Part shown: positions 1 through 64,000 of the stretch, in pieces
Numbering within the stretch: the stretch's first letter is position 1
Layout of the letters: each line of letters opens with the position of its first letter
Origin: Lachnospiraceae bacterium
GTDB taxonomy: Bacteria > Bacillota > Clostridia > Lachnospirales > Lachnospiraceae
Direction of reading: 5' to 3'
Length of the DNA: 64,000 bases
NCBI GenBank assembly: GCA_014804795.1
Contig: JAAUZC010000053.1
Coordinates: 1-64,000, forward strand
The notes under the pieces: model-generated
Databases searched by the model: none
What the model was told of the DNA's origin: nothing
Seen by the model: only the letters and a program-made list of their open reading frames with translations
Position numbers and translations under genes: made by a program

Positions 1-352
1 CTGACCCGGTTGTTTATCACTGGAAATACAGGCTTGAAGAAATAGATCCCAGTGAAGAAGTTATAGTTGATACATTACCTGTCAAAAAGTCCAGTTAATT
101 GGTGACGGTTATACTAGTAAAAACTATAATTTAATTGGAATTTGGGAGAAAGGAGATTGGTTTCAAATACATAATATTGGGAAGCAAGAAGAAGTTGAAT
201 TTCCACATACACATACACCTGTGTTGAATACAGATGGGATACATATTTCTTATAACAGAGTGGTGACGAGTACTATAGCAGAAGACATAGATTTAGCTGA
301 TTATTTGCTTAGAACAGATAAGATAATTTTAAGAACCAGAGGGAGACGTTGA
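1..352 (+). pseudogene. C-terminal end of a probable Rhs/polymorphic-toxin protein, frameshifted
   Basis: The window opens inside a gene. One frame (3-98) reads DPVVYHWKYRLEEIDPSEE and stops at 96-98. The overlapping frame that opens at 71 continues through GIWEKGDWFQIHNIG to a stop at 350-352. The two join sensibly if one A is restored to the A-run at 84-88, so I read this as one protein tail broken by a single-base deletion, or by an assembly error. The low G+C and the position just before a small ORF and a second Rhs core suggest the variable toxin tip of a polymorphic toxin. No toxin family is recognised. The assignment to Rhs rests on context only. Confidence 0.45.
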
Positions 353-355
353 TCA

Positions 356-754
356 ATGAGTGAATGTATAATTTGTAAAGGAAATGACCAATTAAATGAT
401 ATGGACTTTTCTATAGTAGATGCAAGTGGTTTTTTGACGAAAGGAGCATTTTGGTTAGGGGGAACAAGTGATATATGGACATTTAAATATAAAGGAAAAG
501 AAATAGATGATATTATTACTGACGCACAAAGTAAGATGAATAATGGAATTCAATATCAAGACACCCAAATTTATAAATTGCTCAATTGTTTAATGGATAA
601 CGGTATTCATTTTGCAATGTGGTATGATACTTATGTCGAGAATCTTGATATATGTAATACAAGAGATAGGTTATTAGAGACTTGCTATAAGCAAATAATG
701 GATAAGAGTGGAATGTGTGAAGTATATATTGTATCAAATATTGATAAAAGTTAA
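356..754 (+). CDS. Hypothetical protein, candidate immunity protein
   Basis: A 132-residue soluble, acidic protein starting with ATG, with GGGAG ten bases upstream. It starts four bases after the stop of the preceding tip fragment, the spacing expected of a toxin/immunity pair. There is no signal peptide or membrane segment. Cys4 and Cys7 form a CxxC near the N-terminus, but no partner pair follows. I do not recognise a family. The immunity role is inferred from position and A+T-rich composition alone; it could equally be a stray accessory ORF. Confidence 0.55.
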   Translation: MSECIICKGNDQLNDMDFSIVDASGFLTKGAFWLGGTSDIWTFKYKGKEIDDIITDAQSKMNNGIQYQDTQIYKLLNCLMDNGIHFAMWYDTYVENLDICNTRDRLLETCYKQIMDKSGMCEVYIVSNIDKS

Positions 755-842
755 TAAGATAATTGATATTTAAAAGTGTGTGTGGTTAATTATAAAATGT
801 GTATCATAAATCTCCGAGACAGAGGCATACGGCACGGAGCAG

Positions 843-2594
843 GTGGAGACCTACTATGACTATACCGTGGAAAACCGCCTGCAGGCAGTGTATGACGCGG
901 ATGAGCTGCTGATGGCGGCGGCCTACGACGGGGACGGAAACCGTGTATTCCAGTTAAACTACAACCTCCATACCGATGAGGACTGGAAAGATAATTCCGG
1001 TAACGGCAACGGAAACAACAAGGACAATGCCGGAAACGGGAACGGCAATGCGACTAACGCCGAGGAACATAACAGCCAGAACCAGAGCGGTATCCTGTTC
1101 CCGATAGCGGAGGAGATCAGTAGCACGGAGACAGACCTGATCGCCATGATCAAGACGACAGGGAAGGAGAAGAACTATGAGCTGATTGAGTATATCCTGG
1201 ATGTCAATACACAGTATACCCAGGTACTGATGGAGCTGAACGAGAATGGCACCATGGACGCGGCCTACACCTACGGCGTATCCAGGCTGACGGAAGACCG
1301 GTTCACTGGGGAGAGCAACTTCTACCTCTACGACCCGGCAGGGAATGTAGCGGGGATCACGGACCAGGACGGCTACTTATGGCAGTCCTACCGGTATGAT
1401 GCTTTCGGGAATGCGACCTTCGGAAGCCCGCAGTATGACAATGAGTATACTTTCAACGGTGAGAGCTACAACCCGAACATCAACAGCCAGTATCTGAGGG
1501 CGAGGTATTACGATACGGTGAAGGGGAGCTTCCTGACGGAGGACAGCTATCTTGGGGATATCCGGAACCCGTTAACATTAAACAGGTACAGTTACTGTAT
1601 CGGGAATCCACTGTTTTATAGTGATCCGAGTGGATATCTGGCAAGGCCCATTTGGATTTATCCTGAAGTGAAAGTAGAAGCTCATAAAGAAATTTGGGAT
1701 TATGTAAACGAAACTTATAAAGATTATGATAGAAAAGAAAGAAACAAAGAATTTTATAAGAGAGCTACATTTTTTAATGCATTGCAATATACGTCGGAAT
1801 ATTCGTATTGTGTGGAAGATGTTATAGATTATGATTTTAGCTATGATACAATATATGGACAAAATTATATGGACAATCTTATTGGTAGAGCACATTATTT
1901 GCAGATGTTGCAGCTTTGCAGACTGGAAGGAATAGTCCCGAAATATAAGACATATGATGGCTGGTTGGACTTGTATGATGTTCCTACAGTGGGGCGTGGA
2001 GGGTCTATAGTTGAGATGCCTGAGGACAGACCGAGAGGAAAGAATACTTCCTGGAAGTCAGAGGAGTCGGCATACTTGAGTGTGAGTGAAGAATTAGGAC
2101 TGATTCCGTATGTAAATGAAAATGGATATCGGAAATTTATAGAAAAAGATTTACAACCGTATGTGGATTCATTAGGAATACTTAGGGTTAATGATGAAAA
2201 TGGCATAAGTAGATATTGTGTGGCGGTGGGTCCAAGAGTAATGGACAGTGATTATAATACTGTGGGTAGTATAATATCCCCAGAGACAATGAAGTACGGT
2301 ACAAAATTGGATATTATATTAAGGGATAGTGACTTTAATGTATATTATGTGCCTGCGGTAGTGGCAGACACGAAAGCGCATACATTGGGTATAGAATATC
2401 TAAACGATAAAACTATAGGAAATGGGATTTACCAAACAGGAGTTTCGTGGGCAACTGGAGAAGATGTGGCATCAACTAATGCTGATGCCGCGGTCATTGA
2501 ATTCATGCGAGATTACTCAAAGGTCGATGAACATTTGATGCGTACACCAGAATTTGATATATTGTCAATAATTGTTTACAGATTCACTTCTTAG
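843..2594 (+). CDS. Displaced Rhs core with variable C-terminal tip (5'-truncated)
   Basis: The frame is open from 810, after a stop at 807-809. The GTG at 843 has no ribosome binding site, so this is probably the 3' part of an rhs gene rather than a complete one. Residues about 1-265 carry the Rhs repeat-associated core: YD-repeat-like stretches, an N/G-rich linker at about 50-72, RARYYDTVKGSFLTEDSY at about 219-236 and GNPLFYSDPSG, where the core ends. The base composition then drops to A+T-rich and a roughly 318-residue tip follows. The tip contains a region near 440-530 (VGPRVMD, YGTK, YYVP, VADTKAHT) that resembles small beta-barrel hydrolase folds; that resemblance is only an impression. 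Polymorphic-toxin loci commonly keep such silent core-plus-tip modules downstream of the full-length gene for recombination. The intact rhs gene would lie left of this window. Confidence 0.75.
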   Translation: METYYDYTVENRLQAVYDADELLMAAAYDGDGNRVFQLNYNLHTDEDWKDNSGNGNGNNKDNAGNGNGNATNAEEHNSQNQSGILFPIAEEISSTETDLIAMIKTTGKEKNYELIEYILDVNTQYTQVLMELNENGTMDAAYTYGVSRLTEDRFTGESNFYLYDPAGNVAGITDQDGYLWQSYRYDAFGNATFGSPQYDNEYTFNGESYNPNINSQYLRARYYDTVKGSFLTEDSYLGDIRNPLTLNRYSYCIGNPLFYSDPSGYLARPIWIYPEVKVEAHKEIWDYVNETYKDYDRKERNKEFYKRATFFNALQYTSEYSYCVEDVIDYDFSYDTIYGQNYMDNLIGRAHYLQMLQLCRLEGIVPKYKTYDGWLDLYDVPTVGRGGSIVEMPEDRPRGKNTSWKSEESAYLSVSEELGLIPYVNENGYRKFIEKDLQPYVDSLGILRVNDENGISRYCVAVGPRVMDSDYNTVGSIISPETMKYGTKLDIILRDSDFNVYYVPAVVADTKAHTLGIEYLNDKTIGNGIYQTGVSWATGEDVASTNADAAVIEFMRDYSKVDEHLMRTPEFDILSIIVYRFTS

Positions 2595-2715
2595 CTATAG
2601 AAAAGCCGGACTGCCGGTTCACAGTACATTCGGGTGTGCAGGACGTCGTTGGGTGGCATAAGGACTATGGTAGGGCATAAACCATAAATATAATGTGTCG
2701 GGGGTACATAAATAG

Positions 2716-4032
2716 ATGATGAAAAAGTGTTCCATAAAAGTGATTCCGATACTGGCAGTATTGATATTTATAATGTTTGTTTTATTATGGAAAGGGGGAA
2801 ACATTGAAAGCGAAGGAGAGCAATATAAAGAAATAGAAAGAACGCCTACCATGGAAGAGGAAGAAATCGAATATAAGGACATAAAAGAGCCTGCAGATAC
2901 GGATGAAAATATTACAGATATAAATAGTAAGTTTTTAGCGGAGAAAAAAGTCAGAGAAAAGGCTGAACTGATGGAGTATGCAGGGCTTTCCATAGAAGAA
3001 TTTATTGAGAAAACGGGAATACCTCTGTGCCAGGATCAGGATGAACTGCGTTCCTGGCGTGCAAAAGACGGCCCGATCATAGTAAGTGCAGATGTGGAGG
3101 ATGGCAGAATTATTGAATTGTGTACTTGTGTAAGCGCCTACGATCGATCAGAAAAGGCCATAAAGGATGCTGTTGAAAGATTCCCGTATACATTGGGGGG
3201 AGTTAGCCTTAATGAAGATATTTCCCTCCTTGAAAAAAATGTCTTGGAAAATGCGAGCGTGGTATCAGGAGGAACGGGCTATTATTATACCAGTATGGAT
3301 TTATCGGGACTGGGAATAGAGAGGCTGACATTAAAGAGTGAAGGCACAATTGTTGATTCTGTAGTAGCAGATGTGGATATGTCTTTAAAAGAAGCGGCAG
3401 GAGGATTGACATATATATGGGGAGAGAAGGTGTGCCAGAAAGAGGGAGAGCAGAATGACAGATTAACAACATCATGGAATCCGTATACAGAGTTACCAAG
3501 ATTTTATGAACAACAGGAGGATATCGATAAGACAGTGGTATGGATAAAATATCCCTGTATTGATATACCGGATAATCCTGAAATGGCGCAGAATATAAAT
3601 AATTTGATTCAGGAAACGGTGGAAGGGATTGAAAATGAGACATATAGGAAAACGGATGAAAATATCATAGTACGGGCAGATTATATGATAACTTACATGA
3701 CAAACAAATTTGTCAGTATTACATTTAGAGTATATGTTACGGGAAACAATGTAAAGAAAAGTCCATGGCAGTATTGCAATATCAATATGGCGAAGAATGG
3801 AGAGAAAGCATTCCTATCGGATATAGGGCTCACCAGAGAAAAAGTAGTTGAAGCATGTGAGGCTTGCTGGTGGTCGGTAGATACAGATAGTTATATGGAA
3901 GAGTACGATACGAACTGGAATAAATATCGAATCACACCGGCAGAATGTGTCTTTTATGTGCCCTTGCCTGAAGGTGAGGAACAGTGGGATGGAAGGGAGT
4001 TTATGGCTATAGAGATATTTAGACCACGATAG
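2716..4032 (+). CDS. Membrane-anchored hypothetical protein with DUF3298/RsiV-like C-terminal part
   Basis: A 438-residue protein with one N-terminal hydrophobic anchor (about residues 9-27) followed by an acidic linker, so most of it should lie outside the cell. The last 170 residues have the rhythm of the DUF4163/DUF3298 fold seen in RsiV and PdaC: PDNPEMAQNINNLIQ, then MITYMTNKFVSITFRVYVTG, then a ..FLSDIGL segment. That match is by eye only. Two adjacent ATGs (2716, 2719) lie ten bases after a GGGGG. It follows the Rhs tip by 121 bp and could protect against it, but it is much larger than usual immunity proteins. The last ~100 bp of the gene recur, degraded, at 9235-9340. Confidence 0.6.
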   Translation: MMKKCSIKVIPILAVLIFIMFVLLWKGGNIESEGEQYKEIERTPTMEEEEIEYKDIKEPADTDENITDINSKFLAEKKVREKAELMEYAGLSIEEFIEKTGIPLCQDQDELRSWRAKDGPIIVSADVEDGRIIELCTCVSAYDRSEKAIKDAVERFPYTLGGVSLNEDISLLEKNVLENASVVSGGTGYYYTSMDLSGLGIERLTLKSEGTIVDSVVADVDMSLKEAAGGLTYIWGEKVCQKEGEQNDRLTTSWNPYTELPRFYEQQEDIDKTVVWIKYPCIDIPDNPEMAQNINNLIQETVEGIENETYRKTDENIIVRADYMITYMTNKFVSITFRVYVTGNNVKKSPWQYCNINMAKNGEKAFLSDIGLTREKVVEACEACWWSVDTDSYMEEYDTNWNKYRITPAECVFYVPLPEGEEQWDGREFMAIEIFRPR

Positions 4033-4046
4033 ACCTGACGGCGGAG
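3944..4046 (+). repeat. Copy A of a 105-bp duplicated gene end
   Basis: The last coding bases of the 2716-4032 gene plus about 15 bp after its stop are nearly identical to 9235-9340. The shared core includes GAACAGTGGGATGGAAGG, TTATGGCTATAGAGATATTT and GATAGACCTGACGG. Copy A is in frame with a working gene. Confidence 0.85.
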
Positions 4047-4262
4047 GAAACTTTTAAACCTGAATTCCCGACAGAATATGATACATTGATTATACAATAT
4101 TTTGATTTTCCTGTAATGATATTGAGATGATAAGGTAAAGCTTTGTGGAAGAAGACCGTAATTATGTAATAAGCACTGAGGTGAGTTCAGAATACTCATT
4201 TATAAGATCGGGAAGAGGATTATTCGTAAACATCGCCAGTAAATTCTTATCTACCTGCCTAT
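4026..4262 (+). other. Decayed coding sequence between two genes
   Basis: Short open stretches that read like protein but lack starts: one (4026 to about 4128) containing ETFKPEFPTEYDTLI, and one ending at the TGA near 4262 containing YVISTEVSSEYSFIRSG. They are in different frames. They look like remnants of a further paralogous secreted-protein gene. No regulatory element is seen. Confidence 0.35.
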
Positions 4263-4279
4263 GAGAGAGGAGATTGAAC

Positions 4280-5386
4280 ATGTATAAGAGGTATCTAAGT
4301 TTGTGTATTATGCTTTTGCTGTGTACGCAAATTGCCGGCTGCGGTTATAGTGACAGCAAGGAAGAAGCTGTTTCGAATGTGCAGCCGGAGGCGGAAGAGC
4401 CGGTGGAAGAGTTGGCGGAGGAAGGGCTGGTGGAGAGTGGCAGTCAAAAAGTATATACTCCCTATCTGCAGGATATATTTGCCGTCCCGATAAGATATTT
4501 ATCCTCCAATATTTACTTTTATGAGGATAAGCTGTATCTGGATGTGTGGGAGAGACATGATGGAGATGTTAATGGGAAGCCGGTGGAGGGAAATGTCAGA
4601 ATGGTTTTCGCAGAGGAAGGAGAAGAAATTGTTCTGCTTGATCTGACAGAGTTGTCTCCCACCTGGGACAGAAAAACTGTAGGAACAACGCACTATCTGG
4701 TGTCGGGAGATCAATTAAGACAAGTGTTGTGGATATATGATTTAAAAAAAGGGAATGTGGAGGAACTTAGGGTAGGAGAGAATCAGGAGATCTGGAGTTG
4801 GGATGCAAAAAACGGGAAAATTTTTTATGGTGTCAGAACGCAGAATACAGAGGAGGATATCTTAAATGAAATTATGATACGGGATTTGGACAGTAAAAAA
4901 GAAGAGACCGTTACTTTTGACAGACGGGTTGAAAGAATTCAGGAGTTGTCAGTAAACGACAAAGAGGAGATCGGAGTTTATTATTGTGATATTGATTCTT
5001 ATGAGGAGCATTTGGGGATTATTCAGGATGGGCAGTTTACAGAGATTGATACATCAAATGTAGAGATATGGAATTTGGGAAGAAATCAACTGTATGAATT
5101 TCAATTGATGGATAATAAGATCATGATATGTATGGAAGATATCGGGCATATATTGACGCCCTGGAATCGTTCCTGGGAGCTCTTTTTTGATGGAAGCTGG
5201 AAGGATATTCCCTGTGAAACTTATGAAGAAGGTGTTTTGGGATATGTTGACGATTTTTATTATGTAGAGGATTACTACCTGATTTATGGGAGACCATGGA
5301 GACGGAGTGACGATGTGGAGAGTGCAAAGGTAAGATTGTATACGATGGAGGGGGAATACCGCTGCGAAATAGAGATACCGGATTAA
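4280..5386 (+). CDS. Secreted lipoprotein, propeller-like, with an in-frame stop before its natural end
   Basis: Start chosen at ATG 4280 (GAGAGGAG upstream) rather than the TTG at 4274. Residues 1-21 form a lipoprotein signal with a lipobox ending IAGC, so Cys21 would be lipidated. An acidic linker follows, then repeated strand-turn units that resemble a beta-propeller (LYLDVWERHDG, LWIYDLKKGN, YGVRTQN, VRLYTMEGEYR). The gene stops with TAA at 5384-5386. The same frame then stays open for 46 more codons (to TGA 5525-5527) and continues the propeller style (SVYFMCSDETVYVLSVN). The simplest reading is a nonsense mutation that removes the last blade. Function unknown; it sits in the Rhs accessory region. 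Confidence 0.65.
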   Translation: MYKRYLSLCIMLLLCTQIAGCGYSDSKEEAVSNVQPEAEEPVEELAEEGLVESGSQKVYTPYLQDIFAVPIRYLSSNIYFYEDKLYLDVWERHDGDVNGKPVEGNVRMVFAEEGEEIVLLDLTELSPTWDRKTVGTTHYLVSGDQLRQVLWIYDLKKGNVEELRVGENQEIWSWDAKNGKIFYGVRTQNTEEDILNEIMIRDLDSKKEETVTFDRRVERIQELSVNDKEEIGVYYCDIDSYEEHLGIIQDGQFTEIDTSNVEIWNLGRNQLYEFQLMDNKIMICMEDIGHILTPWNRSWELFFDGSWKDIPCETYEEGVLGYVDDFYYVEDYYLIYGRPWRRSDDVESAKVRLYTMEGEYRCEIEIPD

Positions 5387-5527
5387 ACTTCTTTCCAGGT
5401 ATCGGTTTATTTTATGTGTTCGGATGAGACAGTCTATGTGTTAAGCGTAAACAGAAAAGATGATTCAATGTGTATGCAGGAGATCAGTATGAATGTAAAA
5501 GATGTTTTTGGCTTAAAAAAAGAGTGA
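5387..5527 (+). pseudogene. In-frame continuation of the preceding lipoprotein gene after its stop
   Basis: 46 codons in the same frame as 4280-5386, ending at TGA 5525-5527. The peptide contains YFMCSDETVYVLSV and ends VFGLKKE. It has no start or ribosome binding site of its own. Read with the upstream gene it would give a 414-residue lipoprotein plus one recoded stop. Confidence 0.5.
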
Positions 5528-5588
5528 ATAATGTAGCGTTAATAAACGAATTAGGGGCCAAGAATGCCTATTACATTCTCCTTTACTT

Positions 5589-6608
5589 TCATCGTAAAAT
5601 CGGGTTTCCATCAATCCATATCTGTTTGATGTTTATGGTATCCGTGATTTTCTTATCAGGTCTTCCCTTAACCAGCACAAGAATTGCGCGCTTTCCCGCT
5701 TTTACGGTTCCGGTATTCGTAATGTTAAATACTTCCGCGGTCTTGCCCGTTGCACCTGCCAATACTTCCACGGGTGCCAATCCTGCTTTGACTAACAGTT
5801 CCATTTCCCGATGCATTGATGTCCCATACGCGACGGCGGGAGCATAGGAACCGGGGTTGGCATCAGTACCTGCGAGAATAGTCACACCACACTTATGCAG
5901 CTGCTTCACTGCAGCTTCTGCGTGAAAATAGTGATCCGACCTGTATCCATTTCTTCTACTGACAGCAAAGGCTTCCATCATAATAAGAGTAGGCACGACA
6001 ACAATGCCTTTTTCAGCTATTGTTTCCGCAAGTTCTTTCGGGAATGTTTCTTTCATGGGTACATGCAGAAGGATATCTGCCCGACAATCGACGGCCATTT
6101 TGACAGCTTTTACTGATGTTGCATGTACGGCCACTTTAAGCCCATTCCTATGGGCAGTATTACAGATATCTTTTAAAACTCCTTTTAACATCAGATTTGG
6201 TTCCATGAGCAGGACCTTAATGTATTTCGCACCGTTTTTTATGGCATTATTTACATAAGATTTTCCGTTCCATGTTCCCATAGTCATTCCGGCAGAGGAA
6301 ATGATGGTAAAGGGATCCGTACTTCTGATCAAAGAATCCGGAGCTGCCACATCACAGGCAGTGCTCACCCCGTTTTGCAACATGGTTTGAACCTGTTCTT
6401 TTGTCCCTAAATGTGTGTGCGCGTCAATCAGCCCCGGCATCAGCAGATGATCACTGTCCGTACTTACATTGCTGTTTACGGCCGTAATGGCACTATTTTC
6501 GACGACAACAGACGCATTTTCAATCACTTTTTCACCGTCAAAAAGCGGATAGTTCAATATTAATTTTTGTTGTTGATTCATCTTTGTTTTTTTACCTTTT
6601 CTTTTCAT
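5589..6608 (-). CDS. Amidohydrolase-family metal-dependent hydrolase
   Basis: A 339-residue cytosolic protein of the amidohydrolase superfamily, imidazolonepropionase/prolidase-like branch. The metal and catalytic residues are in place and in order: D62-A-H64-T-H66, a candidate carboxylated lysine K131 (YIKVLLMEP), H162 (VHATS), H182 (LLHVPM) and D249 (AGTDANPG). The C-terminus has the usual return to the small beta domain (GTVKAGKRAILVLV). The start may be the ATG at 6608 or the one at 6581; neither has a strong ribosome binding site. It is transcribed away from the MarR-MATE pair. The substrate cannot be told from sequence; compounds with cyclic amide or peptide bonds are typical. Confidence 0.85.
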   Translation of the reverse strand: MKRKGKKTKMNQQQKLILNYPLFDGEKVIENASVVVENSAITAVNSNVSTDSDHLLMPGLIDAHTHLGTKEQVQTMLQNGVSTACDVAAPDSLIRSTDPFTIISSAGMTMGTWNGKSYVNNAIKNGAKYIKVLLMEPNLMLKGVLKDICNTAHRNGLKVAVHATSVKAVKMAVDCRADILLHVPMKETFPKELAETIAEKGIVVVPTLIMMEAFAVSRRNGYRSDHYFHAEAAVKQLHKCGVTILAGTDANPGSYAPAVAYGTSMHREMELLVKAGLAPVEVLAGATGKTAEVFNITNTGTVKAGKRAILVLVKGRPDKKITDTINIKQIWIDGNPILR

Positions 6609-6628
6609 TTTACATCAAAAATGTTTTC

Positions 6629-6677
6629 TTGACAATCGTAGCATCCTACCATATAATTTTCGGGGATGCTATCAGGG
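6629..6677 (+). promoter_or_regulatory. Promoter and probable MarR operator
   Basis: TTGACA (6629-6634), 17 bp, TATAAT (6652-6657): a full consensus promoter for the MarR-MATE genes. An inverted repeat TAGCATCC (6639-6646) / GGATGCTA (6664-6671) brackets the -10, as expected for autorepression by the MarR protein encoded just downstream. AGGGGG precedes the start at 6688. Confidence 0.8.
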
Positions 6678-6687
6678 GGAAAATATT

Positions 6688-7110
6688 ATGAATACAAACA
6701 AAGCAGCTATTTTAATCAAAAAAGCCTCACTTGAATTTGAGAAAGTTGCCAATCCAATCTTTGCGGAATATGATCTGACCGTATCGCAGTACAGGATCCT
6801 CAAATTTCTTTATGCAAGCGGATCACGGACTGCGCGTGTAGTGGATTTGGAAAAGCATTATTCCATGACGCATCCCACCACGCTGGGGCTGTTAGAGCAG
6901 TTGGAAAAGAAAGGTTTTATAAAGCGTGTGGTGAATCCGAATGATGCGAGAGGAAAGCTCGTTGCATTAACGGAGAAAGCGGATGTTATGCAAAACGAAA
7001 TAGAGGTATTAGGGGATACGGTTGAGAAGAAGCTGACGCAGCGGCTGACGGCAGAGGAAACCGTGCAGCTTGTCGGGCTGCTTAATAAACTGTTGGGGCT
7101 GGCTCAATAG
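6688..7110 (+). CDS. MarR-family transcriptional regulator
   Basis: A 140-residue winged-helix protein of MarR type. The recognition region (VVDLEKHYSMTHPTTLGLLEQLEKKG) and the wing (RVVNPNDARGKLVALTE) are clear, and the flanking helices would form the dimer. It is followed after 52 bp by a MATE efflux gene. MarR proteins commonly repress such pumps and release DNA on binding the drug. The palindrome around its own -10 box (6639-6671) supports autoregulation. Confidence 0.9.
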   Translation: MNTNKAAILIKKASLEFEKVANPIFAEYDLTVSQYRILKFLYASGSRTARVVDLEKHYSMTHPTTLGLLEQLEKKGFIKRVVNPNDARGKLVALTEKADVMQNEIEVLGDTVEKKLTQRLTAEETVQLVGLLNKLLGLAQ

Positions 7111-7162
7111 GAATTAACAAAATAAACTGCAAAAGGAACAGGCATGAGAGGAGATTTTTATT

Positions 7163-8542
7163 TTGGAGAAAGAAATTGTTAAGGAACAGAATCCGTTAGG
7201 AATAAGACCTATACCGCAGATGCTTCTATCACTGGCGGTTCCGGCGGTTATCGCCAATCTGGTCAACGCTGTTTACAATATCGTCGATCAGATATTTATC
7301 GGGAATAAGATCGGTTATCTTGGGAACGCTGCAACAAATGTTGCCTTTCCGCTTACTACAATCTGTATGGCGATAGGCTTGATGGTCGGGCTTGGCTCTG
7401 CGGCCGGATTCAATTTGAATCTTGGAAAGAAAGAACCGGAGAAGGCAAAAGGGATAGCGGGGACTGCTTTTACATCCCTTTTGCTCTACGGCATACTGAT
7501 CTGCATTTTGGTGAGACTTTTTTTGCAGCCGCTTATGGTGGCCTTTGGCGCTACGGATGATATTTTAGCTTATGCGATGGAGTATTCCGGTATCACCTCT
7601 TTTGGGATACCGTTCCTGCTCTTTTCCACGGGTACGAATCCATTGGTTCGCGGCGATGGAAATGCAAGATACTCTATGGGCGCCATTATCACGGGTGCAA
7701 TTCTGAATATCATACTGGATTATACCTTTATGTATGTCTTTGGCTGGGGGATTGCAGGAGCGGCATGGGCTACCGTGATCGGGCAGATTGTCTCGGCTGC
7801 TTTATTGATGCTGTACTTCCCAAAATTTCAGCACGTAAAATTTGAGGCAGGCGATTTTCGCCCAAAAGGGAAATATATCATGCAGATCTGCAAACTGGGT
7901 TTTTCATCGTTTGCGTTCCAGTCCTCCACCCTTGTGGTGCAGGTGGTACTCAACAACCTGCTCCGGATTTACGGCGCACAGTCTGTGTACGGCAGTGAAA
8001 TTACCATTGCAGTGGCCGGAATCATGCAAAAAATCAATGCGATCTTTGTAGCTGTTGTGATTGGAGTTGTGCAGGGGTCACAGCCTATCTGCAGTTTTAA
8101 TTACGGTGCTAAGAAATACGCAAGGGTGCGTGAAACGGTGAGGCTTTTGATGATTTCGACAACACTCCTGTCAACGGTAGTGTTTCTTCTGATACAGTGT
8201 TTTCCGAGGCAGATCATGAGTCTGTTCGGAGAAGGCACAGAAGAATATTTTGAGTTTGCGACGAGGTACGCAAGGGGATTTACTGCAGTTATGTTCCTGA
8301 ATGGCATACAGACTTCCTGCACAACCTTCTTTCCTTCCATCGGAAAGGCGTGGAAAGGTTCGGTCATATCGCTGTCCAAGCAGCTTGTTTTACTTGTACC
8401 GCTGTTAATTGTGATGGCACGGTGGCTGGGGGTAGACGGAATTGTAATGGCAGCACCGATTTCGGATGCACTGGCATTTATGATTGCTGCATTGTTCCTT
8501 TGGTTCGAGATGAAGTACATGCCCAAAAAAGATATGGTGTAA
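7163..8542 (+). CDS. MATE-family multidrug efflux transporter
   Basis: A 459-residue integral membrane protein with the twelve-helix, two-fold MATE layout. The typical first-helix motif (PAVIANLVNAVYNIVDQIFIG) and the conserved NPLVRGDGNARYSM loop are visible. The start is TTG at 7163, with GAGAGGAG ten bases upstream. It should export cationic drugs or metabolites using a sodium or proton gradient. It lies directly behind the MarR gene and probably shares its promoter. Confidence 0.92.
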   Translation: MEKEIVKEQNPLGIRPIPQMLLSLAVPAVIANLVNAVYNIVDQIFIGNKIGYLGNAATNVAFPLTTICMAIGLMVGLGSAAGFNLNLGKKEPEKAKGIAGTAFTSLLLYGILICILVRLFLQPLMVAFGATDDILAYAMEYSGITSFGIPFLLFSTGTNPLVRGDGNARYSMGAIITGAILNIILDYTFMYVFGWGIAGAAWATVIGQIVSAALLMLYFPKFQHVKFEAGDFRPKGKYIMQICKLGFSSFAFQSSTLVVQVVLNNLLRIYGAQSVYGSEITIAVAGIMQKINAIFVAVVIGVVQGSQPICSFNYGAKKYARVRETVRLLMISTTLLSTVVFLLIQCFPRQIMSLFGEGTEEYFEFATRYARGFTAVMFLNGIQTSCTTFFPSIGKAWKGSVISLSKQLVLLVPLLIVMARWLGVDGIVMAAPISDALAFMIAALFLWFEMKYMPKKDMV

Positions 8543-8663
8543 ATGGAGTATTCTCTGGCCGATCGGAGTATTGAAAAAGTGTAGTGAGTTTTTGCCGGCA
8601 TCGATACGGCAGAGACGGTTTACAGCTATAATGCAAGGGAGAAATACGGGGAGAATGCCGTAT

Positions 8664-9204
8664 TCAGGGCAGGTTTTTGTCCTTCTGCCATATTCTTACA
8701 TAGTCGATTGAATAATTGTCACTCACAAAAGCTGTATCATCCGGGTATGTTACCCAGCTTCCACCCACTGCAAGGTTCAGGGTCGCGTGGAATGGCTGAT
8801 CAAAAGGAGCCGGATATGCAGCTTTTTCCTGTCCTTCTGTTGCAGTATACCAGTCACTTGTTCGAAAGGTTTCCACTCCATCAATGTACCAGATGAGTTC
8901 TTCAGGAAGCCATTCCAGAGAAGAGGTGTGGTATTCATCCGCAAAATTTTCTTCATCCAGCACATAGATCCCCTGATTTTCTTTATGCGGATTGCCATAG
9001 TGGATCGTATTATAAGCCTTGTTTGTCTCTTGCCCCATAACCTCCATGATATCGATTTCGCCGCATCTGGGTCATTGTCCATAATGGTTTTCATCCGTAG
9101 GCATCATCCAGAATGCCGGAAGATATCCCTTTCCTGTCGGAACCTTCACTTTTGCTTCAAAAAGACCATAAGTATAACCATGCTTATTTTGTGTTGAAAC
9201 AACG
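8664..9204 (-). pseudogene. Glycoside hydrolase family 16 (beta-glucanase/laminarinase) remnant
   Basis: On the minus strand one frame runs from about 9204 to the stop at 8664 with unmistakable GH16 sequence: KHGYTYGLFEAKVKVPTGKG, LPAFWMMPTDE, then the catalytic GEIDIMEVMG (E-x-D-x-x-E, nucleophile and acid/base intact), LEWLPEELIWYIDG and NLAVGGSW. The gene is dead twice. A TGA at 9074-9072 stands where GH16 has the tryptophan of a Q-W-P stretch. The 5' part encoding the signal peptide and first strands is missing; the frame is closed by a stop just upstream of 9204. It would have been a secreted enzyme cutting beta-1,3/1,4-glucans. The open part 9047-8664 alone would start inside the active site. 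Confidence 0.85.
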
Positions 9205-9234
9205 GATATTTAAAGTTTCTAAAAAAGAGTGAAA

Positions 9235-9340
9235 AATGCGTTCTTTATGCGCCCTTGTATGCAGGTGAAGAACAGTGGGATGGAAGGGGGTTATGGCTAT
9301 AGAGATATTTAGGCCGCGATAGACCTGACGGTGAGAGGAA
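9235..9340 (+). repeat. Copy B of the duplicated gene end
   Basis: A degraded copy of 3944-4046 with one base missing near 9289 and scattered changes, including the same TAG stop context. No start or upstream body of the gene remains. It directly abuts the truncated 5' end of the GH16 pseudogene, which marks an old deletion or insertion junction. Confidence 0.85.
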
Positions 9341-9347
9341 TTTAGGA

Positions 9348-9424
9348 TTGACAAATAACAACATGTCGAGTATGATTTTGAGAAGACAAAGGCGTTCTTA
9401 TATGGGATAAGAACGCCCTTTTTA
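9348..9424 (+). promoter_or_regulatory. glnA leader: promoter followed at once by an intrinsic terminator
   Basis: TTGACA (9348-9353), 17 bp, TATGAT (9371-9376). A hairpin follows within about ten bases of the expected start site: GGCGTTCTTAT (9391-9401) / ATAAGAACGCC (9407-9417), then C and a T-run. glnA begins 110 bp later. Either this is an attenuator controlling glnA, plausible because an ANTAR antiterminator protein is encoded right after glnA, or the hairpin simply ends a short transcript. Confidence 0.6.
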
Positions 9425-9430
9425 TAGAAG

Positions 9431-9501
9431 ACCGGGCTGAAAGCGAGGGATACAGAACACAGGCCTGTGATGCAGGCACGAGCGAAGCGTTTGCGAGTTG
9501 G
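9431..9501 (+). repeat. Diverged copy of the dispersed repeat found at 39.1 and 39.7 kb
   Basis: Shares GCTGAAAGCGAGGGATAC and CGTTTGCGAGTT with the 80-bp inverted repeats at 39093-39172 and 39700-39779, with about 20 extra bases in the middle (including GCCTGTGATGCAGGC, a small hairpin). It lies in the glnA leader. Confidence 0.7.
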
Positions 9502-9534
9502 AGTATTTATGAAATAGAAATAGGAGAGTGTATC

Positions 9535-10866
9535 ATGAATAATTTAACAAAGCAGGATATCATGAATCTTGTTGTGGAGGAGGATGTAGAATTTATCCGT
9601 CTGCAGTTTACGGATATATTCGGCAATTTGAAAAATGTGGCGGTGACGTCAAGCCAATTAGAGAGAGCTTTGAATAACGAGTGTATGTTTGACGGTTCCT
9701 CTATTGAGGGGTTTACCGGCAGAGTGGAGTCGGATATGTATTTATATCCTGATTTCAATACAATGACGATCTTTCCGTGGCGTCCCCAGCAGGGCAGAGT
9801 GGCGAGGCTGATCTGTGACATTTACAGGCCGAACGGAACGCCCTTCGAGGGAGATCCGCGGTATATTCTGAAAAAGGCGATCAGAGAAGCCGAAGATATG
9901 GGTTATACGTTCGATGTGGGGCCGGAGTGCGAGTTCTTTTTATTTGATACGGATGAAAACGGTGCGCCTACGACAAAAACAAGGGAACAGGCGGGCTATT
10001 TTGACATGGGCACAGTGGATTTCGGCGAGAATGCGAGAAGAGACATGATCCTGACGCTTGAAGAAATGGGCTTTACAGTGGAATCTTCTCATCACAGTAA
10101 AGCGCCTGCCCAGCATGAGATAGATTTTCAGTACGGCGAGGCGCTTCAGGCTGCCGACAATATTATGACATTTAAGCTGACGGTGAAGACCATTGCCAAA
10201 CGGCACGGACTGCACGCTTCTTTTATGCCGAAACCGAAATTCGGCGTACCGGGTTCCGGCATGCACATCAATATGTCCTTAAACCGGGACGGAGAAAATA
10301 TTTTTGGGGACAGTTCCGATAAAAACGGGTTGAGCAAAGAGGCCTATTACTTTATCGGCGGCATTATGAAACACTTAAAAGGAATGACTGCCATTACAAA
10401 TCCGCTTGTCAATTCGTATAAGCGTCTGGTGCCGGGGTATGATGCGCCGGTGCATATTGCGTGGAGCATCGGCAACAGGAGTCCGCTCATCCGTGTCCCT
10501 GCCACAGACATCAGGCATGCAAGAATCGAGCTGCGCAATCCCGACCCTTGTGCAAATCCGTATCTGGCGCTGGCAGTCTGCCTGAGGGCGGGGCTGGACG
10601 GTATTAAAAACCATATTATGCCGCCTGAGAGCGTAGATAAAAGTATACAGGAAATGTCCAGGGAGGATGTGCACCGGGAAGGGATAGAGTCCATTCCGGC
10701 AACTTTGTTGGATGCCCTGAATGAATTGGAGAAGGACACACTTGTGACGCAGACTCTGGGAGAACATGTGACTTATCATTATGTCAAGGCAAAGAGGGAA
10801 GAATGGCAGGAGTATATTTCCAATGTCTCGGAGTGGGAAATCGGCCGTTATCTGTTAAACTGTTAG
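9535..10866 (+). CDS. glnA: Glutamine synthetase type I
   Basis: 443 residues, the length of Firmicutes GSI-alpha. It condenses glutamate and ammonia with ATP to glutamine. Visible family motifs: FDGSSIEGF, the metal-binding GPECEFFLF, HEIDFQYGEAL, GVPGSGMHINMSL and NRSPLIRVPA. ATG at 9535. The C-terminus ends with the short GSI-alpha tail rather than the adenylylation-regulated GSI-beta form, so control is expected at transcription or by feedback. An ANTAR regulator follows 82 bp downstream, and a promoter-terminator leader precedes it. Confidence 0.97.
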   Translation: MNNLTKQDIMNLVVEEDVEFIRLQFTDIFGNLKNVAVTSSQLERALNNECMFDGSSIEGFTGRVESDMYLYPDFNTMTIFPWRPQQGRVARLICDIYRPNGTPFEGDPRYILKKAIREAEDMGYTFDVGPECEFFLFDTDENGAPTTKTREQAGYFDMGTVDFGENARRDMILTLEEMGFTVESSHHSKAPAQHEIDFQYGEALQAADNIMTFKLTVKTIAKRHGLHASFMPKPKFGVPGSGMHINMSLNRDGENIFGDSSDKNGLSKEAYYFIGGIMKHLKGMTAITNPLVNSYKRLVPGYDAPVHIAWSIGNRSPLIRVPATDIRHARIELRNPDPCANPYLALAVCLRAGLDGIKNHIMPPESVDKSIQEMSREDVHREGIESIPATLLDALNELEKDTLVTQTLGEHVTYHYVKAKREEWQEYISNVSEWEIGRYLLNC

Positions 10867-10948
10867 GAAATCCGCCTGAAAAGACAATACTGCAAAACGG
10901 ACTGCCATAGATACAGGTTCTTTGGTGATCCGGAAAGGGGGTGGATGC

Positions 10949-11488
10949 ATGACCGGTATTGTAGTAGTTTTTCCCCGCATGGAAGATGCTAAGGAAATCA
11001 GGAATCTGCTTGTCAGAAGCGGATTTTCGGTGTATGCGGTCTGCACCACCGGGGCACAGGCAGTGAACAGTATAGAAGAACTGAGCGACGGTATTGTGAT
11101 CAGTGGATACAGACTGGCTGATATGATGTATCTGGAATTGAAAGAATGTCTGCCGGATCATTTTGCATTTCTGCTGCTTGCGGGAAGACAGCATCTGGCG
11201 GAATGTGACACAGAAAACCTGACCTGTCTGCCTATGCCTTTAAAAGTGCATGAACTGGTGGAGACGGTACATACACTGGAACGTCAGTGTGAGAGAAAAC
11301 GCAGAAAGCGCAGGGAGGCACCCAGGGTAAAAACCCCGGAGGAATTGGCACTTATTGTGCAGGCAAAAGAGATTTTGATGAAAGAGAGATCCATGACAGA
11401 GATGCAGGCGCATAAATATCTGCAGAAATGCAGTATGGACAGCGGCAGGAACATTATAGAGTCGGCGCAGATGATATTGATGTTATGA
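10949..11488 (+). CDS. ANTAR-domain response regulator (RNA-binding antiterminator)
   Basis: 179 residues from ATG 10949, with GAAAGGGGG seven bases upstream; the longer frame from 10922 lacks such a site. The N-terminal part is a receiver-like fold, but where the phospho-acceptor Asp is expected it reads GIVISGYRLAD. The C-terminal ~60 residues are an ANTAR three-helix domain (EELALIVQAKEILMKERSMT, EMQAHKYLQKCSM). ANTAR proteins bind paired short hairpins in leader RNA and prevent terminator formation. Placed directly after glnA, it is a good candidate for nitrogen control of glnA or related genes. Confidence 0.88.
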   Translation: MTGIVVVFPRMEDAKEIRNLLVRSGFSVYAVCTTGAQAVNSIEELSDGIVISGYRLADMMYLELKECLPDHFAFLLLAGRQHLAECDTENLTCLPMPLKVHELVETVHTLERQCERKRRKRREAPRVKTPEELALIVQAKEILMKERSMTEMQAHKYLQKCSMDSGRNIIESAQMILML

Positions 11489-11523
11489 GCGTAAAGAAAA
11501 TAAAAGATAAGGAATAGACAGGT

Positions 11524-12369
11524 ATGAAATTTACAAAAATGCATGGCTGCGGCAATGATTACATCTACATAAACGGTATGGAAGAAAAGATAGAGCCGGA
11601 AAAAAAGCCGGATCTTGTCCGGAGAATGAGCGACAGGCATTTCGGCGTTGGAGGGGACGGTGTTATTTTTATCAATGCTTCCGACGCGGCGGATTTTGAG
11701 ATGGAGATGTGGAATGCCGATGGTACAAGAGGGGAAATGTGCGGCAACGGCATCCGCTGTGTGGCAAAGTATGTGTATGATAAAGGGCTGACTGATAAAA
11801 AAGAGGTCAGTATTATCAGCGGCGGACAGATAAAATATCTGGAATTGCAGGTGAAGGACGGAAAGATGTTAACTGCAAAGGTTAATATGGGAAGACCTGT
11901 TTTTGCGCCGGCGGAGATTCCGGTAGTGATGCCGGAAGGTGCGGAAAATGCAGTGAATACACCGATTGTGGTGAATGGGGAAGAATATCATATGACATGT
12001 GTGTCGATGGGAAATCCCCATGCTGTCATATTTGTGAACGATGTATCGGAACTTGATCTGGAGAAAACAGGCCCTCTGTTTGAGAATCATGAACGGTTTC
12101 CCAGACGGATCAACACAGAATTTGTAAAAGTTTTGGACAAAAATCATGTGGAGATGCGTGTCTGGGAGCGGGGAAGCGGTGAGACGCTTGCCTGCGGAAC
12201 CGGAAGCTGTGCCACAGTGGCGGCCTGCGTGTTAAACGGTTTGACGGATACTTCTGTTACTGTTAAACTGTTGGGTGGCGAATTGCTGATAGAATGGGAC
12301 AGGGAAGCGGATCTGATCTATATGACCGGACCTGCAGCCACAGTCTATGAGGGTGAGTATATTATTTAG
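11524..12369 (+). CDS. dapF: Diaminopimelate epimerase
   Basis: 281 residues. It interconverts LL- and meso-diaminopimelate, the last step before meso-DAP enters peptidoglycan or is decarboxylated to lysine. Both catalytic cysteines are present in their motifs: C73 in EMCGNGIRC and C224 in ETLACGTGSC. The N-terminal KFTKMHGCGNDY is typical. It is followed 30 bp later by dapL, so the two work in the same pathway and probably one operon. Confidence 0.97.
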   Translation: MKFTKMHGCGNDYIYINGMEEKIEPEKKPDLVRRMSDRHFGVGGDGVIFINASDAADFEMEMWNADGTRGEMCGNGIRCVAKYVYDKGLTDKKEVSIISGGQIKYLELQVKDGKMLTAKVNMGRPVFAPAEIPVVMPEGAENAVNTPIVVNGEEYHMTCVSMGNPHAVIFVNDVSELDLEKTGPLFENHERFPRRINTEFVKVLDKNHVEMRVWERGSGETLACGTGSCATVAACVLNGLTDTSVTVKLLGGELLIEWDREADLIYMTGPAATVYEGEYII

Positions 12370-12399
12370 GAAACTGGAAAAACACAGGAGGTATCACTA

Positions 12400-13614
12400 A
12401 TGTATAAGATTAACGAAGATTACTTAAAATTGCCGGGAAGCTATTTGTTTTCAACAATCGGAAAAAAGACAAACGCTTATAAGGAGAAACATCCTGATAA
12501 GGATCTGGTGCGTATGGGAATCGGCGATGTGACGCAGCCGTTAGCTCCGGTAATCATTGAAGCCCTGCATAAAGCGGTGGATGAGATGGCAAGTTCTGAG
12601 ACATTCCATGGTTATGCGCCGGATCTTGGGTATGAATTTCTGCGAAACGCCATTCAAAAAAATGATTACGAGGCAAGGGGCTGTGATATTGCAGCGGATG
12701 AGATATTTGTCTCCGACGGTGCAAAGTGTGATTGCGGAAATATTCAGGAAATTTTCGGAAAGGATAACAAGATTGCAGTCTGCGATCCGGTTTATCCTGT
12801 CTATGTGGATACAAACGTGATGGCGGGCAGAACAGGCACTTATGATGCAGACAAAGAGACTTGGAGCGACGTGATCTATATGCCCTGTACCGCAGAAAAC
12901 GGATTTTCACCTGAACTGCCGGAAAAGACGCCGGATATTATCTATCTGTGTTTCCCAAATAATCCAACCGGCAGCGCTATTACAAAGGATGAGCTGCAGG
13001 TATGGGTGGATTATGCAAACAAAGTCGGCGCCGTCATTATCTATGACGCCGCCTATGAAGCATATATTTCAGAAGAAAATGTACCTCACAGCATTTATGA
13101 GTGCGAAGGGGCAAGAGGCTGTGCGATCGAGATCCGCTCTTTCTCTAAAAATGCGGGCTTTACCGGCGTAAGATTGGGCTTTACGGTAATTCCGAAAGAT
13201 CTGGAAGCGGATGGAACAAAGCTGCATGCACTCTGGGCACGCCGCCATGGAACCAAATATAACGGGGCTCCCTATATTATTCAGAAAGCGGGCGAAGCGG
13301 TTTATTCCGCAGAAGGAAAAGAGCAGCTGGCGAAGCAGGTGGCTTACTATATGAATAATGCGGCATATGTCAGAGACGGACTGAAAGAAGCGGGCTATAC
13401 TGTTTACGGCGGTGTGAACGCCCCTTATATCTGGATGAAAACACCGAACAATATGACAAGCTGGGAGTTTTTTGATTATCTGCTTGAAAAGGCAAATGTG
13501 ATCGGCACACCCGGCTCAGGCTTCGGTCCAAGCGGAGAAGGATATTTCAGACTGACCGCTTTCGGGACCTATGAAAATGCGGTGGAAGCGCTGCGGAGAA
13601 TTCGAGAACTATAA
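12400..13614 (+). CDS. dapL: LL-diaminopimelate aminotransferase
   Basis: 404 residues, class I PLP aminotransferase of the DapL type. It makes LL-DAP from tetrahydrodipicolinate in one step, bypassing the succinylated or acetylated intermediates. The PLP lysine is K250 in RSFSKNAGFTG; CFPNNPTG and the N-terminal YLKLPGSYLFSTI are characteristic. AGGAGG lies ahead of the ATG. With dapF just upstream this gives the DapL route to meso-DAP. Confidence 0.96.
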   Translation: MYKINEDYLKLPGSYLFSTIGKKTNAYKEKHPDKDLVRMGIGDVTQPLAPVIIEALHKAVDEMASSETFHGYAPDLGYEFLRNAIQKNDYEARGCDIAADEIFVSDGAKCDCGNIQEIFGKDNKIAVCDPVYPVYVDTNVMAGRTGTYDADKETWSDVIYMPCTAENGFSPELPEKTPDIIYLCFPNNPTGSAITKDELQVWVDYANKVGAVIIYDAAYEAYISEENVPHSIYECEGARGCAIEIRSFSKNAGFTGVRLGFTVIPKDLEADGTKLHALWARRHGTKYNGAPYIIQKAGEAVYSAEGKEQLAKQVAYYMNNAAYVRDGLKEAGYTVYGGVNAPYIWMKTPNNMTSWEFFDYLLEKANVIGTPGSGFGPSGEGYFRLTAFGTYENAVEALRRIREL

Positions 13615-13616
13615 AA

Positions 13617-13919
13617 AACTGTTACAGGGATTTAACGATAAAAGAGATCAGTGAGGAATGTATCGAAAAGACGCCGCGGGTGGCAGGCTGGGTGGAAAAC
13701 ATCAGAGACCACGGCGGCGTATCTTTCATCGACCTGCGGAGATACTCTTATGTGCTGCATCAGAAAAGCGGTAATGCAGGTTTTCCTCTGGTGCCGGATT
13801 ATATGGCCGACCCTGAAAGACCGGCAGATATCTGGGTATATGGTGATGAATTTGTAAAAGGGATCATAGAGTTATATGTTGATACATTTTTCAGAATGAA
13901 GGTGTCGGTGCGAAGTTAA
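13617..13919 (+). pseudogene. aspS: Aspartyl-tRNA synthetase N-terminal fragment joined to unknown sequence
   Basis: Directly after dapL an in-frame stretch without a proper start reads YRDLTIKEISEECIEKT, then RVAGWVENIRDHGGVSFIDLR, which is the beginning of the AspRS anticodon-binding OB domain. Homology stops at about 13738. The frame continues with a different peptide (HQKSGNAGFPLVPDYMADP, DIWVYGDEFVKGIIELYV) that I do not recognise, to TAA at 13917-13919. It is a relic, since an AspRS needs ~590 residues. It lies next to gatCAB, whose product partners AspRS in Asn-tRNA synthesis in many bacteria. Confidence 0.75.
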
Positions 13920-14003
13920 TGGAATCTGCAATTCAAAATTAAAACCGTCTCATTGCAAAGATATATTTCTTGGGATATGCTTTGGATAAGGAGGTGGCGG
14001 ATT

Positions 14004-14480
14004 ATGGCAAACGAAGAGAAAAAAGATTTTAATGCTATGCTTCATGATAGCAAAGATATGCCCAAATTTCAGACAATTACGGATGAAAAGAGCATAAAAA
14101 AATATGGCGGAGACAGAATGTATTTTGCTCCGCCTGTCGATTATGACAAAGTAATGCGCCTTGTACCGTTTGGGAAATTGCTCACAGTAGGTGCAATAAG
14201 AGAACACTTTGCAAAGCAGAGCGGAGCTGATTTTACGGAACCGATCACGGCAGGAATATTTGTTTCAATAGCAGCATGGGCAAGTTATCAACGGGAAAGT
14301 GACAAAACACCTTACTGGAGAACACTGAAAGCAAACGGAGAATTAAATTCCAAATATCCCGGCGGTATGGAGGCCCAAAAAGAAATGCTTGAAAAAGAAG
14401 GGCACACGGTAGTTCAAAGGGGCAGAACAAATATAAAGTATTATGTCAAAGATTATGAGCAGGCATTGTTTGCATTGTGA
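14004..14480 (+). CDS. Alkyltransferase-like DNA-binding-domain protein (MGMT family fold)
   Basis: 158 residues from ATG 14004, with AAGGAGG nine bases upstream; the longer frame from 13953 has no site. Residues ~50-140 match the MGMT/ATL DNA-binding domain: LVPFGKLLTVGAIREHFAK (helix-turn-helix start), a GIFVSIAAWASYQRE segment and PYWRTLKANGELNSKYPGG. The PCHR active-site cysteine of true methyltransferases is absent, so it would bind DNA or modified bases without repairing them. This size and motif order recur in clostridia. Role unknown. Confidence 0.7.
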   Translation: MANEEKKDFNAMLHDSKDMPKFQTITDEKSIKKYGGDRMYFAPPVDYDKVMRLVPFGKLLTVGAIREHFAKQSGADFTEPITAGIFVSIAAWASYQRESDKTPYWRTLKANGELNSKYPGGMEAQKEMLEKEGHTVVQRGRTNIKYYVKDYEQALFAL

Positions 14481-14526
14481 CAAAGAGTCAGGTTAAGAAT
14501 GGATAGTGAATAGGGGAAAATAAAAA

Positions 14527-14820
14527 GTGGCAAATGTGATAGATGATGCAGCAATAGAGTATATAGGGATTTTAGCGAAGCTGGAACTTTCTGAGGAAGA
14601 GAAAGAAGCGGCAAAGAAAGATATGGGGCGGATGCTTGATCATATCGATCAGTTAAATGAGCTAGACACATCAGGGGTGGAACCCATGTCTCATGTACTC
14701 CCCATGCGCAATGTGTTTCGGGAAGATGTGGTGACAAACGGGGACGGCAGGGAGGATGTGCTGTTTAATGCACCGGAACAGAAAGAAGATATGTTTGTGG
14801 TGCCGAAGACCTTTGAATGA
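14527..14820 (+). CDS. gatC: Asp/Glu-tRNA amidotransferase subunit C
   Basis: 97 residues starting with GTG, preceded by AGGGGAAAA. GatC wraps around GatA and GatB and stabilises the heterotrimer. Typical features are [18 protein letters not shown] at the N-terminus, [18 protein letters not shown] in the middle and VPKTFE at the end. It is the first gene of gatCAB, with gatA 15 bp downstream. Confidence 0.95.
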
Positions 14821-14835
14821 GACAGGAGAAGCGGT

Positions 14836-16290
14836 ATGAGTATTTTGGATTGTACGGCGGTGGAGCTTTCAAAGAGAATAAAAGCCGGCGAGTATACTGC
14901 GGTGGAGGCGATGACGGCGGTATTTGAGCGCATCGCGGAAAAGGAAGAAGAATATCATTGCTATATTACGGCGGATAAAGAAAGCGCGCTGAAAAGAGCG
15001 GAGGAGACGCAGAAAAAGATAGAGGCCGGGGAAATTACCGGTCCGTTGGCGGGTGTGCCGGCGGCAGTGAAGGACAACCTCTGTACGAAGGGAGTACTGA
15101 CAAGCTGCGCTTCCAGGATATTGAGCAATTTTGTACCGTCTTATTCGGCGACAGCAGTGGAAAATCTGGAAAAAGCAGGAGCGGTTATGGTGGGCAAGAC
15201 CAACATGGATGAGTTTGCCATGGGTTCGACAACCGAAACTTCCTACTATGGTGTGACGAAAAATCCCGTGAACCCGGGACATGTACCGGGGGGTTCTTCC
15301 GGCGGCTCGGCGGCGGCAGTGGCGCTTGGAGAATGTTTTATGGCGCTTGGTTCCGATACGGGAGGTTCTATCAGACAGCCGGCTTCCTACTGCGGAGTAG
15401 TAGGGTTGAAACCCACTTACGGCATGGTTTCCCGGTACGGGCTGGTGGCTTATGGCTCTTCTCTGGATCAGATCGGGCCACTAACGAAGAATGTCGCGGA
15501 TGCCGCGTATCTGCTGGAGGCCGTTGCTTCTTACGATGAGAAAGATTCCACTTCCATGAAAGAAGCAGAGAGGGATTTTACAGGTGCATTGACAGAAGAT
15601 GTGACAGGAATGCGGATCGGTATTCCGAGAGACTATTTCGGGGAAGGATTGGACGCAGAAGTAAAAACGGCCGTGCTTACAGCGGCGGAAACGTTCAAAA
15701 AAGCGGGGGCAGTTGTAGAAGAATTTGATTTAGGGATGGTGGAGTATGCGATTCCTGCTTACTATACGATCGCCACGGCGGAAGCGAGTTCCAATTTAGA
15801 GCGGTTTGACGGCATTAAATATGGATATCGGACAGAGGAGTTTGAGGGGCTTCACAATATGTATAAAAAGACCCGTTCGGAAGGGTTTGGCGAGGAAGTA
15901 AAGCGCCGGATCATGCTGGGGAGTTTCGTGCTCAGTTCCGGCTATTATGACGCCTATTATCTGAAAGCGCTGCGCACAAAGGCACTGATCAGGAAAGCAT
16001 TTGACGAGGCCTTTGCAAAGTATGATCTGATTCTTGGACCGGTAGCGCCCTCCACGGCGCCGAAGTTGGGCGAGAGCTTATCAGATCCGTTAAAGATGTA
16101 TCTCGGGGACATTTATACAATTTCCGTGAATCTGGCAGGACTCCCGGGCATTTCCGTGCCCTGCGGCAAGGATGGGAACGGGCTGCCTATCGGAATGCAG
16201 TTGATCGGGGACTGCTTTACGGAGAAGAAACTGATTCGGGCGGCGTACACGTATGAAAGAGCATCTGTGGGGGCACCTGTTCCCGTATAG
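14836..16290 (+). CDS. gatA: Asp/Glu-tRNA amidotransferase subunit A
   Basis: 484 residues, amidase-signature family. It hydrolyses glutamine and supplies ammonia to GatB. The Ser-cisSer-Lys triad is in place: K79 (AAVKDNLC), S154 (GGSSGGS) and S178 (GSDTGGSIRQPAS), the same numbering known for the staphylococcal enzyme. Because a GlnRS gene (24336-26009) is also present, GatCAB here is probably needed mainly for Asn-tRNA(Asn). Confidence 0.97.
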   Translation: MSILDCTAVELSKRIKAGEYTAVEAMTAVFERIAEKEEEYHCYITADKESALKRAEETQKKIEAGEITGPLAGVPAAVKDNLCTKGVLTSCASRILSNFVPSYSATAVENLEKAGAVMVGKTNMDEFAMGSTTETSYYGVTKNPVNPGHVPGGSSGGSAAAVALGECFMALGSDTGGSIRQPASYCGVVGLKPTYGMVSRYGLVAYGSSLDQIGPLTKNVADAAYLLEAVASYDEKDSTSMKEAERDFTGALTEDVTGMRIGIPRDYFGEGLDAEVKTAVLTAAETFKKAGAVVEEFDLGMVEYAIPAYYTIATAEASSNLERFDGIKYGYRTEEFEGLHNMYKKTRSEGFGEEVKRRIMLGSFVLSSGYYDAYYLKALRTKALIRKAFDEAFAKYDLILGPVAPSTAPKLGESLSDPLKMYLGDIYTISVNLAGLPGISVPCGKDGNGLPIGMQLIGDCFTEKKLIRAAYTYERASVGAPVPV

Positions 16291-16311
16291 AATGAAATAG
16301 AGGAACTAAGC

Positions 16312-16461
16312 ATGAAAAAGAAGACTTTGGCAACGGCTCTGCGCACTTGCTGCGCTGAGCGTACAGGCACCATGCTGCGAAGCGGCATGTGTGCATCATA
16401 TACTTGCACCGTATTTTTTATACAGCTTTGTGTCGGAAAAGACATGGAGGTGCAAGTATGA
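16312..16461 (+). CDS. Possible small ORF between gatA and gatB
   Basis: 49 codons from ATG 16312 (GAGG eight bases upstream) to a TGA that overlaps the gatB ATG (ATGA). The peptide begins MKKKTLATALRTCCAERTG and is rich in Cys and Thr. The overlap would couple its translation to gatB. It could equally be a 150-bp spacer that happens to be open. I recognise no family. Confidence 0.3.
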   Translation: MKKKTLATALRTCCAERTGTMLRSGMCASYTCTVFFIQLCVGKDMEVQV

Positions 16462-17891
16462 GTAAAAATTACGAAACAGTCATCGGTCTGGAAGTGCATG
16501 TGGAGCTTGCCACAAAAACAAAAATATTCTGCGGCTGTTCTACCGCTTTCGGCGGAGAGCCAAACAGTCATACCTGTCCGGTCTGTACCGGAATGCCCGG
16601 TTCTCTTCCGGTGTTAAATAAGCAGGTTTTGGAATATGCGATTGCCGTAGGACTTGCCACAAACTGTGAGATCACGCGGGATGCCAAATTTGACAGAAAA
16701 AATTATTTTTATCCCGATAACCCGCAGAACTACCAAATTTCCCAACTCTATCTGCCCATCTGCAGAAACGGAAAGGTGGAGATAGAGACAAAAGGCGGAA
16801 AGAAATTTGTGGGAATCCATGAAATTCATATGGAGGAGGATGCCGGAAAGCTGATTCATGACGAATGGGAAGACTGTTCTTTAGTGGACTATAACCGCTC
16901 CGGCGTGCCGCTTATTGAAATTGTATCGGAGCCGGATATGCGAAATGCGGAGGAAGTGATCGCTTATCTGGAGACGCTGCGGATGTTGATCCAATATCTG
17001 GGGGCTTCCGACTGTAAATTGCAGGAGGGCTCCATGCGGGCTGATGTGAACCTGTCTGTCAGAGAAGTCGGCGCAGAAAAATTCGGCACAAGGACAGAGA
17101 TGAAAAATCTGAACTCTTTCCGCGCTATCATGCATGCTATCGAAAATGAGAGGGAGCGGCAGATCGATCTTCTGGAAGAGGGAAAAGCGGTTGTGCAGGA
17201 GACAAGAAGATGGGATGACAATAAAGGCTATTCCTATGCGATGCGCAGCAAAGAGGACGCTCAGGATTACCGGTATTTCCCGGACCCTGATCTGATGCCG
17301 GTGCATGTGAGCGATGAGATGCTTGAAGAGATACGGGCAAAGCAGCCGGAGTTCCGGCCGGAAAAGATAGAACGATATAAAAGAGAGTTTGATATTCCGG
17401 AGTACGATATCGGTATTATTACGGAAACAAAGCATATGGCGGATCTGTTCGAGGAGACGACAGCACTCTGCGGACAGCCGAAGAAAGTTTCCAATTGGCT
17501 GATGGGGGAGACACTGCGGCTGTTGAAAGAGCGGAACGCCGACGCGGAAGATATCCGGTTTTCGCCAAAGAATCTGGCAAAACTGATTTCTCTTGTGGAC
17601 AGTAAAGCTATCACAGGGCCGGTGGCGAAAGAAGTTTTTGAAAAGATGTTTGAGGAGGACATTGACCCGGAAGTTTATGTGGAGGAGCAGGGGTTAAAAA
17701 CCGTCAATGATGAGGGGGCGCTGCGCACTGCAGTGGAAAAAGTTCTGGTGGAAAATCCTCAGTCTGTAGCAGACTATAAAGGCGGCAAACAGAAAGCCAT
17801 CGGCTTCCTTGTGGGGCAGACGATGAAAGCGATGAAAGGAAAAGCAGACCCGGAGCTGGTAAACCGGATGCTGAAGGAGATGTTGCAGTGA
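16458..17891 (+). CDS. gatB: Asp/Glu-tRNA amidotransferase subunit B
   Basis: 477 residues from ATG 16458 (GGAGG seven bases upstream); the frame open from 16389 lacks a site. GatB phosphorylates and amidates the misacylated tRNA. Visible are YETVIGLEVHVEL, a cysteine cluster FCGCSTAFG / HTCPVCTGMPG that binds zinc, DRKNYFYPDNPQNYQISQ, and the C-terminal helical and YqeY-like tail (AIGFLVGQTMKAMKGKADP). Third gene of gatCAB. Confidence 0.97.
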   Translation: MSKNYETVIGLEVHVELATKTKIFCGCSTAFGGEPNSHTCPVCTGMPGSLPVLNKQVLEYAIAVGLATNCEITRDAKFDRKNYFYPDNPQNYQISQLYLPICRNGKVEIETKGGKKFVGIHEIHMEEDAGKLIHDEWEDCSLVDYNRSGVPLIEIVSEPDMRNAEEVIAYLETLRMLIQYLGASDCKLQEGSMRADVNLSVREVGAEKFGTRTEMKNLNSFRAIMHAIENERERQIDLLEEGKAVVQETRRWDDNKGYSYAMRSKEDAQDYRYFPDPDLMPVHVSDEMLEEIRAKQPEFRPEKIERYKREFDIPEYDIGIITETKHMADLFEETTALCGQPKKVSNWLMGETLRLLKERNADAEDIRFSPKNLAKLISLVDSKAITGPVAKEVFEKMFEEDIDPEVYVEEQGLKTVNDEGALRTAVEKVLVENPQSVADYKGGKQKAIGFLVGQTMKAMKGKADPELVNRMLKEMLQ

Positions 17892-17988
17892 CAGGATATC
17901 AGAATGCCTCAAGGGCATGCGTTCCATACAAGTGTGAAACACATAAAAAATGGAGAGAGGCCACAGTGTCAGGGAAAGGATTTAAGCT

Positions 17989-18672
17989 ATGAAAAAGAAA
18001 ATAATATTGGCATCAGCATCCCCCAGAAGACGGGAACTGCTTACACAGATTGGCTTGACATTCACAGTAATGCCCAGTGACGTGGAGGAAAATCCGGTAA
18101 GTACACTGCCGCAGGATATTGTGATAGAATTATCCAAAGAAAAAGCGCGGGATGTCTGGGAGAAGGTTAAATCAGTGGGCAATGATAATATAGGAAATGA
18201 CACTGCTGTCAGAACGGAGAGCGATATCGATGATTCTCAGATAAGCAGTGCTGATGGTTCTCAAATAAACGGTGCCGATGTCCTTGTCCTCAGCGCAGAT
18301 ACGGTCGTATCGATAGAGGGAGAGATTCTCGGAAAGCCGAAAGATGAGGAAGATGCGGTGCGCATGTTAAGCCTTCTCTCCGGAAAAGAGCATCAGGTTT
18401 ATACCGGCGTCACGATGATCTGGATTTCAGAGGAGAGCAAAAAGGAAGAATATTCTTTCTATGTCTGTACCGGCGTTTTGATGTACCGCATGAACAGGGC
18501 GGAGATCATGGAGTATGTGCGCAGTGGGGAGCCGATGGATAAAGCGGGGGCCTATGGCGTACAGGGAAAAGCGGCGGCATTTATCAAGGCCATCAGAGGC
18601 GAGTACAGTAACGTGGTAGGCCTGCCGGTGGGAAGATTGTACCAGGAGATGAAAGCCTGGGATCTGTTGTGA
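17989..18672 (+). CDS. maf: Maf-family nucleoside triphosphate pyrophosphatase
   Basis: 227 residues. Maf proteins hydrolyse modified or non-canonical NTPs such as dTTP/UTP or m5UTP. Family motifs: ILASASPRRRELL at the N-terminus, SADTVV, KPKDEEDAVRML and GAYGVQGKAA. Compared with the usual ~190-200 residues it carries an extra ~35-residue polar stretch (about 62-97, rich in S, D, N) just before VLVLSADTVV. Separated from gatB by 97 bp. Confidence 0.92.
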   Translation: MKKKIILASASPRRRELLTQIGLTFTVMPSDVEENPVSTLPQDIVIELSKEKARDVWEKVKSVGNDNIGNDTAVRTESDIDDSQISSADGSQINGADVLVLSADTVVSIEGEILGKPKDEEDAVRMLSLLSGKEHQVYTGVTMIWISEESKKEEYSFYVCTGVLMYRMNRAEIMEYVRSGEPMDKAGAYGVQGKAAAFIKAIRGEYSNVVGLPVGRLYQEMKAWDLL

Positions 18673-18678
18673 GAATAA

Positions 18679-18765
18679 ATCATATATTCCTTTGTGCGGA
18701 GAGGTCATAAGGAAGCAAGGGATAATATTAAAAAGATTGCGGAAACATTTGTGGAAAAAGTATAG
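18679..18765 (+). pseudogene. C-terminal tail remnant of an unidentified protein
   Basis: 29 codons with no start, ending HKEARDNIKKIAETFVEKV. It looks like the terminal helix of a deleted gene (flavodoxin or FMN-reductase tails look similar), but this cannot be decided from so little sequence. Confidence 0.25.
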
Positions 18766-18801
18766 TTTGTTTATAAATCTGGAAAAGGAGGTTACGGGAC
18801 A

Positions 18802-19785
18802 ATGAGAAAGGTGAAATGGGGAGTTTTAGGGACTGCCTACATTTTTGAGAGAGATACGGCAGAAGGGATGAAGCAGGCGGAGAATTGCGAACTTTATGCA
18901 ATTGCAGGACGAAGCAGGGAAAAAGCGGATGCGTTCAAAGAAAAATATAGTTTTCAGAAGGCTTACGGAAGTTATGAAGAACTTCTCGCGGATCCCGATG
19001 TGGAGGCTGTTTATATTCCGCTCCCGAATACCATGCACTATGAGTGGACATTGAAAGCGTTAAAAGCAAAAAAACATGTGCTCTGTGAAAAGCCGCTTGC
19101 GCCGACGGCACAGGAAGCGCAGAAGATGTATGAAACAGCGAAGGAGAACGGGGTTTATCTGATGGAGGCATTCGCCTATCAGCACAGTCCTTATATTGCT
19201 GCTCTCTGCAATGAAATCAAAAAAGGCGTGATCGGTGAGATCCGATATATCGAGTCGGCGCTTATTACTTCAGACTATGTTCCCGGTAATATCCGTATGC
19301 GGCGGGAGACGCTTGGCGGCTGTACATATGATCTGGGAGTATACTGCTGCAGCCTGATTCTTCGCATTTTAGGCAGGGAGCCTGAAAAAGTGCAGGCAGT
19401 CAGTACGTTTTCTCCAGAGGGGATAGACCTTTATACGACGGTGCTTATGGAGTATGAAAACGGGGCGAAAGCAAATTTTGTTTGTGGAATGGTGCTTGCG
19501 ACAGAAAAAAATGCCTGTCTGGATCGATTCCAGATTCATGGAACTCTGGGCTCTATCGAATCTGTGAAGTTTGGATTTAACGCACCGGGAGAACTCAGCT
19601 ATCATATCAGGACTTTTGATGGACTGGATGAGGTTCGAATAGTTTCGACGCCCCAAAATTACCGGCTGGAAGTGGAGCAGATGGGGCGCTGCATCACAGA
19701 AAATGAGGCACCGGCCGTTTCAGAGGAGTTTTCGATTGTGAATGCCCGGGTCATTGACCGTGTTCTGCAGGAGATCAACTATTGA
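18802..19785 (+). CDS. Gfo/Idh/MocA-family NAD(P)-dependent oxidoreductase
   Basis: 327 residues. N-terminal Rossmann fold (WGVLGTAYI) and the family signature HVLCEKPLAPTAQEA with the conserved EKP lysine. The C-terminal alpha/beta domain begins near YQHSPYI and contains GGCTYDLGVYC. These enzymes oxidise or reduce sugars, inositols and related compounds. AAGGAGG precedes the ATG. It seems to stand alone, with no sugar transporter nearby, so the substrate is unknown. Confidence 0.9.
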   Translation: MRKVKWGVLGTAYIFERDTAEGMKQAENCELYAIAGRSREKADAFKEKYSFQKAYGSYEELLADPDVEAVYIPLPNTMHYEWTLKALKAKKHVLCEKPLAPTAQEAQKMYETAKENGVYLMEAFAYQHSPYIAALCNEIKKGVIGEIRYIESALITSDYVPGNIRMRRETLGGCTYDLGVYCCSLILRILGREPEKVQAVSTFSPEGIDLYTTVLMEYENGAKANFVCGMVLATEKNACLDRFQIHGTLGSIESVKFGFNAPGELSYHIRTFDGLDEVRIVSTPQNYRLEVEQMGRCITENEAPAVSEEFSIVNARVIDRVLQEINY

Positions 19786-19867
19786 GAAACAGCGGGAATG
19801 TGAGTAATAAGAGAACAGTTGTAAAAAGATTTGCAGAAAAAAGTTGTATTTTTGCATAATCTGCTGG

Positions 19868-19940
19868 TTGAATAAGTTGGACAAATATATTATGATAATC
19901 TGTAATACAATTCTTCGGAAGGGTTGTATTACAGATTTTT
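19868..19940 (+). promoter_or_regulatory. Promoter abutting a strong hairpin with T-run
   Basis: TTGAAT (19868-19873), 17 bp, TATGAT (19891-19896). A 14-bp perfect hairpin AATCTGTAATACAA (19897-19910) / TTGTATTACAGATT (19924-19937) with a TTCTTCGGAAGGG loop follows at once, then TTT. It can terminate the oxidoreductase transcript. If the promoter is real, the hairpin would lie at the very 5' end of the next transcript. Confidence 0.6.
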
Positions 19941-20003
19941 AACATAAGGACAGATTGCAAAGAATCTGGATGTTATTTAGTATAAAAGGAATGGAGGTGG
20001 CGT

Positions 20004-20501
20004 ATGAGTGATTCTTATGTAGAGTGCCTTGTAAAGCAAAAGACGCCAACGGTAAAGGTATTTTTGAAGATACTGTTTATGGTGCTGACAGTGCTGTTTT
20101 TTCTGCTCTTCTTTGTGGTCGGCTTTCTGGCGCTTATCATGGCAGTGGTGTGCGGTGTGCTGAGTTATTTTATGACGTTGGAGTGCAGTATAGAGTATGA
20201 ATATCTCTATGTGGACAGAGAGATCAGTATTGATAAGATCAGCGCCCAGAAGAAAAGAAAGACAATAGAAAAACTGAATACGGAAAAGATTGAGATCCTG
20301 GCACCTGTGAATTCATGGCATCTGGATGAGTACCGGAATAGGGAGCTGAAACAAAAGGATTACAGTGTTGGTTATGAAGCGCAGCCTGATCAGCGGTATA
20401 TGCTGATTTATAACAATGAAATGAAGGTGCTGCTTTCTCCCAATTCTGCCTTTGTAGCAGCTATCAAAAGCGTTGCACCCAGAAAAGTATTTACAGACTG
20501 A
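20004..20501 (+). CDS. DUF6106-like membrane protein
   Basis: 165 residues. Two adjacent hydrophobic helices (about residues 20-58) are followed by a ~105-residue cytosolic domain rich in charged residues (YLYVDREISIDKI, MLIYNNEMKVLLSPN). I believe this corresponds to the small clostridial family DUF6106, from memory of its pattern. AATGGAGGTGGCGT precedes the ATG. It lies 35 bp before guaB and may be co-transcribed. Function unknown. Confidence 0.65.
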   Translation: MSDSYVECLVKQKTPTVKVFLKILFMVLTVLFFLLFFVVGFLALIMAVVCGVLSYFMTLECSIEYEYLYVDREISIDKISAQKKRKTIEKLNTEKIEILAPVNSWHLDEYRNRELKQKDYSVGYEAQPDQRYMLIYNNEMKVLLSPNSAFVAAIKSVAPRKVFTD

Positions 20502-20515
20502 CAGGATTTTTTTAA

Positions 20516-21991
<1,476 letters not shown>

Positions 21992-22021
21992 TGAAGAATA
22001 ACGGAACCGGCAGGTGAAGTT

Positions 22022-22282
22022 ATTTGCTACTTCTCGATGAGCGAAGCGAATTGAGAAGGTTCCATTAGATTCAGACAAGGGAAACAGACCGTGGCAGCTT
22101 GCTGGCAAAGGGCTGCTTTCCTTGGCTGATATAGGGCGAATGCCCGCCATGAAATAAGTCGGCTCAATAGAGTAAAGAAATAGAAAGCGTAGATTGCCGA
22201 CTTATGAATGGGCATGGCTCAAGGATATGACAGCAGGGAAAACAGACCGTGACAGCTTGCAAATACAGTGAGGAGAAACATT
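22022..22282 (+). other. Structured intergenic region with direct and inverted repeats
   Basis: A near-identical 19-bp direct repeat starting ACAGACCGTG occurs at 22084-22102 and 22242-22260. Between them a 10-bp perfect inverted repeat ATAAGTCGGC (22154-22163) / GCCGACTTAT (22196-22205) has an outer TGCCC/GGGCA pair (22141, 22210). It lies between guaB and the IMP cyclohydrolase gene. No known purine riboswitch was recognised. Confidence 0.5.
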
Positions 22283-22999
22283 ATGGAAATAAAGTCATTA
22301 CAAGAAGGGTTGCGGGCCAATTCCTATCCGGGGCGCGGCATTGTAATAGGAAGGTCGGCGGACGGAAAGTACGCGGTAACCGCTTACTTTATTATGGGCA
22401 GAAGTGTAAACAGCCGGAATCGGATTTTTGTTAAGGAGGGGGAAGGCATCCGTACAGAAGCCTTTGATCCGTCCAAATTAAGCGATCCGAGTCTGATCAT
22501 CTATGCGCCGGTACGTGTATTGAAAAATCAGACGATTGTCACAAATGGCGATCAGACTGATACGGTTTATGAAGGGCTGGCAGCAGGACAAAGTTTTGAA
22601 GAGGCGCTTGCCACAAGGGAATTTGAGCCGGATGCACCGAATTATACACCAAGAATATCGGGTGTTATGGAAATAAATGAGGGCACATTTTCTTATAAAA
22701 TGTCCATTTTAAAAAGTGCAGACGGTGATCCTTCCTGCTGCAACAGATATACTTTCTCCTATGATAATCCGATAGCCGGGGAAGGACGCTTTGTTCATAC
22801 TTATCAGGCGGACGGCGATCCGCTGCCGAGTTTTGAAGGGGAGCCGGAGCGGATTTTGATCGGGAATGAAGATATTGACAGTTTTGCAAAGTACCTGTGG
22901 GATAGCCTGAATGAAGAGAATAAAGTATCTTTGTTTGTGCGGTATATCGAGATAGAAACCGGGAAATATGAAAGCAGGATCATAAATAAAAACGTGTGA
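22283..22999 (+). CDS. PurO-like IMP cyclohydrolase
   Basis: 238 residues from ATG 22283 (AGGAG seven bases upstream). Matches the archaeal-type IMP cyclohydrolase family: RANSYPGRGIVIGRSADGK, a YFIMGRSVNSRNRIF segment and the conserved APNYTPRISG. It closes FAICAR to IMP, the final de novo purine step. It sits next to a stand-alone AICAR transformylase, so the two steps usually fused in PurH are split here. It lies between guaB and that gene. Confidence 0.9.
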   Translation: MEIKSLQEGLRANSYPGRGIVIGRSADGKYAVTAYFIMGRSVNSRNRIFVKEGEGIRTEAFDPSKLSDPSLIIYAPVRVLKNQTIVTNGDQTDTVYEGLAAGQSFEEALATREFEPDAPNYTPRISGVMEINEGTFSYKMSILKSADGDPSCCNRYTFSYDNPIAGEGRFVHTYQADGDPLPSFEGEPERILIGNEDIDSFAKYLWDSLNEENKVSLFVRYIEIETGKYESRIINKNV

Positions 23000-23056
23000 G
23001 CCGGGCACGGCAACATATAAAGCGACGGAAATAGAAAGAGAAACAGGAGCAGGAAT

Positions 23057-24235
23057 ATGAATGAATTAGAATTAAAATACGGCTGTAATCCGAATCAGAA
23101 GCCGTCCCGTATTTATATGGAAAACGGGAGAGATCTTCCGATAAAGGTTTTAAACGGCAGACCGGGCTATATCAATCTGTTGGATGCTTTTAACGGCTGG
23201 CAGCTTGTGCGGGAATTAAAAGCGGCGACAAAGCTTCCGGCGGCCACCTCTTTTAAGCATGTGTCTCCGGCGGGTGCTGCGGTAGGGCTGCCTCTCAGTG
23301 ACCTGGAGAGAAAGATATACTGGGTGGATGAAAGGGCGGAGATGACGCCTTTAAGCTGCGCTTATGCGAGAGCCAGAGGAGCGGACAGGATGTCTTCTTT
23401 CGGCGATTTTATTGCACTTTCGGATGTCTGTGATAGGGAGACAGCGCTGCTGATCAAGCGGGAAGTTTCGGATGGCATCATTGCACCCGGATATGAGGCG
23501 GAAGCTTTGGAAATACTGAAAGCGAAGAAAAAAGGCGGCTACAATGTCATACAGATCGATCCTGATTATGAACCGGAAAAAATCGAACGGAAGCAGGTTT
23601 TCGGCGTGATCTTTGAACAGGGCCGCAACGATTTAAAGATAGATGAAGAACTGTTTCAGAATATTGTGACGGAAAATAAGGAATTGCCGGACCCGGCAAT
23701 GATCGATCTGATGATTGCGATGATCACCTTAAAGTATACACAGAGCAATTCCGTCTGCTATGCAAAGGGCGGTCAGGCAATCGGAATCGGTGCGGGCCAG
23801 CAGTCCAGAATCCACTGTACAAGGCTTGCGGGAACGAAGGCTGACAACTGGTATCTGCGCCAGGCACCGCAGGTGTTAGAGCTTTCTTTTGTAGATAGCA
23901 TCGGCAGAGCGGATCGGGATAATTCCATTGATCTGTATATCGGAAATGAGTATGAGGATATTTTGACGGAAGGGACATGGCAGAAGTTCTTTAAGGAGAA
24001 ACCGCCTGTCTTTGCAAGAGAGGAAAAGGAGGCATGGCTTGCCGGCAATACGGATGTGGCGCTTTCCTCGGATGCGTTCTTCCCGTTTGGAGATAATATT
24101 GAAAGGGCAAGGAAGAGCGGCGTGCAGTATGTGGCGCAGCCCGGAGGATCCATTCGGGATGACAATGTGATCGAAACCTGTAATAAGTATGGGATGGTAA
24201 TGTGCTTTACGGGGATGAGGCTGTTCCATCATTAA
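23057..24235 (+). CDS. AICAR formyltransferase (stand-alone PurH transformylase)
   Basis: 392 residues, corresponding to the transformylase half of PurH without the N-terminal cyclohydrolase. It transfers a formyl group from 10-formyl-THF to AICAR. Visible: ELKYGCNPNQKPS, TSFKHVSPAGAAVG (active-site Lys-His), a YTQSNSVCYAKGGQAIGIG segment, QQSRIHCTRLAG, and the closing AQPGGSIRDDNVIE. It follows the cyclohydrolase gene after 57 bp. Confidence 0.93.
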   Translation: MNELELKYGCNPNQKPSRIYMENGRDLPIKVLNGRPGYINLLDAFNGWQLVRELKAATKLPAATSFKHVSPAGAAVGLPLSDLERKIYWVDERAEMTPLSCAYARARGADRMSSFGDFIALSDVCDRETALLIKREVSDGIIAPGYEAEALEILKAKKKGGYNVIQIDPDYEPEKIERKQVFGVIFEQGRNDLKIDEELFQNIVTENKELPDPAMIDLMIAMITLKYTQSNSVCYAKGGQAIGIGAGQQSRIHCTRLAGTKADNWYLRQAPQVLELSFVDSIGRADRDNSIDLYIGNEYEDILTEGTWQKFFKEKPPVFAREEKEAWLAGNTDVALSSDAFFPFGDNIERARKSGVQYVAQPGGSIRDDNVIETCNKYGMVMCFTGMRLFHH

Positions 24236-24335
24236 TGAAAAGCGGACGCCCAGGGATATTTCCCCCGGCTGGTTGTAACTTTTATATAGTGCGATCGAAC
24301 AGCAATGAATATATAGAACAAGAGGAAGATAGGAA

Positions 24336-26009
24336 ATGAGTGAAGAAGTGGTTTCAAGGAATTTTATAGAGCAGGAAATTGATAAGGATCTTGCGCAGGG
24401 GGTGTATACCTCTGTCTGTACCAGATTTCCGCCGGAACCAAACGGATATCTGCATATCGGACATGCAAAGAGTATTTTATTGAATTACGGTTTATCCAAA
24501 CAGTATAACGGGAAGTTTAATCTGCGGTTTGACGACACAAATCCGACGAAAGAGAAGACGGAGTTCGTGGAGTCTATCATTGCGGATGTGAAGTGGCTGG
24601 GAGCAGACTATGAGGACAGGCTGTTCTTTGCATCCAATTATTTTGAAAAGATGTATGAGGGCGCGGTGAAGCTGATTAAAAAAGGAAAGGCTTATGTGTC
24701 GGATTTAACGGCGGAACAGATGCGGGAGTACCGCGGGACACTGACCGAGGAAGGAAGGGAAGATCCGAACAGAAACCGCAGTGTGGAAGAAAATCTGGCG
24801 CTGTTTGAGGCGATGAAAAACGGGGAGTTTGCGGATGGCGAAAAGACGCTCCGCGCCAAAATTGATATGGCTTCGCCGAATATGAATATGCGTGATCCGA
24901 TCATCTACAGAGTGGCGCATATGTCTCATCACAATACAGGGGATAAATGGTGTATCTATCCGATGTATGATTATGCACATCCGATTGAGGACGCGGAGGA
25001 GGGCGTGACCCATTCCATCTGTACGCTGGAATTTGAGGATCACAGACCGCTCTATGACTGGGTGCTGCGGGAACTTGAGTATGAGCAGCCGCCCCGGCAG
25101 ATTGAGTTTGCAAAGATGTACCTGACCAATGTGGTGACAGGAAAGCGGTATATCAAGAAGTTGGTGGAAGAGGGCATTGTAGACGGCTGGGATGATCCGA
25201 GGCTTGTATCTATCGCGGCGCTTAGAAGGCGTGGGTTTACACCGGAATCCATCAAGCGTTTTGTAGATCTCTGCGGCGTTTCCAAAGCGCAGTCTTCCGC
25301 AGAATATTCCATGATGGAATATTGCATCAGGGAGGATTTGAAGTTAAAGAAGCCTCGTATGATGGCAATTCTTGATCCGGTCAAACTGGTGATCGACAAT
25401 TATCCCGAGGGGGAGACGGAGGAACTGGAAGTTGCCAACAATCTGGAGAATCCGGAACTTGGCAGCAGGAAAGTACCTTTCGGAAGAGAACTATATATCG
25501 AGCGGGAGGATTTTATGGAGGAACCGCCGAGAAAATATTTCAGGATGTTCCCGGGCAATGAAGTGCGTCTGATGCATGCCTATTTTGTGAAATGTACGGG
25601 ATGCGAAAAGGATGAAAACGGCAATGTAACCGTGGTGCATGGAACTTACGATCCGGAGACCAAGGGCGGCAACAGCCCGGACGGCAGAAAAGTCAAGGGA
25701 ACGATCCACTGGGTAAATGCGGCTACAGCGGTATCCGCGGAAGTGAGGCTGTATGAGAATATTGTGGATGAAGAGAAGGGCGTATATAATGAAGACGGCT
25801 CTTTGAACCTGAATCCGAATTCTCTGAAAGTGTTGAAAGACTGTCGTTTGGAGCCCGCGCTGAAAGAAGCTGTTGCACCGGAAAGCTTTCAGTTTGTGCG
25901 GCAGGGATTTTTCTGTGTGGACAGTAAGGATTCACAGCCGGGCAAACCGGTATTCAACAGAATCGTATCGCTTAAGAGTTCATTTGTACTGCCGAAAAAA
26001 GAATCATAA
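24336..26009 (+). CDS. glnS: Glutaminyl-tRNA synthetase
   Basis: 557 residues, class I synthetase. HIGH motif in [25 protein letters not shown], then the [14 protein letters not shown] region in the KMSKS position and the GlnRS-typical [17 protein letters not shown]. The C-terminal part is the two-barrel anticodon-binding domain. Having GlnRS means Gln-tRNA(Gln) is charged directly, which leaves GatCAB for Asn-tRNA. An intrinsic terminator follows. Confidence 0.97.
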
Positions 26010-26024
26010 ATATGCAAAATAAGT

Positions 26025-26051
26025 TACCCCGCTTTAAAGCGGGGTATTTTT
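26025..26051 (+). terminator. Intrinsic terminator after glnS
   Basis: TACCCCGCTTT / AAAGCGGGGTA forms a perfect 11-bp stem followed by TTTTT. It can also serve the convergent sod gene. Confidence 0.92.
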
Positions 26052-26071
26052 GTGTGAAAAATCAGTTTTTC

Positions 26072-26707
26072 TCATTGTCCCATATTAAAACAGCGTATAT
26101 AATTTCTGTTTGCATTATCCCAGTTGACGACATGAAACCAGTCGTCTATATAGTCTGCTCTTAAATTGTAATGTTTCAGGTAATATGCATGTTCCCAGAC
26201 ATCTATATTGAGAATGGGATACATTCCCAATGGAAATGGAGTATCCTGATTCCCGGTTGTAATAATATCTAATTGTCCGATGGCATTAACGACAAGCCAT
26301 GCGTAGCCGGAACCGAATACGGACAGAGCGGCAGTCTTAAACTGAGCCTGAAAGGATGCATAATTACAAAATTTATTTTTGATAGCTTCATTCAGTCTGC
26401 CAAAAGGCTGTAAAGGTGCGGGATTTGCAAGGTTTGCAAAATAGAATTGATGATTAAAAACACCGCCGCTGTTGTGATTTACGGCAGTTTGGATGTCTTT
26501 TGGAAGACTTGGTACATTCATAATAAGTTCTTCAAGTGTCCAACTCTGGAACTCAGGGTATTTGCTGAGAGTATTGTTAAGATTGTCAATGTAGGTCTGG
26601 AGATGTCTATTGTGGTGCAGCCACATTGTTTTTTCGTCAATGTAAGGCTCCATTGCGCTATAGGCATAAGGCAATGGAGTGTTGATAAATTTATAGTGTT
26701 CGTTCAT
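26072..26707 (-). CDS. Fe/Mn superoxide dismutase family protein
   Basis: 211 residues. The metal ligands are in the expected order: first His in MWLHHNRHLQTYI, second in FNHQFYF, then Asp and His in NIDVWEHAYYLKHYNLRADY. It dismutates superoxide. The start at 26707 has only a weak ribosome binding site. It lies 91 bp downstream of a tetR gene on the same strand, and the two may form one oxidative-stress or redox-responsive unit. Confidence 0.92.
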   Translation of the reverse strand: MNEHYKFINTPLPYAYSAMEPYIDEKTMWLHHNRHLQTYIDNLNNTLSKYPEFQSWTLEELIMNVPSLPKDIQTAVNHNSGGVFNHQFYFANLANPAPLQPFGRLNEAIKNKFCNYASFQAQFKTAALSVFGSGYAWLVVNAIGQLDIITTGNQDTPFPLGMYPILNIDVWEHAYYLKHYNLRADYIDDWFHVVNWDNANRNYIRCFNMGQ

Positions 26708-26798
26708 AATGATATACCGTTTTTTCTAAGTATATGTGCATTATGTGTGTTGTATGATAGACAAAATCCAGAGAAGAACAGCTATTCCCTTAAACATT

Positions 26799-27404
26799 TT
26801 ATTTTGAACTAAACAGTTTTTCCACAAATTCAATATAGGAAATGTTTTCCTTATAAAGTAATTCTACCTGAATGCTGTCTGTCCGGAAGTGTTCTTCCAT
26901 CAGGTTTTTCAGTGTATAGTGCAGAATCCTTTGAAGCTTTGCGGTATCCGTATCGGCAGGAAGTGAACTGAAATCGGCCTGCGCGGCAAATGATTTATAC
27001 AGGTGGTCAAGTTCCTTTTTCTTTTCTTCAATGGCAGGCAAAACTTCTGCCGCATTTTCTGTATTGCATTTTTCCAGAAAAAGCTGCATGAAAGGATAGT
27101 TTTTTAATACCTGCAGCCGTCCTGTCTCAATCTGTTTCAGCAGCGTGAAAAAATTTGTTTCGTCTGCATCAACAGCGGCCTTCAGCTCCATAGACATAAA
27201 GCGCATGCTGTAGTCATGGATAAAGCTGTAAAGCCCCAATTTGGAACCAAAGTAATGAAACAAAAGTCCTTTGCTGATGCCGGCTTCCCGTACAATATCG
27301 TCTGTGCTGGCAAACTGATAGCCCCGCATACTGAAAACTTTCAGGGAGGCATTGATCATACGATCCTGTTTTTCCTTTTTTAAATCAAAAAATTTATCAT
27401 TCAT
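26799..27404 (-). CDS. TetR-family transcriptional regulator
   Basis: 201 residues. The N-terminal helix-turn-helix is textbook TetR: INASLKVFSMRGYQFASTDD, IVREAGISKGLLFHYFGSK. The rest is the helical ligand-binding and dimer domain. A promoter and a palindrome suitable as its own operator lie just upstream (27433-27484). The nearest downstream target is the superoxide dismutase gene; ligand unknown. Confidence 0.92.
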   Translation of the reverse strand: MNDKFFDLKKEKQDRMINASLKVFSMRGYQFASTDDIVREAGISKGLLFHYFGSKLGLYSFIHDYSMRFMSMELKAAVDADETNFFTLLKQIETGRLQVLKNYPFMQLFLEKCNTENAAEVLPAIEEKKKELDHLYKSFAAQADFSSLPADTDTAKLQRILHYTLKNLMEEHFRTDSIQVELLYKENISYIEFVEKLFSSK

Positions 27405-27432
27405 AGTATAGTTGTTCCCATTTCGTGTATAT

Positions 27433-27484
27433 TGACCCTGATGGTCAGTTATTTAATCATAGCATATTTCGACAGGAACAGCAA
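27433..27484 (-). promoter_or_regulatory. tetR promoter and palindromic operator
   Basis: On the minus strand TTGCTG (27484-27479), 17 bp, TATGAT (27461-27456). Just downstream is TGACC-N5-GGTCA (27433-27447), the usual place for TetR autorepression. Confidence 0.7.
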
Positions 27485-27581
27485 CAGAAAAATAAATAAA
27501 ATCACCTCTTTTCATTTTGGGCATTTCGTATTAAGATACTAATAAGCAGTAAATATCGAAAGGATATAAAAGGAGAGAAAA

Positions 27582-28103
27582 ATGGCTAAAAAATTTGGAA
27601 AATTCTTAATGACTGTAACAGCGATAGGGGCAGCGGCGGCAGGTGCTTATTATTATCTGCAGGGAAAAGAAAAACCGGCAAAAGATGTATGGGATGACGA
27701 TGACGATTTTGATGATTTTAGCGAAGATCTGGATGAAGAGACAGAGGAGAGAAGCTATGTGACACTGACACCGGAAAAGGTATCCGAAACAGTGAAAAGA
27801 GCGGCAGAGGAAGCAAAGGACTTTGCTCAGTTTGCGGCAGGCGAAGCAAAAGAGTTTGCACAGGATGTGATCCAGGGGACGAAAGAGGCCATTGCAGCCA
27901 GAAAAGAAAGTATAAAAACTGCAGCGGAAGAGGCGGCCGATACGGTTGAGGAAGCAGCGGAAGAGGCTGTCGAAAAGGTGGAAGAAACAGTGGAGAAGAG
28001 CGAAGACTTTTTTGAGGAAGTGGCGGAAGAAGGCAAAGAGGCTTTGGAAAATGAGCTGAAAGTTGAAACTTTTCTGGATGAGGAAGAAGACGATAACGAG
28101 TAA
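27582..28103 (+). CDS. YtxH-like hypothetical protein, long acidic helix
   Basis: 173 residues. An N-terminal hydrophobic segment (about 6-25) is followed by an aspartate-rich stretch (DVWDDDDDFDDFSEDLDEE) and then ~90 residues of A/E/K heptad-like sequence (about 70-160) that should form an amphipathic helix or coiled coil. That pattern resembles YtxH/apolipoprotein-like envelope proteins. AAGGAGAG precedes the ATG. It stands 24 bp before addB and may share its transcript. Function unknown. Confidence 0.7.
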   Translation: MAKKFGKFLMTVTAIGAAAAGAYYYLQGKEKPAKDVWDDDDDFDDFSEDLDEETEERSYVTLTPEKVSETVKRAAEEAKDFAQFAAGEAKEFAQDVIQGTKEAIAARKESIKTAAEEAADTVEEAAEEAVEKVEETVEKSEDFFEEVAEEGKEALENELKVETFLDEEEDDNE

Positions 28104-28127
28104 GATCAGAGTATAAGGAATATTTTC

Positions 28128-31100
28128 ATGTTATCATTTGTTTTTGGAGGTTCCGGATCGGGCAAGAGCAGCATACTGCAGGAGAAGATGATCAAAGAGT
28201 CTATGAAGCATCCCGAAAAGCGGTATCTGTTTCTTGTGCCGGATCAGTTCACGATGGAGACCCAGAGGTCGCTTGTGGAAAAACATCCCTGGCATGGCAT
28301 TATGAACATTGATGTTTTGAGCTTTGGCAGGCTGTCATACAGAGTCTTTGAAGAAACCGGCGGAGTATCTCAGCCGGTTTTAGACGATACGGGAAAAAAT
28401 CTGATTCTGCGGATCGTGGCGGACCGCCTGAAGCCGGAACTGAAAGTGCTGGGGGGCTATCTGAAAAAGCAGGGTTACATTCATGAAATCAAATCTGCAA
28501 TTTCAGAATTTATGCAGTATGGTATCGGGCTGCCGGAACTGCATAAAATGATAGAGTTTTCAGATAAGCGCGGTGCGTTGTCCGGAAAATTGAAAGATCT
28601 GGCGATTCTGTACCAGGGGTTTGAAGACTATATCAAAGATCATTACCTTACAAAAGAGGAATCATTACAGGTGCTATCTTCCAGGGTGGGCAGTTCTGCC
28701 CTGCTGCGGGGATGTACCATTGTTTTTGACGGTTTTACAGGTTTTACGCCGATTCAGCTCCAGGTGATAAAGGAGATCATGAGGGTGGCGCAGGATGTCT
28801 ATTTTACGCTGCTTTCCGACGGGCGGGAAGATCCTTATAAGGAAGTAAAAGAGCAGGACTTGTTCGCGCTTTCCGGAAAGACATTGAGAGCGCTTGAAAA
28901 ATGTGCGGAAGAAGCAGGAATAGCCAGAGGAGAAGATCTGCTTTTGAGAGAGGTGCCGGTGAGACGTTTGAAAGAGGCGCATGCATTATCTCATCTGGAG
29001 CAGAATTTGTTCCGGTATCCGCAGAAAAGTTTTGCGGGCGATCCGAAAGAAATAAAGCTTGCTTATTTACCGGGGATGAGACAGGAAGCAAAATATGCGG
29101 CGAGAATGATCAGGAGACTGATCAGAGAGGAGCATTATCTTTTCCGGGATATCGGCGTGGTCTGCGGGAATCTGGAAAGTTACGAGGCTGTCATCAGCAG
29201 TGAGTTTTCAAAACTGGGCATTCCCTTTTTTATTGATCAGAACAGAGGCATTTTATTGAATCCTTTTGTGGAATTTATACGCAGCGCGCTGCGATTATAC
29301 AGTCAGGATTTTTCTGTTGATGCAGTAAATCACTATGTCAGAACCGGGTTGACGGAACTTTCCATGGAGGCGGCGGACGAGCTGGATAATTATATCAGAG
29401 AGATGGGCATCCACGGATACGGCAGATGGAATAAACTTTTTACAAGGCTTCCCGGAGAGTTAAGCAGAGAAAAGCGCCAAGAGAAAGAGGAAGCGGAAGG
29501 GATAGAGCTGCTCGCCCGGTTGAACAGGGCAAGGGAAGAGATTTTAAGAAGCAGCGTCTATTTAAAAGAAATGGGAAAGACTGCGTCGGAAAAAGTACGT
29601 GCGCTCTATGCTTTTATTGAAGAGAGCCGTATTCAGGAAAAGCTGGCGGTTTTTGAAAAAGAATTTGAGGAGTGCGGCGATCTGGTGCGGGCAGGACAGT
29701 ATCGCCAGATTTATCCGTTTATTATAGATCTGCTCTCGGAAATAGTGGAGTTATCCGGCGGGGAAGAGCTGACAGATCAGGAATTTGCGGAGCTTTTGGA
29801 TGCAGGTTTTTCGGAGATGCAGGTAGGAACGATTCCACAAAATGTAGACCATGTGACAGTAGGTGATATGCAGCGCAGCCGGCTGAAAGAAATACGGGTG
29901 TTATTATTTGTGGGTATTAATGACAATAACATTCCGGGAAATGCGGGGGGCGGTGGAATTCTTTCGGATATCGACAGAGAGTTTTTGCAGGAATCCGAAT
30001 ATGAGCTTGCACCGTCGCCAAGACAGAAGATGTATACGCAGCGTCTGTACCTGTATATGAATATGACAAAGCCGTCGGACAAGTTATATATGACCTGGGC
30101 GGGCTGCGATCAGGACGGAAAGATGCTCAGACCGGCTTATCTGATTGAAATGATCAAAAAGTTATATCCTGATTTAATGATTGAATATCCTGAGGAAGAA
30201 GATGCCTTTGAAAGGCTGGAAACATGGGAAGACAGTTTGGATTATGTTGCGGAGGGACTGCGGGAAGCGGTTTCCGGTACGGTTTCTGTCAAAAAAGAAA
30301 TGCCGTTTCTGCAAATATTGAAAGTCATGCAGGAAAAGGCGGAGACGGCGGCCCGGGTGGAGATGCTGTTTGGGGGAGCGTTTGCCGGATATAAGGAGGA
30401 GCGGCTTCCAAAATATCTGGCGTTAGCGCTGTGCGGCAGTAATCTGATAGGAAGCATTACGAGACTGGAAACCTTTGCCGCCTGTGCTTATGAGCATTTT
30501 CTGCAATATGAGCTGTCGTTAAAAGAGCGGGAAGAATTTCGGTTTGAAGCGGCAGATATGGGAAATCTTTTCCATGGTGTGTTGGCGGAGTTTTCGGAAA
30601 GACTGCCGGAAACAGGCTATAGCTGGTTTGATTTTCCAAAAGAAACAGGCGAGAAACTGCTTCAGGAGATTCTGGAGGCACAGGCGGCTGCTTACGGCAA
30701 TGCGGTACTCTATGAGACGGCGAGGAGCCGATATGCGCTTGAGAGAATCGGGCGGATTTTACGGCGCACGATTTTTACACTGCAATATCAACTGAAACAG
30801 GGAGAGTTTACACCGAAAAGGTTTGAAATGTCCTTTTCATCGCTCAAAGATCTGGATGCTGTCAATGTGGCGCTGTCAGAGAAAGAGAAGATGAATCTGG
30901 TGGGAAGAATTGACAGGTTGGATACATGCGAAGAAGATAACACTTGTTATGTAAAGGTGATCGATTATAAATCCGGAAAAAACAGTTTTGATATCGTGGC
31001 TCTTTATCATGGACTGCAATTGCAGCTTGTTACATACCTGAATGCTGCTATCGAGTACGAAAAAAAGGAACAGCCGCAAAAAGAGATCGTGCCCGCCGGC

Positions 31101-31574
31101 ATCCTGTATTATCATATTGATGATCCGATTCTGGAGATAAAAGAGGAAAGATCACCGGAGGAGATCAATGCGGAGCTGAGGAAGGTGTTACGTCCTACCG
31201 GCATTGTCAATGATGATGAAAAAGTAATTGAAAAAATAGATGCTTCCGCCGGAACAGTGAAAGAAGTGCTGCCTCTCAGCCGGAAAAAGGACGGGAGTTT
31301 TGCGGCCAATTCGCTGTTAATGAGCAGGGAGAATATAGAACTTGTTTCCGGGTATGTGTCGGGGAAGCTGAGAGAACTGGGAAAGGATATTTTAGATGGG
31401 GAGATCGGAATGCATCCTTACAGCAGGAAGGACAGGGATGCCTGCACATACTGTCCCTACAGCCGGGTCTGCGGGTTTGATAAGAAGCTGCCGGGCTGTG
31501 AGCCGCGGGTTTTGCGGGAAGAGGATCGCGATGTGATCCTATCAAAGATGAGGGGGATACTTGGAAAAGTATGA
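28128..31574 (+). CDS. addB: ATP-dependent nuclease subunit B
   Basis: 1148 residues. AddB is the Chi-recognising nuclease partner of AddA in double-strand-break repair. Walker A is at residues 7-14 (GGSGSGKSS). The RecB-type nuclease motif is LVGRIDRLDT ... VKVIDYKSG near 925-950. The four cysteines of the 4Fe-4S cluster are visible: one in TFAACAYEHF (about 787) and three in CTYCPYSRVCG and near the C-terminus. Its stop overlaps the addA start (ATGA), so the two are translationally coupled. Confidence 0.96.
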   Translation: MLSFVFGGSGSGKSSILQEKMIKESMKHPEKRYLFLVPDQFTMETQRSLVEKHPWHGIMNIDVLSFGRLSYRVFEETGGVSQPVLDDTGKNLILRIVADRLKPELKVLGGYLKKQGYIHEIKSAISEFMQYGIGLPELHKMIEFSDKRGALSGKLKDLAILYQGFEDYIKDHYLTKEESLQVLSSRVGSSALLRGCTIVFDGFTGFTPIQLQVIKEIMRVAQDVYFTLLSDGREDPYKEVKEQDLFALSGKTLRALEKCAEEAGIARGEDLLLREVPVRRLKEAHALSHLEQNLFRYPQKSFAGDPKEIKLAYLPGMRQEAKYAARMIRRLIREEHYLFRDIGVVCGNLESYEAVISSEFSKLGIPFFIDQNRGILLNPFVEFIRSALRLYSQDFSVDAVNHYVRTGLTELSMEAADELDNYIREMGIHGYGRWNKLFTRLPGELSREKRQEKEEAEGIELLARLNRAREEILRSSVYLKEMGKTASEKVRALYAFIEESRIQEKLAVFEKEFEECGDLVRAGQYRQIYPFIIDLLSEIVELSGGEELTDQEFAELLDAGFSEMQVGTIPQNVDHVTVGDMQRSRLKEIRVLLFVGINDNNIPGNAGGGGILSDIDREFLQESEYELAPSPRQKMYTQRLYLYMNMTKPSDKLYMTWAGCDQDGKMLRPAYLIEMIKKLYPDLMIEYPEEEDAFERLETWEDSLDYVAEGLREAVSGTVSVKKEMPFLQILKVMQEKAETAARVEMLFGGAFAGYKEERLPKYLALALCGSNLIGSITRLETFAACAYEHFLQYELSLKEREEFRFEAADMGNLFHGVLAEFSERLPETGYSWFDFPKETGEKLLQEILEAQAAAYGNAVLYETARSRYALERIGRILRRTIFTLQYQLKQGEFTPKRFEMSFSSLKDLDAVNVALSEKEKMNLVGRIDRLDTCEEDNTCYVKVIDYKSGKNSFDIVALYHGLQLQLVTYLNAAIEYEKKEQPQKEIVPAGILYYHIDDPILEIKEERSPEEINAELRKVLRPTGIVNDDEKVIEKIDASAGTVKEVLPLSRKKDGSFAANSLLMSRENIELVSGYVSGKLRELGKDILDGEIGMHPYSRKDRDACTYCPYSRVCGFDKKLPGCEPRVLREEDRDVILSKMRGILGKV

Positions 31575-34500
31575 AGAGGGAGTTTACGGAGAATCAGCAG
31601 CAGGCAATTATGTTGCGGGATAAAAACATACTGGTGTCGGCGGCTGCGGGAAGCGGAAAGACTGCGGTACTGGTGGAGCGTATTATCCGCATGATCAGTG
31701 AGGGGGAACATCCGGCAGATATCGACAGGCTTCTGATCGTGACTTTTACCAGTGCGGCGGCCGGTGAGATGCGGGAGCGGATTACTGCGGCCATCTCCGA
31801 AAAACTGGTGCTGCAGCCGGAAAATGAGCATTTACAGCGGCAATCCACTTTGATCCATAATGCGCAGATCACGACGATTCACAGCTTTTGTCTGTTTGTG
31901 ATCCGCAATCACTTTCAGGAAATCGGTTTGGATCCTGCATTTCGGGTGGCGGATGAGGGAGAAGCCGGTTTGCTGATGCAGGATATACTGGAGGAGGTTT
32001 TTGAGGAAGCTTTTGCGGAATTGTCACCCTCTTTTCGGGCGCTGGTGGAGGCATACAGTACCGGAAAGAAAGAGACGGTACTGGAAGAAATTATTTTATC
32101 TCTGTATCGTTTTGCCATGAGTTATCCATGGCCTTTTGAGTGGCTAAAAGAACACGGCGGGGATTATGAGATCGATTCGGAGGAAGAACTGGAGCAGTCC
32201 CCCTTTATGAAATATATTATGGCGTATCTGAGGAATATGCTGCCGGAACTGGCAGGCCAGCTGCAGCATTGCATCAGGATATGCGAAAGCCCGGATGGCC
32301 CTTATATGTACGGAGAAAATCTGGAAAAGAGTTTTGATGCGCTTGAGAGAGCAAAACAGGCGCAAACTTTTTGGGAGCTTCAGACGGCATTGGAGAGGGT
32401 AGAGTTTGACAGACTTTCCGCCAAAAAAGATGATGCCGTAAATCCGGAGAAGAGAGAACTTGTAAAAGAGATTAGAAACAGCGTAAAAAAGCAGCTTGAG
32501 CAGATAAAAGAGCAGCTCTTTTTTCAGGGAAAAGAAGCGGTTCTTGCACAGTGCAGACAGGCGGCTCCTTTAGTTCGGGAGCTTGCGGAGCTTACGATAC
32601 GTTTCGGCGAGAGATTCGCAGAGAAAAAACGGGAGAAAAATCTGATTGATTTTTCAGATATGGAGCATCTGGCGCTTGAAATTCTCTGCAGGCGGAAAGA
32701 AACGGAAAGCGGTGTGTCTGCGGAGCCGACTGCGGCGGCATTGGAACTTCGGGATTATTTTCAGGAGATCATGATAGATGAGTATCAGGACAGCAATCTG
32801 GTGCAGGAATGTATTCTGAGCTGTATTTCGGGGGAGGATGCAGGGCATTACAACCGGTTTATGGTTGGAGATGTAAAACAGAGCATTTATAAGTTCCGCC
32901 TCGCAAGGCCGGAACTTTTTATGGAAAAATTTAATGCATATTCCGAGGGGACAGCGGATCTGCGCAGGGTTGACCTGTTTCAGAATTTCAGGAGCAGGCG
33001 GGAAGTGATCGAGAGCGTTAATCTGATCTTCGGCCAGCTTCTTGCAAAGAACCTGGGGGGGATTGACTATGATGAGAAAGCAAAGCTCCATTATGGCGCA
33101 TCGTATTATGATGAGAGTGTTTGCGAAAATGCGGTCGATAACCGGACGGAATTTCTGATCATAGAAAAGACGGAGGAACAGGAAAAATCTGCCGTAGAAC
33201 AGGAGGCGGAAGCGGTCGCCCTGCGCATTCAGAGGCTGATGCGGGAAATGCAAGTGCTGGGAGAAGACGGAAAGAGCATGCGCCCCGTGCAGTATAGAGA
33301 TATCGTTATTTTGCTGCGCAGTGATGGCGGCATCACTGAGGTATATGAGGAAGTGCTGGGAAAATGGGGGATTCCCTGTTTTGTCAATTCTCAGACAGGT
33401 TATTTCCGGACTTCGGAGGTACAGATCATATTACAGCTTTTGCGGGTGCTTGATAATCCGCTGCAGGATATTCCGCTGTTCGGCGTTCTGAAATCCTGTT
33501 TTGGATCTTTTACAGACGTGGAAGTGGCAGAAATAGCGGCGGCATTTCCGGGAAAGCAAAGACTTTATAAAAAAATAGGACTGTATGCAGAGAAAGCAGA
33601 TGAACTGTCGCAAAAATGCAGGGAGTTTTTGGAGTGGTATGAAAAACTGCGGCATTGTTCGGTGTGGCTTTCCATCCGGGAACTGTTGACGAAAATTATG
33701 GAAGAAAGCCACTATCTGGAATATGTGACAGCTATGCCGGATGGCAGAAGGCGGCGCGCAAATGCCCAGATGCTTCTGCAGAAGGCGGCAGCCTTTGAGA
33801 AGACCAGTTTCAAAGGGCTGTATCACTTTGTCCGCTATATTGATCAGATAGAAAAATACAATATTGACTATGGCGAGGCGGGTACCCAGGAGGAACTGGC
33901 CGATGTAGTCAGAATGATGACGATACATAAGAGCAAGGGGCTGGAGTTCCCGGTTTGTTTTGTGGCCGGTATGGGCAGGAAAATGAACAGGCGGGATGCA
34001 TCCGCACAGGTACTCACCGATATGGATATGGGAATAGCGGTAGATCAGGTGGATCCGTTGCTTCGGACAAAACGCAGGACGCTGCGAAAGGCAGTGCTGT
34101 CCAGAAAAATTTTGTTGGATTCTCAGGCGGAAGAGCTGCGGGTTTTATATGTAGCGCTGACAAGGGCAAAAGAAAAATTGATAATAACGGGTGTTACCAA
34201 TAGTGCGGAAAAGCTTTTGAGAGGAAAAAGCGATATTTTAGGACAGGAAGATACCGTATTGCCCTATTCGCTCAGAAGCAGTGCAGGGAGTTTTCTGGAG
34301 CTTCTTACGGCCTGTGTTATGCGGACGGAAAGTATGGCGGCGCTGCTTGGGCAGTATGGAGTGGAAGCGGGATCTTCCACAGTTTTGGAGGGAAACATTG
34401 TCTGTAAGATCATAAAAAATGAGGATATACAGACAGATATGTTGGCGGAAAGTTACAAAAGTATAAGTGACATGGAATCCTTCAAAACATATTTCAGAAC

Positions 34501-35299
34501 ATATGTTATAGATGAAGAAATAAAAGAAAATCTGGAAAATCGATTTGATTATCATTATCCTCATGAAATGCTGCAAAAGCTATATGCAAAGACTACCGTT
34601 TCAGAACTGAAGATGGCTGCAATTCACAATATGGCGGGGAAAGAGGCCTATGATCCGGCCGGAGAAGAGACGGATGACGGGAAGCATCTGTTTGAGGAGG
34701 AGACACTGGTTCCCTATTTACCGCTCTTTTTGAAAAAGCAGGACGAAGAAGAAAAAATTTCCGGCGCAGCAAGGGGCAGCGCCATGCATCGCGTTATGGA
34801 ATTGATGGAGTTTGAGAAGCTGGCGGAGGAAGGCGGAAGCAGTGTGGCATTTGATGGGAAGCGTCTCGAAGAATATCTTGAAAAATGGAGAAATGCAGGG
34901 CTGTTGTCGGAAGAATACAAAAAAGCAATAAACAAAAAGAAGGTTTTATTTTTTATGAACAGTCCTATGGCAGGACGGCTCTGTCTTGCGGCGAAAGCTG
35001 GGAAACTGTGGAAAGAACAGCCCTTTATGCTTGGTATCAGCGCTGACAGACTGTCGGACGAGTTCCCGGATACGGAGCAGGTTCTTGTGCAGGGTATCAT
35101 TGATGTATTTTTTGAGGAAGACGGCGAAATCGTTTTGCTGGATTACAAGACAGATGTTATTGATTCGGGGGATGAACTGGCGGACAGATATCGCGTACAG
35201 CTCGATTATTATAGTGAAGCATTGCAGCGGCTGACCGGGAAAAAAGTGAAGGAGAGGATTTTGTATTCGTTTTACTTGGGGAAAGAAGTCAGGGTATAA
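31571..35299 (+). CDS. addA: ATP-dependent helicase/nuclease subunit A
   Basis: 1242 residues, UvrD-like superfamily 1 helicase with a C-terminal RecB-family nuclease. Walker A: SAAAGSGKTAVLVERI (about 25-40). Motif II: IMIDEYQDSN. Others: DVKQSIYKFRLARP, MTIHKSKGLEFPV, and LRVLYVALTRAKEKL. The nuclease site is QGIIDVFFEEDGE ... VLLDYKTD near 1180-1200. It unwinds and resects broken ends with AddB for RecA loading. Confidence 0.97.
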   Translation: MKREFTENQQQAIMLRDKNILVSAAAGSGKTAVLVERIIRMISEGEHPADIDRLLIVTFTSAAAGEMRERITAAISEKLVLQPENEHLQRQSTLIHNAQITTIHSFCLFVIRNHFQEIGLDPAFRVADEGEAGLLMQDILEEVFEEAFAELSPSFRALVEAYSTGKKETVLEEIILSLYRFAMSYPWPFEWLKEHGGDYEIDSEEELEQSPFMKYIMAYLRNMLPELAGQLQHCIRICESPDGPYMYGENLEKSFDALERAKQAQTFWELQTALERVEFDRLSAKKDDAVNPEKRELVKEIRNSVKKQLEQIKEQLFFQGKEAVLAQCRQAAPLVRELAELTIRFGERFAEKKREKNLIDFSDMEHLALEILCRRKETESGVSAEPTAAALELRDYFQEIMIDEYQDSNLVQECILSCISGEDAGHYNRFMVGDVKQSIYKFRLARPELFMEKFNAYSEGTADLRRVDLFQNFRSRREVIESVNLIFGQLLAKNLGGIDYDEKAKLHYGASYYDESVCENAVDNRTEFLIIEKTEEQEKSAVEQEAEAVALRIQRLMREMQVLGEDGKSMRPVQYRDIVILLRSDGGITEVYEEVLGKWGIPCFVNSQTGYFRTSEVQIILQLLRVLDNPLQDIPLFGVLKSCFGSFTDVEVAEIAAAFPGKQRLYKKIGLYAEKADELSQKCREFLEWYEKLRHCSVWLSIRELLTKIMEESHYLEYVTAMPDGRRRRANAQMLLQKAAAFEKTSFKGLYHFVRYIDQIEKYNIDYGEAGTQEELADVVRMMTIHKSKGLEFPVCFVAGMGRKMNRRDASAQVLTDMDMGIAVDQVDPLLRTKRRTLRKAVLSRKILLDSQAEELRVLYVALTRAKEKLIITGVTNSAEKLLRGKSDILGQEDTVLPYSLRSSAGSFLELLTACVMRTESMAALLGQYGVEAGSSTVLEGNIVCKIIKNEDIQTDMLAESYKSISDMESFKTYFRTYVIDEEIKENLENRFDYHYPHEMLQKLYAKTTVSELKMAAIHNMAGKEAYDPAGEETDDGKHLFEEETLVPYLPLFLKKQDEEEKISGAARGSAMHRVMELMEFEKLAEEGGSSVAFDGKRLEEYLEKWRNAGLLSEEYKKAINKKKVLFFMNSPMAGRLCLAAKAGKLWKEQPFMLGISADRLSDEFPDTEQVLVQGIIDVFFEEDGEIVLLDYKTDVIDSGDELADRYRVQLDYYSEALQRLTGKKVKERILYSFYLGKEVRV

Positions 35300-35337
35300 G
35301 AAACAGATTTGATCATAATCGGATTGAGAGGCGTAGT

Positions 35338-35374
35338 GTGAAAAATAAATTTTTCACAGACGAATTTATTCGTC
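35338..35374 (+). other. Two tandem small hairpins between addA and the deaminase gene
   Basis: GTGAAAAA-TAAA-TTTTTCAC (35338-35357) is followed at once by GACGAAT-TT-ATTCGTC (35359-35374). The second has no clear T-run, so simple termination is doubtful. It may be a processing or regulatory element. Confidence 0.45.
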
Positions 35375-35441
35375 GTGGAGATATTGTGCCTGCGCAATGC
35401 GTAAAAGACACGCATAAAAGTTTGCAGGCTGTGGAAAGGGC

Positions 35442-35888
35442 ATGGTTATTAATATGAGAGATCTTGAAATAGAGAAAGAGATGTATCACCGGGCCGTAGC
35501 GTTGATTGAAAAGCGCTATCCTGTCGGGTGGGGTGGTGCAGGAGTAGTGCATACAGCGAACGGACATTATTTTACAAGTGTCAGTATTGATACAGCGAAT
35601 GCTTCGGCCATTTTATGTATTGAGACGGGGGCAATGTTGGAGGCTCACAAATATAACGAAAAGGTTACACATTGCATGTGCCTGGTTCGAGATGATGAAA
35701 ACGCTCCTTATAAAGTGCTGTCCCCCTGCGGGATATGTCAGGAACGCTTGAGGTTTTGGGGAGAAGATGTGCAGGTGGCGGTTACGACAGATGATGATTC
35801 GCTGCTGTTTGTCACTTTGGGCGAGCTGCAGCCATACCACTGGACAAAGGCATATCCCGCCCATGAACTGGAGCATTTTGAAGAATAA
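35442..35888 (+). CDS. Cytidine deaminase-like zinc hydrolase
   Basis: 148 residues. The zinc motif of the cytidine/blasticidin deaminase fold is present: CIETGAM (C-x-E) and SPCGICQERL (P-C-x-x-C). The Glu is the proton shuttle. The arrangement Cys-Cys-Cys rather than His-Cys-Cys points to the tetrameric CDA or blasticidin-S-deaminase side of the family. Start taken at ATG 35442 with GGAAAGGG close upstream; ATG 35454 is an alternative. Substrate not determinable. Confidence 0.8.
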   Translation: MVINMRDLEIEKEMYHRAVALIEKRYPVGWGGAGVVHTANGHYFTSVSIDTANASAILCIETGAMLEAHKYNEKVTHCMCLVRDDENAPYKVLSPCGICQERLRFWGEDVQVAVTTDDDSLLFVTLGELQPYHWTKAYPAHELEHFEE

Positions 35889-35944
35889 GTTTTCTGTTTT
35901 TTGGAGACACAGGTTGGGTCCGGCCTGCATCATTTATTAATTTC

Positions 35945-35973
35945 TTGAATTTTAATAAAGGGTATTATAGAAT
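35945..35973 (+). promoter_or_regulatory. Promoter of the small 36018-36239 gene
   Basis: TTGAAT (35945-35950), 17 bp, TAGAAT (35968-35973). Followed by GGAGGA ahead of the next start. Confidence 0.6.
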
Positions 35974-36017
35974 AAAGAAGATATCAGATAAAAGCATAGA
36001 TTATGGAGGAATAAGTG

Positions 36018-36239
36018 ATGGATATTAAAGGCCAGATTAACAAGGTTGTAGAGGAAGTTTCCAAGAATCCCAATATTAAAGAGCAGTTTGAGAAGGAACC
36101 TGTCAAGGTAATAGAAAAAATAATCGGTATTGATCTGCCGGATGACGTTGTTATGAAAATAGTTGATGGTGTGAAGGCAAAGATGACTATAGACGGAGTA
36201 TCTAAAGCTGCTGATGCTTTAAAAGGGATGTTTAAGTAA
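36018..36239 (+). CDS. Small conserved-type hypothetical protein
   Basis: 73 residues from ATG 36018 (GGAGGA seven bases upstream; the GTG at 36015 is closer to it). Soluble and helical, with MDIKGQINKVVEEVSKNPNI, then EKIIGIDLPDDVVMKIVDGV and a short amphipathic C-terminal helix ending LKGMFK. The layout resembles small clostridial proteins of unknown function. It has its own promoter and terminator, so it is a monocistronic gene. Confidence 0.7.
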   Translation: MDIKGQINKVVEEVSKNPNIKEQFEKEPVKVIEKIIGIDLPDDVVMKIVDGVKAKMTIDGVSKAADALKGMFK

Positions 36240-36298
36240 ATTCGGATTCTCTCTTTGAAACAGATCATGTTAGATTTTATATGTGGAAGACCGGAAAT

Positions 36299-36345
36299 AA
36301 AAGTGTAAAGCCCGTGATGATTCAACGGGTTTTACACTTTTATTA
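36299..36345 (+). terminator. Intrinsic terminator
   Basis: AAGTGTAAAGCCCGT (36301-36315) pairs with ACGGGTTTTACACTT (36325-36339), with two G-T pairs, followed by TTAT. It ends the small gene transcript. Confidence 0.85.
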
Positions 36346-36450
36346 AACGAAAATTTGCAGATTCTTGCCTTATAGGATACAAGCACAGGTTGAGTTCGAC
36401 TTGCCATCCGGTCTATGGAAGTGACTTCCGTAATCTGCTACAATTCAGAT

Positions 36451-36576
36451 AGTGCAAATGCGGAACTGGAAAAGCAGCATAAGCCCGGCCAGTGCACAGG
36501 ACAATTTTCAGATGAGAAGCGGCTGAAAATTAGTCCTCCGGTATGGTGTACTGGCAGTGCAAATGCGGAACTGGAA
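36451..36576 (+). repeat. 21-bp direct repeats around a long hairpin
   Basis: An identical 21-bp sequence beginning AGTGCAAATGCGGAACTGG lies at 36451-36471 and 36556-36576. Between them 36489-36554 folds into a long hairpin: CCAGTGCAC + AGGACAATTTTCAG pairs with CTGAAAATTAGTCCT + GTGTACTGG, with one bulge and one mismatch. The second repeat runs into the ribosome binding site of the XRE gene. The block therefore forms the leader of that gene. Confidence 0.7.
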
Positions 36577-36589
36577 TAGGAGAGCAGAG

Positions 36590-37681
36590 ATGGAAGTTCG
36601 GATTGGAAAGGTAATTAAGGAGCTGAGAGGAAAAAACAGAGTGACGCAGGAGAGACTGGCGGAGCACATTGGTGTGACAGCACAATCTGTCAGCAAGTGG
36701 GAGGCCGGAGTCAATCTGCCGGATATCACGATGCTGTCAGGGATCGCATCTTATTTCGGTGTCACAGTGGACTATCTTTTATACGGGGAACCGGATGTCA
36801 CAGAGGATGAGATGCATATTTTAAACGAAGTGATAGAACGGAAGGGGCAAGGCGACATGGATGGTGCGATTGAGAAGCTGACTCATGGTGTTAAACTTTA
36901 TCCCAGAAATTATAGTATCATGCTGGAGTATGTAAGCTGTATATACAGGATGAGGAGGGAAGAAAGCTATAAGGACAGGGTGGAGAGCGCCATATTTTAC
37001 GCCAACAGGATCATATCCGAATCCGGAGACAGTCGGCTGGTATATCGTGCAAGGCATCTGTTATGCCTGCTCTACTGCGAGACAGACGCAGAAAAGGCAA
37101 GAAAGATTGCGGACAATCTGCCTGACATGCCGGTTTGCAGAAATCTGCTTTTAGAGCATATACTGAAAGGGGAAGAGCTGGGAAATCTGCGGGATGACAA
37201 TCTGGTGCTTTTCCTGTTTTATATCTGGAGCAGGCTGCAAAAGATGGCGCTCTCTGAGACACTGCCGACAACCGATCGTCTTCTGGCCTGTACCACGGGC
37301 GTCAAGCTTTGGGAGTTGTTTTTTTATGACGGCAGGATGGGATATTATCACGACAGGCCGGCGTGGGATTATGTGTGTATGACGGAAATCTATGCCGAAC
37401 AGGGAGAAAAGGAAAAAGCGCTGGCAAGCATGGAAAAGGCCATAGAGCATATCAAAATGTATAAAGAGAGCTGTCAAAGGGAAGTTTTTACGGAGTCGAT
37501 ATTCTGGTATGACAAGAGAGTGGGGAAAGGCGAGGAAGGCATCTGGAAAAAAGAGAAAATGGATCTTGGTTTTGTGAAACAGCTGGAAGAGCTGCTTCAG
37601 GGATCTTTGGGAGAACTGCTCTCACCGAAGGAGATTACCGAGGCAAAGAGTAGAATAGAAAGTTGCCGGAATTTTATTTAA
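36590..37681 (+). CDS. XRE-family regulator with C-terminal helical repeat domain
   Basis: 363 residues from ATG 36590, with TAGGAGAG just upstream; the frame open from 36557 has no site. Residues ~4-58 are a lambda-repressor-type helix-turn-helix (IKELRGKNRVTQERLAEHIG, VTAQSVSKWEAG). The remaining ~290 residues are helical with TPR-like spacing (DMDGAIEKLTHGVKLYPRN; EKEKALASMEKAIEHIKMYK), a layout used by peptide- or stress-sensing regulators. Two copies of a shared promoter with a CTGTT-AACAG type palindrome lie nearby (37695-37723 and 39793-39821, opposite strand) and are possible targets. Confidence 0.85.
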   Translation: MEVRIGKVIKELRGKNRVTQERLAEHIGVTAQSVSKWEAGVNLPDITMLSGIASYFGVTVDYLLYGEPDVTEDEMHILNEVIERKGQGDMDGAIEKLTHGVKLYPRNYSIMLEYVSCIYRMRREESYKDRVESAIFYANRIISESGDSRLVYRARHLLCLLYCETDAEKARKIADNLPDMPVCRNLLLEHILKGEELGNLRDDNLVLFLFYIWSRLQKMALSETLPTTDRLLACTTGVKLWELFFYDGRMGYYHDRPAWDYVCMTEIYAEQGEKEKALASMEKAIEHIKMYKESCQREVFTESIFWYDKRVGKGEEGIWKKEKMDLGFVKQLEELLQGSLGELLSPKEITEAKSRIESCRNFI

Positions 37682-37694
37682 CGCCCTTTTCTGA

Positions 37695-37723
37695 TTGTGT
37701 ACCCGTTAAAAACAGGTTATGAT
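37695..37723 (+). promoter_or_regulatory. Promoter copy A with imperfect palindrome in the spacer
   Basis: TTGTGT (37695-37700), 17 bp, TATGAT (37718-37723); the spacer contains CCGTTAAAAACAGG. The ~38-bp block is repeated in reverse orientation at 39793-39832. It drives the dead methyltransferase gene. Confidence 0.6.
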
Positions 37724-37757
37724 AGCACTGGAAAATCGGGAGTTAAGGAGATCGGGT

Positions 37758-37986
37758 ATGAAAATAACCAATAAAAATATAGATGGCGGAAAAGCTTTTG
37801 ATTGGGGGAAAACTTCTTTAGATTAGGCAAAGTTCCGTGACATTTACTCGTGAAAGCTGGAATGGAAGAATGAAAGCTTGTCGTGGTGTAGGTGCTTCAT
37901 TGACAGAAAAAGAAATTTTCTTATGGGAACAAGAAAAAGCCTTTAAATGTGAGGAGAAGGAAAATTTTGGCAGAAATGAGGGATAA
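37758..37986 (+). pseudogene. Class I SAM-dependent methyltransferase, internally deleted
   Basis: Starts correctly (AAGGAG, ATG 37758) with KNIDGGKAFDWGKTSLD. A TAG (37824-37826) then stands where a Tyr codon is expected, followed by AKFRDIY. After that the frame shifts and the sequence jumps to what looks like the C-terminal end of the same family: FTRESWNGRMKACRGVGAS, LTEKEIFLWEQE. The SAM-binding core is missing. The assignment to the family is from memory of its N-terminal and C-terminal patterns. Confidence 0.7.
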
Positions 37987-38055
37987 CCCCAATATAACAG
38001 TTAATGTGTCCCTTAAAAATCATCAAATCATGATTGAAAGCAGCGGAGGTACAAC

Positions 38056-38523
38056 ATGATTGAATTATATAGACCAATGATAGATGAACTGGGATTTAGA
38101 GAAAGCCTTATGGCTGATGAAAAAACTATGTCCTATAACCATGCCTGGGGAGGAACCATTCCATTTCCGGAAACTGAATGGGAGAAATGGTATCAACGCT
38201 GGCTTGAAAGTTCTGCGTTTCAACGGTATTATCGTTATTTATATGATACCGACATTAAAAATTTTGTGGGGGAGGTTGCTTATCATTATGATGAGGAGAG
38301 GAAAATCCACATTTGTGATGTGATTGTTCTGGCAAAATATAGGAATCATGGATTTGGCTCAACAGGCATCCGTTTACTTTGTGATGCAGCAAAAGAAAAT
38401 GGTATTTCGATACTGTATGATGACATCGCGGCGGATAATCCATCGTATAAATTATTTCTGAAAAACGGATTTGAGATTGACTATCAGGATGATACCGTAG
38501 TAATGGTCAAAAAGACTTTATAA
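38056..38523 (+). CDS. GNAT-family N-acetyltransferase
   Basis: 155 residues. Acetyl-CoA binding motif A is VIVLAKYRNHGFGSTGIRLL (Q/R-x-x-G-x-G/S as RNHGFG), followed by a DDIAADNPSYKLFLKNGFE motif B. GCGGAGG lies seven bases before ATG 38056. The substrate is unknown. It lies between the methyltransferase remnant and a convergent second GNAT gene. Confidence 0.85.
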   Translation: MIELYRPMIDELGFRESLMADEKTMSYNHAWGGTIPFPETEWEKWYQRWLESSAFQRYYRYLYDTDIKNFVGEVAYHYDEERKIHICDVIVLAKYRNHGFGSTGIRLLCDAAKENGISILYDDIAADNPSYKLFLKNGFEIDYQDDTVVMVKKTL

Positions 38524-38571
38524 CATTCCAGCCTTTTTATAACAGCTAATGCAGGTATATGCGCCCGGTTC

Positions 38572-39021
38572 TCACAGATTGATCCAGATACCCTCGTCGT
38601 GGATGCTGGCATTCTCCACCGCACGGTAAAACCGTTGAGCCTCATCGTTGGCGGCCATCAGGGCGATGAGCTGAGATGCTCCGGCCTGCTTCATCCGGCG
38701 GCGCAGTTCTGCAAGCAGAGCCTGGGCTGTCCCGGCGTGGCGGCTGCTTTTGACTACACAAATCCAGTCCAGATAACCGTTCACCGAGCCGTCGAATCGG
38801 CTGGCGAGGATAGAACCGTCGATGCGGCCTATCACTCGGCCGTTCTCACGGGCAAGCAGCGAGACAGCATTGGAAAACCGGGGATCATCAAAGCTGGCCT
38901 CAACCCGCTTCCTGTACGCTTCATCAATATCCCAATTGTAAAAGGGCTCCTCTTCCCGCAGGCGGCGCTCAAAGTCCATCACATCCGGAATCATCTCCCG
39001 GGTATAGTTTATAATTTCCAT
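38572..39021 (-). CDS. GNAT-family N-acetyltransferase
   Basis: 149 residues from ATG 39021 (GGAGGAG eight bases upstream); the frame opens six codons earlier with TTG, which is less likely. The acetyl-CoA loop is CVVKSSRHAGTAQALLAELR (R-H-A-G-T-A) and the C-terminal part is ANDEAQRFYRAVENA. Codon use is clearly richer in G+C than the 38056-38523 gene beside it, which suggests a different origin. Substrate unknown. Confidence 0.85.
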   Translation of the reverse strand: MEIINYTREMIPDVMDFERRLREEEPFYNWDIDEAYRKRVEASFDDPRFSNAVSLLARENGRVIGRIDGSILASRFDGSVNGYLDWICVVKSSRHAGTAQALLAELRRRMKQAGASQLIALMAANDEAQRFYRAVENASIHDEGIWINL

Positions 39022-39092
39022 TTCTATTGTCTCCTCCAATAAAGAAGCCTGATTTTTTAAGATTCTCAGTTCGTGTTAATGATTCCGCAAGC

Positions 39093-39172
39093 CGGAATTG
39101 ACCGAGCTGAAAGCGAGGGATACGAGCAAAAAGTGAAACGTTTGCGAGTTTGCCTTAAACTAATCAACAAAC
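39093..39172 (+). repeat. Left arm of a perfect 80-bp inverted repeat
   Basis: Identical to the reverse complement of 39700-39779. It begins CGGAATTGACCGAGCTGAAA and ends TAATCAACAAAC. The pair encloses exactly one gene (39187-39675). Confidence 0.95.
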
Positions 39173-39186
39173 GAAGAATTTGTGAA

Positions 39187-39675
39187 TTAAAAATCAACGG
39201 TAAATATAACCTGGTAATTTCCCTTTAGCGCGTTTTCATAAAAGGAAAGTATTTCTTCGCTCCAACCTAAAGTATGCTCTAATCCATCATCGTCTTTATA
39301 CCGAAAACTTTCATTCTCAATTTTCCAAAAATTATTTCGTATCAATTCCTGCAAATTGTTCTGGCGTAAATATTCAACTATTTTTTCTATATCATGCTGA
39401 TTTTTTAAGGTAATTACATCGTCATCCTCATCTACCAAAAATTCCCCGCCAAATACAATGTTCGTTGGAATCTTGTTTTCATCATTCCACTTACCATCTC
39501 CCAAGCAATACTGAATCCCTTCCCATGCCTTATCCAATTCACAACTGCGAGGCGTATCAAACAATTTTTCTTCAATTTCATTTAACATATAATCATATCG
39601 TTCTGCCATAGGCATGGATCGAAGTTTATTCACCTCACTGTCATCCAATGCATAGAGCATAGCTAATCTTGACAT
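39187..39675 (-). CDS. DUF1877 (YfbM-like) family protein
   Basis: 162 residues from ATG 39675, with GGGAGAGG just upstream; the TTG six codons earlier overlaps the site. Family-typical stretches: SRLAMLYALDDSEVNKL, DKAWEGIQYCLGD, IVFGGEFLVDEDDDVITLKN and the end GNYQVIFTVDF. Soluble, no catalytic motif known. It is the only gene inside a perfect 80-bp inverted repeat, and its transcript from the promoter at 39793-39821 would include both arms. Confidence 0.85.
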   Translation of the reverse strand: MSRLAMLYALDDSEVNKLRSMPMAERYDYMLNEIEEKLFDTPRSCELDKAWEGIQYCLGDGKWNDENKIPTNIVFGGEFLVDEDDDVITLKNQHDIEKIVEYLRQNNLQELIRNNFWKIENESFRYKDDDGLEHTLGWSEEILSFYENALKGNYQVIFTVDF

Positions 39676-39699
39676 AATGCCCTCTCCCTTCAAATTCCG

Positions 39700-39779
39700 G
39701 TTTGTTGATTAGTTTAAGGCAAACTCGCAAACGTTTCACTTTTTGCTCGTATCCCTCGCTTTCAGCTCGGTCAATTCCG
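39700..39779 (-). repeat. Right arm of the perfect 80-bp inverted repeat
   Basis: Reverse complement of 39093-39172 without a mismatch. It lies in the leader of the DUF1877 gene. A diverged third copy lies at 9431-9501. Confidence 0.95.
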
Positions 39780-39792
39780 ATTTGTTAGTGCA

Positions 39793-39821
39793 ATTATAAC
39801 CTGTTTTTAACAGATACACAA
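39793..39821 (-). promoter_or_regulatory. Promoter copy B for the DUF1877 gene
   Basis: Minus strand TTGTGT (39821-39816), 17 bp, TATAAT (39798-39793). The spacer holds a perfect palindrome CTGTT-TTT-AACAG (39801-39813). Nearly the same ~38 bp, inverted, occur at 37684-37723, which suggests a shared regulator. Confidence 0.65.
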
Positions 39822-39966
39822 TTCTGAAAAGGGAGAAATTTTTAGTAAAAACAGATTCTGCCTGCCCGTATTCCTTTGGTGTCCTTTTATATTGCGGCAT
39901 CGGGCTGGAAATCCGGCATTGTATGTGCTACAATGTGCATGATCATTATGACGGAGGGTTCAGATC

Positions 39967-40665
39967 ATGGAGTACCGTTTTGCCATCTGCGACGACAACG
40001 CAGACTATGCCAAATACATTGAAACTCTGGCCGTCCGGTGGGCCGGACAGACAGGGGTCCGGCTGGAAACGGAATGTTTCCCCTCAGCAGAGGCGTTTCT
40101 GTTTCGTTATGAGGAGAAGAAGGACTTCGATATCCTGCTGCTGGATATTGAAATGGCCGGCATGGATGGTGTGGAGTTGGCCCGGACCGTCCGAAGAGAC
40201 AATGAGGCGGTGCAGATCGTCTTTATCACCGGGTACGCCGACTATATCGCCGAAGGCTATGAGGTGTCGGCTCTCCACTATTTAGTGAAGCCGGTAAACG
40301 AGGAGAAGTTCTGTCAGGTGCTCACCCGCGCCGTCAGCCGTCTGGCCCGGAACGAGCCGTTTTTGACTATAGATATCCCCGGCGAGACTGTCCGGGTGCC
40401 TCTGCCGGAAATCCGTTATCTGGATGTGCGGCAGAACTATGTCACCATCCACGGCAGGCAGGATTACACCCTCAAACGTCCCCTGGCGGAGTTTGAGACC
40501 GTGCTGGATGGGAGGTTTTACCGGGTGGGACGCTCCTGTATTGTAAACCTGACCTGTATTCGCCGGGTGACCCGTACGGAAGTGGAACTGACTGGCGGCG
40601 AGCGCCTCCCCTTGCCACGGGGGCAGTATGAAAAGCTGAATCAGGCTATTATCCGGCAGATTTAG
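39967..40665 (+). CDS. LytTR-family response regulator
   Basis: 232 residues. The receiver domain has the acidic pair D9-D10 and phospho-acceptor D60 (DILLLDIEMAGMDG), then FITGYADYIAEGYEVSALHYLVKP. The C-terminal ~100 residues are a LytTR DNA-binding domain (IRYLDVRQNYVTIHG, FYRVGRSCIVNLTCIRRV). Such AgrA/ComE-type regulators bind direct repeats spaced two helical turns apart; a matching pair is found at 41347-41380. Codon use is G+C-rich, as in the next three genes. The kinase gene follows after 12 bp. Confidence 0.93.
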   Translation: MEYRFAICDDNADYAKYIETLAVRWAGQTGVRLETECFPSAEAFLFRYEEKKDFDILLLDIEMAGMDGVELARTVRRDNEAVQIVFITGYADYIAEGYEVSALHYLVKPVNEEKFCQVLTRAVSRLARNEPFLTIDIPGETVRVPLPEIRYLDVRQNYVTIHGRQDYTLKRPLAEFETVLDGRFYRVGRSCIVNLTCIRRVTRTEVELTGGERLPLPRGQYEKLNQAIIRQI

Positions 40666-40677
40666 GAGGACACATCT

Positions 40678-41346
40678 ATGAGACTGTTTGATCGCTTACT
40701 GGACAGGCGTCTGGCGGCGTACCAGCGGGAGCTGATCGAAATCCACTACGCTGAGGTGGAGAACATGTACCGCCAGATGCGGGGCTGGCGGCACGACTTG
40801 CGCAGCCACATCCAGACCATGAAGGCTCACGCCGCAAACGGCGACTGGGAAGCCGTGAACGCCTATCTGGACAATCTGGAGACCGACCTTTCCACCGTGG
40901 ACATGGTGGTAAAAACCGGAAATCCTATGGCGGACGCTATCCTTAACAGCAAGATTTCCCTGGCACGCGCCAAATGCATCCCCGTCCGGGCCGACGCCAA
41001 TATTCCTGTCACGCTGAACATTTCCGAACTGGATCTATGCGTCATTCTGGGAAACCTCTTCGACAACGCCATCGAAGCCAGCCTGACTCTGCCGGAGGCG
41101 GAACGGCTTATCCGAATCTATATTGACATGAAAGGGTCGCAATTATATATCTCCTTCACCAACTTCACCGCCTCCAAAAAGCAGCGGAAGTTTAGCGGCC
41201 GCTTCCTCACCACCAAGGGCGATGGCCACGGCTTCGGGCTGGTGCGCATGGACGCCATCGTCAAGCGTCTGGGCGGTTACCTCACCCGCAACAGCGAGGA
41301 TGGCGCGTTCACCACCGAAATCCTGTTGCCCATAGCGGATATTTGA
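40678..41346 (+). CDS. GHKL-type sensor histidine kinase lacking a sensor region
   Basis: 222 residues. The phospho-accepting helix (WRHDLRSHIQTMK, H39), N-box (NLFDNAIEASL) and G-box (GDGHGFGLVRM) are all present, as in the AgrC-like HPK10 group. The usual N-terminal 5-7 transmembrane helices are missing: the protein begins only ~38 residues before the histidine. AGGAGG precedes the ATG, and the gene is tightly linked to the LytTR gene, so this short form seems to be the real product. How it senses a signal is unclear; it might listen to the neighbouring ABC transporter. Confidence 0.88.
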   Translation: MRLFDRLLDRRLAAYQRELIEIHYAEVENMYRQMRGWRHDLRSHIQTMKAHAANGDWEAVNAYLDNLETDLSTVDMVVKTGNPMADAILNSKISLARAKCIPVRADANIPVTLNISELDLCVILGNLFDNAIEASLTLPEAERLIRIYIDMKGSQLYISFTNFTASKKQRKFSGRFLTTKGDGHGFGLVRMDAIVKRLGGYLTRNSEDGAFTTEILLPIADI

Positions 41347-41408
41347 CAATTCGTCCCCCAAAAACAACAATTCGTCCCCCGGATCACACAGCCGGGGGAC
41401 TTTATGCT
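41347..41408 (+). promoter_or_regulatory. Candidate LytTR sites, hairpin and promoter of the ABC exporter operon
   Basis: CAATTCGTCCCCC occurs twice, at 41347-41359 and 41368-41380, start-to-start 21 bp. GTCCCCCGG (41374-41382) / CCGGGGGAC (41392-41400) is an inverted repeat that may end the kinase transcript. TATGCT (41403-41408) could be the -10, with the second repeat directly ahead of the -35 position. Confidence 0.6.
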
Positions 41409-41431
41409 ATGCTGTCACCGAGGTGAAAAGT

Positions 41432-43249
41432 ATGAAAAATCCCAAACAGAAATCCTACAACATGTTACAAAACTGTGCGTTCATGATCGGGCGGGCTTTA
41501 AGGCACTGCAGGAGCGTCCTCTGGATCGCCCTGGGGATCATTGTATGCGGCGTGGGCAGCAGCCTGTTGGAGCTGTTCGTGATCCCGGCGGTGCTTAAGA
41601 CCGTGGAGCAGGGTGCGGGCCCGGATGAGCTTATCCGGATGATCCTGCGGTTCGCCCTGGGGCTGATCTTTGTCCGCAGTCTGCAAAGATATCTGGACCG
41701 GAACACCCTCTTCGGGCGCATCAAGGTGCGCACCGGACTGATCACAGAGTTACATTTGGTTGTCTGCCGGACTTCCTACCCCCACATCGAGGATCCGGAT
41801 TATCTCAGCAGAATGGAAAAGGCCAGCCGCTGCCTTGACAGCAATCAGGAGGCCGGAGAGGCCATCTGGAAGACGCTGACGGACCTGTTGACAAACATCA
41901 TCAGCTTTGTGATCTATATGTTGCTGCTGGCTCAGGTGGGACCGTGGGTTGTAGTGCTGTGTGTCGCGCTGTCTGCCGTGAGCTATTTTGCGGGGGAACG
42001 GCTGCGCTCCTGGCGGCATCGCCACCGGGAGAAGGAGGGCGAGCTGGATCACAAGCTGGGCTACATGATCGCCCGCAGCCAGGATACCAAACTGGCCAAG
42101 GACATCCGGATCTTCGGTCTTGCTCCCTGGCTCAATGAGCTGTACGACAAATATGCCCTCCTGTATCAGAATTTCTACGAAAAGAGTGAACGGCATTACC
42201 TGTGGGCGGACCTGCTGGACCTGGCTCTGGCGTTCCTTCGTAACGGTGCAGCCTACGGCCTGCTGATCGGGATGGCCCTGCGGGGAGAGCTGACGGCGGC
42301 GGAGTTCGTGTTGTACTTTTCGGCGGTCAGCGGTTTTGCCGGCTGGGTGACGGGCATTTTCTCCGGCCTGAGCACGCTCCATCAGAACAGTCTGGAGCTG
42401 TCCGCCATGCGGGAGTTTCTGGAGATACCGGAGATTTTCCGCTTTGAGGACGGGAAACCCCTGCCCATAAAGCCCGGCCATCTGTACGAGCTGGAGCTGC
42501 GGGACGTGAGTTTCCGCTATCCCGGGGCGGACCATGACACCCTGTCCCACGTGAACCTGACCATCCATCCCGGTGAGAAGCTGGCGGTGGTGGGCCGAAA
42601 CGGCGCGGGCAAGACCACCCTGATAAAACTCCTGTGCGGCCTCTATGACCCGACGGAGGGCCAGGTGCTGTTAGACGGTATGGATATTAGACAGTACGAC
42701 CGCCGGGATTACTACAGGCATTTCTCCGCCGTGTTCCAGCAGTTCTCCCTGTTGGCGGCCACGATGGCGGAGAATGTAGCCCAGACGGACGATATCGACC
42801 TGCCCCGGATGTGGGATTGTCTTGAACGGGCCGGTATCGCCGAGAAAATCCGCTCCCTCCCAAAGCAGGAGAACACTCAGCTTGGCAGGGAGGTGTATCT
42901 GGACGGCGTAGATCTCTCCGGCGGACAGATGCAGCGGCTGATGCTGGCCAGAGCCCTCTATAAGAACGCTCCGGTGGTAGTTCTGGACGAGCCCACTGCC
43001 GCCCTGGATCCCATTGCGGAGAGCGACCTGTATCAGAAGTACAGCGACCTGACGGGGAACTGCACCAGCGTGTATATTTCCCACCGGCTGGCTTCCACAA
43101 GGTTCTGTGACCGGGTGGTGCTGATCGAGAACGGCGGCATTGCCGAGGAGGGGACCCATGAAGAGCTTCTGGAGAAGGGCGGGCGGTACGCATACCTGTT
43201 CAACATTCAGAGCAAATACTATAAGGAAGGAGCGATGGAAGATGAATAA
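41432..43249 (+). CDS. ABC exporter half-transporter 1 (permease-ATPase fusion)
   Basis: 605 residues from ATG 41432 (GAGGTG six bases upstream). The N-terminal ~330 residues hold about six membrane helices of a type I exporter. The ATPase domain has Walker A GRNGAGKTTLI (about 388), signature DLSGGQMQRLMLARAL, Walker B VVVLDEPTAALD with the catalytic Glu, and the H-loop YISHRLAST. It overlaps the next gene by 8 bp, so the two should form a heterodimer. With a LytTR/GHKL pair upstream, export of, or defence against, a peptide is the likeliest job. Confidence 0.92.
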   Translation: MKNPKQKSYNMLQNCAFMIGRALRHCRSVLWIALGIIVCGVGSSLLELFVIPAVLKTVEQGAGPDELIRMILRFALGLIFVRSLQRYLDRNTLFGRIKVRTGLITELHLVVCRTSYPHIEDPDYLSRMEKASRCLDSNQEAGEAIWKTLTDLLTNIISFVIYMLLLAQVGPWVVVLCVALSAVSYFAGERLRSWRHRHREKEGELDHKLGYMIARSQDTKLAKDIRIFGLAPWLNELYDKYALLYQNFYEKSERHYLWADLLDLALAFLRNGAAYGLLIGMALRGELTAAEFVLYFSAVSGFAGWVTGIFSGLSTLHQNSLELSAMREFLEIPEIFRFEDGKPLPIKPGHLYELELRDVSFRYPGADHDTLSHVNLTIHPGEKLAVVGRNGAGKTTLIKLLCGLYDPTEGQVLLDGMDIRQYDRRDYYRHFSAVFQQFSLLAATMAENVAQTDDIDLPRMWDCLERAGIAEKIRSLPKQENTQLGREVYLDGVDLSGGQMQRLMLARALYKNAPVVVLDEPTAALDPIAESDLYQKYSDLTGNCTSVYISHRLASTRFCDRVVLIENGGIAEEGTHEELLEKGGRYAYLFNIQSKYYKEGAMEDE

Positions 43250-45137
43250 ACAGAAAGAGGAACGGCTGTCTTTCCGGGAGGCCATGGCCTACAGCCTGCG
43301 GGGCTTCCTGCTCTGGTGGAAGGCTGAGCCGAAGATCATCCTTTCCGGCGCGCTGCAGCGGGCAGTGACCGCCCTGGTTCCCTATCTGCCGCTGTACTTT
43401 ACGGCCCGGCTGGTGAACGCCATCGCAGCGGGCAGTGATCCGGGCGAAGTGTGGCAAATGCTGGCCCTGTTGTTGATCTCCACGGCGGCGGTGGGCGCGG
43501 TCCAGGCTGCAGTCAACTGTTGGGACAAAGTCATGCGCTACAGCCAGTGGCCCATCTGGAACCGGTTTTTCTTTGACAAACTGTTGTCCATGGATTTCTG
43601 TGATGTGGATGATCCCGGGACGCAGGATCTGATCAATGAGATCGGACAGGTCAGCAACTGGGCGGGCTGGGGGTTAAACCGGCTGTATGCACATTCCGCA
43701 GATCTGATAGGTGCGGTGTTCCGTATTCTGGGAGCTGTCGTGCTGTCGGTTAGCCTGTTCACCCTGCCGGTGCCTCAGGGAAGTACGTTAGTCTGGCTGA
43801 ATCATCCGCTGTGTCTTGCGGGGATGGCCGCGCTGATGATTCTCTCCGTGCTGGCGGCCTCCGCGCTGGCCAACAAGGCCAATTCCTATTGGGCGAATCA
43901 TGACGGTACGGCGGGCAATCGGTTATTCGGCTTCTATGGCTTTGTTGCCATGAAAGACCGTTTCCGGGGGACGGATATCCGTGTCTACGGGCAGGACAAA
44001 TCTATCGAGAAAGGAGCCATGGAAATGCTGGACGGTAAGGATGGCTTCGGCATAAATTCCGGCATTGCCGGGGCCGCCAGAGGCCCCATGGGCATCTGCC
44101 TGGGGGCGTCGGCGGCTGTGTCCCAAGCATTCACCGGGGTGATCTACCTCTTTGCGGGACTGAAAGCTCTGGGCGGAGCCTTCGGGGTTGGCTCCATCAC
44201 TCAGTATGTAGGCGCACTGGCAGGGCTGGCTCAGGGTATCACTTCTCTGTTGGAGAATATCGGGGATCTGCGGGCTAACGCCGAATTCCTGCGGCCCACC
44301 TATGCGTTGTTGGACATCCCCAACAGTATGTATCAGGGCAGTCTCACCACCGAGAAGCGCTCCGACCGGAAGTATGAGATCGAATTCCGGGACGTTTCCT
44401 TCAAGTATCCGGGGACGGAGACCTGGGCTCTGCGGCATGTGAATATGAAGTTCCGGGTGGGTGAACGTCTGGCGGTGGTAGGTGAGAACGGCTCCGGCAA
44501 GACCACCTTCATCAAGCTGCTCTGTCGCCTCTACGATCCCACTGAGGGCACGATCCTTCTCAACGGCATCGATATCCGCAAGTACCGGTATGACGACTAT
44601 CTGGCGCTGTTTTCCGTTGTGTTTCAGGACTTCCGGCTTCTGGCTCAGCCCCTGGGGCAGAACGTAGCCGCAGCGATTGATTATGATCGTGAGCGGGCGG
44701 CGCAGTGTCTGGAGAAGGCGGGCTTTGGGGACAGACTGGCGAGTCTGCCCAAGGGGCTGGATACCTGTCTGTACCGGGATTTTGAGGACGACGGCGTGGA
44801 GATTTCCGGTGGCGAGGCGCAGAAGATCGCGCTGGCGAGAGTGCTGTACCAGGACGCGCCGTTTATTGTGCTGGACGAACCAACCGCCGCGCTGGACCCC
44901 GAGGCTGAGGCCGAGGTTTACACCAAGTTCAACGACATCGTGGAGGACAAAACCGCTATCTATATCAGCCATCGGCTGTCCTCCTGCCGGTTCTGCGATG
45001 AGATCGCTGTGTTTGATCATGGACAGGTGGTGCAGCAGGGAATCCATGACACTTTGGTGGAGAAGGAGGGGAAATACCAGACCCTCTGGGAGGCCCAGGC
45101 GCAGTACTATCAAAAAAGGAGGAGTAAGTATCCTTGA
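43242..45137 (+). CDS. ABC exporter half-transporter 2 (permease-ATPase fusion)
   Basis: 631 residues from ATG 43242, which overlaps the end of the first half. Six predicted membrane helices precede the nucleotide-binding domain: Walker A GENGSGKTTFIKLL (about 413), signature EISGGEAQKIALARVL, Walker B FIVLDEPTAALD, H-loop ISHRLSSC. Both halves keep the Walker B glutamate, so neither site is obviously degenerate. Substrate unknown; no precursor-peptide gene or C39 peptidase domain is visible. Confidence 0.92.
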   Translation: MNKQKEERLSFREAMAYSLRGFLLWWKAEPKIILSGALQRAVTALVPYLPLYFTARLVNAIAAGSDPGEVWQMLALLLISTAAVGAVQAAVNCWDKVMRYSQWPIWNRFFFDKLLSMDFCDVDDPGTQDLINEIGQVSNWAGWGLNRLYAHSADLIGAVFRILGAVVLSVSLFTLPVPQGSTLVWLNHPLCLAGMAALMILSVLAASALANKANSYWANHDGTAGNRLFGFYGFVAMKDRFRGTDIRVYGQDKSIEKGAMEMLDGKDGFGINSGIAGAARGPMGICLGASAAVSQAFTGVIYLFAGLKALGGAFGVGSITQYVGALAGLAQGITSLLENIGDLRANAEFLRPTYALLDIPNSMYQGSLTTEKRSDRKYEIEFRDVSFKYPGTETWALRHVNMKFRVGERLAVVGENGSGKTTFIKLLCRLYDPTEGTILLNGIDIRKYRYDDYLALFSVVFQDFRLLAQPLGQNVAAAIDYDRERAAQCLEKAGFGDRLASLPKGLDTCLYRDFEDDGVEISGGEAQKIALARVLYQDAPFIVLDEPTAALDPEAEAEVYTKFNDIVEDKTAIYISHRLSSCRFCDEIAVFDHGQVVQQGIHDTLVEKEGKYQTLWEAQAQYYQKRRSKYP

Positions 45138-45181
45138 CAATGGTTTTAGAAAGAGGCTTTTGATGCTTTATAATAAGTGTA

Positions 45182-45239
45182 ACCAAGCAGTTTCACTTTC
45201 GTATTGAAAATAAACTTTGCATAAGAGAAGCTGCTTGGT
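45182..45239 (+). other. Inverted repeat after the ABC operon
   Basis: ACCAAGCAG (45182-45190) / CTGCTTGGT (45231-45239) with a 40-base loop. There is no T-run, so it is a weak candidate for a terminator. A TATAAT at about 45167 could be a -10 element for the gene that once followed. Confidence 0.35.
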
Positions 45240-45267
45240 GTTGTGCAATTGTCATGATACTATATTT

Positions 45268-45519
45268 TTAGAATACAAGGATACGGCAAGGTATCTATTA
45301 AAGAAGTATAATTCATTAGAATATAATCAAAAGAAAGAAAAAAATGAAGTGCTGAAAAAGCTGTTTAGCAGCATGGGCAATAATGTGTCCGTAAATATGA
45401 ACTGCACATTTGTGGATTGTAATAAAATTACAATTGGACGATATTATTCTAACAACCTCTATTTATATTTTTTGTCCGGAAAACTAGGATTATCACTTTG
45501 TACCTTGCTTATTTTTTAA
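45268..45519 (+). pseudogene. Maltose/galactoside O-acetyltransferase N-terminal fragment
   Basis: In frame LEYKDTARYLLKKYNSLE, then KKEKNEVLKKLFSSMGNNVSVNM and FVDCNKITIG, which is the start of a hexapeptide-repeat sugar O-acetyltransferase (Maa/LacA type). After ITIG the sequence departs from the family and no left-handed beta-helix follows. The upstream part of the frame (from 45217) has no homology. Broken at both ends, A+T-rich. Confidence 0.65.
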
Positions 45520-46284
45520 GAACATAAAAAGGACAATCAAAATCACATTCAAAAATAAAACAATAATGCTTCCTTCAATTTTGCATATTCCACCAGATAA
45601 AATCTCATTTCCGTTAAAAGTCGTAATGAGCAGGTTTGGATAATCATCAGCAAGTGACACACCACCTAAAACCAATGCACCGATTCCATTCCATAAAAAG
45701 TGCATGATAATGGGCGCTATAATAGATCCGCTATATTCAAGGATTACCGTCATAAGTAAACTCATGGTAAGTACATTTAATACAGGAACAACACCCACTT
45801 CAAATGCCCCGCCATGCAATACTGTAAAAAGTGCTGTTGTAACAATCGCAGCCGCAACTATATTGTGTTTTTGTTTTATCATTTGGTATAGATAGCCTCG
45901 AACAAGAAGTTCTTGCATAATTACATTTAAAAATGCCGCTAACATCCAAACAGGAAATAGATTAATTGAGTTCGCTCCGTTAAAATGAATAATTTTTGCT
46001 ATATACATTATCAAAACGGGAATTGCCAACCAAACAATCCCTGTGATTACCCCCAACGTTGCTCCTTTGACTGGATTATCAAACAGATATAATCTTACAT
46101 TTTTCTTTTCAATCAACCAGAAAATGAAAGTAAAAGCTATTACTGCCAATAATGGCATAATTTCTGCCCACAATCTCCATATAGCCGGATTTTCCGAAGA
46201 TGATAGCGGCAATATAGAAGTTACTACTGCCCACCCAAGAAAAAAAACTATAAATTTTATAATTGTAAATGCTATTTTTTTCAA
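45493..46284 (-). CDS. CPBP-family intramembrane protein (CAAX protease-like)
   Basis: 263 residues with about eight membrane helices. The three family motifs are recognisable: VIMQELLVRGYLYQ (first motif, Q124-E125 and R129), LFTVLHGGAF (H157) and IIMHFLWNG (H195). In active proteases the first motif is EExxxR; here the first Glu is Gln, so activity may be changed. It starts with TTG, overlapping the stop of an upstream remnant (TTTTGA). CPBP proteins often accompany bacteriocin and two-component loci as immunity or processing factors. Confidence 0.85.
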   Translation of the reverse strand: MKKIAFTIIKFIVFFLGWAVVTSILPLSSSENPAIWRLWAEIMPLLAVIAFTFIFWLIEKKNVRLYLFDNPVKGATLGVITGIVWLAIPVLIMYIAKIIHFNGANSINLFPVWMLAAFLNVIMQELLVRGYLYQMIKQKHNIVAAAIVTTALFTVLHGGAFEVGVVPVLNVLTMSLLMTVILEYSGSIIAPIIMHFLWNGIGALVLGGVSLADDYPNLLITTFNGNEILSGGICKIEGSIIVLFLNVILIVLFMFLKNKQGTK

Positions 46285-46436
46285 AACAAAACCTCGACAA
46301 ATTTCACTATCTTGATTTTACTGCCTTGCATTAGTACATTTGCTATAAAATTTTCGATTAAAGCAGGTAAAATTGCGATAACTCCAATTCCTGCAAACAC
46401 ATTAGCAGATACAGTAGAACTACTTTCTGCACTATT
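46281..46436 (-). pseudogene. Remnant of a membrane protein gene upstream of the CPBP gene
   Basis: 51 codons without a start, ending in a TGA that overlaps the CPBP TTG. The peptide contains NVFAGIGVIAILPALIENF and looks like the last membrane helix of a deleted protein, formerly coupled to the CPBP gene. No family named. Confidence 0.35.
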
Positions 46437-46542
46437 CTACTTGATATAGAGTAGTTTTGCAAGTACGAAGCATAATATTAACTTGACAAATTGATAAATA
46501 AAAAATATTGTTATAATAATACTATTATTGAAAGGTAAAAAT

Positions 46543-47076
46543 ATGAGAGTAGATGATATTTTAGAGCGGTTGATAAGATTGGATGAAGACGCAGAGCTGA
46601 TGTTTTCACCAGATATAGAATTTAAATGTTATATTGTTGGTGGCGGAGCATTGATGATTATGGGATATATTATTCGGGCTACGAATGACATTGATATTTT
46701 AGAAACTATGCCAGATTTATTACAGGATTTATTCAAAAAATATAATATGAATAATGCAGTTATATCTTATGCAGATAATTTTCCAAGTGGCTATGAGGCA
46801 AGAGCAAAAAAAGTAGATATCAACACTACTAAAATTGAGTTTTACACTCTTTCATTAGAAGATTTGGTGATATCAAAATTATGCACAACACGTTATATGC
46901 AGGATACGTCAGATATAGAAAGTGAGAAAGTAATTTCAGAACTGAATTGGATAAAGCTGGAGGAACTTGCTGATGGAATGAAAAACACAATGATTTCCAA
47001 GATGAATTATGAGGGCTTTCGTTATAATTATCAAAATTATGTCAGGAGATTTAGGAATGCGAGAATTGACAATTAA
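46543..47076 (+). CDS. DUF6036-type nucleotidyltransferase, possible toxin
   Basis: 177 residues from ATG 46543 (GAAAGG upstream; the TTG at 46528 is weaker). The core is a minimal nucleotidyltransferase: CYIVGGGALMIMGY followed by RATNDIDIL with D49-x-D51 as metal ligands. FYTLSLEDLVISKLCTTR is typical of the DUF6036 / AbiEii-like group. Its 3' end overlaps the next gene by 20 bp. Such pairs often act as toxin-antitoxin or abortive-infection modules; that role is an inference here. Confidence 0.8.
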   Translation: MRVDDILERLIRLDEDAELMFSPDIEFKCYIVGGGALMIMGYIIRATNDIDILETMPDLLQDLFKKYNMNNAVISYADNFPSGYEARAKKVDINTTKIEFYTLSLEDLVISKLCTTRYMQDTSDIESEKVISELNWIKLEELADGMKNTMISKMNYEGFRYNYQNYVRRFRNARIDN

Positions 47077-47569
47077 GGGATTTATAAGTTCATATGTAGA
47101 AGAATTGTCGTATTCAGGTACTTCCAGTATTTTAAAACTGGTAAAAGAATTAGATAGGAATCCGAGATTATTAGAGCCTCTGGTTTTGCATGCGATTTTA
47201 TCGGGAATGCCACAGAGGATAAATGAAAAAAATCCGATTTTTTATGCCGAATATATCCAAATGAAGAATAAGATAAGCAATGAAACATTTTTATTAGAAA
47301 ATACTGCTGAACTTCCTGAAAAATATAGGAAAGTGGTAGAAGCATATAAATATAAGGTGAATCGTTTTGAAAATGATAATCATACTAAATTATTGATGAG
47401 GGAAAGGATAGTTCAAATTCAATATCAGAAAGGAATAACAAATTATCGCATATATACGAATTTGCAATTAAATCCAGGTAATGTGAACAGCTTTTTGAAA
47501 AATGGTGCGGCAAATAAATTGGCTTTAGATGTTGTAAGAGATATCTGGAGGTTTGTGAGAGAGTATTAA
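47057..47569 (+). CDS. Partner protein of the nucleotidyltransferase, possible antitoxin
   Basis: 170 residues from ATG 47057 (AGGAG ten bases upstream), overlapping the previous gene. Helical throughout. Residues ~125-165 (QKGITNYRIYTNLQLNPGNV, NSFLKNGAANKLALDVVRDI) resemble a helix-turn-helix, consistent with a DNA-binding antitoxin. The N-terminus (RELTIKGFISSYVEELSY) is unfamiliar. The nucleotidyltransferase-first order is the reverse of AbiEi-AbiEii. Pairing is supported by the overlap; function is not established. Confidence 0.7.
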   Translation: MRELTIKGFISSYVEELSYSGTSSILKLVKELDRNPRLLEPLVLHAILSGMPQRINEKNPIFYAEYIQMKNKISNETFLLENTAELPEKYRKVVEAYKYKVNRFENDNHTKLLMRERIVQIQYQKGITNYRIYTNLQLNPGNVNSFLKNGAANKLALDVVRDIWRFVREY

Positions 47570-47655
47570 CTTAAACCGCCCACATAGATTTTGGCAATGC
47601 TCCTTGCCAACTCAATATCTGGCAGTTTTGCAGAAGTGTTGGAGGATATCAGTTT

Positions 47656-47700
47656 ATGAAATATGAATTGGTCTTCACCGTAAGATTTAAAGGGAAATAG
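47656..47700 (+). pseudogene. Possible 5' end of a RelE/YafQ-type toxin gene
   Basis: Fourteen codons, ATG with GGAGG upstream, reading MKYELVFTVRFKGK then TAG. A short open stretch ending FAEVLEDISL overlaps its start (ATGA), as antitoxin genes do. Far too short to be certain. Confidence 0.2.
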
Positions 47701-47725
47701 TACCATATTCAGTTACACATCCAAA

Positions 47726-47772
47726 TACAAAAAATGCGATAAATACGGCTTTTTAACCACATTTATCGCATT
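47726..47772 (-). terminator. Terminator of the tRNA-Leu gene
   Basis: Minus strand AATGCGATAAAT / ATTTATCGCATT, a 12-bp perfect stem (47772-47761 and 47744-47733), then TTTTGT. Confidence 0.8.
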
Positions 47773-47781
47773 CACATCTAC

Positions 47782-47865
47782 TGCGGAAGATGGGACTTGA
47801 ACCCACACGGTGTAACCACCACAAGATCCTTAGTCTTGCTCGTCTGCCAGTTCCGACACTTCCGC
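47782..47865 (-). tRNA. tRNA-Leu (anticodon AAG)
   Basis: 84 bases. Acceptor GCGGAAG / CTTCCGC with discriminator A, D-arm, and anticodon stem CAAGA / TCTTG around loop CTAAGGA, giving anticodon AAG (CUU/CUC leucine). A long variable arm, as expected for class II tRNA, and the T-arm GGGTTCAAGTCCC follow. CCA is not encoded. Its own promoter and terminator are present. It marks the right border of the accessory region. Confidence 0.93.
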
Positions 47866-47897
47866 ATAAATTATGAAGTTTTTCAACTGCGCTTATC

Positions 47898-47926
47898 ATA
47901 ATACCATTATCATCTTTGTCTGTCAA
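47898..47926 (-). promoter_or_regulatory. tRNA-Leu promoter
   Basis: Minus strand TTGACA (47926-47921), 17 bp, TATTAT (47903-47898). Confidence 0.8.
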
Positions 47927-48051
47927 CTAAAATTTTTGGTTCCGGCAAATGTTCGGGCAAATATTTTTGCTTTTGGACAGCATTTTTTAACTGTTTTACG
48001 GCGGCACCGGTCTGGTGGAAAATATTAGCCGGTATCTTTTGAAGATACTGC

Positions 48052-48080
48052 TTGACTTCACAATATTTTTGCACTAAAAT
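48052..48080 (+). promoter_or_regulatory. Promoter of the chemoreceptor gene
   Basis: TTGACT (48052-48057), 17 bp, TAAAAT (48075-48080). No riboswitch was recognised in the leader. Confidence 0.65.
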
Positions 48081-48128
48081 ATTTTCTAACGACTAGTGTA
48101 AAATTTACGAAAGTGAGGTAGTTTTAAC

Positions 48129-49829
48129 ATGAATTTAGCAAATATGAGGATTCAAAAACGGCTGACCACAAGCTTTCTGATTGTGGCTGCGTTATTGAGC
48201 GTTGCAGGTATCATCGCCGCTATTGCGTCGTTTGTCATGGGGCGTCAGTATTCTGCAGCTCTGGTAAACTACGGTTTTGCGCAGGGTGATGTCGGAAAGA
48301 TGATGACGGATTTTGCAAATCTGCGAAGTGACACCCGCGCGATTATCGGCTATGATGATGCGGACACGATTCGTAACAGCTACGAAGATTATCAGGAGAC
48401 GAAGGCAGATTTTGAAGAACAGATGGAAATAGTCGGTGATGGGCTGGTATCGGATGAAGCGAAGAAAAGCTTCGAGGAGCTGGAGGCAGCCGTAAATAAA
48501 TATTTACAGATTGAGACTGAGATCCACGCGATGACGGACGGCGGCGGAGAAGGCAGCAAGGCAGCCCAGCAGAAGGCCATTGATGAACTGGGACCGGCTT
48601 ACAGAGAAGCATATGCGTTGATGGAAGAGATCATGGATTCCAAGACCGTGACCGGTACTGCACTGAGTAAGACGTTGGAAATCGTAGTATATGTAGTGGT
48701 TGTTGCAATTATTGTACTTGTTGTTGTAGGAATCATTATTGCAATGAATCTGGGTAACAAAGTTGCAACCGGCATTGCGAAACCGCTTACAGCTTTGGCG
48801 GATCGGTTTGACAGATTCTCGAAAGGTGATCTGGAGAGTGAGTTCCCTGTATATGATCGTCCGGATGAAGTTGGAGATATGATGAAATCCGGTAAGGAGA
48901 TGAGCCGTGTACTGTGCGGCGTGATCAATGATCTGAAGCAGGCTTTAACAGGTCTGGCGGAGGGTGACTGGACTGTGACATCCCAGTATCCTGAAATGTT
49001 CGTCGGCGATCTGACAGCGATTGCAAAGGGCATGGATAATACGATCAACAAAATGAATGAAACATTACATAATATGAGAGATGTATCCGAGCAGGTATCT
49101 ATCGGTGCAGGCGGATTGGCAGAAGCGGCACAGTCTCTGGCAGAAGGCGCTACAGATCAGGCAGGCGCAGTGGAAGAACTGCAGGCTACGATTGCAAATA
49201 TTACGGAAGCAGTGAACCATACAGCAGAGAAGACGAAAGAGTCTTACGAACAGGCTCAGGAATATTCCGAAAAGGCAGATGCAAGCCGCGGAGAGATGGA
49301 AAGACTTATGGAAGTTATGGGACGTATCAACGAGACTTCCCAGCAGATTGGAAATATCATTTCCGAGATCGAAGATATTGCGAGCCAGACAAACCTGTTA
49401 TCTTTGAATGCTTCTATCGAGGCGGCAAGAGCGGGCGAGGCAGGCAAAGGCTTTGCAGTTGTTGCTGACCAGATCGGTAAACTTGCAGATCAGAGCGGTA
49501 AGTCTGCAGTAGATACCCGTCGTCTGATAGAGGGTATCATGCAGGAAATCGAATCCGGAAACGATGTTGCAGGCCATGCAGCAGGTTCTATCGCAGAAGT
49601 AGTAGAAGGTGTAAACCAGATTGCCGGAACAGTTTCCGGACTGGCACAGATTTCTTCCGAGCAGGCAGAATCCATGGGCCAGGTTGAGATCGGTATCAAT
49701 CAGATTTCCGAAATCGTACAGTCCAACTCTGCAGCAGCTGAAGAACTTTCCGCAACCAGTGAGGAAATGCTTGCACAGGCTGAGACAATGACAAATCTGG
49801 AAAAACAGTTCAAGTTAAAAGAGGCATAA
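48129..49829 (+). CDS. Methyl-accepting chemotaxis protein
   Basis: 566 residues. Membrane helix 1 at about 12-36, then a ~150-residue extracellular four-helix-bundle sensor, membrane helix 2 at about 181-205, a HAMP domain (about 206-260) and a long coiled-coil signalling domain. The hairpin tip is [24 protein letters not shown] (the conserved CheA/CheW contact), followed by [18 protein letters not shown]. It should modulate CheA in response to an external ligand. No other che gene lies in the window. A terminator follows. Confidence 0.95.
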
Positions 49830-49858
49830 GAAATTAGAAATTTGATTTAGGATATGTT

Positions 49859-49893
49859 AAAAGCCATCCCGTGATTGAGCGGGATGGCTTTTT
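49859..49893 (+). terminator. Intrinsic terminator of the chemoreceptor gene
   Basis: AAAAGCCATCCCG (49859-49871) / CGGGATGGCTTTT (49880-49892) and further T. Bidirectional. Confidence 0.92.
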
Positions 49894-49917
49894 TAGCTAT
49901 ACACAAAAGCAGGTTGT

Positions 49918-50553
49918 TTAATAACCGAGATTTTCCGGTACAATGAAAACTTTGATCCTGCCGGGATGGCTGCTTCGTCTTGTGATCACAGTATGGCTGC
50001 AGATGCTCTCCCTGGAAAAACAATGGGCACATTTGCCTAGTGTATAACAGGGAGTGTTTTTATGTAAGCGCTGCACATTGGCCGGAGATGCGATATTCTG
50101 AATCCTATGTATTCCTTCTTCAACGGAACCGACAAATTTGTTCATACCGACAATGATGAAAACTTCTTTTGGCCCCTGCATCAGGCAGGCGAGACGGTTT
50201 CCGTTTCCGTCGATATTGATCAGTTCACCATCGTAAGTGATAGCATTGGTACTCATCAGAAAGACATCTGCCATAACAGCTTTACTATAAAACTCGCGCT
50301 GTTCTTCCGGTGTCTTTGCGGTAGTGCGGTCAAGCAGCACATAAGTGTCGTTTTGAATGGCATCCATCAGGCCGCATTCTTTAATGGACTCTGATCCGCC
50401 CCATGTAATGGAGCTGCCGGCGGGAATCTTTTTAAGAATATCTTCGACCATAGTCTTCGCGTTTTCATAATAAAATGCTTCGATATTCCGCTGGGCCAGA
50501 TTTTTGATAATGTTTGGAACAGCAGCACTGAAAGCAGCTTGTAAATTGTTCAT
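49918..50553 (-). CDS. LUD-domain protein (LutC/YkgG-like)
   Basis: 211 residues from ATG 50553 (AAGGAG upstream); the frame extends further but without a site. LUD-fold motifs: NIEAFYYENAKTMVEDILKK, GSSITWGGSESIKECGL, DVFLMSTNAITYDGELINI, DGNGNRLACLMQGPKEV and a late IVGMNKFVGSVEEGI. The C-terminal part has four cysteines (CYTLGKCAHC, SICSH) that might bind a metal. Stand-alone LUD proteins of this size are common in clostridia; the enzymatic role is not settled. Confidence 0.88.
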   Translation of the reverse strand: MNNLQAAFSAAVPNIIKNLAQRNIEAFYYENAKTMVEDILKKIPAGSSITWGGSESIKECGLMDAIQNDTYVLLDRTTAKTPEEQREFYSKAVMADVFLMSTNAITYDGELINIDGNGNRLACLMQGPKEVFIIVGMNKFVGSVEEGIHRIQNIASPANVQRLHKNTPCYTLGKCAHCFSRESICSHTVITRRSSHPGRIKVFIVPENLGY

Positions 50554-50729
50554 GATAATTCTCCTTACTTTGTTTGTATCTGTATTTTTCCTTATATTAT
50601 CGTATTTAATAAAGAAAAACAAGTCCAAGTGATATTGGTTCGGTTATATGGCATGCCTCACATTACAGCTTATTGCATGGCTGGATTACTAAAGATAAAA
50701 AAGTCAGATAAATAGTCGGAATTTTCTGA

Positions 50730-50823
50730 AAATTCGCAATTAAATTTTAAAAACAAAAAAGAATAAAAAAATTTAAAAAATTTTCAAAAAATGTATTGAC
50801 AATTCGAAAGAGAGTGCTATAAT
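50730..50823 (+). promoter_or_regulatory. Very strong promoter with upstream A/T tracts
   Basis: TTGACA (50796-50801), 16 bp, TATAAT (50818-50823), both full consensus. About 60 bp of A- and T-tracts directly precede it, like a UP element. This is the sort of promoter seen on stable RNA genes. Confidence 0.85.
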
Positions 50824-50829
50824 TAAATC

Positions 50830-51545
50830 ATAAACAACAGAGAGAAAAAAGAAAAGGCGGTACGGTCCAATGAGAAGTTAAATCGAAACTGAATCATACT
50901 AAGATAAAGGTGGTACAGACCAATGGACAGGTAAAGTGGAAAAGAAAGACCTGAAAGAAAAAACGAAAGAGGTAAGGGCCAATGGACAGATAAAGTTCAA
51001 ACCCCGAATGATTATTAAAATAAAACATGATAAGGCGGTACAAACCAATGGGCCATTAAAGAGAATTCCGAATTGAATATAGCGAAAGCGGTATAAACCG
51101 AAATAGAGCAATATAAAGAAAGTTTTACAGTGAAAAGCAATAAGGGGAAAGCCGGGATCGGGATAGAAAGATAAGTAAATACGATAAAGCCTGATGAAAA
51201 GGGCAGTTCAGAAATGGATTGATGGTACAACGGTAAGAACCGATGAATATATAAATCATGAAATCTAAGCAAAGGAGGTACGGACCACCTAAAACATAGA
51301 CTTTAACCATAAAAGAATATGGATCTTGAAACAAGCTGAAGCGGACGAGTACATCTGAAAGAGTAACGGGAGAGAGAAGAAAACGAGAAGACGTTACAGT
51401 ACACAAGTACAAGAGTAGAGAGTATGGAAAGAATGCAGAAGACCAAAAATTACATATAGATCACTATAAGAAAATGGAGGGAAAACCATTGGACACAATA
51501 GTTTAGAAGAGGGTATTAGTCAGGAAAGATTAATACCCTCTCTTC
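50830..51545 (+). ncRNA. Unrecognised ~0.7-kb purine-rich RNA with repeated minimal ORFs
   Basis: The region has a consensus promoter, a terminator and no long ORF. It holds degenerate repeats of an AAGGNGG + GGT-NNNN-ACC + AATG block. The GGT..CC ten-mers begin at 50859, 50912, 50971, 51037, 51090, 51232 and 51277, with a weaker copy at 51479. In five copies the ATG is followed by two sense codons and TAA: 50870 (AGA AGT), 50923 (GAC AGG), 50982 (GAC AGA), 51048 (GGC CAT) and 51243 (AAT ATA). The copies at 51090 and 51277 have lost the ATG, although 51271-51278 is a perfect AAAGGAGG. Pyrimidines are rare: I counted 13 of 60 in both 50941-51000 and 51361-51420. I recognise no RNA family. It may act as a ribosome- or protein-binding RNA; that is inference. 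Confidence 0.6.
51504..51545 (+). terminator. Terminator of the purine-rich RNA
   Basis: AGAGGGTATTA (51507-51517) / TAATACCCTCT (51531-51541), 11-bp perfect stem, then CTTCATG; a T-run follows at 51560. Confidence 0.8.
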
Positions 51546-51675
51546 ATGTCATATAAACTTTTTTTATTTAGAAGGCTTTTTTTGTAGAAATTTGCAGATA
51601 AAAATGTTAAAATATACGCGAAAGCAATGAGCAGCACTGCGGGGATAGGTAAATACATACAGGAATGAGGATATT

Positions 51676-53280
51676 ATGAGAAAAAGCAAAAACTCAGAGA
51701 AAGAATATAGAAAAAAACATTTTTTTGCAGCAGACGATGAATATGATGATGACATTGATGACGATGAAGACGACGACGTTGATGAAGAAGACGATGAAGA
51801 GGATGATGACGTTGATGATGAAGATGACATTGACGATGATGAAGAAGATGATGACGATGAAGAAGACGATGACGACGATGTTGATGAGATAGAAGAAGAC
51901 GATGAAGAGGACAGTTGGAGCAGAGAGGATGAGAAGCGTGCGCGCAGGCGGTCACGCCGTATCAGAAACCAGATTCTGGCTTATGCAGTAGTAGTGATTC
52001 TGATAGGCGGTGCCTTAGGCGGTTTCTTCCTGGGGGGCAGAAAGCTTATTCAGAAATATCAGGCAAATAAGCGGGAAAAGGAGATACAGGAGCAGTTAGA
52101 AGCATTGGATAAGGAAGAGCCGGTTGTTGATATAACAGAGCCGACAGAAGAAGATGTCCAGAGTGAGGAACCGGCAGCGCTTAGTCCTCTGGATGAAATT
52201 GTGACGGCGCGAATTGCAGAAATGCCATTGGAAGATAAAGTTGCTGCTTTATTTATGATAACGCCGGAACAGCTTACGGGTGTAACCAATGTAACGAAAG
52301 CCGGGGATACGACGAAGACGGCGCTTACACAGTATAAGGTGGGCGGACTTGTCTATGCGGAAAGCAATATTACCGATGCAGATCAGTTGAAAGAGCTGTT
52401 GAAAAATACAGCGCTGATCGATCAGACACTGTTTTTGGCGGTGAATGAGGAGGGCGGAGAAAATTCCACGGTGGCTTCCAAACTTTCTGTGACAGAAGTT
52501 CCGGATATGGCGTCGGTAAACGGTGCGGATGGCGCTTATGAGGCAGGGAGTAATACAGGAGCCTATCTTGCAGAGTACGGCTTCAATTTAAATCTTGCGC
52601 CGGTTGCGGATGTAAAAATATCAGAGGAAAGTATTCTTGGAAACAGAAGTTTCGGTTCTGATGCAGGGCAGGTTGGCGAGATGGCAGCTTCCTATGTGCG
52701 GGGACTGACACAGATGGACGTCAGTGCCTGTGTGAAGACTTTTCCGGGGCTGGGGGCAGTGACGAAGTCTACAGCGGACGGCATGGCGGATACGCCGCGC
52801 AGCCTGGGCGAGATGGAGGCAGCGGAGTTATCTGCATATCAGGCGGCGATAAGCGCCGGAAGCGAGTTTGTTATGGTAGGGACAATATCAGCGCCGGAAT
52901 TGACCGGTGGTGATAATACGCCGTGTTGTTTCTCATCGTCTGTGGTAGGATTGCTTCGAAATAATCTGGGATATGATGGGATTGTGATCACAGGTGCATT
53001 GGATGAAGCTTCCGTGAAAGATTATTATACATCGGCGGAAGCGGCGGAAAAGGCTTTGCGGGCGGGAGCTGATATGATCTATATGCCTGAGAACTTTAAA
53101 GATGCCTATGAAGGGCTGCTGCAGACCGCGCAGGCAGATGAGGGATTACAGAGCCGTATCGATGAAGCGCTGCTTCGAATTTATCGTGTGAAGTATAAAG
53201 GGAGAGTCGCCATAGCATCCGGGGAAGAAATCGGCGGAGCGGAAGAAGGCGCCGGTGAGGAAAATATACCGGAAGAGTAA
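51676..53280 (+). CDS. Degenerate GH3/NagZ-like membrane-anchored protein
   Basis: 534 residues. Residues ~19-82 are almost pure Asp/Glu, followed by an Arg/Lys patch and one membrane helix (about 96-118), so the rest lies outside. Residues ~175-520 have the fold pattern of GH3 beta-N-acetylhexosaminidases: MPLEDKVAALFMITPEQLTG, NLAPVADV, ILGNRSFGSDAGQV, KTFPGLG, then GYDGIVITGAL and KALRAGADMIYMPENF. The catalytic residues are gone: the KHFPG His is Thr355, no DSH/DTH dyad follows, and the nucleophile Asp of the TDAL motif is Gly440. It is probably a binding or structural protein rather than an enzyme. It starts 130 bp after the RNA locus. Confidence 0.85.
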   Translation: MRKSKNSEKEYRKKHFFAADDEYDDDIDDDEDDDVDEEDDEEDDDVDDEDDIDDDEEDDDDEEDDDDDVDEIEEDDEEDSWSREDEKRARRRSRRIRNQILAYAVVVILIGGALGGFFLGGRKLIQKYQANKREKEIQEQLEALDKEEPVVDITEPTEEDVQSEEPAALSPLDEIVTARIAEMPLEDKVAALFMITPEQLTGVTNVTKAGDTTKTALTQYKVGGLVYAESNITDADQLKELLKNTALIDQTLFLAVNEEGGENSTVASKLSVTEVPDMASVNGADGAYEAGSNTGAYLAEYGFNLNLAPVADVKISEESILGNRSFGSDAGQVGEMAASYVRGLTQMDVSACVKTFPGLGAVTKSTADGMADTPRSLGEMEAAELSAYQAAISAGSEFVMVGTISAPELTGGDNTPCCFSSSVVGLLRNNLGYDGIVITGALDEASVKDYYTSAEAAEKALRAGADMIYMPENFKDAYEGLLQTAQADEGLQSRIDEALLRIYRVKYKGRVAIASGEEIGGAEEGAGEENIPEE

Positions 53281-53300
53281 TTTGAGAGAAGATAAATAGT

Positions 53301-53346
53301 GGAACCGTGTCAGATAATATTATGGTACTGACATGGTTTCTTTTTT
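53301..53346 (+). terminator. Intrinsic terminator
   Basis: GGAACCGTGTCAG (53301-53313) / CTGACATGGTTTC (53328-53340) followed by TTTTTT. Confidence 0.9.
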
Positions 53347-53430
53347 ATATACGTTTTTTCAGTTTCGCCATGCGGTGTGGCATACCGGTAAGAAAAATAG
53401 ATATTATTTTGATTTCTATTAAAAAAAGTA

Positions 53431-53489
53431 TTGACAATTATCTGGAATGATAGTATATTGAACATATGAACAGTTATTCATATGTTCAA
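53431..53489 (+). promoter_or_regulatory. Promoter and ArsR/CadC-type operator of the metal operon
   Basis: TTGACA (53431-53436), 17 bp, TATATT (53454-53459). A perfect inverted repeat TTGAACATATGAA (53458-53470) / TTCATATGTTCAA (53477-53489) overlaps the -10. Its 6-base centre and tandem ATGAA/TTCAT halves fit ArsR-family sites. Confidence 0.88.
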
Positions 53490-53538
53490 TCTTTAAAAAT
53501 GGTGCAGGAAAGAGGAATGTGAAAGAAAGGCGGTAAGT

Positions 53539-53898
53539 ATGGCAGATCAGAGCATAGATTGTTGCGATCAGATTTATGTGCATGAAGAATTGGTGGAAAA
53601 GGTAAACAGGGAGATGCCGAAGGAAGAGGAATTATATGATCTGGCAGAGCTGTTCAAGGTATTTGGTGATTCCACACGAATTCGGATTTTATTTGTACTT
53701 TTTGAGGCGGAAGTCTGTGTCTGCGATCTGGCGGAAGTACTGCATATGACGCAGTCCGCTATTTCTCATCAGTTAAAAATCTTAAAGCAGGCGAAGCTTG
53801 TCAATGCAAGGCGGGAAGGCAAATCTGTCTTTTATTCGTTGGCGGATGACCATGTGCGGACGATCATTGCACAGGGACGGGAACACATTGAGGAATGA
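53539..53898 (+). CDS. ArsR/SmtB-family metal-sensing repressor (CadC-like)
   Basis: 119 residues. Winged helix with AELFKVFGDSTRIRILFVL, the recognition helix MTQSAISHQLKILKQAKLV and wing NARREGKSVFYSL. Cysteines C8-C9 at the N-terminus and C60-V-C62 at helix alpha3 reproduce the alpha3N thiolate site of CadC, which senses Cd, Pb or Zn. The operator at 53458-53489 lies directly upstream. The first gene of a repressor - HMA protein - P-type ATPase operon. Confidence 0.93.
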   Translation: MADQSIDCCDQIYVHEELVEKVNREMPKEEELYDLAELFKVFGDSTRIRILFVLFEAEVCVCDLAEVLHMTQSAISHQLKILKQAKLVNARREGKSVFYSLADDHVRTIIAQGREHIEE

Positions 53899-53968
53899 GT
53901 AAGAACGTTGCTTTGGTGTACTGCACCGGAGAACAAATATAATGACAAGAAGAAAGAGGGAAAAGGAA

Positions 53969-54187
53969 ATGAAGAAAAAATTTAAACTGGAAGATTTAGA
54001 TTGTGCAAACTGCGCGGCAAAGATGGAAGATGCGATCAAAAAGATTGCGGGCGTAAATGATGCCAATGTCAGTTTTATGGCTCAGAAAATGACGATTGAA
54101 GCGGAGGACGACAGATTCGATGAAATCATGAAGGAAGTAGTGGCAGTCTGCGCGAAGGTAGAGCCGGATTGTAAGATCCTTCTGTAA
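53969..54187 (+). CDS. Heavy-metal-associated (HMA) domain protein
   Basis: 72 residues from ATG 53969 (GGGAAAAGGA upstream; the frame's earlier ATG at 53942 is less well placed). Ferredoxin-like metal-binding fold with the motif DLDCANCAAKME (C12-x-x-C15). It probably hands metal to the ATPase encoded 10 bp downstream. In many relatives this domain is fused to the ATPase N-terminus. Confidence 0.92.
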   Translation: MKKKFKLEDLDCANCAAKMEDAIKKIAGVNDANVSFMAQKMTIEAEDDRFDEIMKEVVAVCAKVEPDCKILL

Positions 54188-54197
54188 AGGAGAGGAA

Positions 54198-56105
54198 ATG
54201 ACAAAGAAACAGAAAACAATGTTATACAGGATCATCGTATCCTTTGTTATACTGGCGGCATTGATGATCTGTGAGCATTTGGGCATTTTCGGTGCGTTGT
54301 CAGGAACATGGCTGCTGTTGCCCGCCTATGCAGTACCTTATCTGATCATTGGGTATGATATCATTTACAAGGCGGCGCGCAATATCAGGAATGGACAGAT
54401 ATTTGACGAAAACTTTCTGATGATGCTTGCCACATTTGGAGCTTTCGGCGTCAGAGAGTATTCGGAAGCAGCTGCCGTGATGTTGTTTTACCAGGTGGGT
54501 GAACTGTTCCAGAGCTATGCAGTGGGGAAATCCCGTCAGTCTATTTCGGATATGATGGATATCTGCCCGGAATACGCCAATATTGAGCAGGACGGCGAGC
54601 TTGTGCAGGTGGATCCGGATGACGTGGAAGTAGGCAGCATGATCGTGGTGAAACCGGGAGAGAGGGTTCCCCTTGACGGTATTGTGACAGAGGGAGAGTC
54701 TTACGTTGATACGGCAGCATTGACCGGGGAGTCTGTACCCAGGAAAGTCAGTGTGGGGAAAGAGATTTTCAGCGGGTGTGTAAACGGCAGCGGCACTCTG
54801 AAGATTCAGACGACAAAAGAATTTGATGATTCCACTGTGGCGAAGATTCTGGAACTGGTGGAAAATGCCGGCAGCAAGAAAGCCAGAACCGAAAAATTTA
54901 TCACAAAATTTGCAAAATATTATACGCCGGTTGTCACGGTCGGTGCAGTGCTTCTTGCCCTTATACCTCCGCTTATACTGGGCGGGAACTTTGGGGAGTG
55001 GATTCAGAGAGCGTGTACGTTCCTTGTAATATCCTGTCCCTGTGCGCTGGTGATTTCCGTGCCGCTTGGATTTTTTGGCGGTATCGGTGCGGCCTCCCGT
55101 ATGGGCGTACTGGTGAAGGGCGGAAACTATCTGGAAGCTGTTGCTGAAATGACCACGATCGTCTTTGATAAAACCGGGACGCTGACAAAGGGTGAGTTCA
55201 GGGTGACGGAGATCTTACCGGAACCAGGGGTGTCGGACAGACAGAATGCGGATCAGGAATTGCTTGAGCTGGCAGCTCTGGGTGAAAGTTACTCGAACCA
55301 TCCGATCGCAGTATCCATTAGAGAGGCTTTTGAAGAAAAAGGCGGAAAAATAGATATGGGTCGAGTGAGTGATGCGGAGGAAATCGCAGGTCACGGAATC
55401 CTTGTCAAAGTGGACGACAGAGAAGTTCTTCTCGGAAATGAAAAACTGATGCAGAGGGAACAGATATCATATAAGCCTGTTCTTTCTGCCGGAACAGTAG
55501 TTTATGCGGCCTGCGAAAAGCAGTTTTTGGGTGCGCTTGTCATTTCCGATGTTGTGAAAGAAGGCGCGGCGGAAGCAATCCGCGATATGAAAAAAGTGGG
55601 CGTCAAAAAATCAGTGATGCTGACAGGCGACAGAAAGCAGGCTGCAGAAGCTGTGGCGGCAGAGCTTGGCATTGATGAAGTGCATGCGGAGCTTTTGCCG
55701 GGCGATAAGGTAGATATTGTGGAAATGCTGTTAAAGCAGCAAAAAGGGCATGAGAAGCTTGCTTTTGCCGGAGACGGCATTAATGACGCGCCGGTGCTGA
55801 CAAGGGCGGATATCGGTATTGCGATGGGCAGTATGGGCTCTGATGCGGCAATCGAAGCGGCGGATGTGGTGCTGATGGATGATGATGTGAGGAAGATTGC
55901 AGGCGTGGTGCAGTGTGCAAGAAAGACACTGCGTATTGTGAAGCAGAACATTGTTTTTGCGCTCGGCGTCAAAGCGCTTGTACTTATTCTGGGTGCTCTT
56001 GGAATGGCAAATATGTGGGAAGCCGTTTTTGCGGATGTGGGCGTTGCGGTGATCGCCATTATGAATTCCATGCGGGCATTGAAGACAGACGAAAGTAAAA
56101 TGTAA
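54198..56105 (+). CDS. P1B-type cadmium/zinc-exporting ATPase
   Basis: 635 residues, without an N-terminal HMA domain. Actuator motif LTGESVPRKV, the transmembrane metal site SCPCALVISVP (CPC, about residue 280), phosphorylation motif FDKTGTLTKGEF, the SNHPIAVSIREAF motif of the nucleotide-binding domain (HP, about 360) and GDGINDAPVLTRADIGIAMG. The CPC plus CadC-like repressor places it with the Zn/Cd/Pb (P1B-2) exporters rather than copper pumps. A terminator follows at 56148. Confidence 0.95.
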   Translation: MTKKQKTMLYRIIVSFVILAALMICEHLGIFGALSGTWLLLPAYAVPYLIIGYDIIYKAARNIRNGQIFDENFLMMLATFGAFGVREYSEAAAVMLFYQVGELFQSYAVGKSRQSISDMMDICPEYANIEQDGELVQVDPDDVEVGSMIVVKPGERVPLDGIVTEGESYVDTAALTGESVPRKVSVGKEIFSGCVNGSGTLKIQTTKEFDDSTVAKILELVENAGSKKARTEKFITKFAKYYTPVVTVGAVLLALIPPLILGGNFGEWIQRACTFLVISCPCALVISVPLGFFGGIGAASRMGVLVKGGNYLEAVAEMTTIVFDKTGTLTKGEFRVTEILPEPGVSDRQNADQELLELAALGESYSNHPIAVSIREAFEEKGGKIDMGRVSDAEEIAGHGILVKVDDREVLLGNEKLMQREQISYKPVLSAGTVVYAACEKQFLGALVISDVVKEGAAEAIRDMKKVGVKKSVMLTGDRKQAAEAVAAELGIDEVHAELLPGDKVDIVEMLLKQQKGHEKLAFAGDGINDAPVLTRADIGIAMGSMGSDAAIEAADVVLMDDDVRKIAGVVQCARKTLRIVKQNIVFALGVKALVLILGALGMANMWEAVFADVGVAVIAIMNSMRALKTDESKM

Positions 56106-56147
56106 TACAGTCAAAAAGGAAAGAATAGCGCTATCTTTCCATTTCAG

Positions 56148-56176
56148 AAAAGCGGTTGCATGCAGCCGCTTTTTTA
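56148..56176 (+). terminator. Intrinsic terminator of the metal operon
   Basis: AAAAGCGGTTGCA (56148-56160) / TGCAGCCGCTTTT (56161-56173), then TTT. A second small palindrome, GAATGAGC-TT-GCTCATTC, follows at 56201-56218. Confidence 0.88.
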
Positions 56177-56285
56177 TGTTACAATGAGTGTTGGCGGGAA
56201 GAATGAGCTTGCTCATTCGGCGAGCGGCGAATGCCGATCATGAATGCAGAGAAAAACGGGCTGCAGCGAAGGACATAATACATAT

Positions 56286-56786
56286 ATGATTTGTTTGAAG
56301 ATAAAAAATACAAGAGAATTTATGCAGAAGTTTCTGATGTCGGAGGCTTTTGCAGATTTTTTATTGGCAGAAGCGAGAATTGACACATGTGTCAGCTATA
56401 GTATTGACGGACATGTCAGAAAAGAGTTTTATTCAAAGGAGGAACAGGAACAGCTGAAACTCCATGAATTTGCCGCGTGGGAGTCCGTGCGTCCGCAGAT
56501 AGTGCAGATCGTAAAGGGAAAGCGAACGCCTCTCTTTATGAAGCTGGTGCTCGCTTATGTTCCTGAGAAGGCAAAAGAGTGTCTGGCGGAAGCGGAGTCC
56601 GCAGAGGGCAGCGAGAGTTTTATAAAGTATCTGCTCTGCACAGTGAAATATGAAAGCGGTGTGATCACCCTGACGGGAGGCGTCTCCTATCAGGGTTTTA
56701 CCATGGACAAAAATCCGGAAAAGCATTGGGATCATACATTGTGTTCTCTGATGGAGAAGATGGGGCTGGAATATGAGATCATATAA
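56286..56786 (+). CDS. DUF5721-like hypothetical protein
   Basis: 166 residues from ATG 56286; the earlier ATG at 56244 has no ribosome binding site. Soluble alpha/beta protein (EFMQKFLMSEAFADFLLAEA, CVSYSIDGHVRKEFYSKEE, TGGVSYQGFTMDKNPEKHWD). I believe it is the clostridial family DUF5721, from memory. It overlaps the following MBL-fold gene by 14 bp, so the two are co-transcribed. No function known. Confidence 0.7.
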   Translation: MICLKIKNTREFMQKFLMSEAFADFLLAEARIDTCVSYSIDGHVRKEFYSKEEQEQLKLHEFAAWESVRPQIVQIVKGKRTPLFMKLVLAYVPEKAKECLAEAESAEGSESFIKYLLCTVKYESGVITLTGGVSYQGFTMDKNPEKHWDHTLCSLMEKMGLEYEII

Positions 56787-57813
56787 TTCATATAATGGAA
56801 AGGGCGGCAAAAAGGGATCTTATAAAAGATACAGGCGCAGAAGAAAGGCACCGCTGTGGGTATCCCTGTTGCTGCTTGTGTTTCTGCTTTTGATGCGGAA
56901 CCGTCAGGTTTCGGAGTGGATTGACGGTTTAACGGATGAGGTCAATCAGAATGCGGAGACAGTTTCCGGCGGGGAAGTCATCAAGACCGGGGATCCGGAG
57001 GGAGAGCTGGAAGTACATTTTCTTGATGTGGGACATGGAGACTCTACGGTGATCCTGTGCGGGGAGCATGTGATGATGATCGACTGCGGGGATGACAGTC
57101 AGGGTACGAAACTGCAGAATTATCTGACAAAACATGGCGTGAAGAAACTGGATTATCTGGTGTTGACTCATCCGGATAAGGATCATATCGGCGGTGCGCC
57201 GGTGATTCTGACAAAGTTTCCGATCGATCAGGTTTTTCAATCCGATTATTATAAGGACAATAAAACCGCGGATAAGCTGCGGCAGACATTGGAATATGCG
57301 AGAGTTGATGCGATAACGCCGCAGGTCGGGGAGGAATATCAGCTGGGGGAAGCTTATTTTACAATTCTGGCACCGGTCGGAGAATATGAAGAGTCCAATA
57401 ATTCCTCCATCGCACTGCTTCTGCACTTTGGAGATAATACATTCCTGTTTACCGGAGATGCAGAAAAGGAAGCGGAGAACGATATGGTGGAAAACAGCAC
57501 GACTTCCGGATTATCCCTGAAAGCGGATGTATATCAGGCGGGGCATCACGGCAGCAAGAGTTCCAGTAAAAAGAAATTTTTGAGTGCGGTTTCCCCGGAG
57601 TTCGCGGTGATCAGCTGCGATTATCAGGGAGATTACGGACATCCGCATGCGGAAGTGTTGAATCGTCTGCGGGAAGCCGGCATTAAAGTGTTCCGCACAG
57701 ACGAACAGGGAACGATCGTTGCCGTTTCCGACGGAAAAAATATTACATGGAACTGTGCGCCCTCGGAGAGCTGGATCGCGGGGGAACCGGGAAAGAGCAA
57801 AGACAGTAAATAG
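56773..57813 (+). CDS. ComEC-type metallo-beta-lactamase-fold hydrolase, membrane-anchored
   Basis: 346 residues. A very basic start (KRYRRRRK) is followed by one membrane helix (about 28-41), so the enzyme domain faces outside. MBL ligands: H133, D135, D137 and H138 in THPDKDHIGG, D in FTGDAEKEAE and H in QAGHHGSKSS. The domain matches the extracellular hydrolase part of ComEC/Rec2 and its free-standing relatives. DNA or a phosphodiester is the probable substrate. It overlaps the preceding gene. Confidence 0.9.
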   Translation: MRSYNSYNGKGGKKGSYKRYRRRRKAPLWVSLLLLVFLLLMRNRQVSEWIDGLTDEVNQNAETVSGGEVIKTGDPEGELEVHFLDVGHGDSTVILCGEHVMMIDCGDDSQGTKLQNYLTKHGVKKLDYLVLTHPDKDHIGGAPVILTKFPIDQVFQSDYYKDNKTADKLRQTLEYARVDAITPQVGEEYQLGEAYFTILAPVGEYEESNNSSIALLLHFGDNTFLFTGDAEKEAENDMVENSTTSGLSLKADVYQAGHHGSKSSSKKKFLSAVSPEFAVISCDYQGDYGHPHAEVLNRLREAGIKVFRTDEQGTIVAVSDGKNITWNCAPSESWIAGEPGKSKDSK

Positions 57814-57843
57814 TGTGATGTATAGTTTGATTCGGGGATAAGA

Positions 57844-59154
57844 ATGATAAGAAAAAAGAGAAAATTTAAAATAGCAGCGTTTCTGACAGTGCTGTCAGTA
57901 GTGATGCAGTGTATGTTTGCAGAGGCGACAGAGGAAGAGCAGCCTGCCACAGGACCGGACTGGGCGATAGATACGGAAACTGCGCCGCTTGTGGTGTCGG
58001 AAAGCGCTATTTTGATGGATATCGATACAGGTGTTATTTTATATGAAAAGAATATTCACAAAAGGCAGTACCCTGCTTCCATAACAAAGCTGCTGACCTG
58101 TCTGGTGGCGGCGGAAAACAGTGAGCCTGATGAAATAGTCACTTTTTCCCATGAGGCGGTTTTTGGCATTGAAAGGGGTTCATCCCATATCGGTATCGAT
58201 GAGGGTGAGCAGTTGACGATGGAAGAATGCTACTATGGAGCGCTGCTCGATTCGGCCAATGAAGTGGCCTCCGGTATGGCGGAGCATGTGGGGGGCAGCA
58301 TAGAAGGTTTCGCCGCAATGATGAACGAGAAGGTAAAGGAACTGGGGGGAACGGATTCCCATTTTGTAAATGCCAACGGACTGCACGATGACGATCATTA
58401 TACCAGCGCCTACGATATGGCGTTAATTGGGCAGGCGTTTGCCCGCAATGAGATGCTTCTGGAAATATCGGGCACGGTATATTATCGCATTGACCCTACG
58501 GATACACAGCCGGATGAGATTCATCTCCGGAATCATCACCGTATGCTGCCGGGCTGTCAGCTCAGCAGAGCGAGACCCTACGAATATACGATAGGCGGTA
58601 AGACCGGCTTTACGACGATGTCCCAGAACACGCTTGTCACTTTTGCGAAAAAGGACGGGCACAGACTGGTCTGTGTGGTACTGAGGGGTAAATCGGCGAG
58701 TTATTTTGAGGATACCATTGCTCTTTTTGATTACGGTTTCGCCTGTTATGAAGATTCGTCCACCAGAGCGTTGATTGATGCGAAAATAATGGAGATGCAG
58801 GCGGAAGAGGATGCCGCAGAGGAAGAAGTAAAGGAGGAACAGGCGGGAGAGCAGCTCACGTCCGAAGAGATGGAAGGCAGAGCGGACAGCACCGGCGGGT
58901 ATGGTCGGCCGGAATCGGATGGAGTCAGGGCAGATGGAGTCGGGGAGCCGGAAAAAGGAGAAAACGGGAAAGTAAAAAAGGAAAAATCGGGTGGGATTGC
59001 AGCGTTAACGGTTGTAGTCATTGCTGTGGTCTTAGCAGCGGCGGGCGCATGCGGTTTTATTTTTTATCGAAGCTATAAACAGGAACAGGAGAGGAGGCGC
59101 AGGCGGGCCGAGATCATGGCGAGGCACCGGTCCAGGAGGAGCGAAGATGAGTGA
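57844..59154 (+). CDS. D-alanyl-D-alanine carboxypeptidase (DacF-like, class C/low-mass PBP)
   Basis: 436 residues. Signal peptide (about 8-27). Penicillin-binding motifs: S79-x-x-K82 (YPASITKLL), S137-A-N139 (LDSANE) and K253-T-G (GGKTGFT). It trims the terminal D-Ala from peptidoglycan stem peptides. Unusually, an acidic linker (about 320-375) leads to a C-terminal membrane helix (about 380-405) with an Arg-rich tail, in place of the amphipathic anchor of DacA. It follows the MBL gene after 30 bp and overlaps the next gene. Confidence 0.94.
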   Translation: MIRKKRKFKIAAFLTVLSVVMQCMFAEATEEEQPATGPDWAIDTETAPLVVSESAILMDIDTGVILYEKNIHKRQYPASITKLLTCLVAAENSEPDEIVTFSHEAVFGIERGSSHIGIDEGEQLTMEECYYGALLDSANEVASGMAEHVGGSIEGFAAMMNEKVKELGGTDSHFVNANGLHDDDHYTSAYDMALIGQAFARNEMLLEISGTVYYRIDPTDTQPDEIHLRNHHRMLPGCQLSRARPYEYTIGGKTGFTTMSQNTLVTFAKKDGHRLVCVVLRGKSASYFEDTIALFDYGFACYEDSSTRALIDAKIMEMQAEEDAAEEEVKEEQAGEQLTSEEMEGRADSTGGYGRPESDGVRADGVGEPEKGENGKVKKEKSGGIAALTVVVIAVVLAAAGACGFIFYRSYKQEQERRRRRAEIMARHRSRRSEDE

Positions 59155-59647
59155 TTACGAAAGAGAACAGGAAAAGATGATACTTTCGCAGTCAGGATCG
59201 AGAAAAGAACAGGCTGTGGAAGCTTTCCTCGGCGGCTGTAATTGCGCCCAGGCCGTATTTTCCACTTATGCGGATCTGTTCGGCATAGACAGGCAGACAG
59301 CGATGAATCTGACAAACTCTATGGGCGGCGGAATCAGCAGACTGCGTGAAGTGTGCGGTACGGTGTCAGCGATCGCATTGCTCACGGGACTTGCAGAGGG
59401 GAATGTGAATCCGGGGGATCTGAAAGCAAGGGAAAAGGTGTATCAGAGAACAAGAGATCTATTGGCAGAATTTGAAGAGGAAAACGGCTCACTGATCTGC
59501 CGGGAGTTACTGGGGATACTGGGCCGCGATCAGTCTGCAAGGCCGTCCGAGAGAACACCGGAATACTACAGGAAGCGTCCCTGCGCGAAATTTGTGGCCT
59601 GCGCTGCGGAAATTATTGAGAGAAATCTGCTCAGGAAAGAAGCATAG
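59147..59647 (+). CDS. C_GCAxxG_C_C family protein
   Basis: 166 residues. Defining cysteines are visible: GGCNCAQAVFSTYA, the GGGISRLREVCGTVSAIALLTG core, LICRELL and the C-terminal RPCAKFVACAAEI. The family is thought to bind a metal or redox centre; its function is not known. GAGGAGCG lies before ATG 59147, which overlaps the dacF-like gene by 8 bp. The last gene of this operon. Confidence 0.92.
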   Translation: MSDYEREQEKMILSQSGSRKEQAVEAFLGGCNCAQAVFSTYADLFGIDRQTAMNLTNSMGGGISRLREVCGTVSAIALLTGLAEGNVNPGDLKAREKVYQRTRDLLAEFEEENGSLICRELLGILGRDQSARPSERTPEYYRKRPCAKFVACAAEIIERNLLRKEA

Positions 59648-59666
59648 ATGCAAGGGAAAAACAGGA

Positions 59667-60227
59667 GATTGTATTGTCTATGCACCTCATGTGCATACAT
59701 GTATTGCCATGCTTCCGGGGATGCGGGAGCGAACGATCATCTGTAATTCCCTGTCTAAAACCTATTCTGCCACAGGCTGGAGGTTAGGGTATGTGATAGC
59801 ACCGCCGGAAATTACTGACAGAGTAAAAAAAGTTCATGACTTTTTGACGGTGGGAGCGGCGGCGCCGCTTATGGAAGCAGCGGTGACAGGTCTTAAGTTT
59901 GGCGATGCGTATTACAGAGAGCTGCAGGCGCATTATACACATATGAAAGAACTGTTTACAAACGGACTTAAGGAGATCGGCCTGCAGTTTACAAAACCAC
60001 AGGGTGCGTATTATGTTTTGGCGGATATCAGCGAATTCGGCTATGAGAGCGATCTGGTTTTCTGCGAGGATCTGGCGAGAAAAGTGGGTGTAGGCGCAGT
60101 GCCGGGTTCCAGCTTTTTTAAAGAGCCGGAAAACCGTTATATCCGTTTCCATTTTGCAAAACAGGATGCAACACTTAAGGCGGCGCTTGAACGGCTTGCG
60201 GAAATGAAAACAAAGATGAAAAGCTGA
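59667..60227 (+). pseudogene. Aspartate-type aminotransferase, C-terminal half only
   Basis: From VYAPHVHTCIAMLPGMRERT onward the sequence is class I aminotransferase, including the PLP lysine in NSLSKTYSATGWRLGYVIAP, PQGAYYVLADISEFG and the closing RIRFHF-type strand. The N-terminal half is missing, and the upstream frame overlaps the end of the preceding gene in a meaningless way. It cannot fold into an active enzyme. It resembles the aromatic/aspartate aminotransferases of Firmicutes. Confidence 0.85.
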
Positions 60228-60244
60228 GATTTCTAAAATTTTTC

Positions 60245-60273
60245 TTTACAGAAAGAATATTTCGGGGTAAAAT
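60245..60273 (+). promoter_or_regulatory. Promoter of the T-box/thrS operon
   Basis: TTTACA (60245-60250), 17 bp, TAAAAT (60268-60273). Confidence 0.7.
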
Positions 60274-60279
60274 AGGAAC

Positions 60280-60560
60280 AAATATAAGAAGATAAAACGT
60301 TGATGAGGAGAGTACCTGTGCAGAATGTGCCAGAGAGAGGTGCCGGAAAGGCAAAACACTGTTTTGCGATTTCCGTGCTGAAAGTACCTTGACAGGAGCA
60401 TTTGGGAAGACCACCTCGGAGTGACCCTAATCCGGTCCGCAGGCCTGCGTTACGGGCAAATGAGTGGCTCAAGATCAACGAAGCTGACCATGAGCAAGCA
60501 GGGTGGAACCGCGTAATTTACGTCCCATGCATTACATGATGTAGTGTATGGGATTTTTTA
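60280..60560 (+). promoter_or_regulatory. T-box leader, probably threonine-tRNA-sensing
   Basis: Canonical parts in order: GATGAGGAGAGTA (Stem I start, about 60301), an AGAGAG GA-motif, the GAAAGTACCTT segment with ACC (Thr) as the likely specifier, the CGGAGTGACCC stem-II region, the T-box core AGGGTGGAACCGCG (60500-60513) and the terminator CCCATGCATTACAT / ATGTAGTGTATGGG (60523-60552) with a T-run. Uncharged tRNA-Thr should allow read-through into the genes below. The specifier is by eye. Confidence 0.9.
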
Positions 60561-60585
60561 TCTTATAGAAAAAAGGAGAGTGGTT

Positions 60586-60822
60586 ATGAAAGAAAGGCTG
60601 AAACTGTTTAAGGAATCATTGACAGAAACGACAACTGTGAGCAAAAGGGAATTTCTGCTTACGGCAGCTGTCTGCATTCTGGGAGGAATCGTATTGGGAA
60701 TACTGTTTTCGCCGAGAAAATATGTTATGATCGGCAGCCAGAACGGAAACAACAGTGCGAACAACAATGAGAATGGCAGCAGAAACGGCGGCGGACAGGA
60801 TGAAGAGCAGATTGACGAGTAA
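60586..60822 (+). CDS. Small membrane protein behind the T-box
   Basis: 78 residues from ATG 60586 (AAGGAGAG). One membrane helix (about 22-40, LLTAAVCILGGIVLGILF), then an Asn/Gly-rich tail (QNGNNSANNNENGSRNGGG) outside or inside the cell. It is the first gene after the T-box terminator and lies 18 bp before the next small gene. I recognise no family. Confidence 0.7.
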   Translation: MKERLKLFKESLTETTTVSKREFLLTAAVCILGGIVLGILFSPRKYVMIGSQNGNNSANNNENGSRNGGGQDEEQIDE

Positions 60823-60840
60823 AGAAGCAGAGGGATAAAA

Positions 60841-61194
60841 ATGGACGATAAGAAGAAAAAGAAGCGAAGCGGTTTATCCAGTCCAATGAATCTGATGATT
60901 CATATGGCGGCAGGTGCATATCTGATATATCTTGCCTACAACATTTACAGTGGAGTCGGAGCGGCGGAAGGCAATGAAAAAATTGTAATGCCGTTAGCTG
61001 TCGTATTATTTGGAGTGATTGGGGCTGTTATCATTTTTTCTGCCCTGCGGTCATTGATGAAAGGGGAATATCAGGGCGGAGCGGGAGATCCGGGGAAAGA
61101 TGCCAAGGAAGAGGAAATGGAAGAAAAAACAGTGGAAACGGGCCGGATAAGGTTTGGAGAGATAGAAACGATACAGGAGAAGGAGGAAGAATAA
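60841..61194 (+). CDS. Small membrane protein upstream of thrS
   Basis: 117 residues with a Lys-rich start, two membrane helices (about 17-37 and 48-70) and an acidic C-terminal tail (KDAKEEEMEEKTVETGRIR). It ends 4 bp before thrS, so the three genes form one operon. Unknown function. Confidence 0.7.
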   Translation: MDDKKKKKRSGLSSPMNLMIHMAAGAYLIYLAYNIYSGVGAAEGNEKIVMPLAVVLFGVIGAVIIFSALRSLMKGEYQGGAGDPGKDAKEEEMEEKTVETGRIRFGEIETIQEKEEE

Positions 61195-61198
61195 TAAA

Positions 61199-63151
61199 AT
61201 GAAGATTACATTAAAAGACGGCAGCGTGAAAGAGTATGAAGCAGGTATGAATGTTATTGAGATCGCAAAAGACATCAGCGAAGGACTGGCAAGAGTGGCA
61301 TGTGCCGGAGAAATAAACGGTGAGGTTGTCGATCTCAGAACGGAAGTAAACGAAGACTGCGAACTGAATATTTTGACAGCCAATGATAAAGAGGGACTTC
61401 GGGTTGTGCGTCATACGGCATCCCATGTGTTGGCGGAAGCGGTAAAGAGACTGTTCCCGGAAGCAAAACTGGCAATCGGGCCCAGCATTGACACAGGATA
61501 TTATTATGATTTTGAACATGAGCCGTTTTCCAGAGAGGATCTCGATAAGATTGAGGCGGAGATGAAAAAGATCATCAAGGAAGGGCATGAGCTGAAACGC
61601 TTCACACTGCCGAGAGCAGAGGCGGTCAAATTTATGGAAGAGCGGAATGAGCCCTACAAAGTAGAGCTGATCAAAGATCTGCCGGAGGATGCGGAGATAT
61701 CCTTCTACGATCAGGGCGGTTTTGTTGACCTGTGTGCGGGACCTCATCTGATGAGCACGAAAGGGATCAAAGCGTTTAAGCTGACCTCATCCTCAGGCGC
61801 ATACTGGAGAGGAGATTCGGACAGGACGATGCTGCAGAGAATCTACGGTACCGCATTTAATAAGAAAGAAGAGCTTGCAGATTATCTGGAATATCTGGAA
61901 AATATCAAACTTCGCGACCACAATAAGCTGGGACGTGAGATGGAACTGTTTACGACAGTGGATGTGATCGGGCAGGGACTGCCGCTTTTGATGCCGAAAG
62001 GTGCGAAAATAATCCAGACGATGCAGCGCTGGATTGAGGATCTGGAGGACAATGAGTGGGGCTATATCAGGACAAAGACTCCGCTTATGGCAAAGAGCGA
62101 TCTGTATAAGCTTTCCGGGCACTGGGATCACTATAAAGAAGGAATGTTTGTACTGGGAGATGAAGAAAAGGACAAGGAAGTATATGCGCTCCGGCCGATG
62201 ACCTGCCCGTTCCAGTATTTTGTGTATAAGGCAACTCAGCACTCCTACAGAGATCTGCCGCTGCGTTATGGTGAGACGTCTACACTTTTCCGAAATGAGG
62301 ATTCCGGTGAAATGCACGGCCTTACCAGAGTGCGTCAGTTTACGATCTCCGAGGGGCATCTGATCGTGCGACCGGATCAGATGGTGGAGGAATTTAAAAA
62401 CTGTCTTGCACTTGCACAGTACTGCCTGAAAACACTGGGCGTGGAGGAGGATGTAACTTACCATCTTTCCAAGTGGGATCCGGACAACAGAGAAAAATAT
62501 ATCGGTGAGCCGGAAGTCTGGGAAGAGACCCAGGAGCATATGAGAAATATGATGAATGAGCTGCAGATCCCATTTGTGGAGGATGTGGGGGAAGCTGCTT
62601 TCTACGGGCCGAAGATCGATATCAACACAAAAAATGTATATGGCAAGGAAGACACGATGATCACAATACAGTGGGATGCGCTTCTTGCCGAACAGTTTGA
62701 TATGTATTATATTGATCAAAACGGTAATAAGGTACGTCCTTATATTATCCACAGAACTTCGATGGGATGTTATGAGAGAACGCTCGCATGGCTGATTGAG
62801 AAATATGAGGGCAAGTTCCCGACATGGCTGTGCCCCGTGCAGGTGAGAATTCTGCCTATTTCCGATAAATATGAGGAGTATGCGCAGCGCGTATGCAAAG
62901 AGCTGAAAGCAAACGGTGTGCTTTCGGAAGTTGACAGCCGTTCTGAAAAGATCGGCTTTAAGATCAGAGAGGCGAGGCTTGCGAAATTGCCCTATATGCT
63001 TGTGGTCGGGCAGCAGGAGGAAGCGGACGGAACCGTATCTGTGCGAAGCCGCTTTGAGGGAGATGAGGGTGTGAAACCGCTTGCCGAATTTATTGATCAG
63101 ATTTGTAAGGAGATCAGGACGAAAGAAATTCGAAAAGAAGAAAAACAATAG
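61199..63151 (+). CDS. thrS: Threonyl-tRNA synthetase
   Basis: 650 residues, full length. TGS domain (1-65), editing domain with HTASHVLAEAVKRLFP, then the class II core: MTCPFQYFVYK (zinc Cys), RNEDSGEMHGLTRVRQF (zinc His) and YIIHRTSMGCYERTLAWLIE (zinc His, motif 3), and the anticodon-binding domain ending near EFIDQICKEI. It charges tRNA-Thr. Expression is controlled by the T-box upstream. Confidence 0.98.
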   Translation: MKITLKDGSVKEYEAGMNVIEIAKDISEGLARVACAGEINGEVVDLRTEVNEDCELNILTANDKEGLRVVRHTASHVLAEAVKRLFPEAKLAIGPSIDTGYYYDFEHEPFSREDLDKIEAEMKKIIKEGHELKRFTLPRAEAVKFMEERNEPYKVELIKDLPEDAEISFYDQGGFVDLCAGPHLMSTKGIKAFKLTSSSGAYWRGDSDRTMLQRIYGTAFNKKEELADYLEYLENIKLRDHNKLGREMELFTTVDVIGQGLPLLMPKGAKIIQTMQRWIEDLEDNEWGYIRTKTPLMAKSDLYKLSGHWDHYKEGMFVLGDEEKDKEVYALRPMTCPFQYFVYKATQHSYRDLPLRYGETSTLFRNEDSGEMHGLTRVRQFTISEGHLIVRPDQMVEEFKNCLALAQYCLKTLGVEEDVTYHLSKWDPDNREKYIGEPEVWEETQEHMRNMMNELQIPFVEDVGEAAFYGPKIDINTKNVYGKEDTMITIQWDALLAEQFDMYYIDQNGNKVRPYIIHRTSMGCYERTLAWLIEKYEGKFPTWLCPVQVRILPISDKYEEYAQRVCKELKANGVLSEVDSRSEKIGFKIREARLAKLPYMLVVGQQEEADGTVSVRSRFEGDEGVKPLAEFIDQICKEIRTKEIRKEEKQ

Positions 63152-63216
63152 CATAAATAGACCGTAATTCGCCAATACTGATTTTGTAAAAGTAGAAAAT
63201 CAGGAGGTGTAAGAAA

Positions 63217-63534
63217 ATGGCTGAATTGCGTTGTTCCGTGGAAAATTGTACCTATAACTGTGACAGGTGCTGCTGCAAGGGAGATATTATGGTGGAGGGC
63301 AGACATGCCAGCCGCAAAGATGATACCTGCTGCGGAAGTTTTAAGGACAGAAGCGATATGGGGGCATTTACCAGTTCCATATCTCATCCCAGCAGAACGA
63401 TCAGCATTGACTGTGACGCAGATAAATGCATTTATAATACGAATTATAAGTGCTATGCGGATCATGTGGATATCAAGGGCTGCGGCGCAGATAATTGCAG
63501 GGAAACAACATGTTCCACTTTTAAAGAAAAATAA
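63217..63534 (+). CDS. DUF1540-domain cysteine-rich protein
   Basis: 105 residues with two DUF1540-type cysteine modules: LRCSVENCTYNCDRCCCKG (about 4-22, followed by CCGSF) and IDCDADKCIYNTNYKCYADH (about 68-87, followed by C..C.ETTCSTF). The cysteines probably bind a metal. GGAGGTG precedes the ATG. Function unknown; common in spore-forming clostridia. Confidence 0.9.
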   Translation: MAELRCSVENCTYNCDRCCCKGDIMVEGRHASRKDDTCCGSFKDRSDMGAFTSSISHPSRTISIDCDADKCIYNTNYKCYADHVDIKGCGADNCRETTCSTFKEK

Positions 63535-64000
63535 ATCAATATTTTGTGGTTTTTATTTTGAAAAGTAGCGCTTTGGTAGCACTTCATAAAGTATGATTGT
63601 TTTTGTAAAAGGGGAAACGCTTACAGGAGGGGATCCTGGAGCCGGAATGAGTCGGGAAGAAATTTCCGGCTCATTTCTTATCATATAGGAAACTTCGTCT
63701 CCTATATGACAAAACCCTCCGGGGGATGCGCAGCTCGCGGAAGGAAATTACTGCTTTGCAGTCCGCTCACTCGCGAACTCTTTATTCGAAATCGGAATAA
63801 AGCTGTAAAAAGTTTCCGCAAAGCATTGACATTTCAGGAAAGTAGTGTTAGTATATCAGAGTGCGATTCAGAATATTATGTAAGGAACGCATAAAACAAG
63901 CAGAGTATCCACTCTCACCCTGCGGCGCGGGCTGGCAGGTGTTCAAAATTATGATTTTCAGGATTCGGCGGTGAGCTGCCGGATTTGTAGGAAAGCTTGA
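63535..64000 (+). other. Intergenic region: terminator, then promoter and leader of the next gene
   Basis: No gene seen. GAGCCGGAA (63639-63647) / TTTCCGGCTC (63663-63672) with a following T-rich stretch is a likely terminator. TTGACA (63826-63831), 17 bp, TAGTAT (63849-63854) is a good promoter. The transcript would begin near 63862 with a G+C-rich leader containing CACCCTGCGGCG and GGCTGGCAGG before the window ends. In related genomes thrS is often followed by infC, whose leader is autoregulated; that identity is a guess. Confidence 0.5.

Follow-up and report, generated by a model that had tools for sequence, protein, structure and literature searches.

An independent RNA locus was found at positions 50796-51541 of the window, the 64,000-nucleotide stretch of Lachnospiraceae DNA that was analyzed. 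The RNA family to which it belongs, the conservation of this family and the conservation of its translation signals are the established part of this work. The function proposed for the RNA, the capture of ribosomes at sites from which no protein is made, is suggested by sequence evidence and was given a probability of roughly 40%. The family appears to be unnamed.

The RNA Locus and Its Genomic Context

The elements of the locus are collected in Table 1. The preliminary description of this DNA had pointed to a consensus promoter behind A/T tracts, followed by about 0.7 kb of purine-rich DNA without a long ORF, and both statements held: the promoter matches the consensus completely, and the transcribed stretch (~0.7 kb; 45% A and 24% G) lacks a long sense ORF. 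Of the 94 homologous loci that could be tested, 86 have a similar promoter upstream of the core. The promoter is also the ground on which the locus had been called strongly expressed, and the RNA would be abundant on that reading. Minus-strand ORFs of 70-95 aa were considered as genes and rejected, because the RNA alignment contained many frame-breaking gaps.

The product of the gene downstream of the RNA in the window (51676-53280) is membrane-anchored and has a long N-terminal stretch made only of Asp and Glu, which is followed by a putative glycoside hydrolase family 3 domain. A similar protein is encoded after the RNA at two further loci (L023 and L111). On the other side, the same divergent upstream gene, with a product starting MENLKIPEGY..., was repeatedly observed in Mediterraneibacter-type genomes (L041, L045, L052, L062, L086, and L096, among others); we take this product to be AsnA-like, that is, of the asparagine-synthetase type. 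The association of this gene with the RNA was not kept in other genera.

Table 1. Sequence elements of the RNA locus (positions in the window).
Element	Position	Strand	Remark
A/T-tract region, UP-element-like	50742..50795	+	seen in the sequence; putative function
Promoter TTGACA-16-TATAAT	50796..50823	+	12/12 consensus bases
Unit 1: SD + GGTACGGTCCA + ATG-AGA-AGT-TAA (Met-Arg-Ser)	50854..50881	+	
Unit 2: SD + ATG-GAC-AGG-TAA (Met-Asp-Arg)	50907..50934	+	
Unit 3: SD + ATG-GAC-AGA-TAA (Met-Asp-Arg)	50967..50993	+	
Unit 4: SD + ATG-GGC-CAT-TAA (Met-Gly-His)	51032..51059	+	
Degenerate unit 5: GGTATAAACC, start codon absent here	51085..51106	+	
Fifth unit of the preliminary description: ATG-AAT-ATA-TAA at 51243	51230..51254	+	
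Core: AAGCAAAGGAGGTACGGACCACC-CTAAAACATAG	51267..51299	+	most conserved element
GGACGAGTACATCTGAAAG segment + GTAACG...CGTTAC arms, between core and terminal ORF	51343..51397	+	conserved in genus alignment
Terminal mini-ORF: GGAGG + TTG-GAC-ACA-ATA-GTT-TAG (ORF 51489-51506, Met-Asp-Thr-Ile-Val)	51476..51506	+	
Terminator stem-loop, 14-nt arms, 93% complementary	51508..51541	+	weak U-tract in the window

Distribution of the RNA Family

Each of the eight other genomes of the window's genus has a match to the whole locus, the best matches having 66-75% DNA identity, and shorter elements of it recur across Lachnospiraceae, the recurring block being centred on 51261-51298. When 84,980 species were scanned for AAGNAAAGGAGGTACRGACCACC, 98 stretches were obtained; the 80 of these 98 that were listed all belong to records of the Lachnospiraceae type, among them Mediterraneibacter, Enterocloster, Blautia, Roseburia, Claveliimonas, and Pseudobutyrivibrio, and a few of them are named no more precisely than, for instance, Eubacteriales or Clostridiales. 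With a covariance model of the core, matches were obtained in 62 of 299 genomes of the family, usually with one locus per genome, and there was no match outside Lachnospiraceae in samples of 295 genomes of the order and 391 of the class; this model is not fully sensitive, as several loci found by BLAST match the core weakly. A phage origin was rejected, the exact core being absent from IMG/VR. Promoter and terminator included, the RNAs of the family are ~210 to ~1,100 bases long.

A search of Rfam, with ROOL, GOLLD, OLE, and raiA included, had been suggested for the region from the outset, a hit that explains the repeats being named as refuting the preliminary reading, and no family matched it: only chance matches were obtained with Rfam 15 at gathering and relaxed thresholds, and 16 homologous loci gave nothing apart from a tRNA. 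A description of this RNA was not found in a search of open-access papers.

Two further observations were made while the loci were compared. In genome G005 (L011, contig C9), a relative within the genus, a second, weak DNA match to the RNA was seen at another locus (43 nt, E 9.6e-4). On the reverse strand of L174, at offsets 1658-1930, a 23-nt repeat of the type GCAGTAC-NNNNN-GTAATGT occurs about nine times, and in several copies a start codon is immediately followed by a stop (ATGTAA, ATGTGA, and GTGTGA); these repeats may be only a hairpin array.

The Terminal Mini-ORF

An SD (Shine-Dalgarno)-led ORF of 5-8 codons, with its stop codon no more than ~4 nt from the terminator stem, was found at 48 of 55 terminators, the terminators having been detected automatically in 55 of the 96 loci. 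Among 80 control terminators from the same DNA, only 7 were abutted by a mini-ORF (Fisher p = 2e-21). Before curation, most of the terminators that lack a mini-ORF appear to be hairpins picked in error. The terminator stem of the preliminary description is real, but a good U-tract, present in relatives, is absent in the window. The start codon of the terminal ORF mostly lies 15-25 nt from the stem, which is about the room needed by an initiating ribosome (the size of its footprint).

Counterparts of this ORF across the family show start, stop and synonymous swaps. In 41 distinct five-codon ORFs, the starts were ATG (24), TTG (14), and GTG (3), and the stops TAA (17), TGA (13), and TAG (11). 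Codon 2 was GAC, GAT, or AAC in all but two of them, GAC and GAT being used as synonyms, and Val was written GTT, GTC, or GTA. TGG was never seen at the stop position, where ~3.5 cases would be expected if bases were independent, a comparison that is descriptive only since the ORFs were preselected for a stop. Length and position of the ORF are kept while the peptide varies (MDSIV, MDEIV, MDNEM, MTEGFK, and MIEISG). Asp or Glu occurs in 47 of the 48 peptides and Lys or Arg in 3 of the 48, despite the A-rich RNA.

Loci found later by the hairpin or core models end in MDEVV, MDEIV, MDNEN, or MIEPVQQ, each followed by a stop; those of the hairpin model were fetched without reference to the ORF, and MDEVV, MIEPVQQ, and MDEIV stand before the stem. 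At one locus of the core model (L163) the terminal ORF is not closed. The terminal SD has a median of -10.6 kcal/mol, compared with -9.2 for 34 genes of the window; the 3' end of the host 16S rRNA was not found in the genus assemblies, and the SD match is a predicted one.

The Start-Less Core

Family-wide, the core (AAAGGAGGUACGGACCACC) consists of a perfect SD within a hairpin GG-A-GGU-ACRG-ACC-A-CC, without a start codon; in the window this hairpin reads GG-A-GGU-ACGG-ACC-A-CC (51274-51289). Its conservation statistics are inflated, the loci having been collected by the exact core pattern. The core sequence AAAGGAGGU, with an SD of -13.6 kcal/mol (median), is followed by CCN at the position where the units of the window have ATG. 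In 51 of 63 cores a stop lies in frame within three codons after CCN, as it does in the window, the counts for the two other frames being 11 and 28, and the core may be derived from a mini-ORF unit. An outer stem of the core (AAUCUAAG/UAAGAUU) was tried and rejected, as covariation was absent. In loci of the Mediterraneibacter type, ~200 nt separate the core from the promoter, and the core is not at the 5' end; L162 and L163 carry two or three start-less core units consecutively ahead of the terminal element. The core and the terminal TTG ORF, which are the most widely conserved elements, had both been overlooked in the preliminary description.

Three-Codon Units of the Window's Genus

The repeats AAGGNGG-GGTNNNNACC-AATG that had drawn attention to the locus are present, with the reported spacings of 53, 59, 66, and 53. 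All five Met-X-Y-TAA ORFs that had been described read as stated, and four of the units were right; the fifth, at 51243, is weak and not conserved. Its SD reaches -3.1 kcal/mol, while those of the other units range from -8.7 to -10.1, and its ATG is missing in 2 of the 5 other aligned relatives of the genus, so that it is probably not a real mini-ORF.

Start and stop are kept in the three-codon ORFs of the genus through changes of ATG to GTG (L004), of TAA to TAG (L004 and L010), and to TGA (L010), the GTG and the TGA both belonging to unit 3. Unit 1 retains its start and stop in 6/6 aligned genus loci, as MRS, MRK, or MRR, and unit 4 is MGH or MDH in the same number. Unit 2 reads MDR or MDK, with TAA and TAG swapped, and is absent in L005, while the orthologue of degenerate unit 5 in L003 is MGDIV followed by a stop. 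In the first 300 nt of the RNA of L010 (genome G004), unit 1 is tandemly expanded (MRK, MKK, and MKK), which indicates that units are gained and lost. Such extra ORFs (MRS, MDR, and MGH), ~50-66 nt apart, form arrays that are mainly confined to the window's genus; across loci, the spacing of neighbouring units is clustered at 46-69 nt and is mostly 49-56 nt.

Conservation of the Mini-ORFs as Translation Signals

In the 96 non-redundant homologous loci, closure within nine codons of an SD-led start codon was found in 93 of 100 cases in frame, compared with 60 and 30 in the two other frames (p = 3e-8 and 2e-21), and 68 of 72 SD-led ATGs closed early, whereas among the ATGs of these RNAs that lack an SD 142 of 280 did so (p = 2e-13); near-duplicates were removed, and these counts and p-values treat related loci as independent. 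The make-up of bar-type minigenes, namely an SD, a start, no more than two further sense codons, and a stop, was found, with 33 SD-led units having three sense codons including Met and 5 having two.

The mini-ORFs look genuinely coding, because ATG, TTG, and GTG starts and TAA, TAG, and TGA stops interchange and codons change synonymously. The design of SD, start, few codons, and stop, whose loss in homologous loci was named beforehand as evidence against it, is conserved in the homologues with starts and stops interchanged. Non-productive SD-led mini-ORFs are thus a genuine feature, kept in evolution, of an independent RNA.

A Covarying Hairpin in Other Genera

In many genera, UGACGAGAAAG is the invariant loop of a covarying hairpin. 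Double compensatory changes were found in 8/8 tested stem pairs (64 cells, against 17.6 in shuffles), and the RNA thus contains a covarying helix, as expected of a structured RNA, in genera other than the window's; the hairpin was not detected in the window or its genus. Loci with the hairpin include L018, L019, L021, L041, L060, and L075. Its position depends on the genus: it lies upstream of the core, downstream of the core, or inside the terminator hairpin, the last being the case in Pseudobutyrivibrio-type loci. This hairpin looks like a module for the recognition of a protein or an RNA.

Possible Functions of the RNA

The titration of ribosomes or initiation factors, the sponging of an RNA-binding protein, or a signal made of released peptidyl-tRNAs had been put forward as possible functions in the preliminary description. 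We propose that this stand-alone Lachnospiraceae RNA, with its own strong promoter, would act in trans, and that its conserved elements would be dead-end ribosome-binding sites. One such site would be the perfect SD in a small hairpin without a start codon. The last would be the SD-led ORF of 5-8 codons, where an initiating ribosome would fit between the SD and the terminator stem, and in the window's genus up to five further SD-led ORFs of two or three codons, ~50-66 nt apart, would each have room for about one initiation complex. The RNA would recruit 30S subunits or initiating ribosomes that cannot start or that terminate almost immediately. Initiation capacity would then be captured and recycled with no protein made, which could buffer free ribosomes or initiation factors. 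The recruitment of ribosomes to sites without protein output is the simplest reading of the conserved function; we infer that ribosomes occupy the RNA and that holding them is its purpose. On a slightly more tentative reading, it would be the first natural RNA devoted to the holding of initiating ribosomes, a decoy present throughout the family that unites a start-less perfect SD with dead-end mini-ORFs and tunes the levels of free 30S or of initiation factors in Lachnospiraceae. Against ribosome capture, a single chromosomal copy would need very heavy transcription to matter in the presence of thousands of ribosomes. Moreover, the presence of the covarying UGACGAGAAAG hairpin in many genera points to an additional function that depends on structure, the acidic terminal peptides avoiding Lys and Arg hint that the peptide, or drop-off behaviour, matters too, and the arrays of three-codon ORFs are mainly confined to one genus.

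Purine-rich DNA is expected to contain many SD-like words and early stops, but the origin of the pattern by chance, as A-rich sequence with fortuitous SDs, is refuted by the conservation, frame, control-terminator, and start/stop swap tests and has a negligible probability. The main alternative, somewhat less probable than ribosome capture, is a structural RNA armoured by ribosomes. Its SDs and mini-ORFs would park ribosomes near the ends and thereby block 5' and 3' exonucleases, the functional part lying elsewhere, for instance in the UGACGAGAAAG hairpin or in a core hairpin that binds a protein. The resemblance of the core to a STAB-SD, the terminal ORF set against the terminator, and the covarying hairpin with its invariant loop, placed inside the terminator hairpin of Pseudobutyrivibrio-type loci, agree with such protection. 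However, the core of Mediterraneibacter-type loci is too far from the promoter to be 5'-terminal, protection alone needs neither 5-8 acidic codons nor arrays of three-codon ORFs, and no copy of the hairpin was detected in the window's genus.

It is improbable that the signal consists of short acidic peptides (fMDSIV and similar) or of dropped-off peptidyl-tRNAs. Asp or Asn is kept at residue 2 through GAC, GAT, and AAC, Lys and Arg are avoided in an A-rich RNA, and the toxicity of minigenes via peptidyl-tRNA drop-off is established (PMC8708949, a review). Nevertheless, the peptides differ widely (MDSIV, MDNEM, MTEGFK, and MIEISG), the internal ORFs give only dipeptides and tripeptides (MG and MDR), and a receptor, exporter, or processing gene is not consistently adjacent. 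We give slightly less credence again to a sponge for a protein recognizing a GGU-ANRR-ACC hairpin at ribosome-binding sites, in the manner of CsrB for CsrA. The motif is indeed repeated almost identically, its loop included. Its weak point is that the rest of the genome shows no enrichment of unit-like sites, with 64 sites counted and 60 for a reversed control pattern; all three exact matches of the motif fall within the locus, one near-match is read opposite a coding sequence, and a motif shared with target mRNAs, as in the CsrB type, was not found. In addition, a sponge would not require starts and stops to be conserved as codons. Finally, a ribosome on the terminal ORF might block the terminator and let transcription enter the downstream gene, as in a leader-peptide attenuator. 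The closeness of the stop codon to the stem (no more than ~4 nt) and the co-directional orientation of most downstream genes fit this mechanism, which is nevertheless very improbable because different genera have unrelated genes after the RNA and, in 25 of 74 cases, the gene is on the opposite strand; a conserved downstream gene on the same strand was not found.

Lachnospiraceae count among the most abundant gut bacteria of mammals. If ribosomes do occupy the RNA, it would represent a new control of translation capacity or a new means of RNA protection. Even without a decoy role, there is a family of five-codon ORFs, conserved with swaps of starts and stops, that is too short for the length cut-offs commonly applied by gene finders.

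Comparison With Known Systems

ROOL, GOLLD, OLE, raiA, and the lncRNA of L. salivarius are likewise long stand-alone RNAs with their own promoter, and what they do is at best partly known. That of L. salivarius is restricted to one species and located on a megaplasmid (PMC5643018). Unlike ROOL, GOLLD, OLE, and raiA, the RNA described here has no match in Rfam, shows little conserved global structure, and has conserved translation signals. Dual-function small RNAs also combine a structured element with a short ORF, but they encode proteins of tens of residues, whereas the ORFs found here have 2-8 codons and a sequence that is not constant.

In the cry3A mRNA, the STAB-SD is a strong SD that lacks a start codon; it binds 30S and stabilizes the transcript (PMC3997798, a review). 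The core shares with it the perfect SD lacking a start codon, but not the location at the 5' end of a stabilized mRNA, as no protein ORF follows and the core is often internal. Furthermore, the STAB-SD belongs to the 5' leader of a protein gene, whereas this RNA encodes no protein and carries the SD inside a conserved hairpin.

The bar minigenes of phage lambda and other two-codon minigenes consist of an SD, a start, very few codons, and a stop, with potential peptidyl-tRNA drop-off (PMC8708949). They differ in codons and lengths from the ORFs found here, which mostly have 3 or 5 codons. Unlike the bar minigenes, the sites of the present RNA stand in a dedicated chromosomal non-coding RNA found across a whole bacterial family, with up to six or more of them in one RNA in addition to the start-less core. 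The design of SD, start, few codons, and stop is nonetheless common to both.

Follow-up and report, generated by a model that had tools for sequence, protein, structure and literature searches.

The region between positions 50,830 and 51,545 of the 64,000-nucleotide stretch of Lachnospiraceae DNA analysed here (the window) appears to be a stand-alone RNA gene of gut bacteria, previously undescribed, whose conserved parts are probable ribosome-entry sites. The motif that is repeated along it reads as a row of tiny ribosome-entry sites, not as a small hairpin. To judge from the sequences of its relatives, the RNA would recruit ribosomes at its two ends and, in the window's genus, at additional tandem mini-genes as well; we hold with about even confidence that engaging ribosomes is central to what it does.

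The copies of the motif probably lie within one transcript, since a promoter precedes them and a terminator-like hairpin follows (Table 1). A promoter of the TTGACA...TATAAT type was seen upstream of the core of nearly all homologues, mostly at a distance of 54–690 nt. The window RNA is 45% A and 24% G, has a folding z-score of -5.7 against 20 shuffles and contains no plus-strand ORF >46 aa. Rfam release 15 gave no match to it above the gathering threshold, and E<=10 added two chance-level matches only. Homologues in 12 loci likewise had no match at gathering, and 12 further loci searched at E<=0.5 gave one strong match beside the RNA, to Clostridiales-1, with the rest below gathering. That Clostridiales-1 RNA (RF01699) lies at L012:2197-2363, near a family member and on the other strand of that locus; a 6S RNA (L072:5181-5360) also shares its contig with a family member. 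Within open-licence papers, we found no published description of the RNA, its motifs or its mini-ORF/terminator layout.

Table 1. Features of the candidate RNA gene in the window (SD, Shine–Dalgarno-like box)
Feature	Coordinates	Strand	Details
Promoter TTGACA-16-TATAAT, TG ahead of -10	50796..50823	+	12/12 consensus matches; predicted transcription start near 50830
Whole RNA gene, ~715 nt	50830..51545	+	ends predicted from promoter and hairpin
Mini-gene 1 (MRS*)	50852..50881	+	SD AAAAGGCGGT 50852-50861; AUG AGA AGU UAA 50870-50881; homologous MRK*, MRR*
Mini-gene 2 (MDR*)	50906..50934	+	SD AAAGGTGGT 50906-50914; AUG GAC AGG UAA 50923-50934
Mini-gene 3 (MDR*)	50965..50993	+	SD GAAAGAGGT 50965-50973; AUG GAC AGA UAA 50982-50993
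Mini-gene 4 (MGH*)	51032..51059	+	SD AAGGCGGT 51032-51039; AUG GGC CAU UAA 51048-51059
Degenerate unit 5	51085..51106	+	GGTATAAACC; AAA in place of start; TAG 51104-51106
Unit 6 (MNI*)	51231..51254	+	weak SD; AUG AAU AUA UAA 51243-51254
Core SD site	51271..51299	+	AAAGGAGGT 51271-51279, pairs along 9 nt with the 16S 3′ end of relatives; no start codon (CCT there); UAG in register
Helix GTAACG/CGTTAC (51363-51397), then GTAC/GTAC (51399-51410)	51363..51410	+	7 genus members
Terminal mini-ORF MDTIV*	51476..51506	+	SD GGAGGG 51476-51481; UUG GAC ACA AUA GUU UAG 51489-51506
Terminal hairpin, terminator-like, poor U-tract	51508..51541	+	14-nt arms, 93% complementary; family covariation

The repeated ten-mer and its start–stop units

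An earlier note on this DNA had described seven ten-mers of the form GGTANNNNCC, and all seven are present, at 50859, 50912, 50971, 51037, 51090, 51232 and 51277. They are real and far more abundant than chance would allow: in dinucleotide shuffles of 50834-51545 such ten-mers averaged 0.107 and never exceeded 2, and the longer pattern GGTN5CC[AG]ATG, seen five times, had a mean of 0.001 in the same shuffles. The note also placed the end of each ten-mer one base ahead of a start codon. This holds for five copies (50859, 50912, 50971, 51037 and 51232) and fails for the other two, as the start position is occupied by AAA and then TAG at the 51090 copy and by CCT at the 51277 copy.

The ten-mers had been read as GGU-NNNN-ACC mini-hairpins, and pairing of this kind is indeed possible in five of the seven window copies; the third pair is a U-G wobble at 50971 and U-U at 50859. 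The GG and CC ends are constant, but the outer G-C pairs were set by the search pattern and are therefore uninformative on covariation. The test falls on the one pair that varies, x of GGx with y of yCC, which in 46 non-redundant start-type units was Watson–Crick in 14, U-G in four and unpaired in 28. These 18 paired units compare with a permutation mean of 18.6 (P 0.71), and the 13 of 19 start-less units that pair compare with a mean of 12.2 (P 0.53). Selection on structure, as proposed in the note, thus finds no excess pairing behind it, and the homologous units showed no covariation at this pair, the very outcome that the note had named as counting against its hairpin. We rejected the mini-hairpin on this result and give next to no weight to its being a structural or protein-binding element. 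Ribosome contact, which the note had offered as the other option, is backed by each unit's SD box together with its start codon and early in-frame stop, so that its interpretation is partly supported overall.

In the window, each AUG copy is followed by exactly two sense codons and then TAA, giving MRS*, MDR*, MDR*, MGH* and MNI*, a layout that the note had overlooked. The start–stop units are spaced 45–66 nt apart, approximately one ribosome. Homologous units were collected from 112 regions (48.5 kb) with a pattern that did not extend to the stop codon, yielding 99 motif-plus-start units, of which 50 were left after dropping those >80% alike; the window's genus contributes about half of these non-redundant units, and a few chance matches (e.g. 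L024, L037 and L160) stayed in the count. Among the 50, the start codon's frame is closed by a stop within two sense codons in 35/47 units, against 6/44 and 2/45 for the other two frames. The units accordingly show the arrangement that defines a mini-gene, namely an SD, a start, one or two codons and an in-frame stop. The encoded residues vary freely (MRS, MDR, MGH, MEA, MGT, MRT, MKS, MQK, MFR) and the start/stop layout is kept. Distant lineages have the identical layout with other residues (MEA, MEI, MGT, MRT, MKS, MKT and MQK, and MFR outside the Lachnospiraceae), and the position of degenerate unit 5 is an AUG in some homologues, as in the MGDIV* of L004. The tandem arrangement of mini-genes is a lineage-specific expansion in the window's genus.

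Two- to three-codon mini-genes of the lambda bar type consist of an SD, an AUG, one or two codons and UAA. The mg2 mini-gene of axe-txe resembles the units here in having the same four components, and differs in sitting within an mRNA, where the present units stand in tandem and compose an RNA gene (PMC8708949). That source states that mini-gene toxicity is raised by a two-codon mini-ORF, by a strong SD and by a UAA stop, and that drop-off is faster at UAA (PMC8708949).

The conserved ends of the RNA

Family members have in common a 5′ SD site, in most cases start-less, and at the 3′ end a mini-ORF of five codons whose stop lies against a strongly covarying terminator-like hairpin. AAAGGAGGU, the core of the 5′ site, can pair along 9 nt with the 3′ end of 16S rRNA; no 16S gene was found in the assembly of the window's own genome, so the comparison uses relatives, four of which have the 16S tail GGATCACCTCCTTTCT. 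CCN follows the core where a start codon would stand. The core sequence, including CCACC, was part of the search pattern, which in part accounts for its invariance. In the unit's frame, 38 of 54 non-redundant cores have a stop no more than three codons on, versus 9 and 11 for the two alternative frames; the chance match L024 is still included in these counts and in the core alignment. The 9 belong to frame +1, with UAA one base further on, so that UAA may be conserved partly as a sequence element rather than as a stop codon, and these frame +1 stops weaken a purely translational reading of the core. To avoid the bias of the core pattern, 18 Lachnospiraceae loci were chosen from the terminal model alone and read by eye: the 5′ SD was start-less in 13, an AUG unit in two and not seen in three (one stretch may stop short of its promoter), and a terminal mini-ORF closed ahead of the hairpin in all 18. 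RNAalifold returned just four weak pairs on the core. The core reads ACGGA, ACAGA, ACGGU or ACAGU, and the conserved GGA in hairpin loops expected of a CsrA-type sponge was not found there.

A strong SD can stabilise an RNA in Bacillus even without an initiation codon (PMC3997798). The core has the sequence attributes of such a STAB-SD, being strong, complementary to the 16S 3′ end and start-less, with the proviso that CCACC was in the search pattern. The Bacillus stabilisers (cry, ermC and the SP82 polypurine leaders) are like the RNA described here in the start-less strong SD, its 5′ position and the purine-rich RNA; the present RNA differs in being stand-alone, with no downstream protein gene, in its in-register stops and in its 3′ mini-ORF (PMC3997798).

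At the other end, a start codon stands 10–45 nt ahead of the hairpin in 68 of the 82 loci with a candidate, a count that includes near-identical loci and from which three more were excluded as chance matches. The last base of this frame's stop lies between -1 and +6 nt relative to the base of the hairpin in 63 of the 68; stops in the other frames scatter. The start is UUG in 35 loci, AUG in 31 and GUG in two; the regex, which limited its first base to A/T/G, included the start codon and the GGA and fixed the GA of codon 2, making their invariance partly one of construction. The 39 distinct five-codon ORFs end in TGA (15), TAG (13) or TAA (11), and their codon 2, of which the third base was free in the regex, encodes Asp in 37 and Glu in two. 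Codon 3 switches between synonyms, and AGC/AGT, AAC/AAT and GAA/GAG occur as synonymous pairs among the 39. Loci missed by the regex still close a mini-ORF at the hairpin (the L019 group, MYSIS* in L079 and MTYAIRK* in L082). In the hairpin itself, 92.8% of cells are paired and 123 are double-change cells, versus 37 in shuffled and <=23 in slid controls. Many members have a poor U-tract, and a strict terminator scan of the window made no call at the hairpin. Minimal RNAs also occur: L157 and L158 have little beyond promoter, terminal unit and hairpin.

Distribution and genomic context

The window RNA matched 13 of 61 genomes, among them all nine that were searched of its genus, and in five of these (L001–L005) a single match covered nearly the whole query. 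The 23-nt core pattern occurred in at least 118 stretches, of which 80 were made into loci; most are titled Lachnospiraceae or Roseburia, Blautia, Enterocloster or Mediterraneibacter. Roseburia inulinivorans (L065) and Blautia schinkii (L039) are among the carriers. At E<=1e-3, the core model matched 83 and the terminal-module model 126 of 200 Lachnospiraceae genomes. With the threshold at E<=1e-6 the terminal model matched 182 of 397 Lachnospiraceae genomes, in 71 of 145 genera, and more than half of the genomes had no match.

Across the class, the terminal model has a noise floor at E<=1e-3, where 42 of 243 genomes matched, eight of them from Lachnospiraceae; the core model matched 8 of 293, five from Lachnospiraceae. 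The core-model matches in G270 and G451 have E of about 9e-4. The unit pattern was found in 6 of 283 class genomes (five outside Lachnospiraceae), against two for the reversed control. The full layout, of promoter-like sequence, one or more 5′ mini-genes and a terminal mini-ORF ahead of a hairpin, was seen in G384 and G323, from one family, and in G273, from another. The mini-genes in other Clostridia families are three copies of MFR*, the third closing with TAG (L166), MYK* (L172), MYR* (L176) and MR* (L177), each accompanied by a terminal mini-ORF before a hairpin, and LDIKxEQ is common to L166, L172 and L177. The window RNA is a member of an RNA family that Rfam lacks, widespread in Lachnospiraceae and also present in a few other Clostridia. 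Three candidates were rejected: G288 (L165), the sole terminal-model match outside Lachnospiraceae at E<=1e-6, in which no such unit was seen; L024 (Verrucomicrobiota), a chance match inside an opposite-strand ORF of 1429 aa; and G439, which looks like coding sequence. G482, from another Clostridia family, has SD-AUG-two codons-stop mini-genes, MVY* and MNP*, between protein genes (L179 and L181).

Leader-peptide attenuators contain a short ORF that ends at a terminator-like hairpin. A cis leader of this type, in which translation of the terminal mini-ORF blocks terminator formation and controls the next gene, would account for a stop that overlaps or abuts the hairpin base, and one downstream gene family is common to 21 of 83 loci. 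However, neighbouring genes at these 83 loci form 43 upstream and 29 downstream clusters, and 33 of the loci have a convergent gene downstream. The number of downstream clusters and the convergent genes make a cis leader very improbable, and we rejected the leader/attenuator reading on its neighbours: unlike attenuators, the RNA has no conserved regulated downstream gene. In the window, the downstream gene (51676-53280), a member of the family found in those 21 loci, encodes a protein with a very acidic, Asp/Glu-rich N-terminus. No viral contig contained the core pattern and no plasmid matched the window RNA; a mobile element or phage RNA was rejected on these searches.

Candidate functions

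The units, the promoter, the in-frame stops, the covariation of the terminal hairpin and the distribution of the family are read directly from sequence, and the sequence supports ribosome binding well; transcription, translation, abundance, effect on the cell and the purpose of the binding are what we infer. The start-less strong SD near the 5′ side would bind the 16S 3′ end. At the tandem SD-AUG-two codons-stop mini-genes, ribosomes would start and stop almost on the spot, and the five-codon mini-ORF abutting the 3′ hairpin would likewise cause near-immediate start and stop. Ribosomes bound in this way could shield both ends of the purine-rich RNA, and the RNA, when abundant, could act as a regulator or decoy that holds ribosomes or 30S subunits. 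We conclude that the RNA is made to engage ribosomes at its two ends and, in the window's genus, over its 5′ half as well. Engagement may be merely protective or, by holding ribosomes, the function itself, and on present sequence comparisons about half of our weight lies with its being central. We put forward more tentatively, as a possibility short of that, a translated yet non-coding RNA gene of Clostridia that parks initiating or terminating ribosomes and titrates 30S subunits, initiator tRNA or release factors.

If the ribosome sites were only protective, the middle of the RNA would do the work, for example through a hairpin with the loop UGACGAGAAAG or through lineage-specific target pairing. 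The stabilisation of Bacillus RNAs by start-less strong SDs and polypurine leaders, reported in PMC3997798, is in keeping with this, as is the hairpin itself, which occurs in 28 of 92 distinct transcripts (e.g. L023, L030, L090 and L154). Its loop served as the search word; in 22 distinct sequences, 88.6% of the cells in the stem are paired and 49 are double-change cells, versus 13.8 in shuffles. A covarying hairpin with an invariant loop in some RNAs suggests a function beyond ribosome binding. However, conservation is lowest in the middle, this hairpin is missing from the window RNA, and the minimal RNAs L157 and L158 have next to no middle, which leaves a working middle rather unlikely, though deserving of attention. 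That the gene is a tiny mRNA which exists to make the tripeptides or a terminal peptide of five residues (M-D-polar-[IVE]-x) is improbable: the bias of codon 2 to Asp, the synonymous changes among distinct ORFs and the shared LDIKxEQ speak for it, but residues 3–5 and all the tripeptides vary widely, and the GA of codon 2 was set by the regex, with Gly there in L157 and Tyr in L079. Many GGAGG-like boxes would suit a sponge that captures C/U-rich regulatory RNAs whose usual partners are SD sequences, but this leaves start codons with in-frame stops unexplained and we consider it highly improbable.

On the ribosome-engaging reading, and if the RNA is expressed as its promoter suggests, dominant gut bacteria would carry an abundant ribosome-engaging RNA that makes no protein. 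It would connect the stability of RNA with mini-gene translation and with the availability of ribosomes, and would offer natural mini-genes for the study of initiation, early termination and drop-off. Genes of this kind can escape both ORF-based annotation and structure-based RNA discovery. For Clostridium phytofermentans, an unidentified non-coding unit with very strong initiation has been reported (PMC5171806); we found no link between that unit and the RNA family.

Further structure was seen in some of the RNAs. The start of mini-gene 1, GUCCAAUG (50865-50872), can pair over 8 bp with the terminal start, CAUUGGAC (51487-51494), in seven members of the genus, with no exception and no variation, and through this helix the two sites could mask each other in the window's genus. 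As a family-wide feature, pairing between the first 5′ unit and the terminal start was rejected (-9.6 kcal/mol for own versus -9.97 kcal/mol for swapped partners, P 0.86; 22 non-redundant RNAs of 63). In the same number of genus members, the GTAACG/CGTTAC helix (6 bp) has 42 paired and 0 unpaired cells and the GTAC/GTAC helix (4 bp) 28 and 0, with no double changes; GTACAT..GTAACG was found in 11 of 92 distinct transcripts. The UGACGAGAAAG sequence forms the loop of the terminal hairpin in L047 and L077. An element of the TTCATATAGA/AATATAGA type recurs mid-RNA (L011, L019, L023, L072 and others), a loose pattern for it being found in 31 of 92 distinct transcripts.
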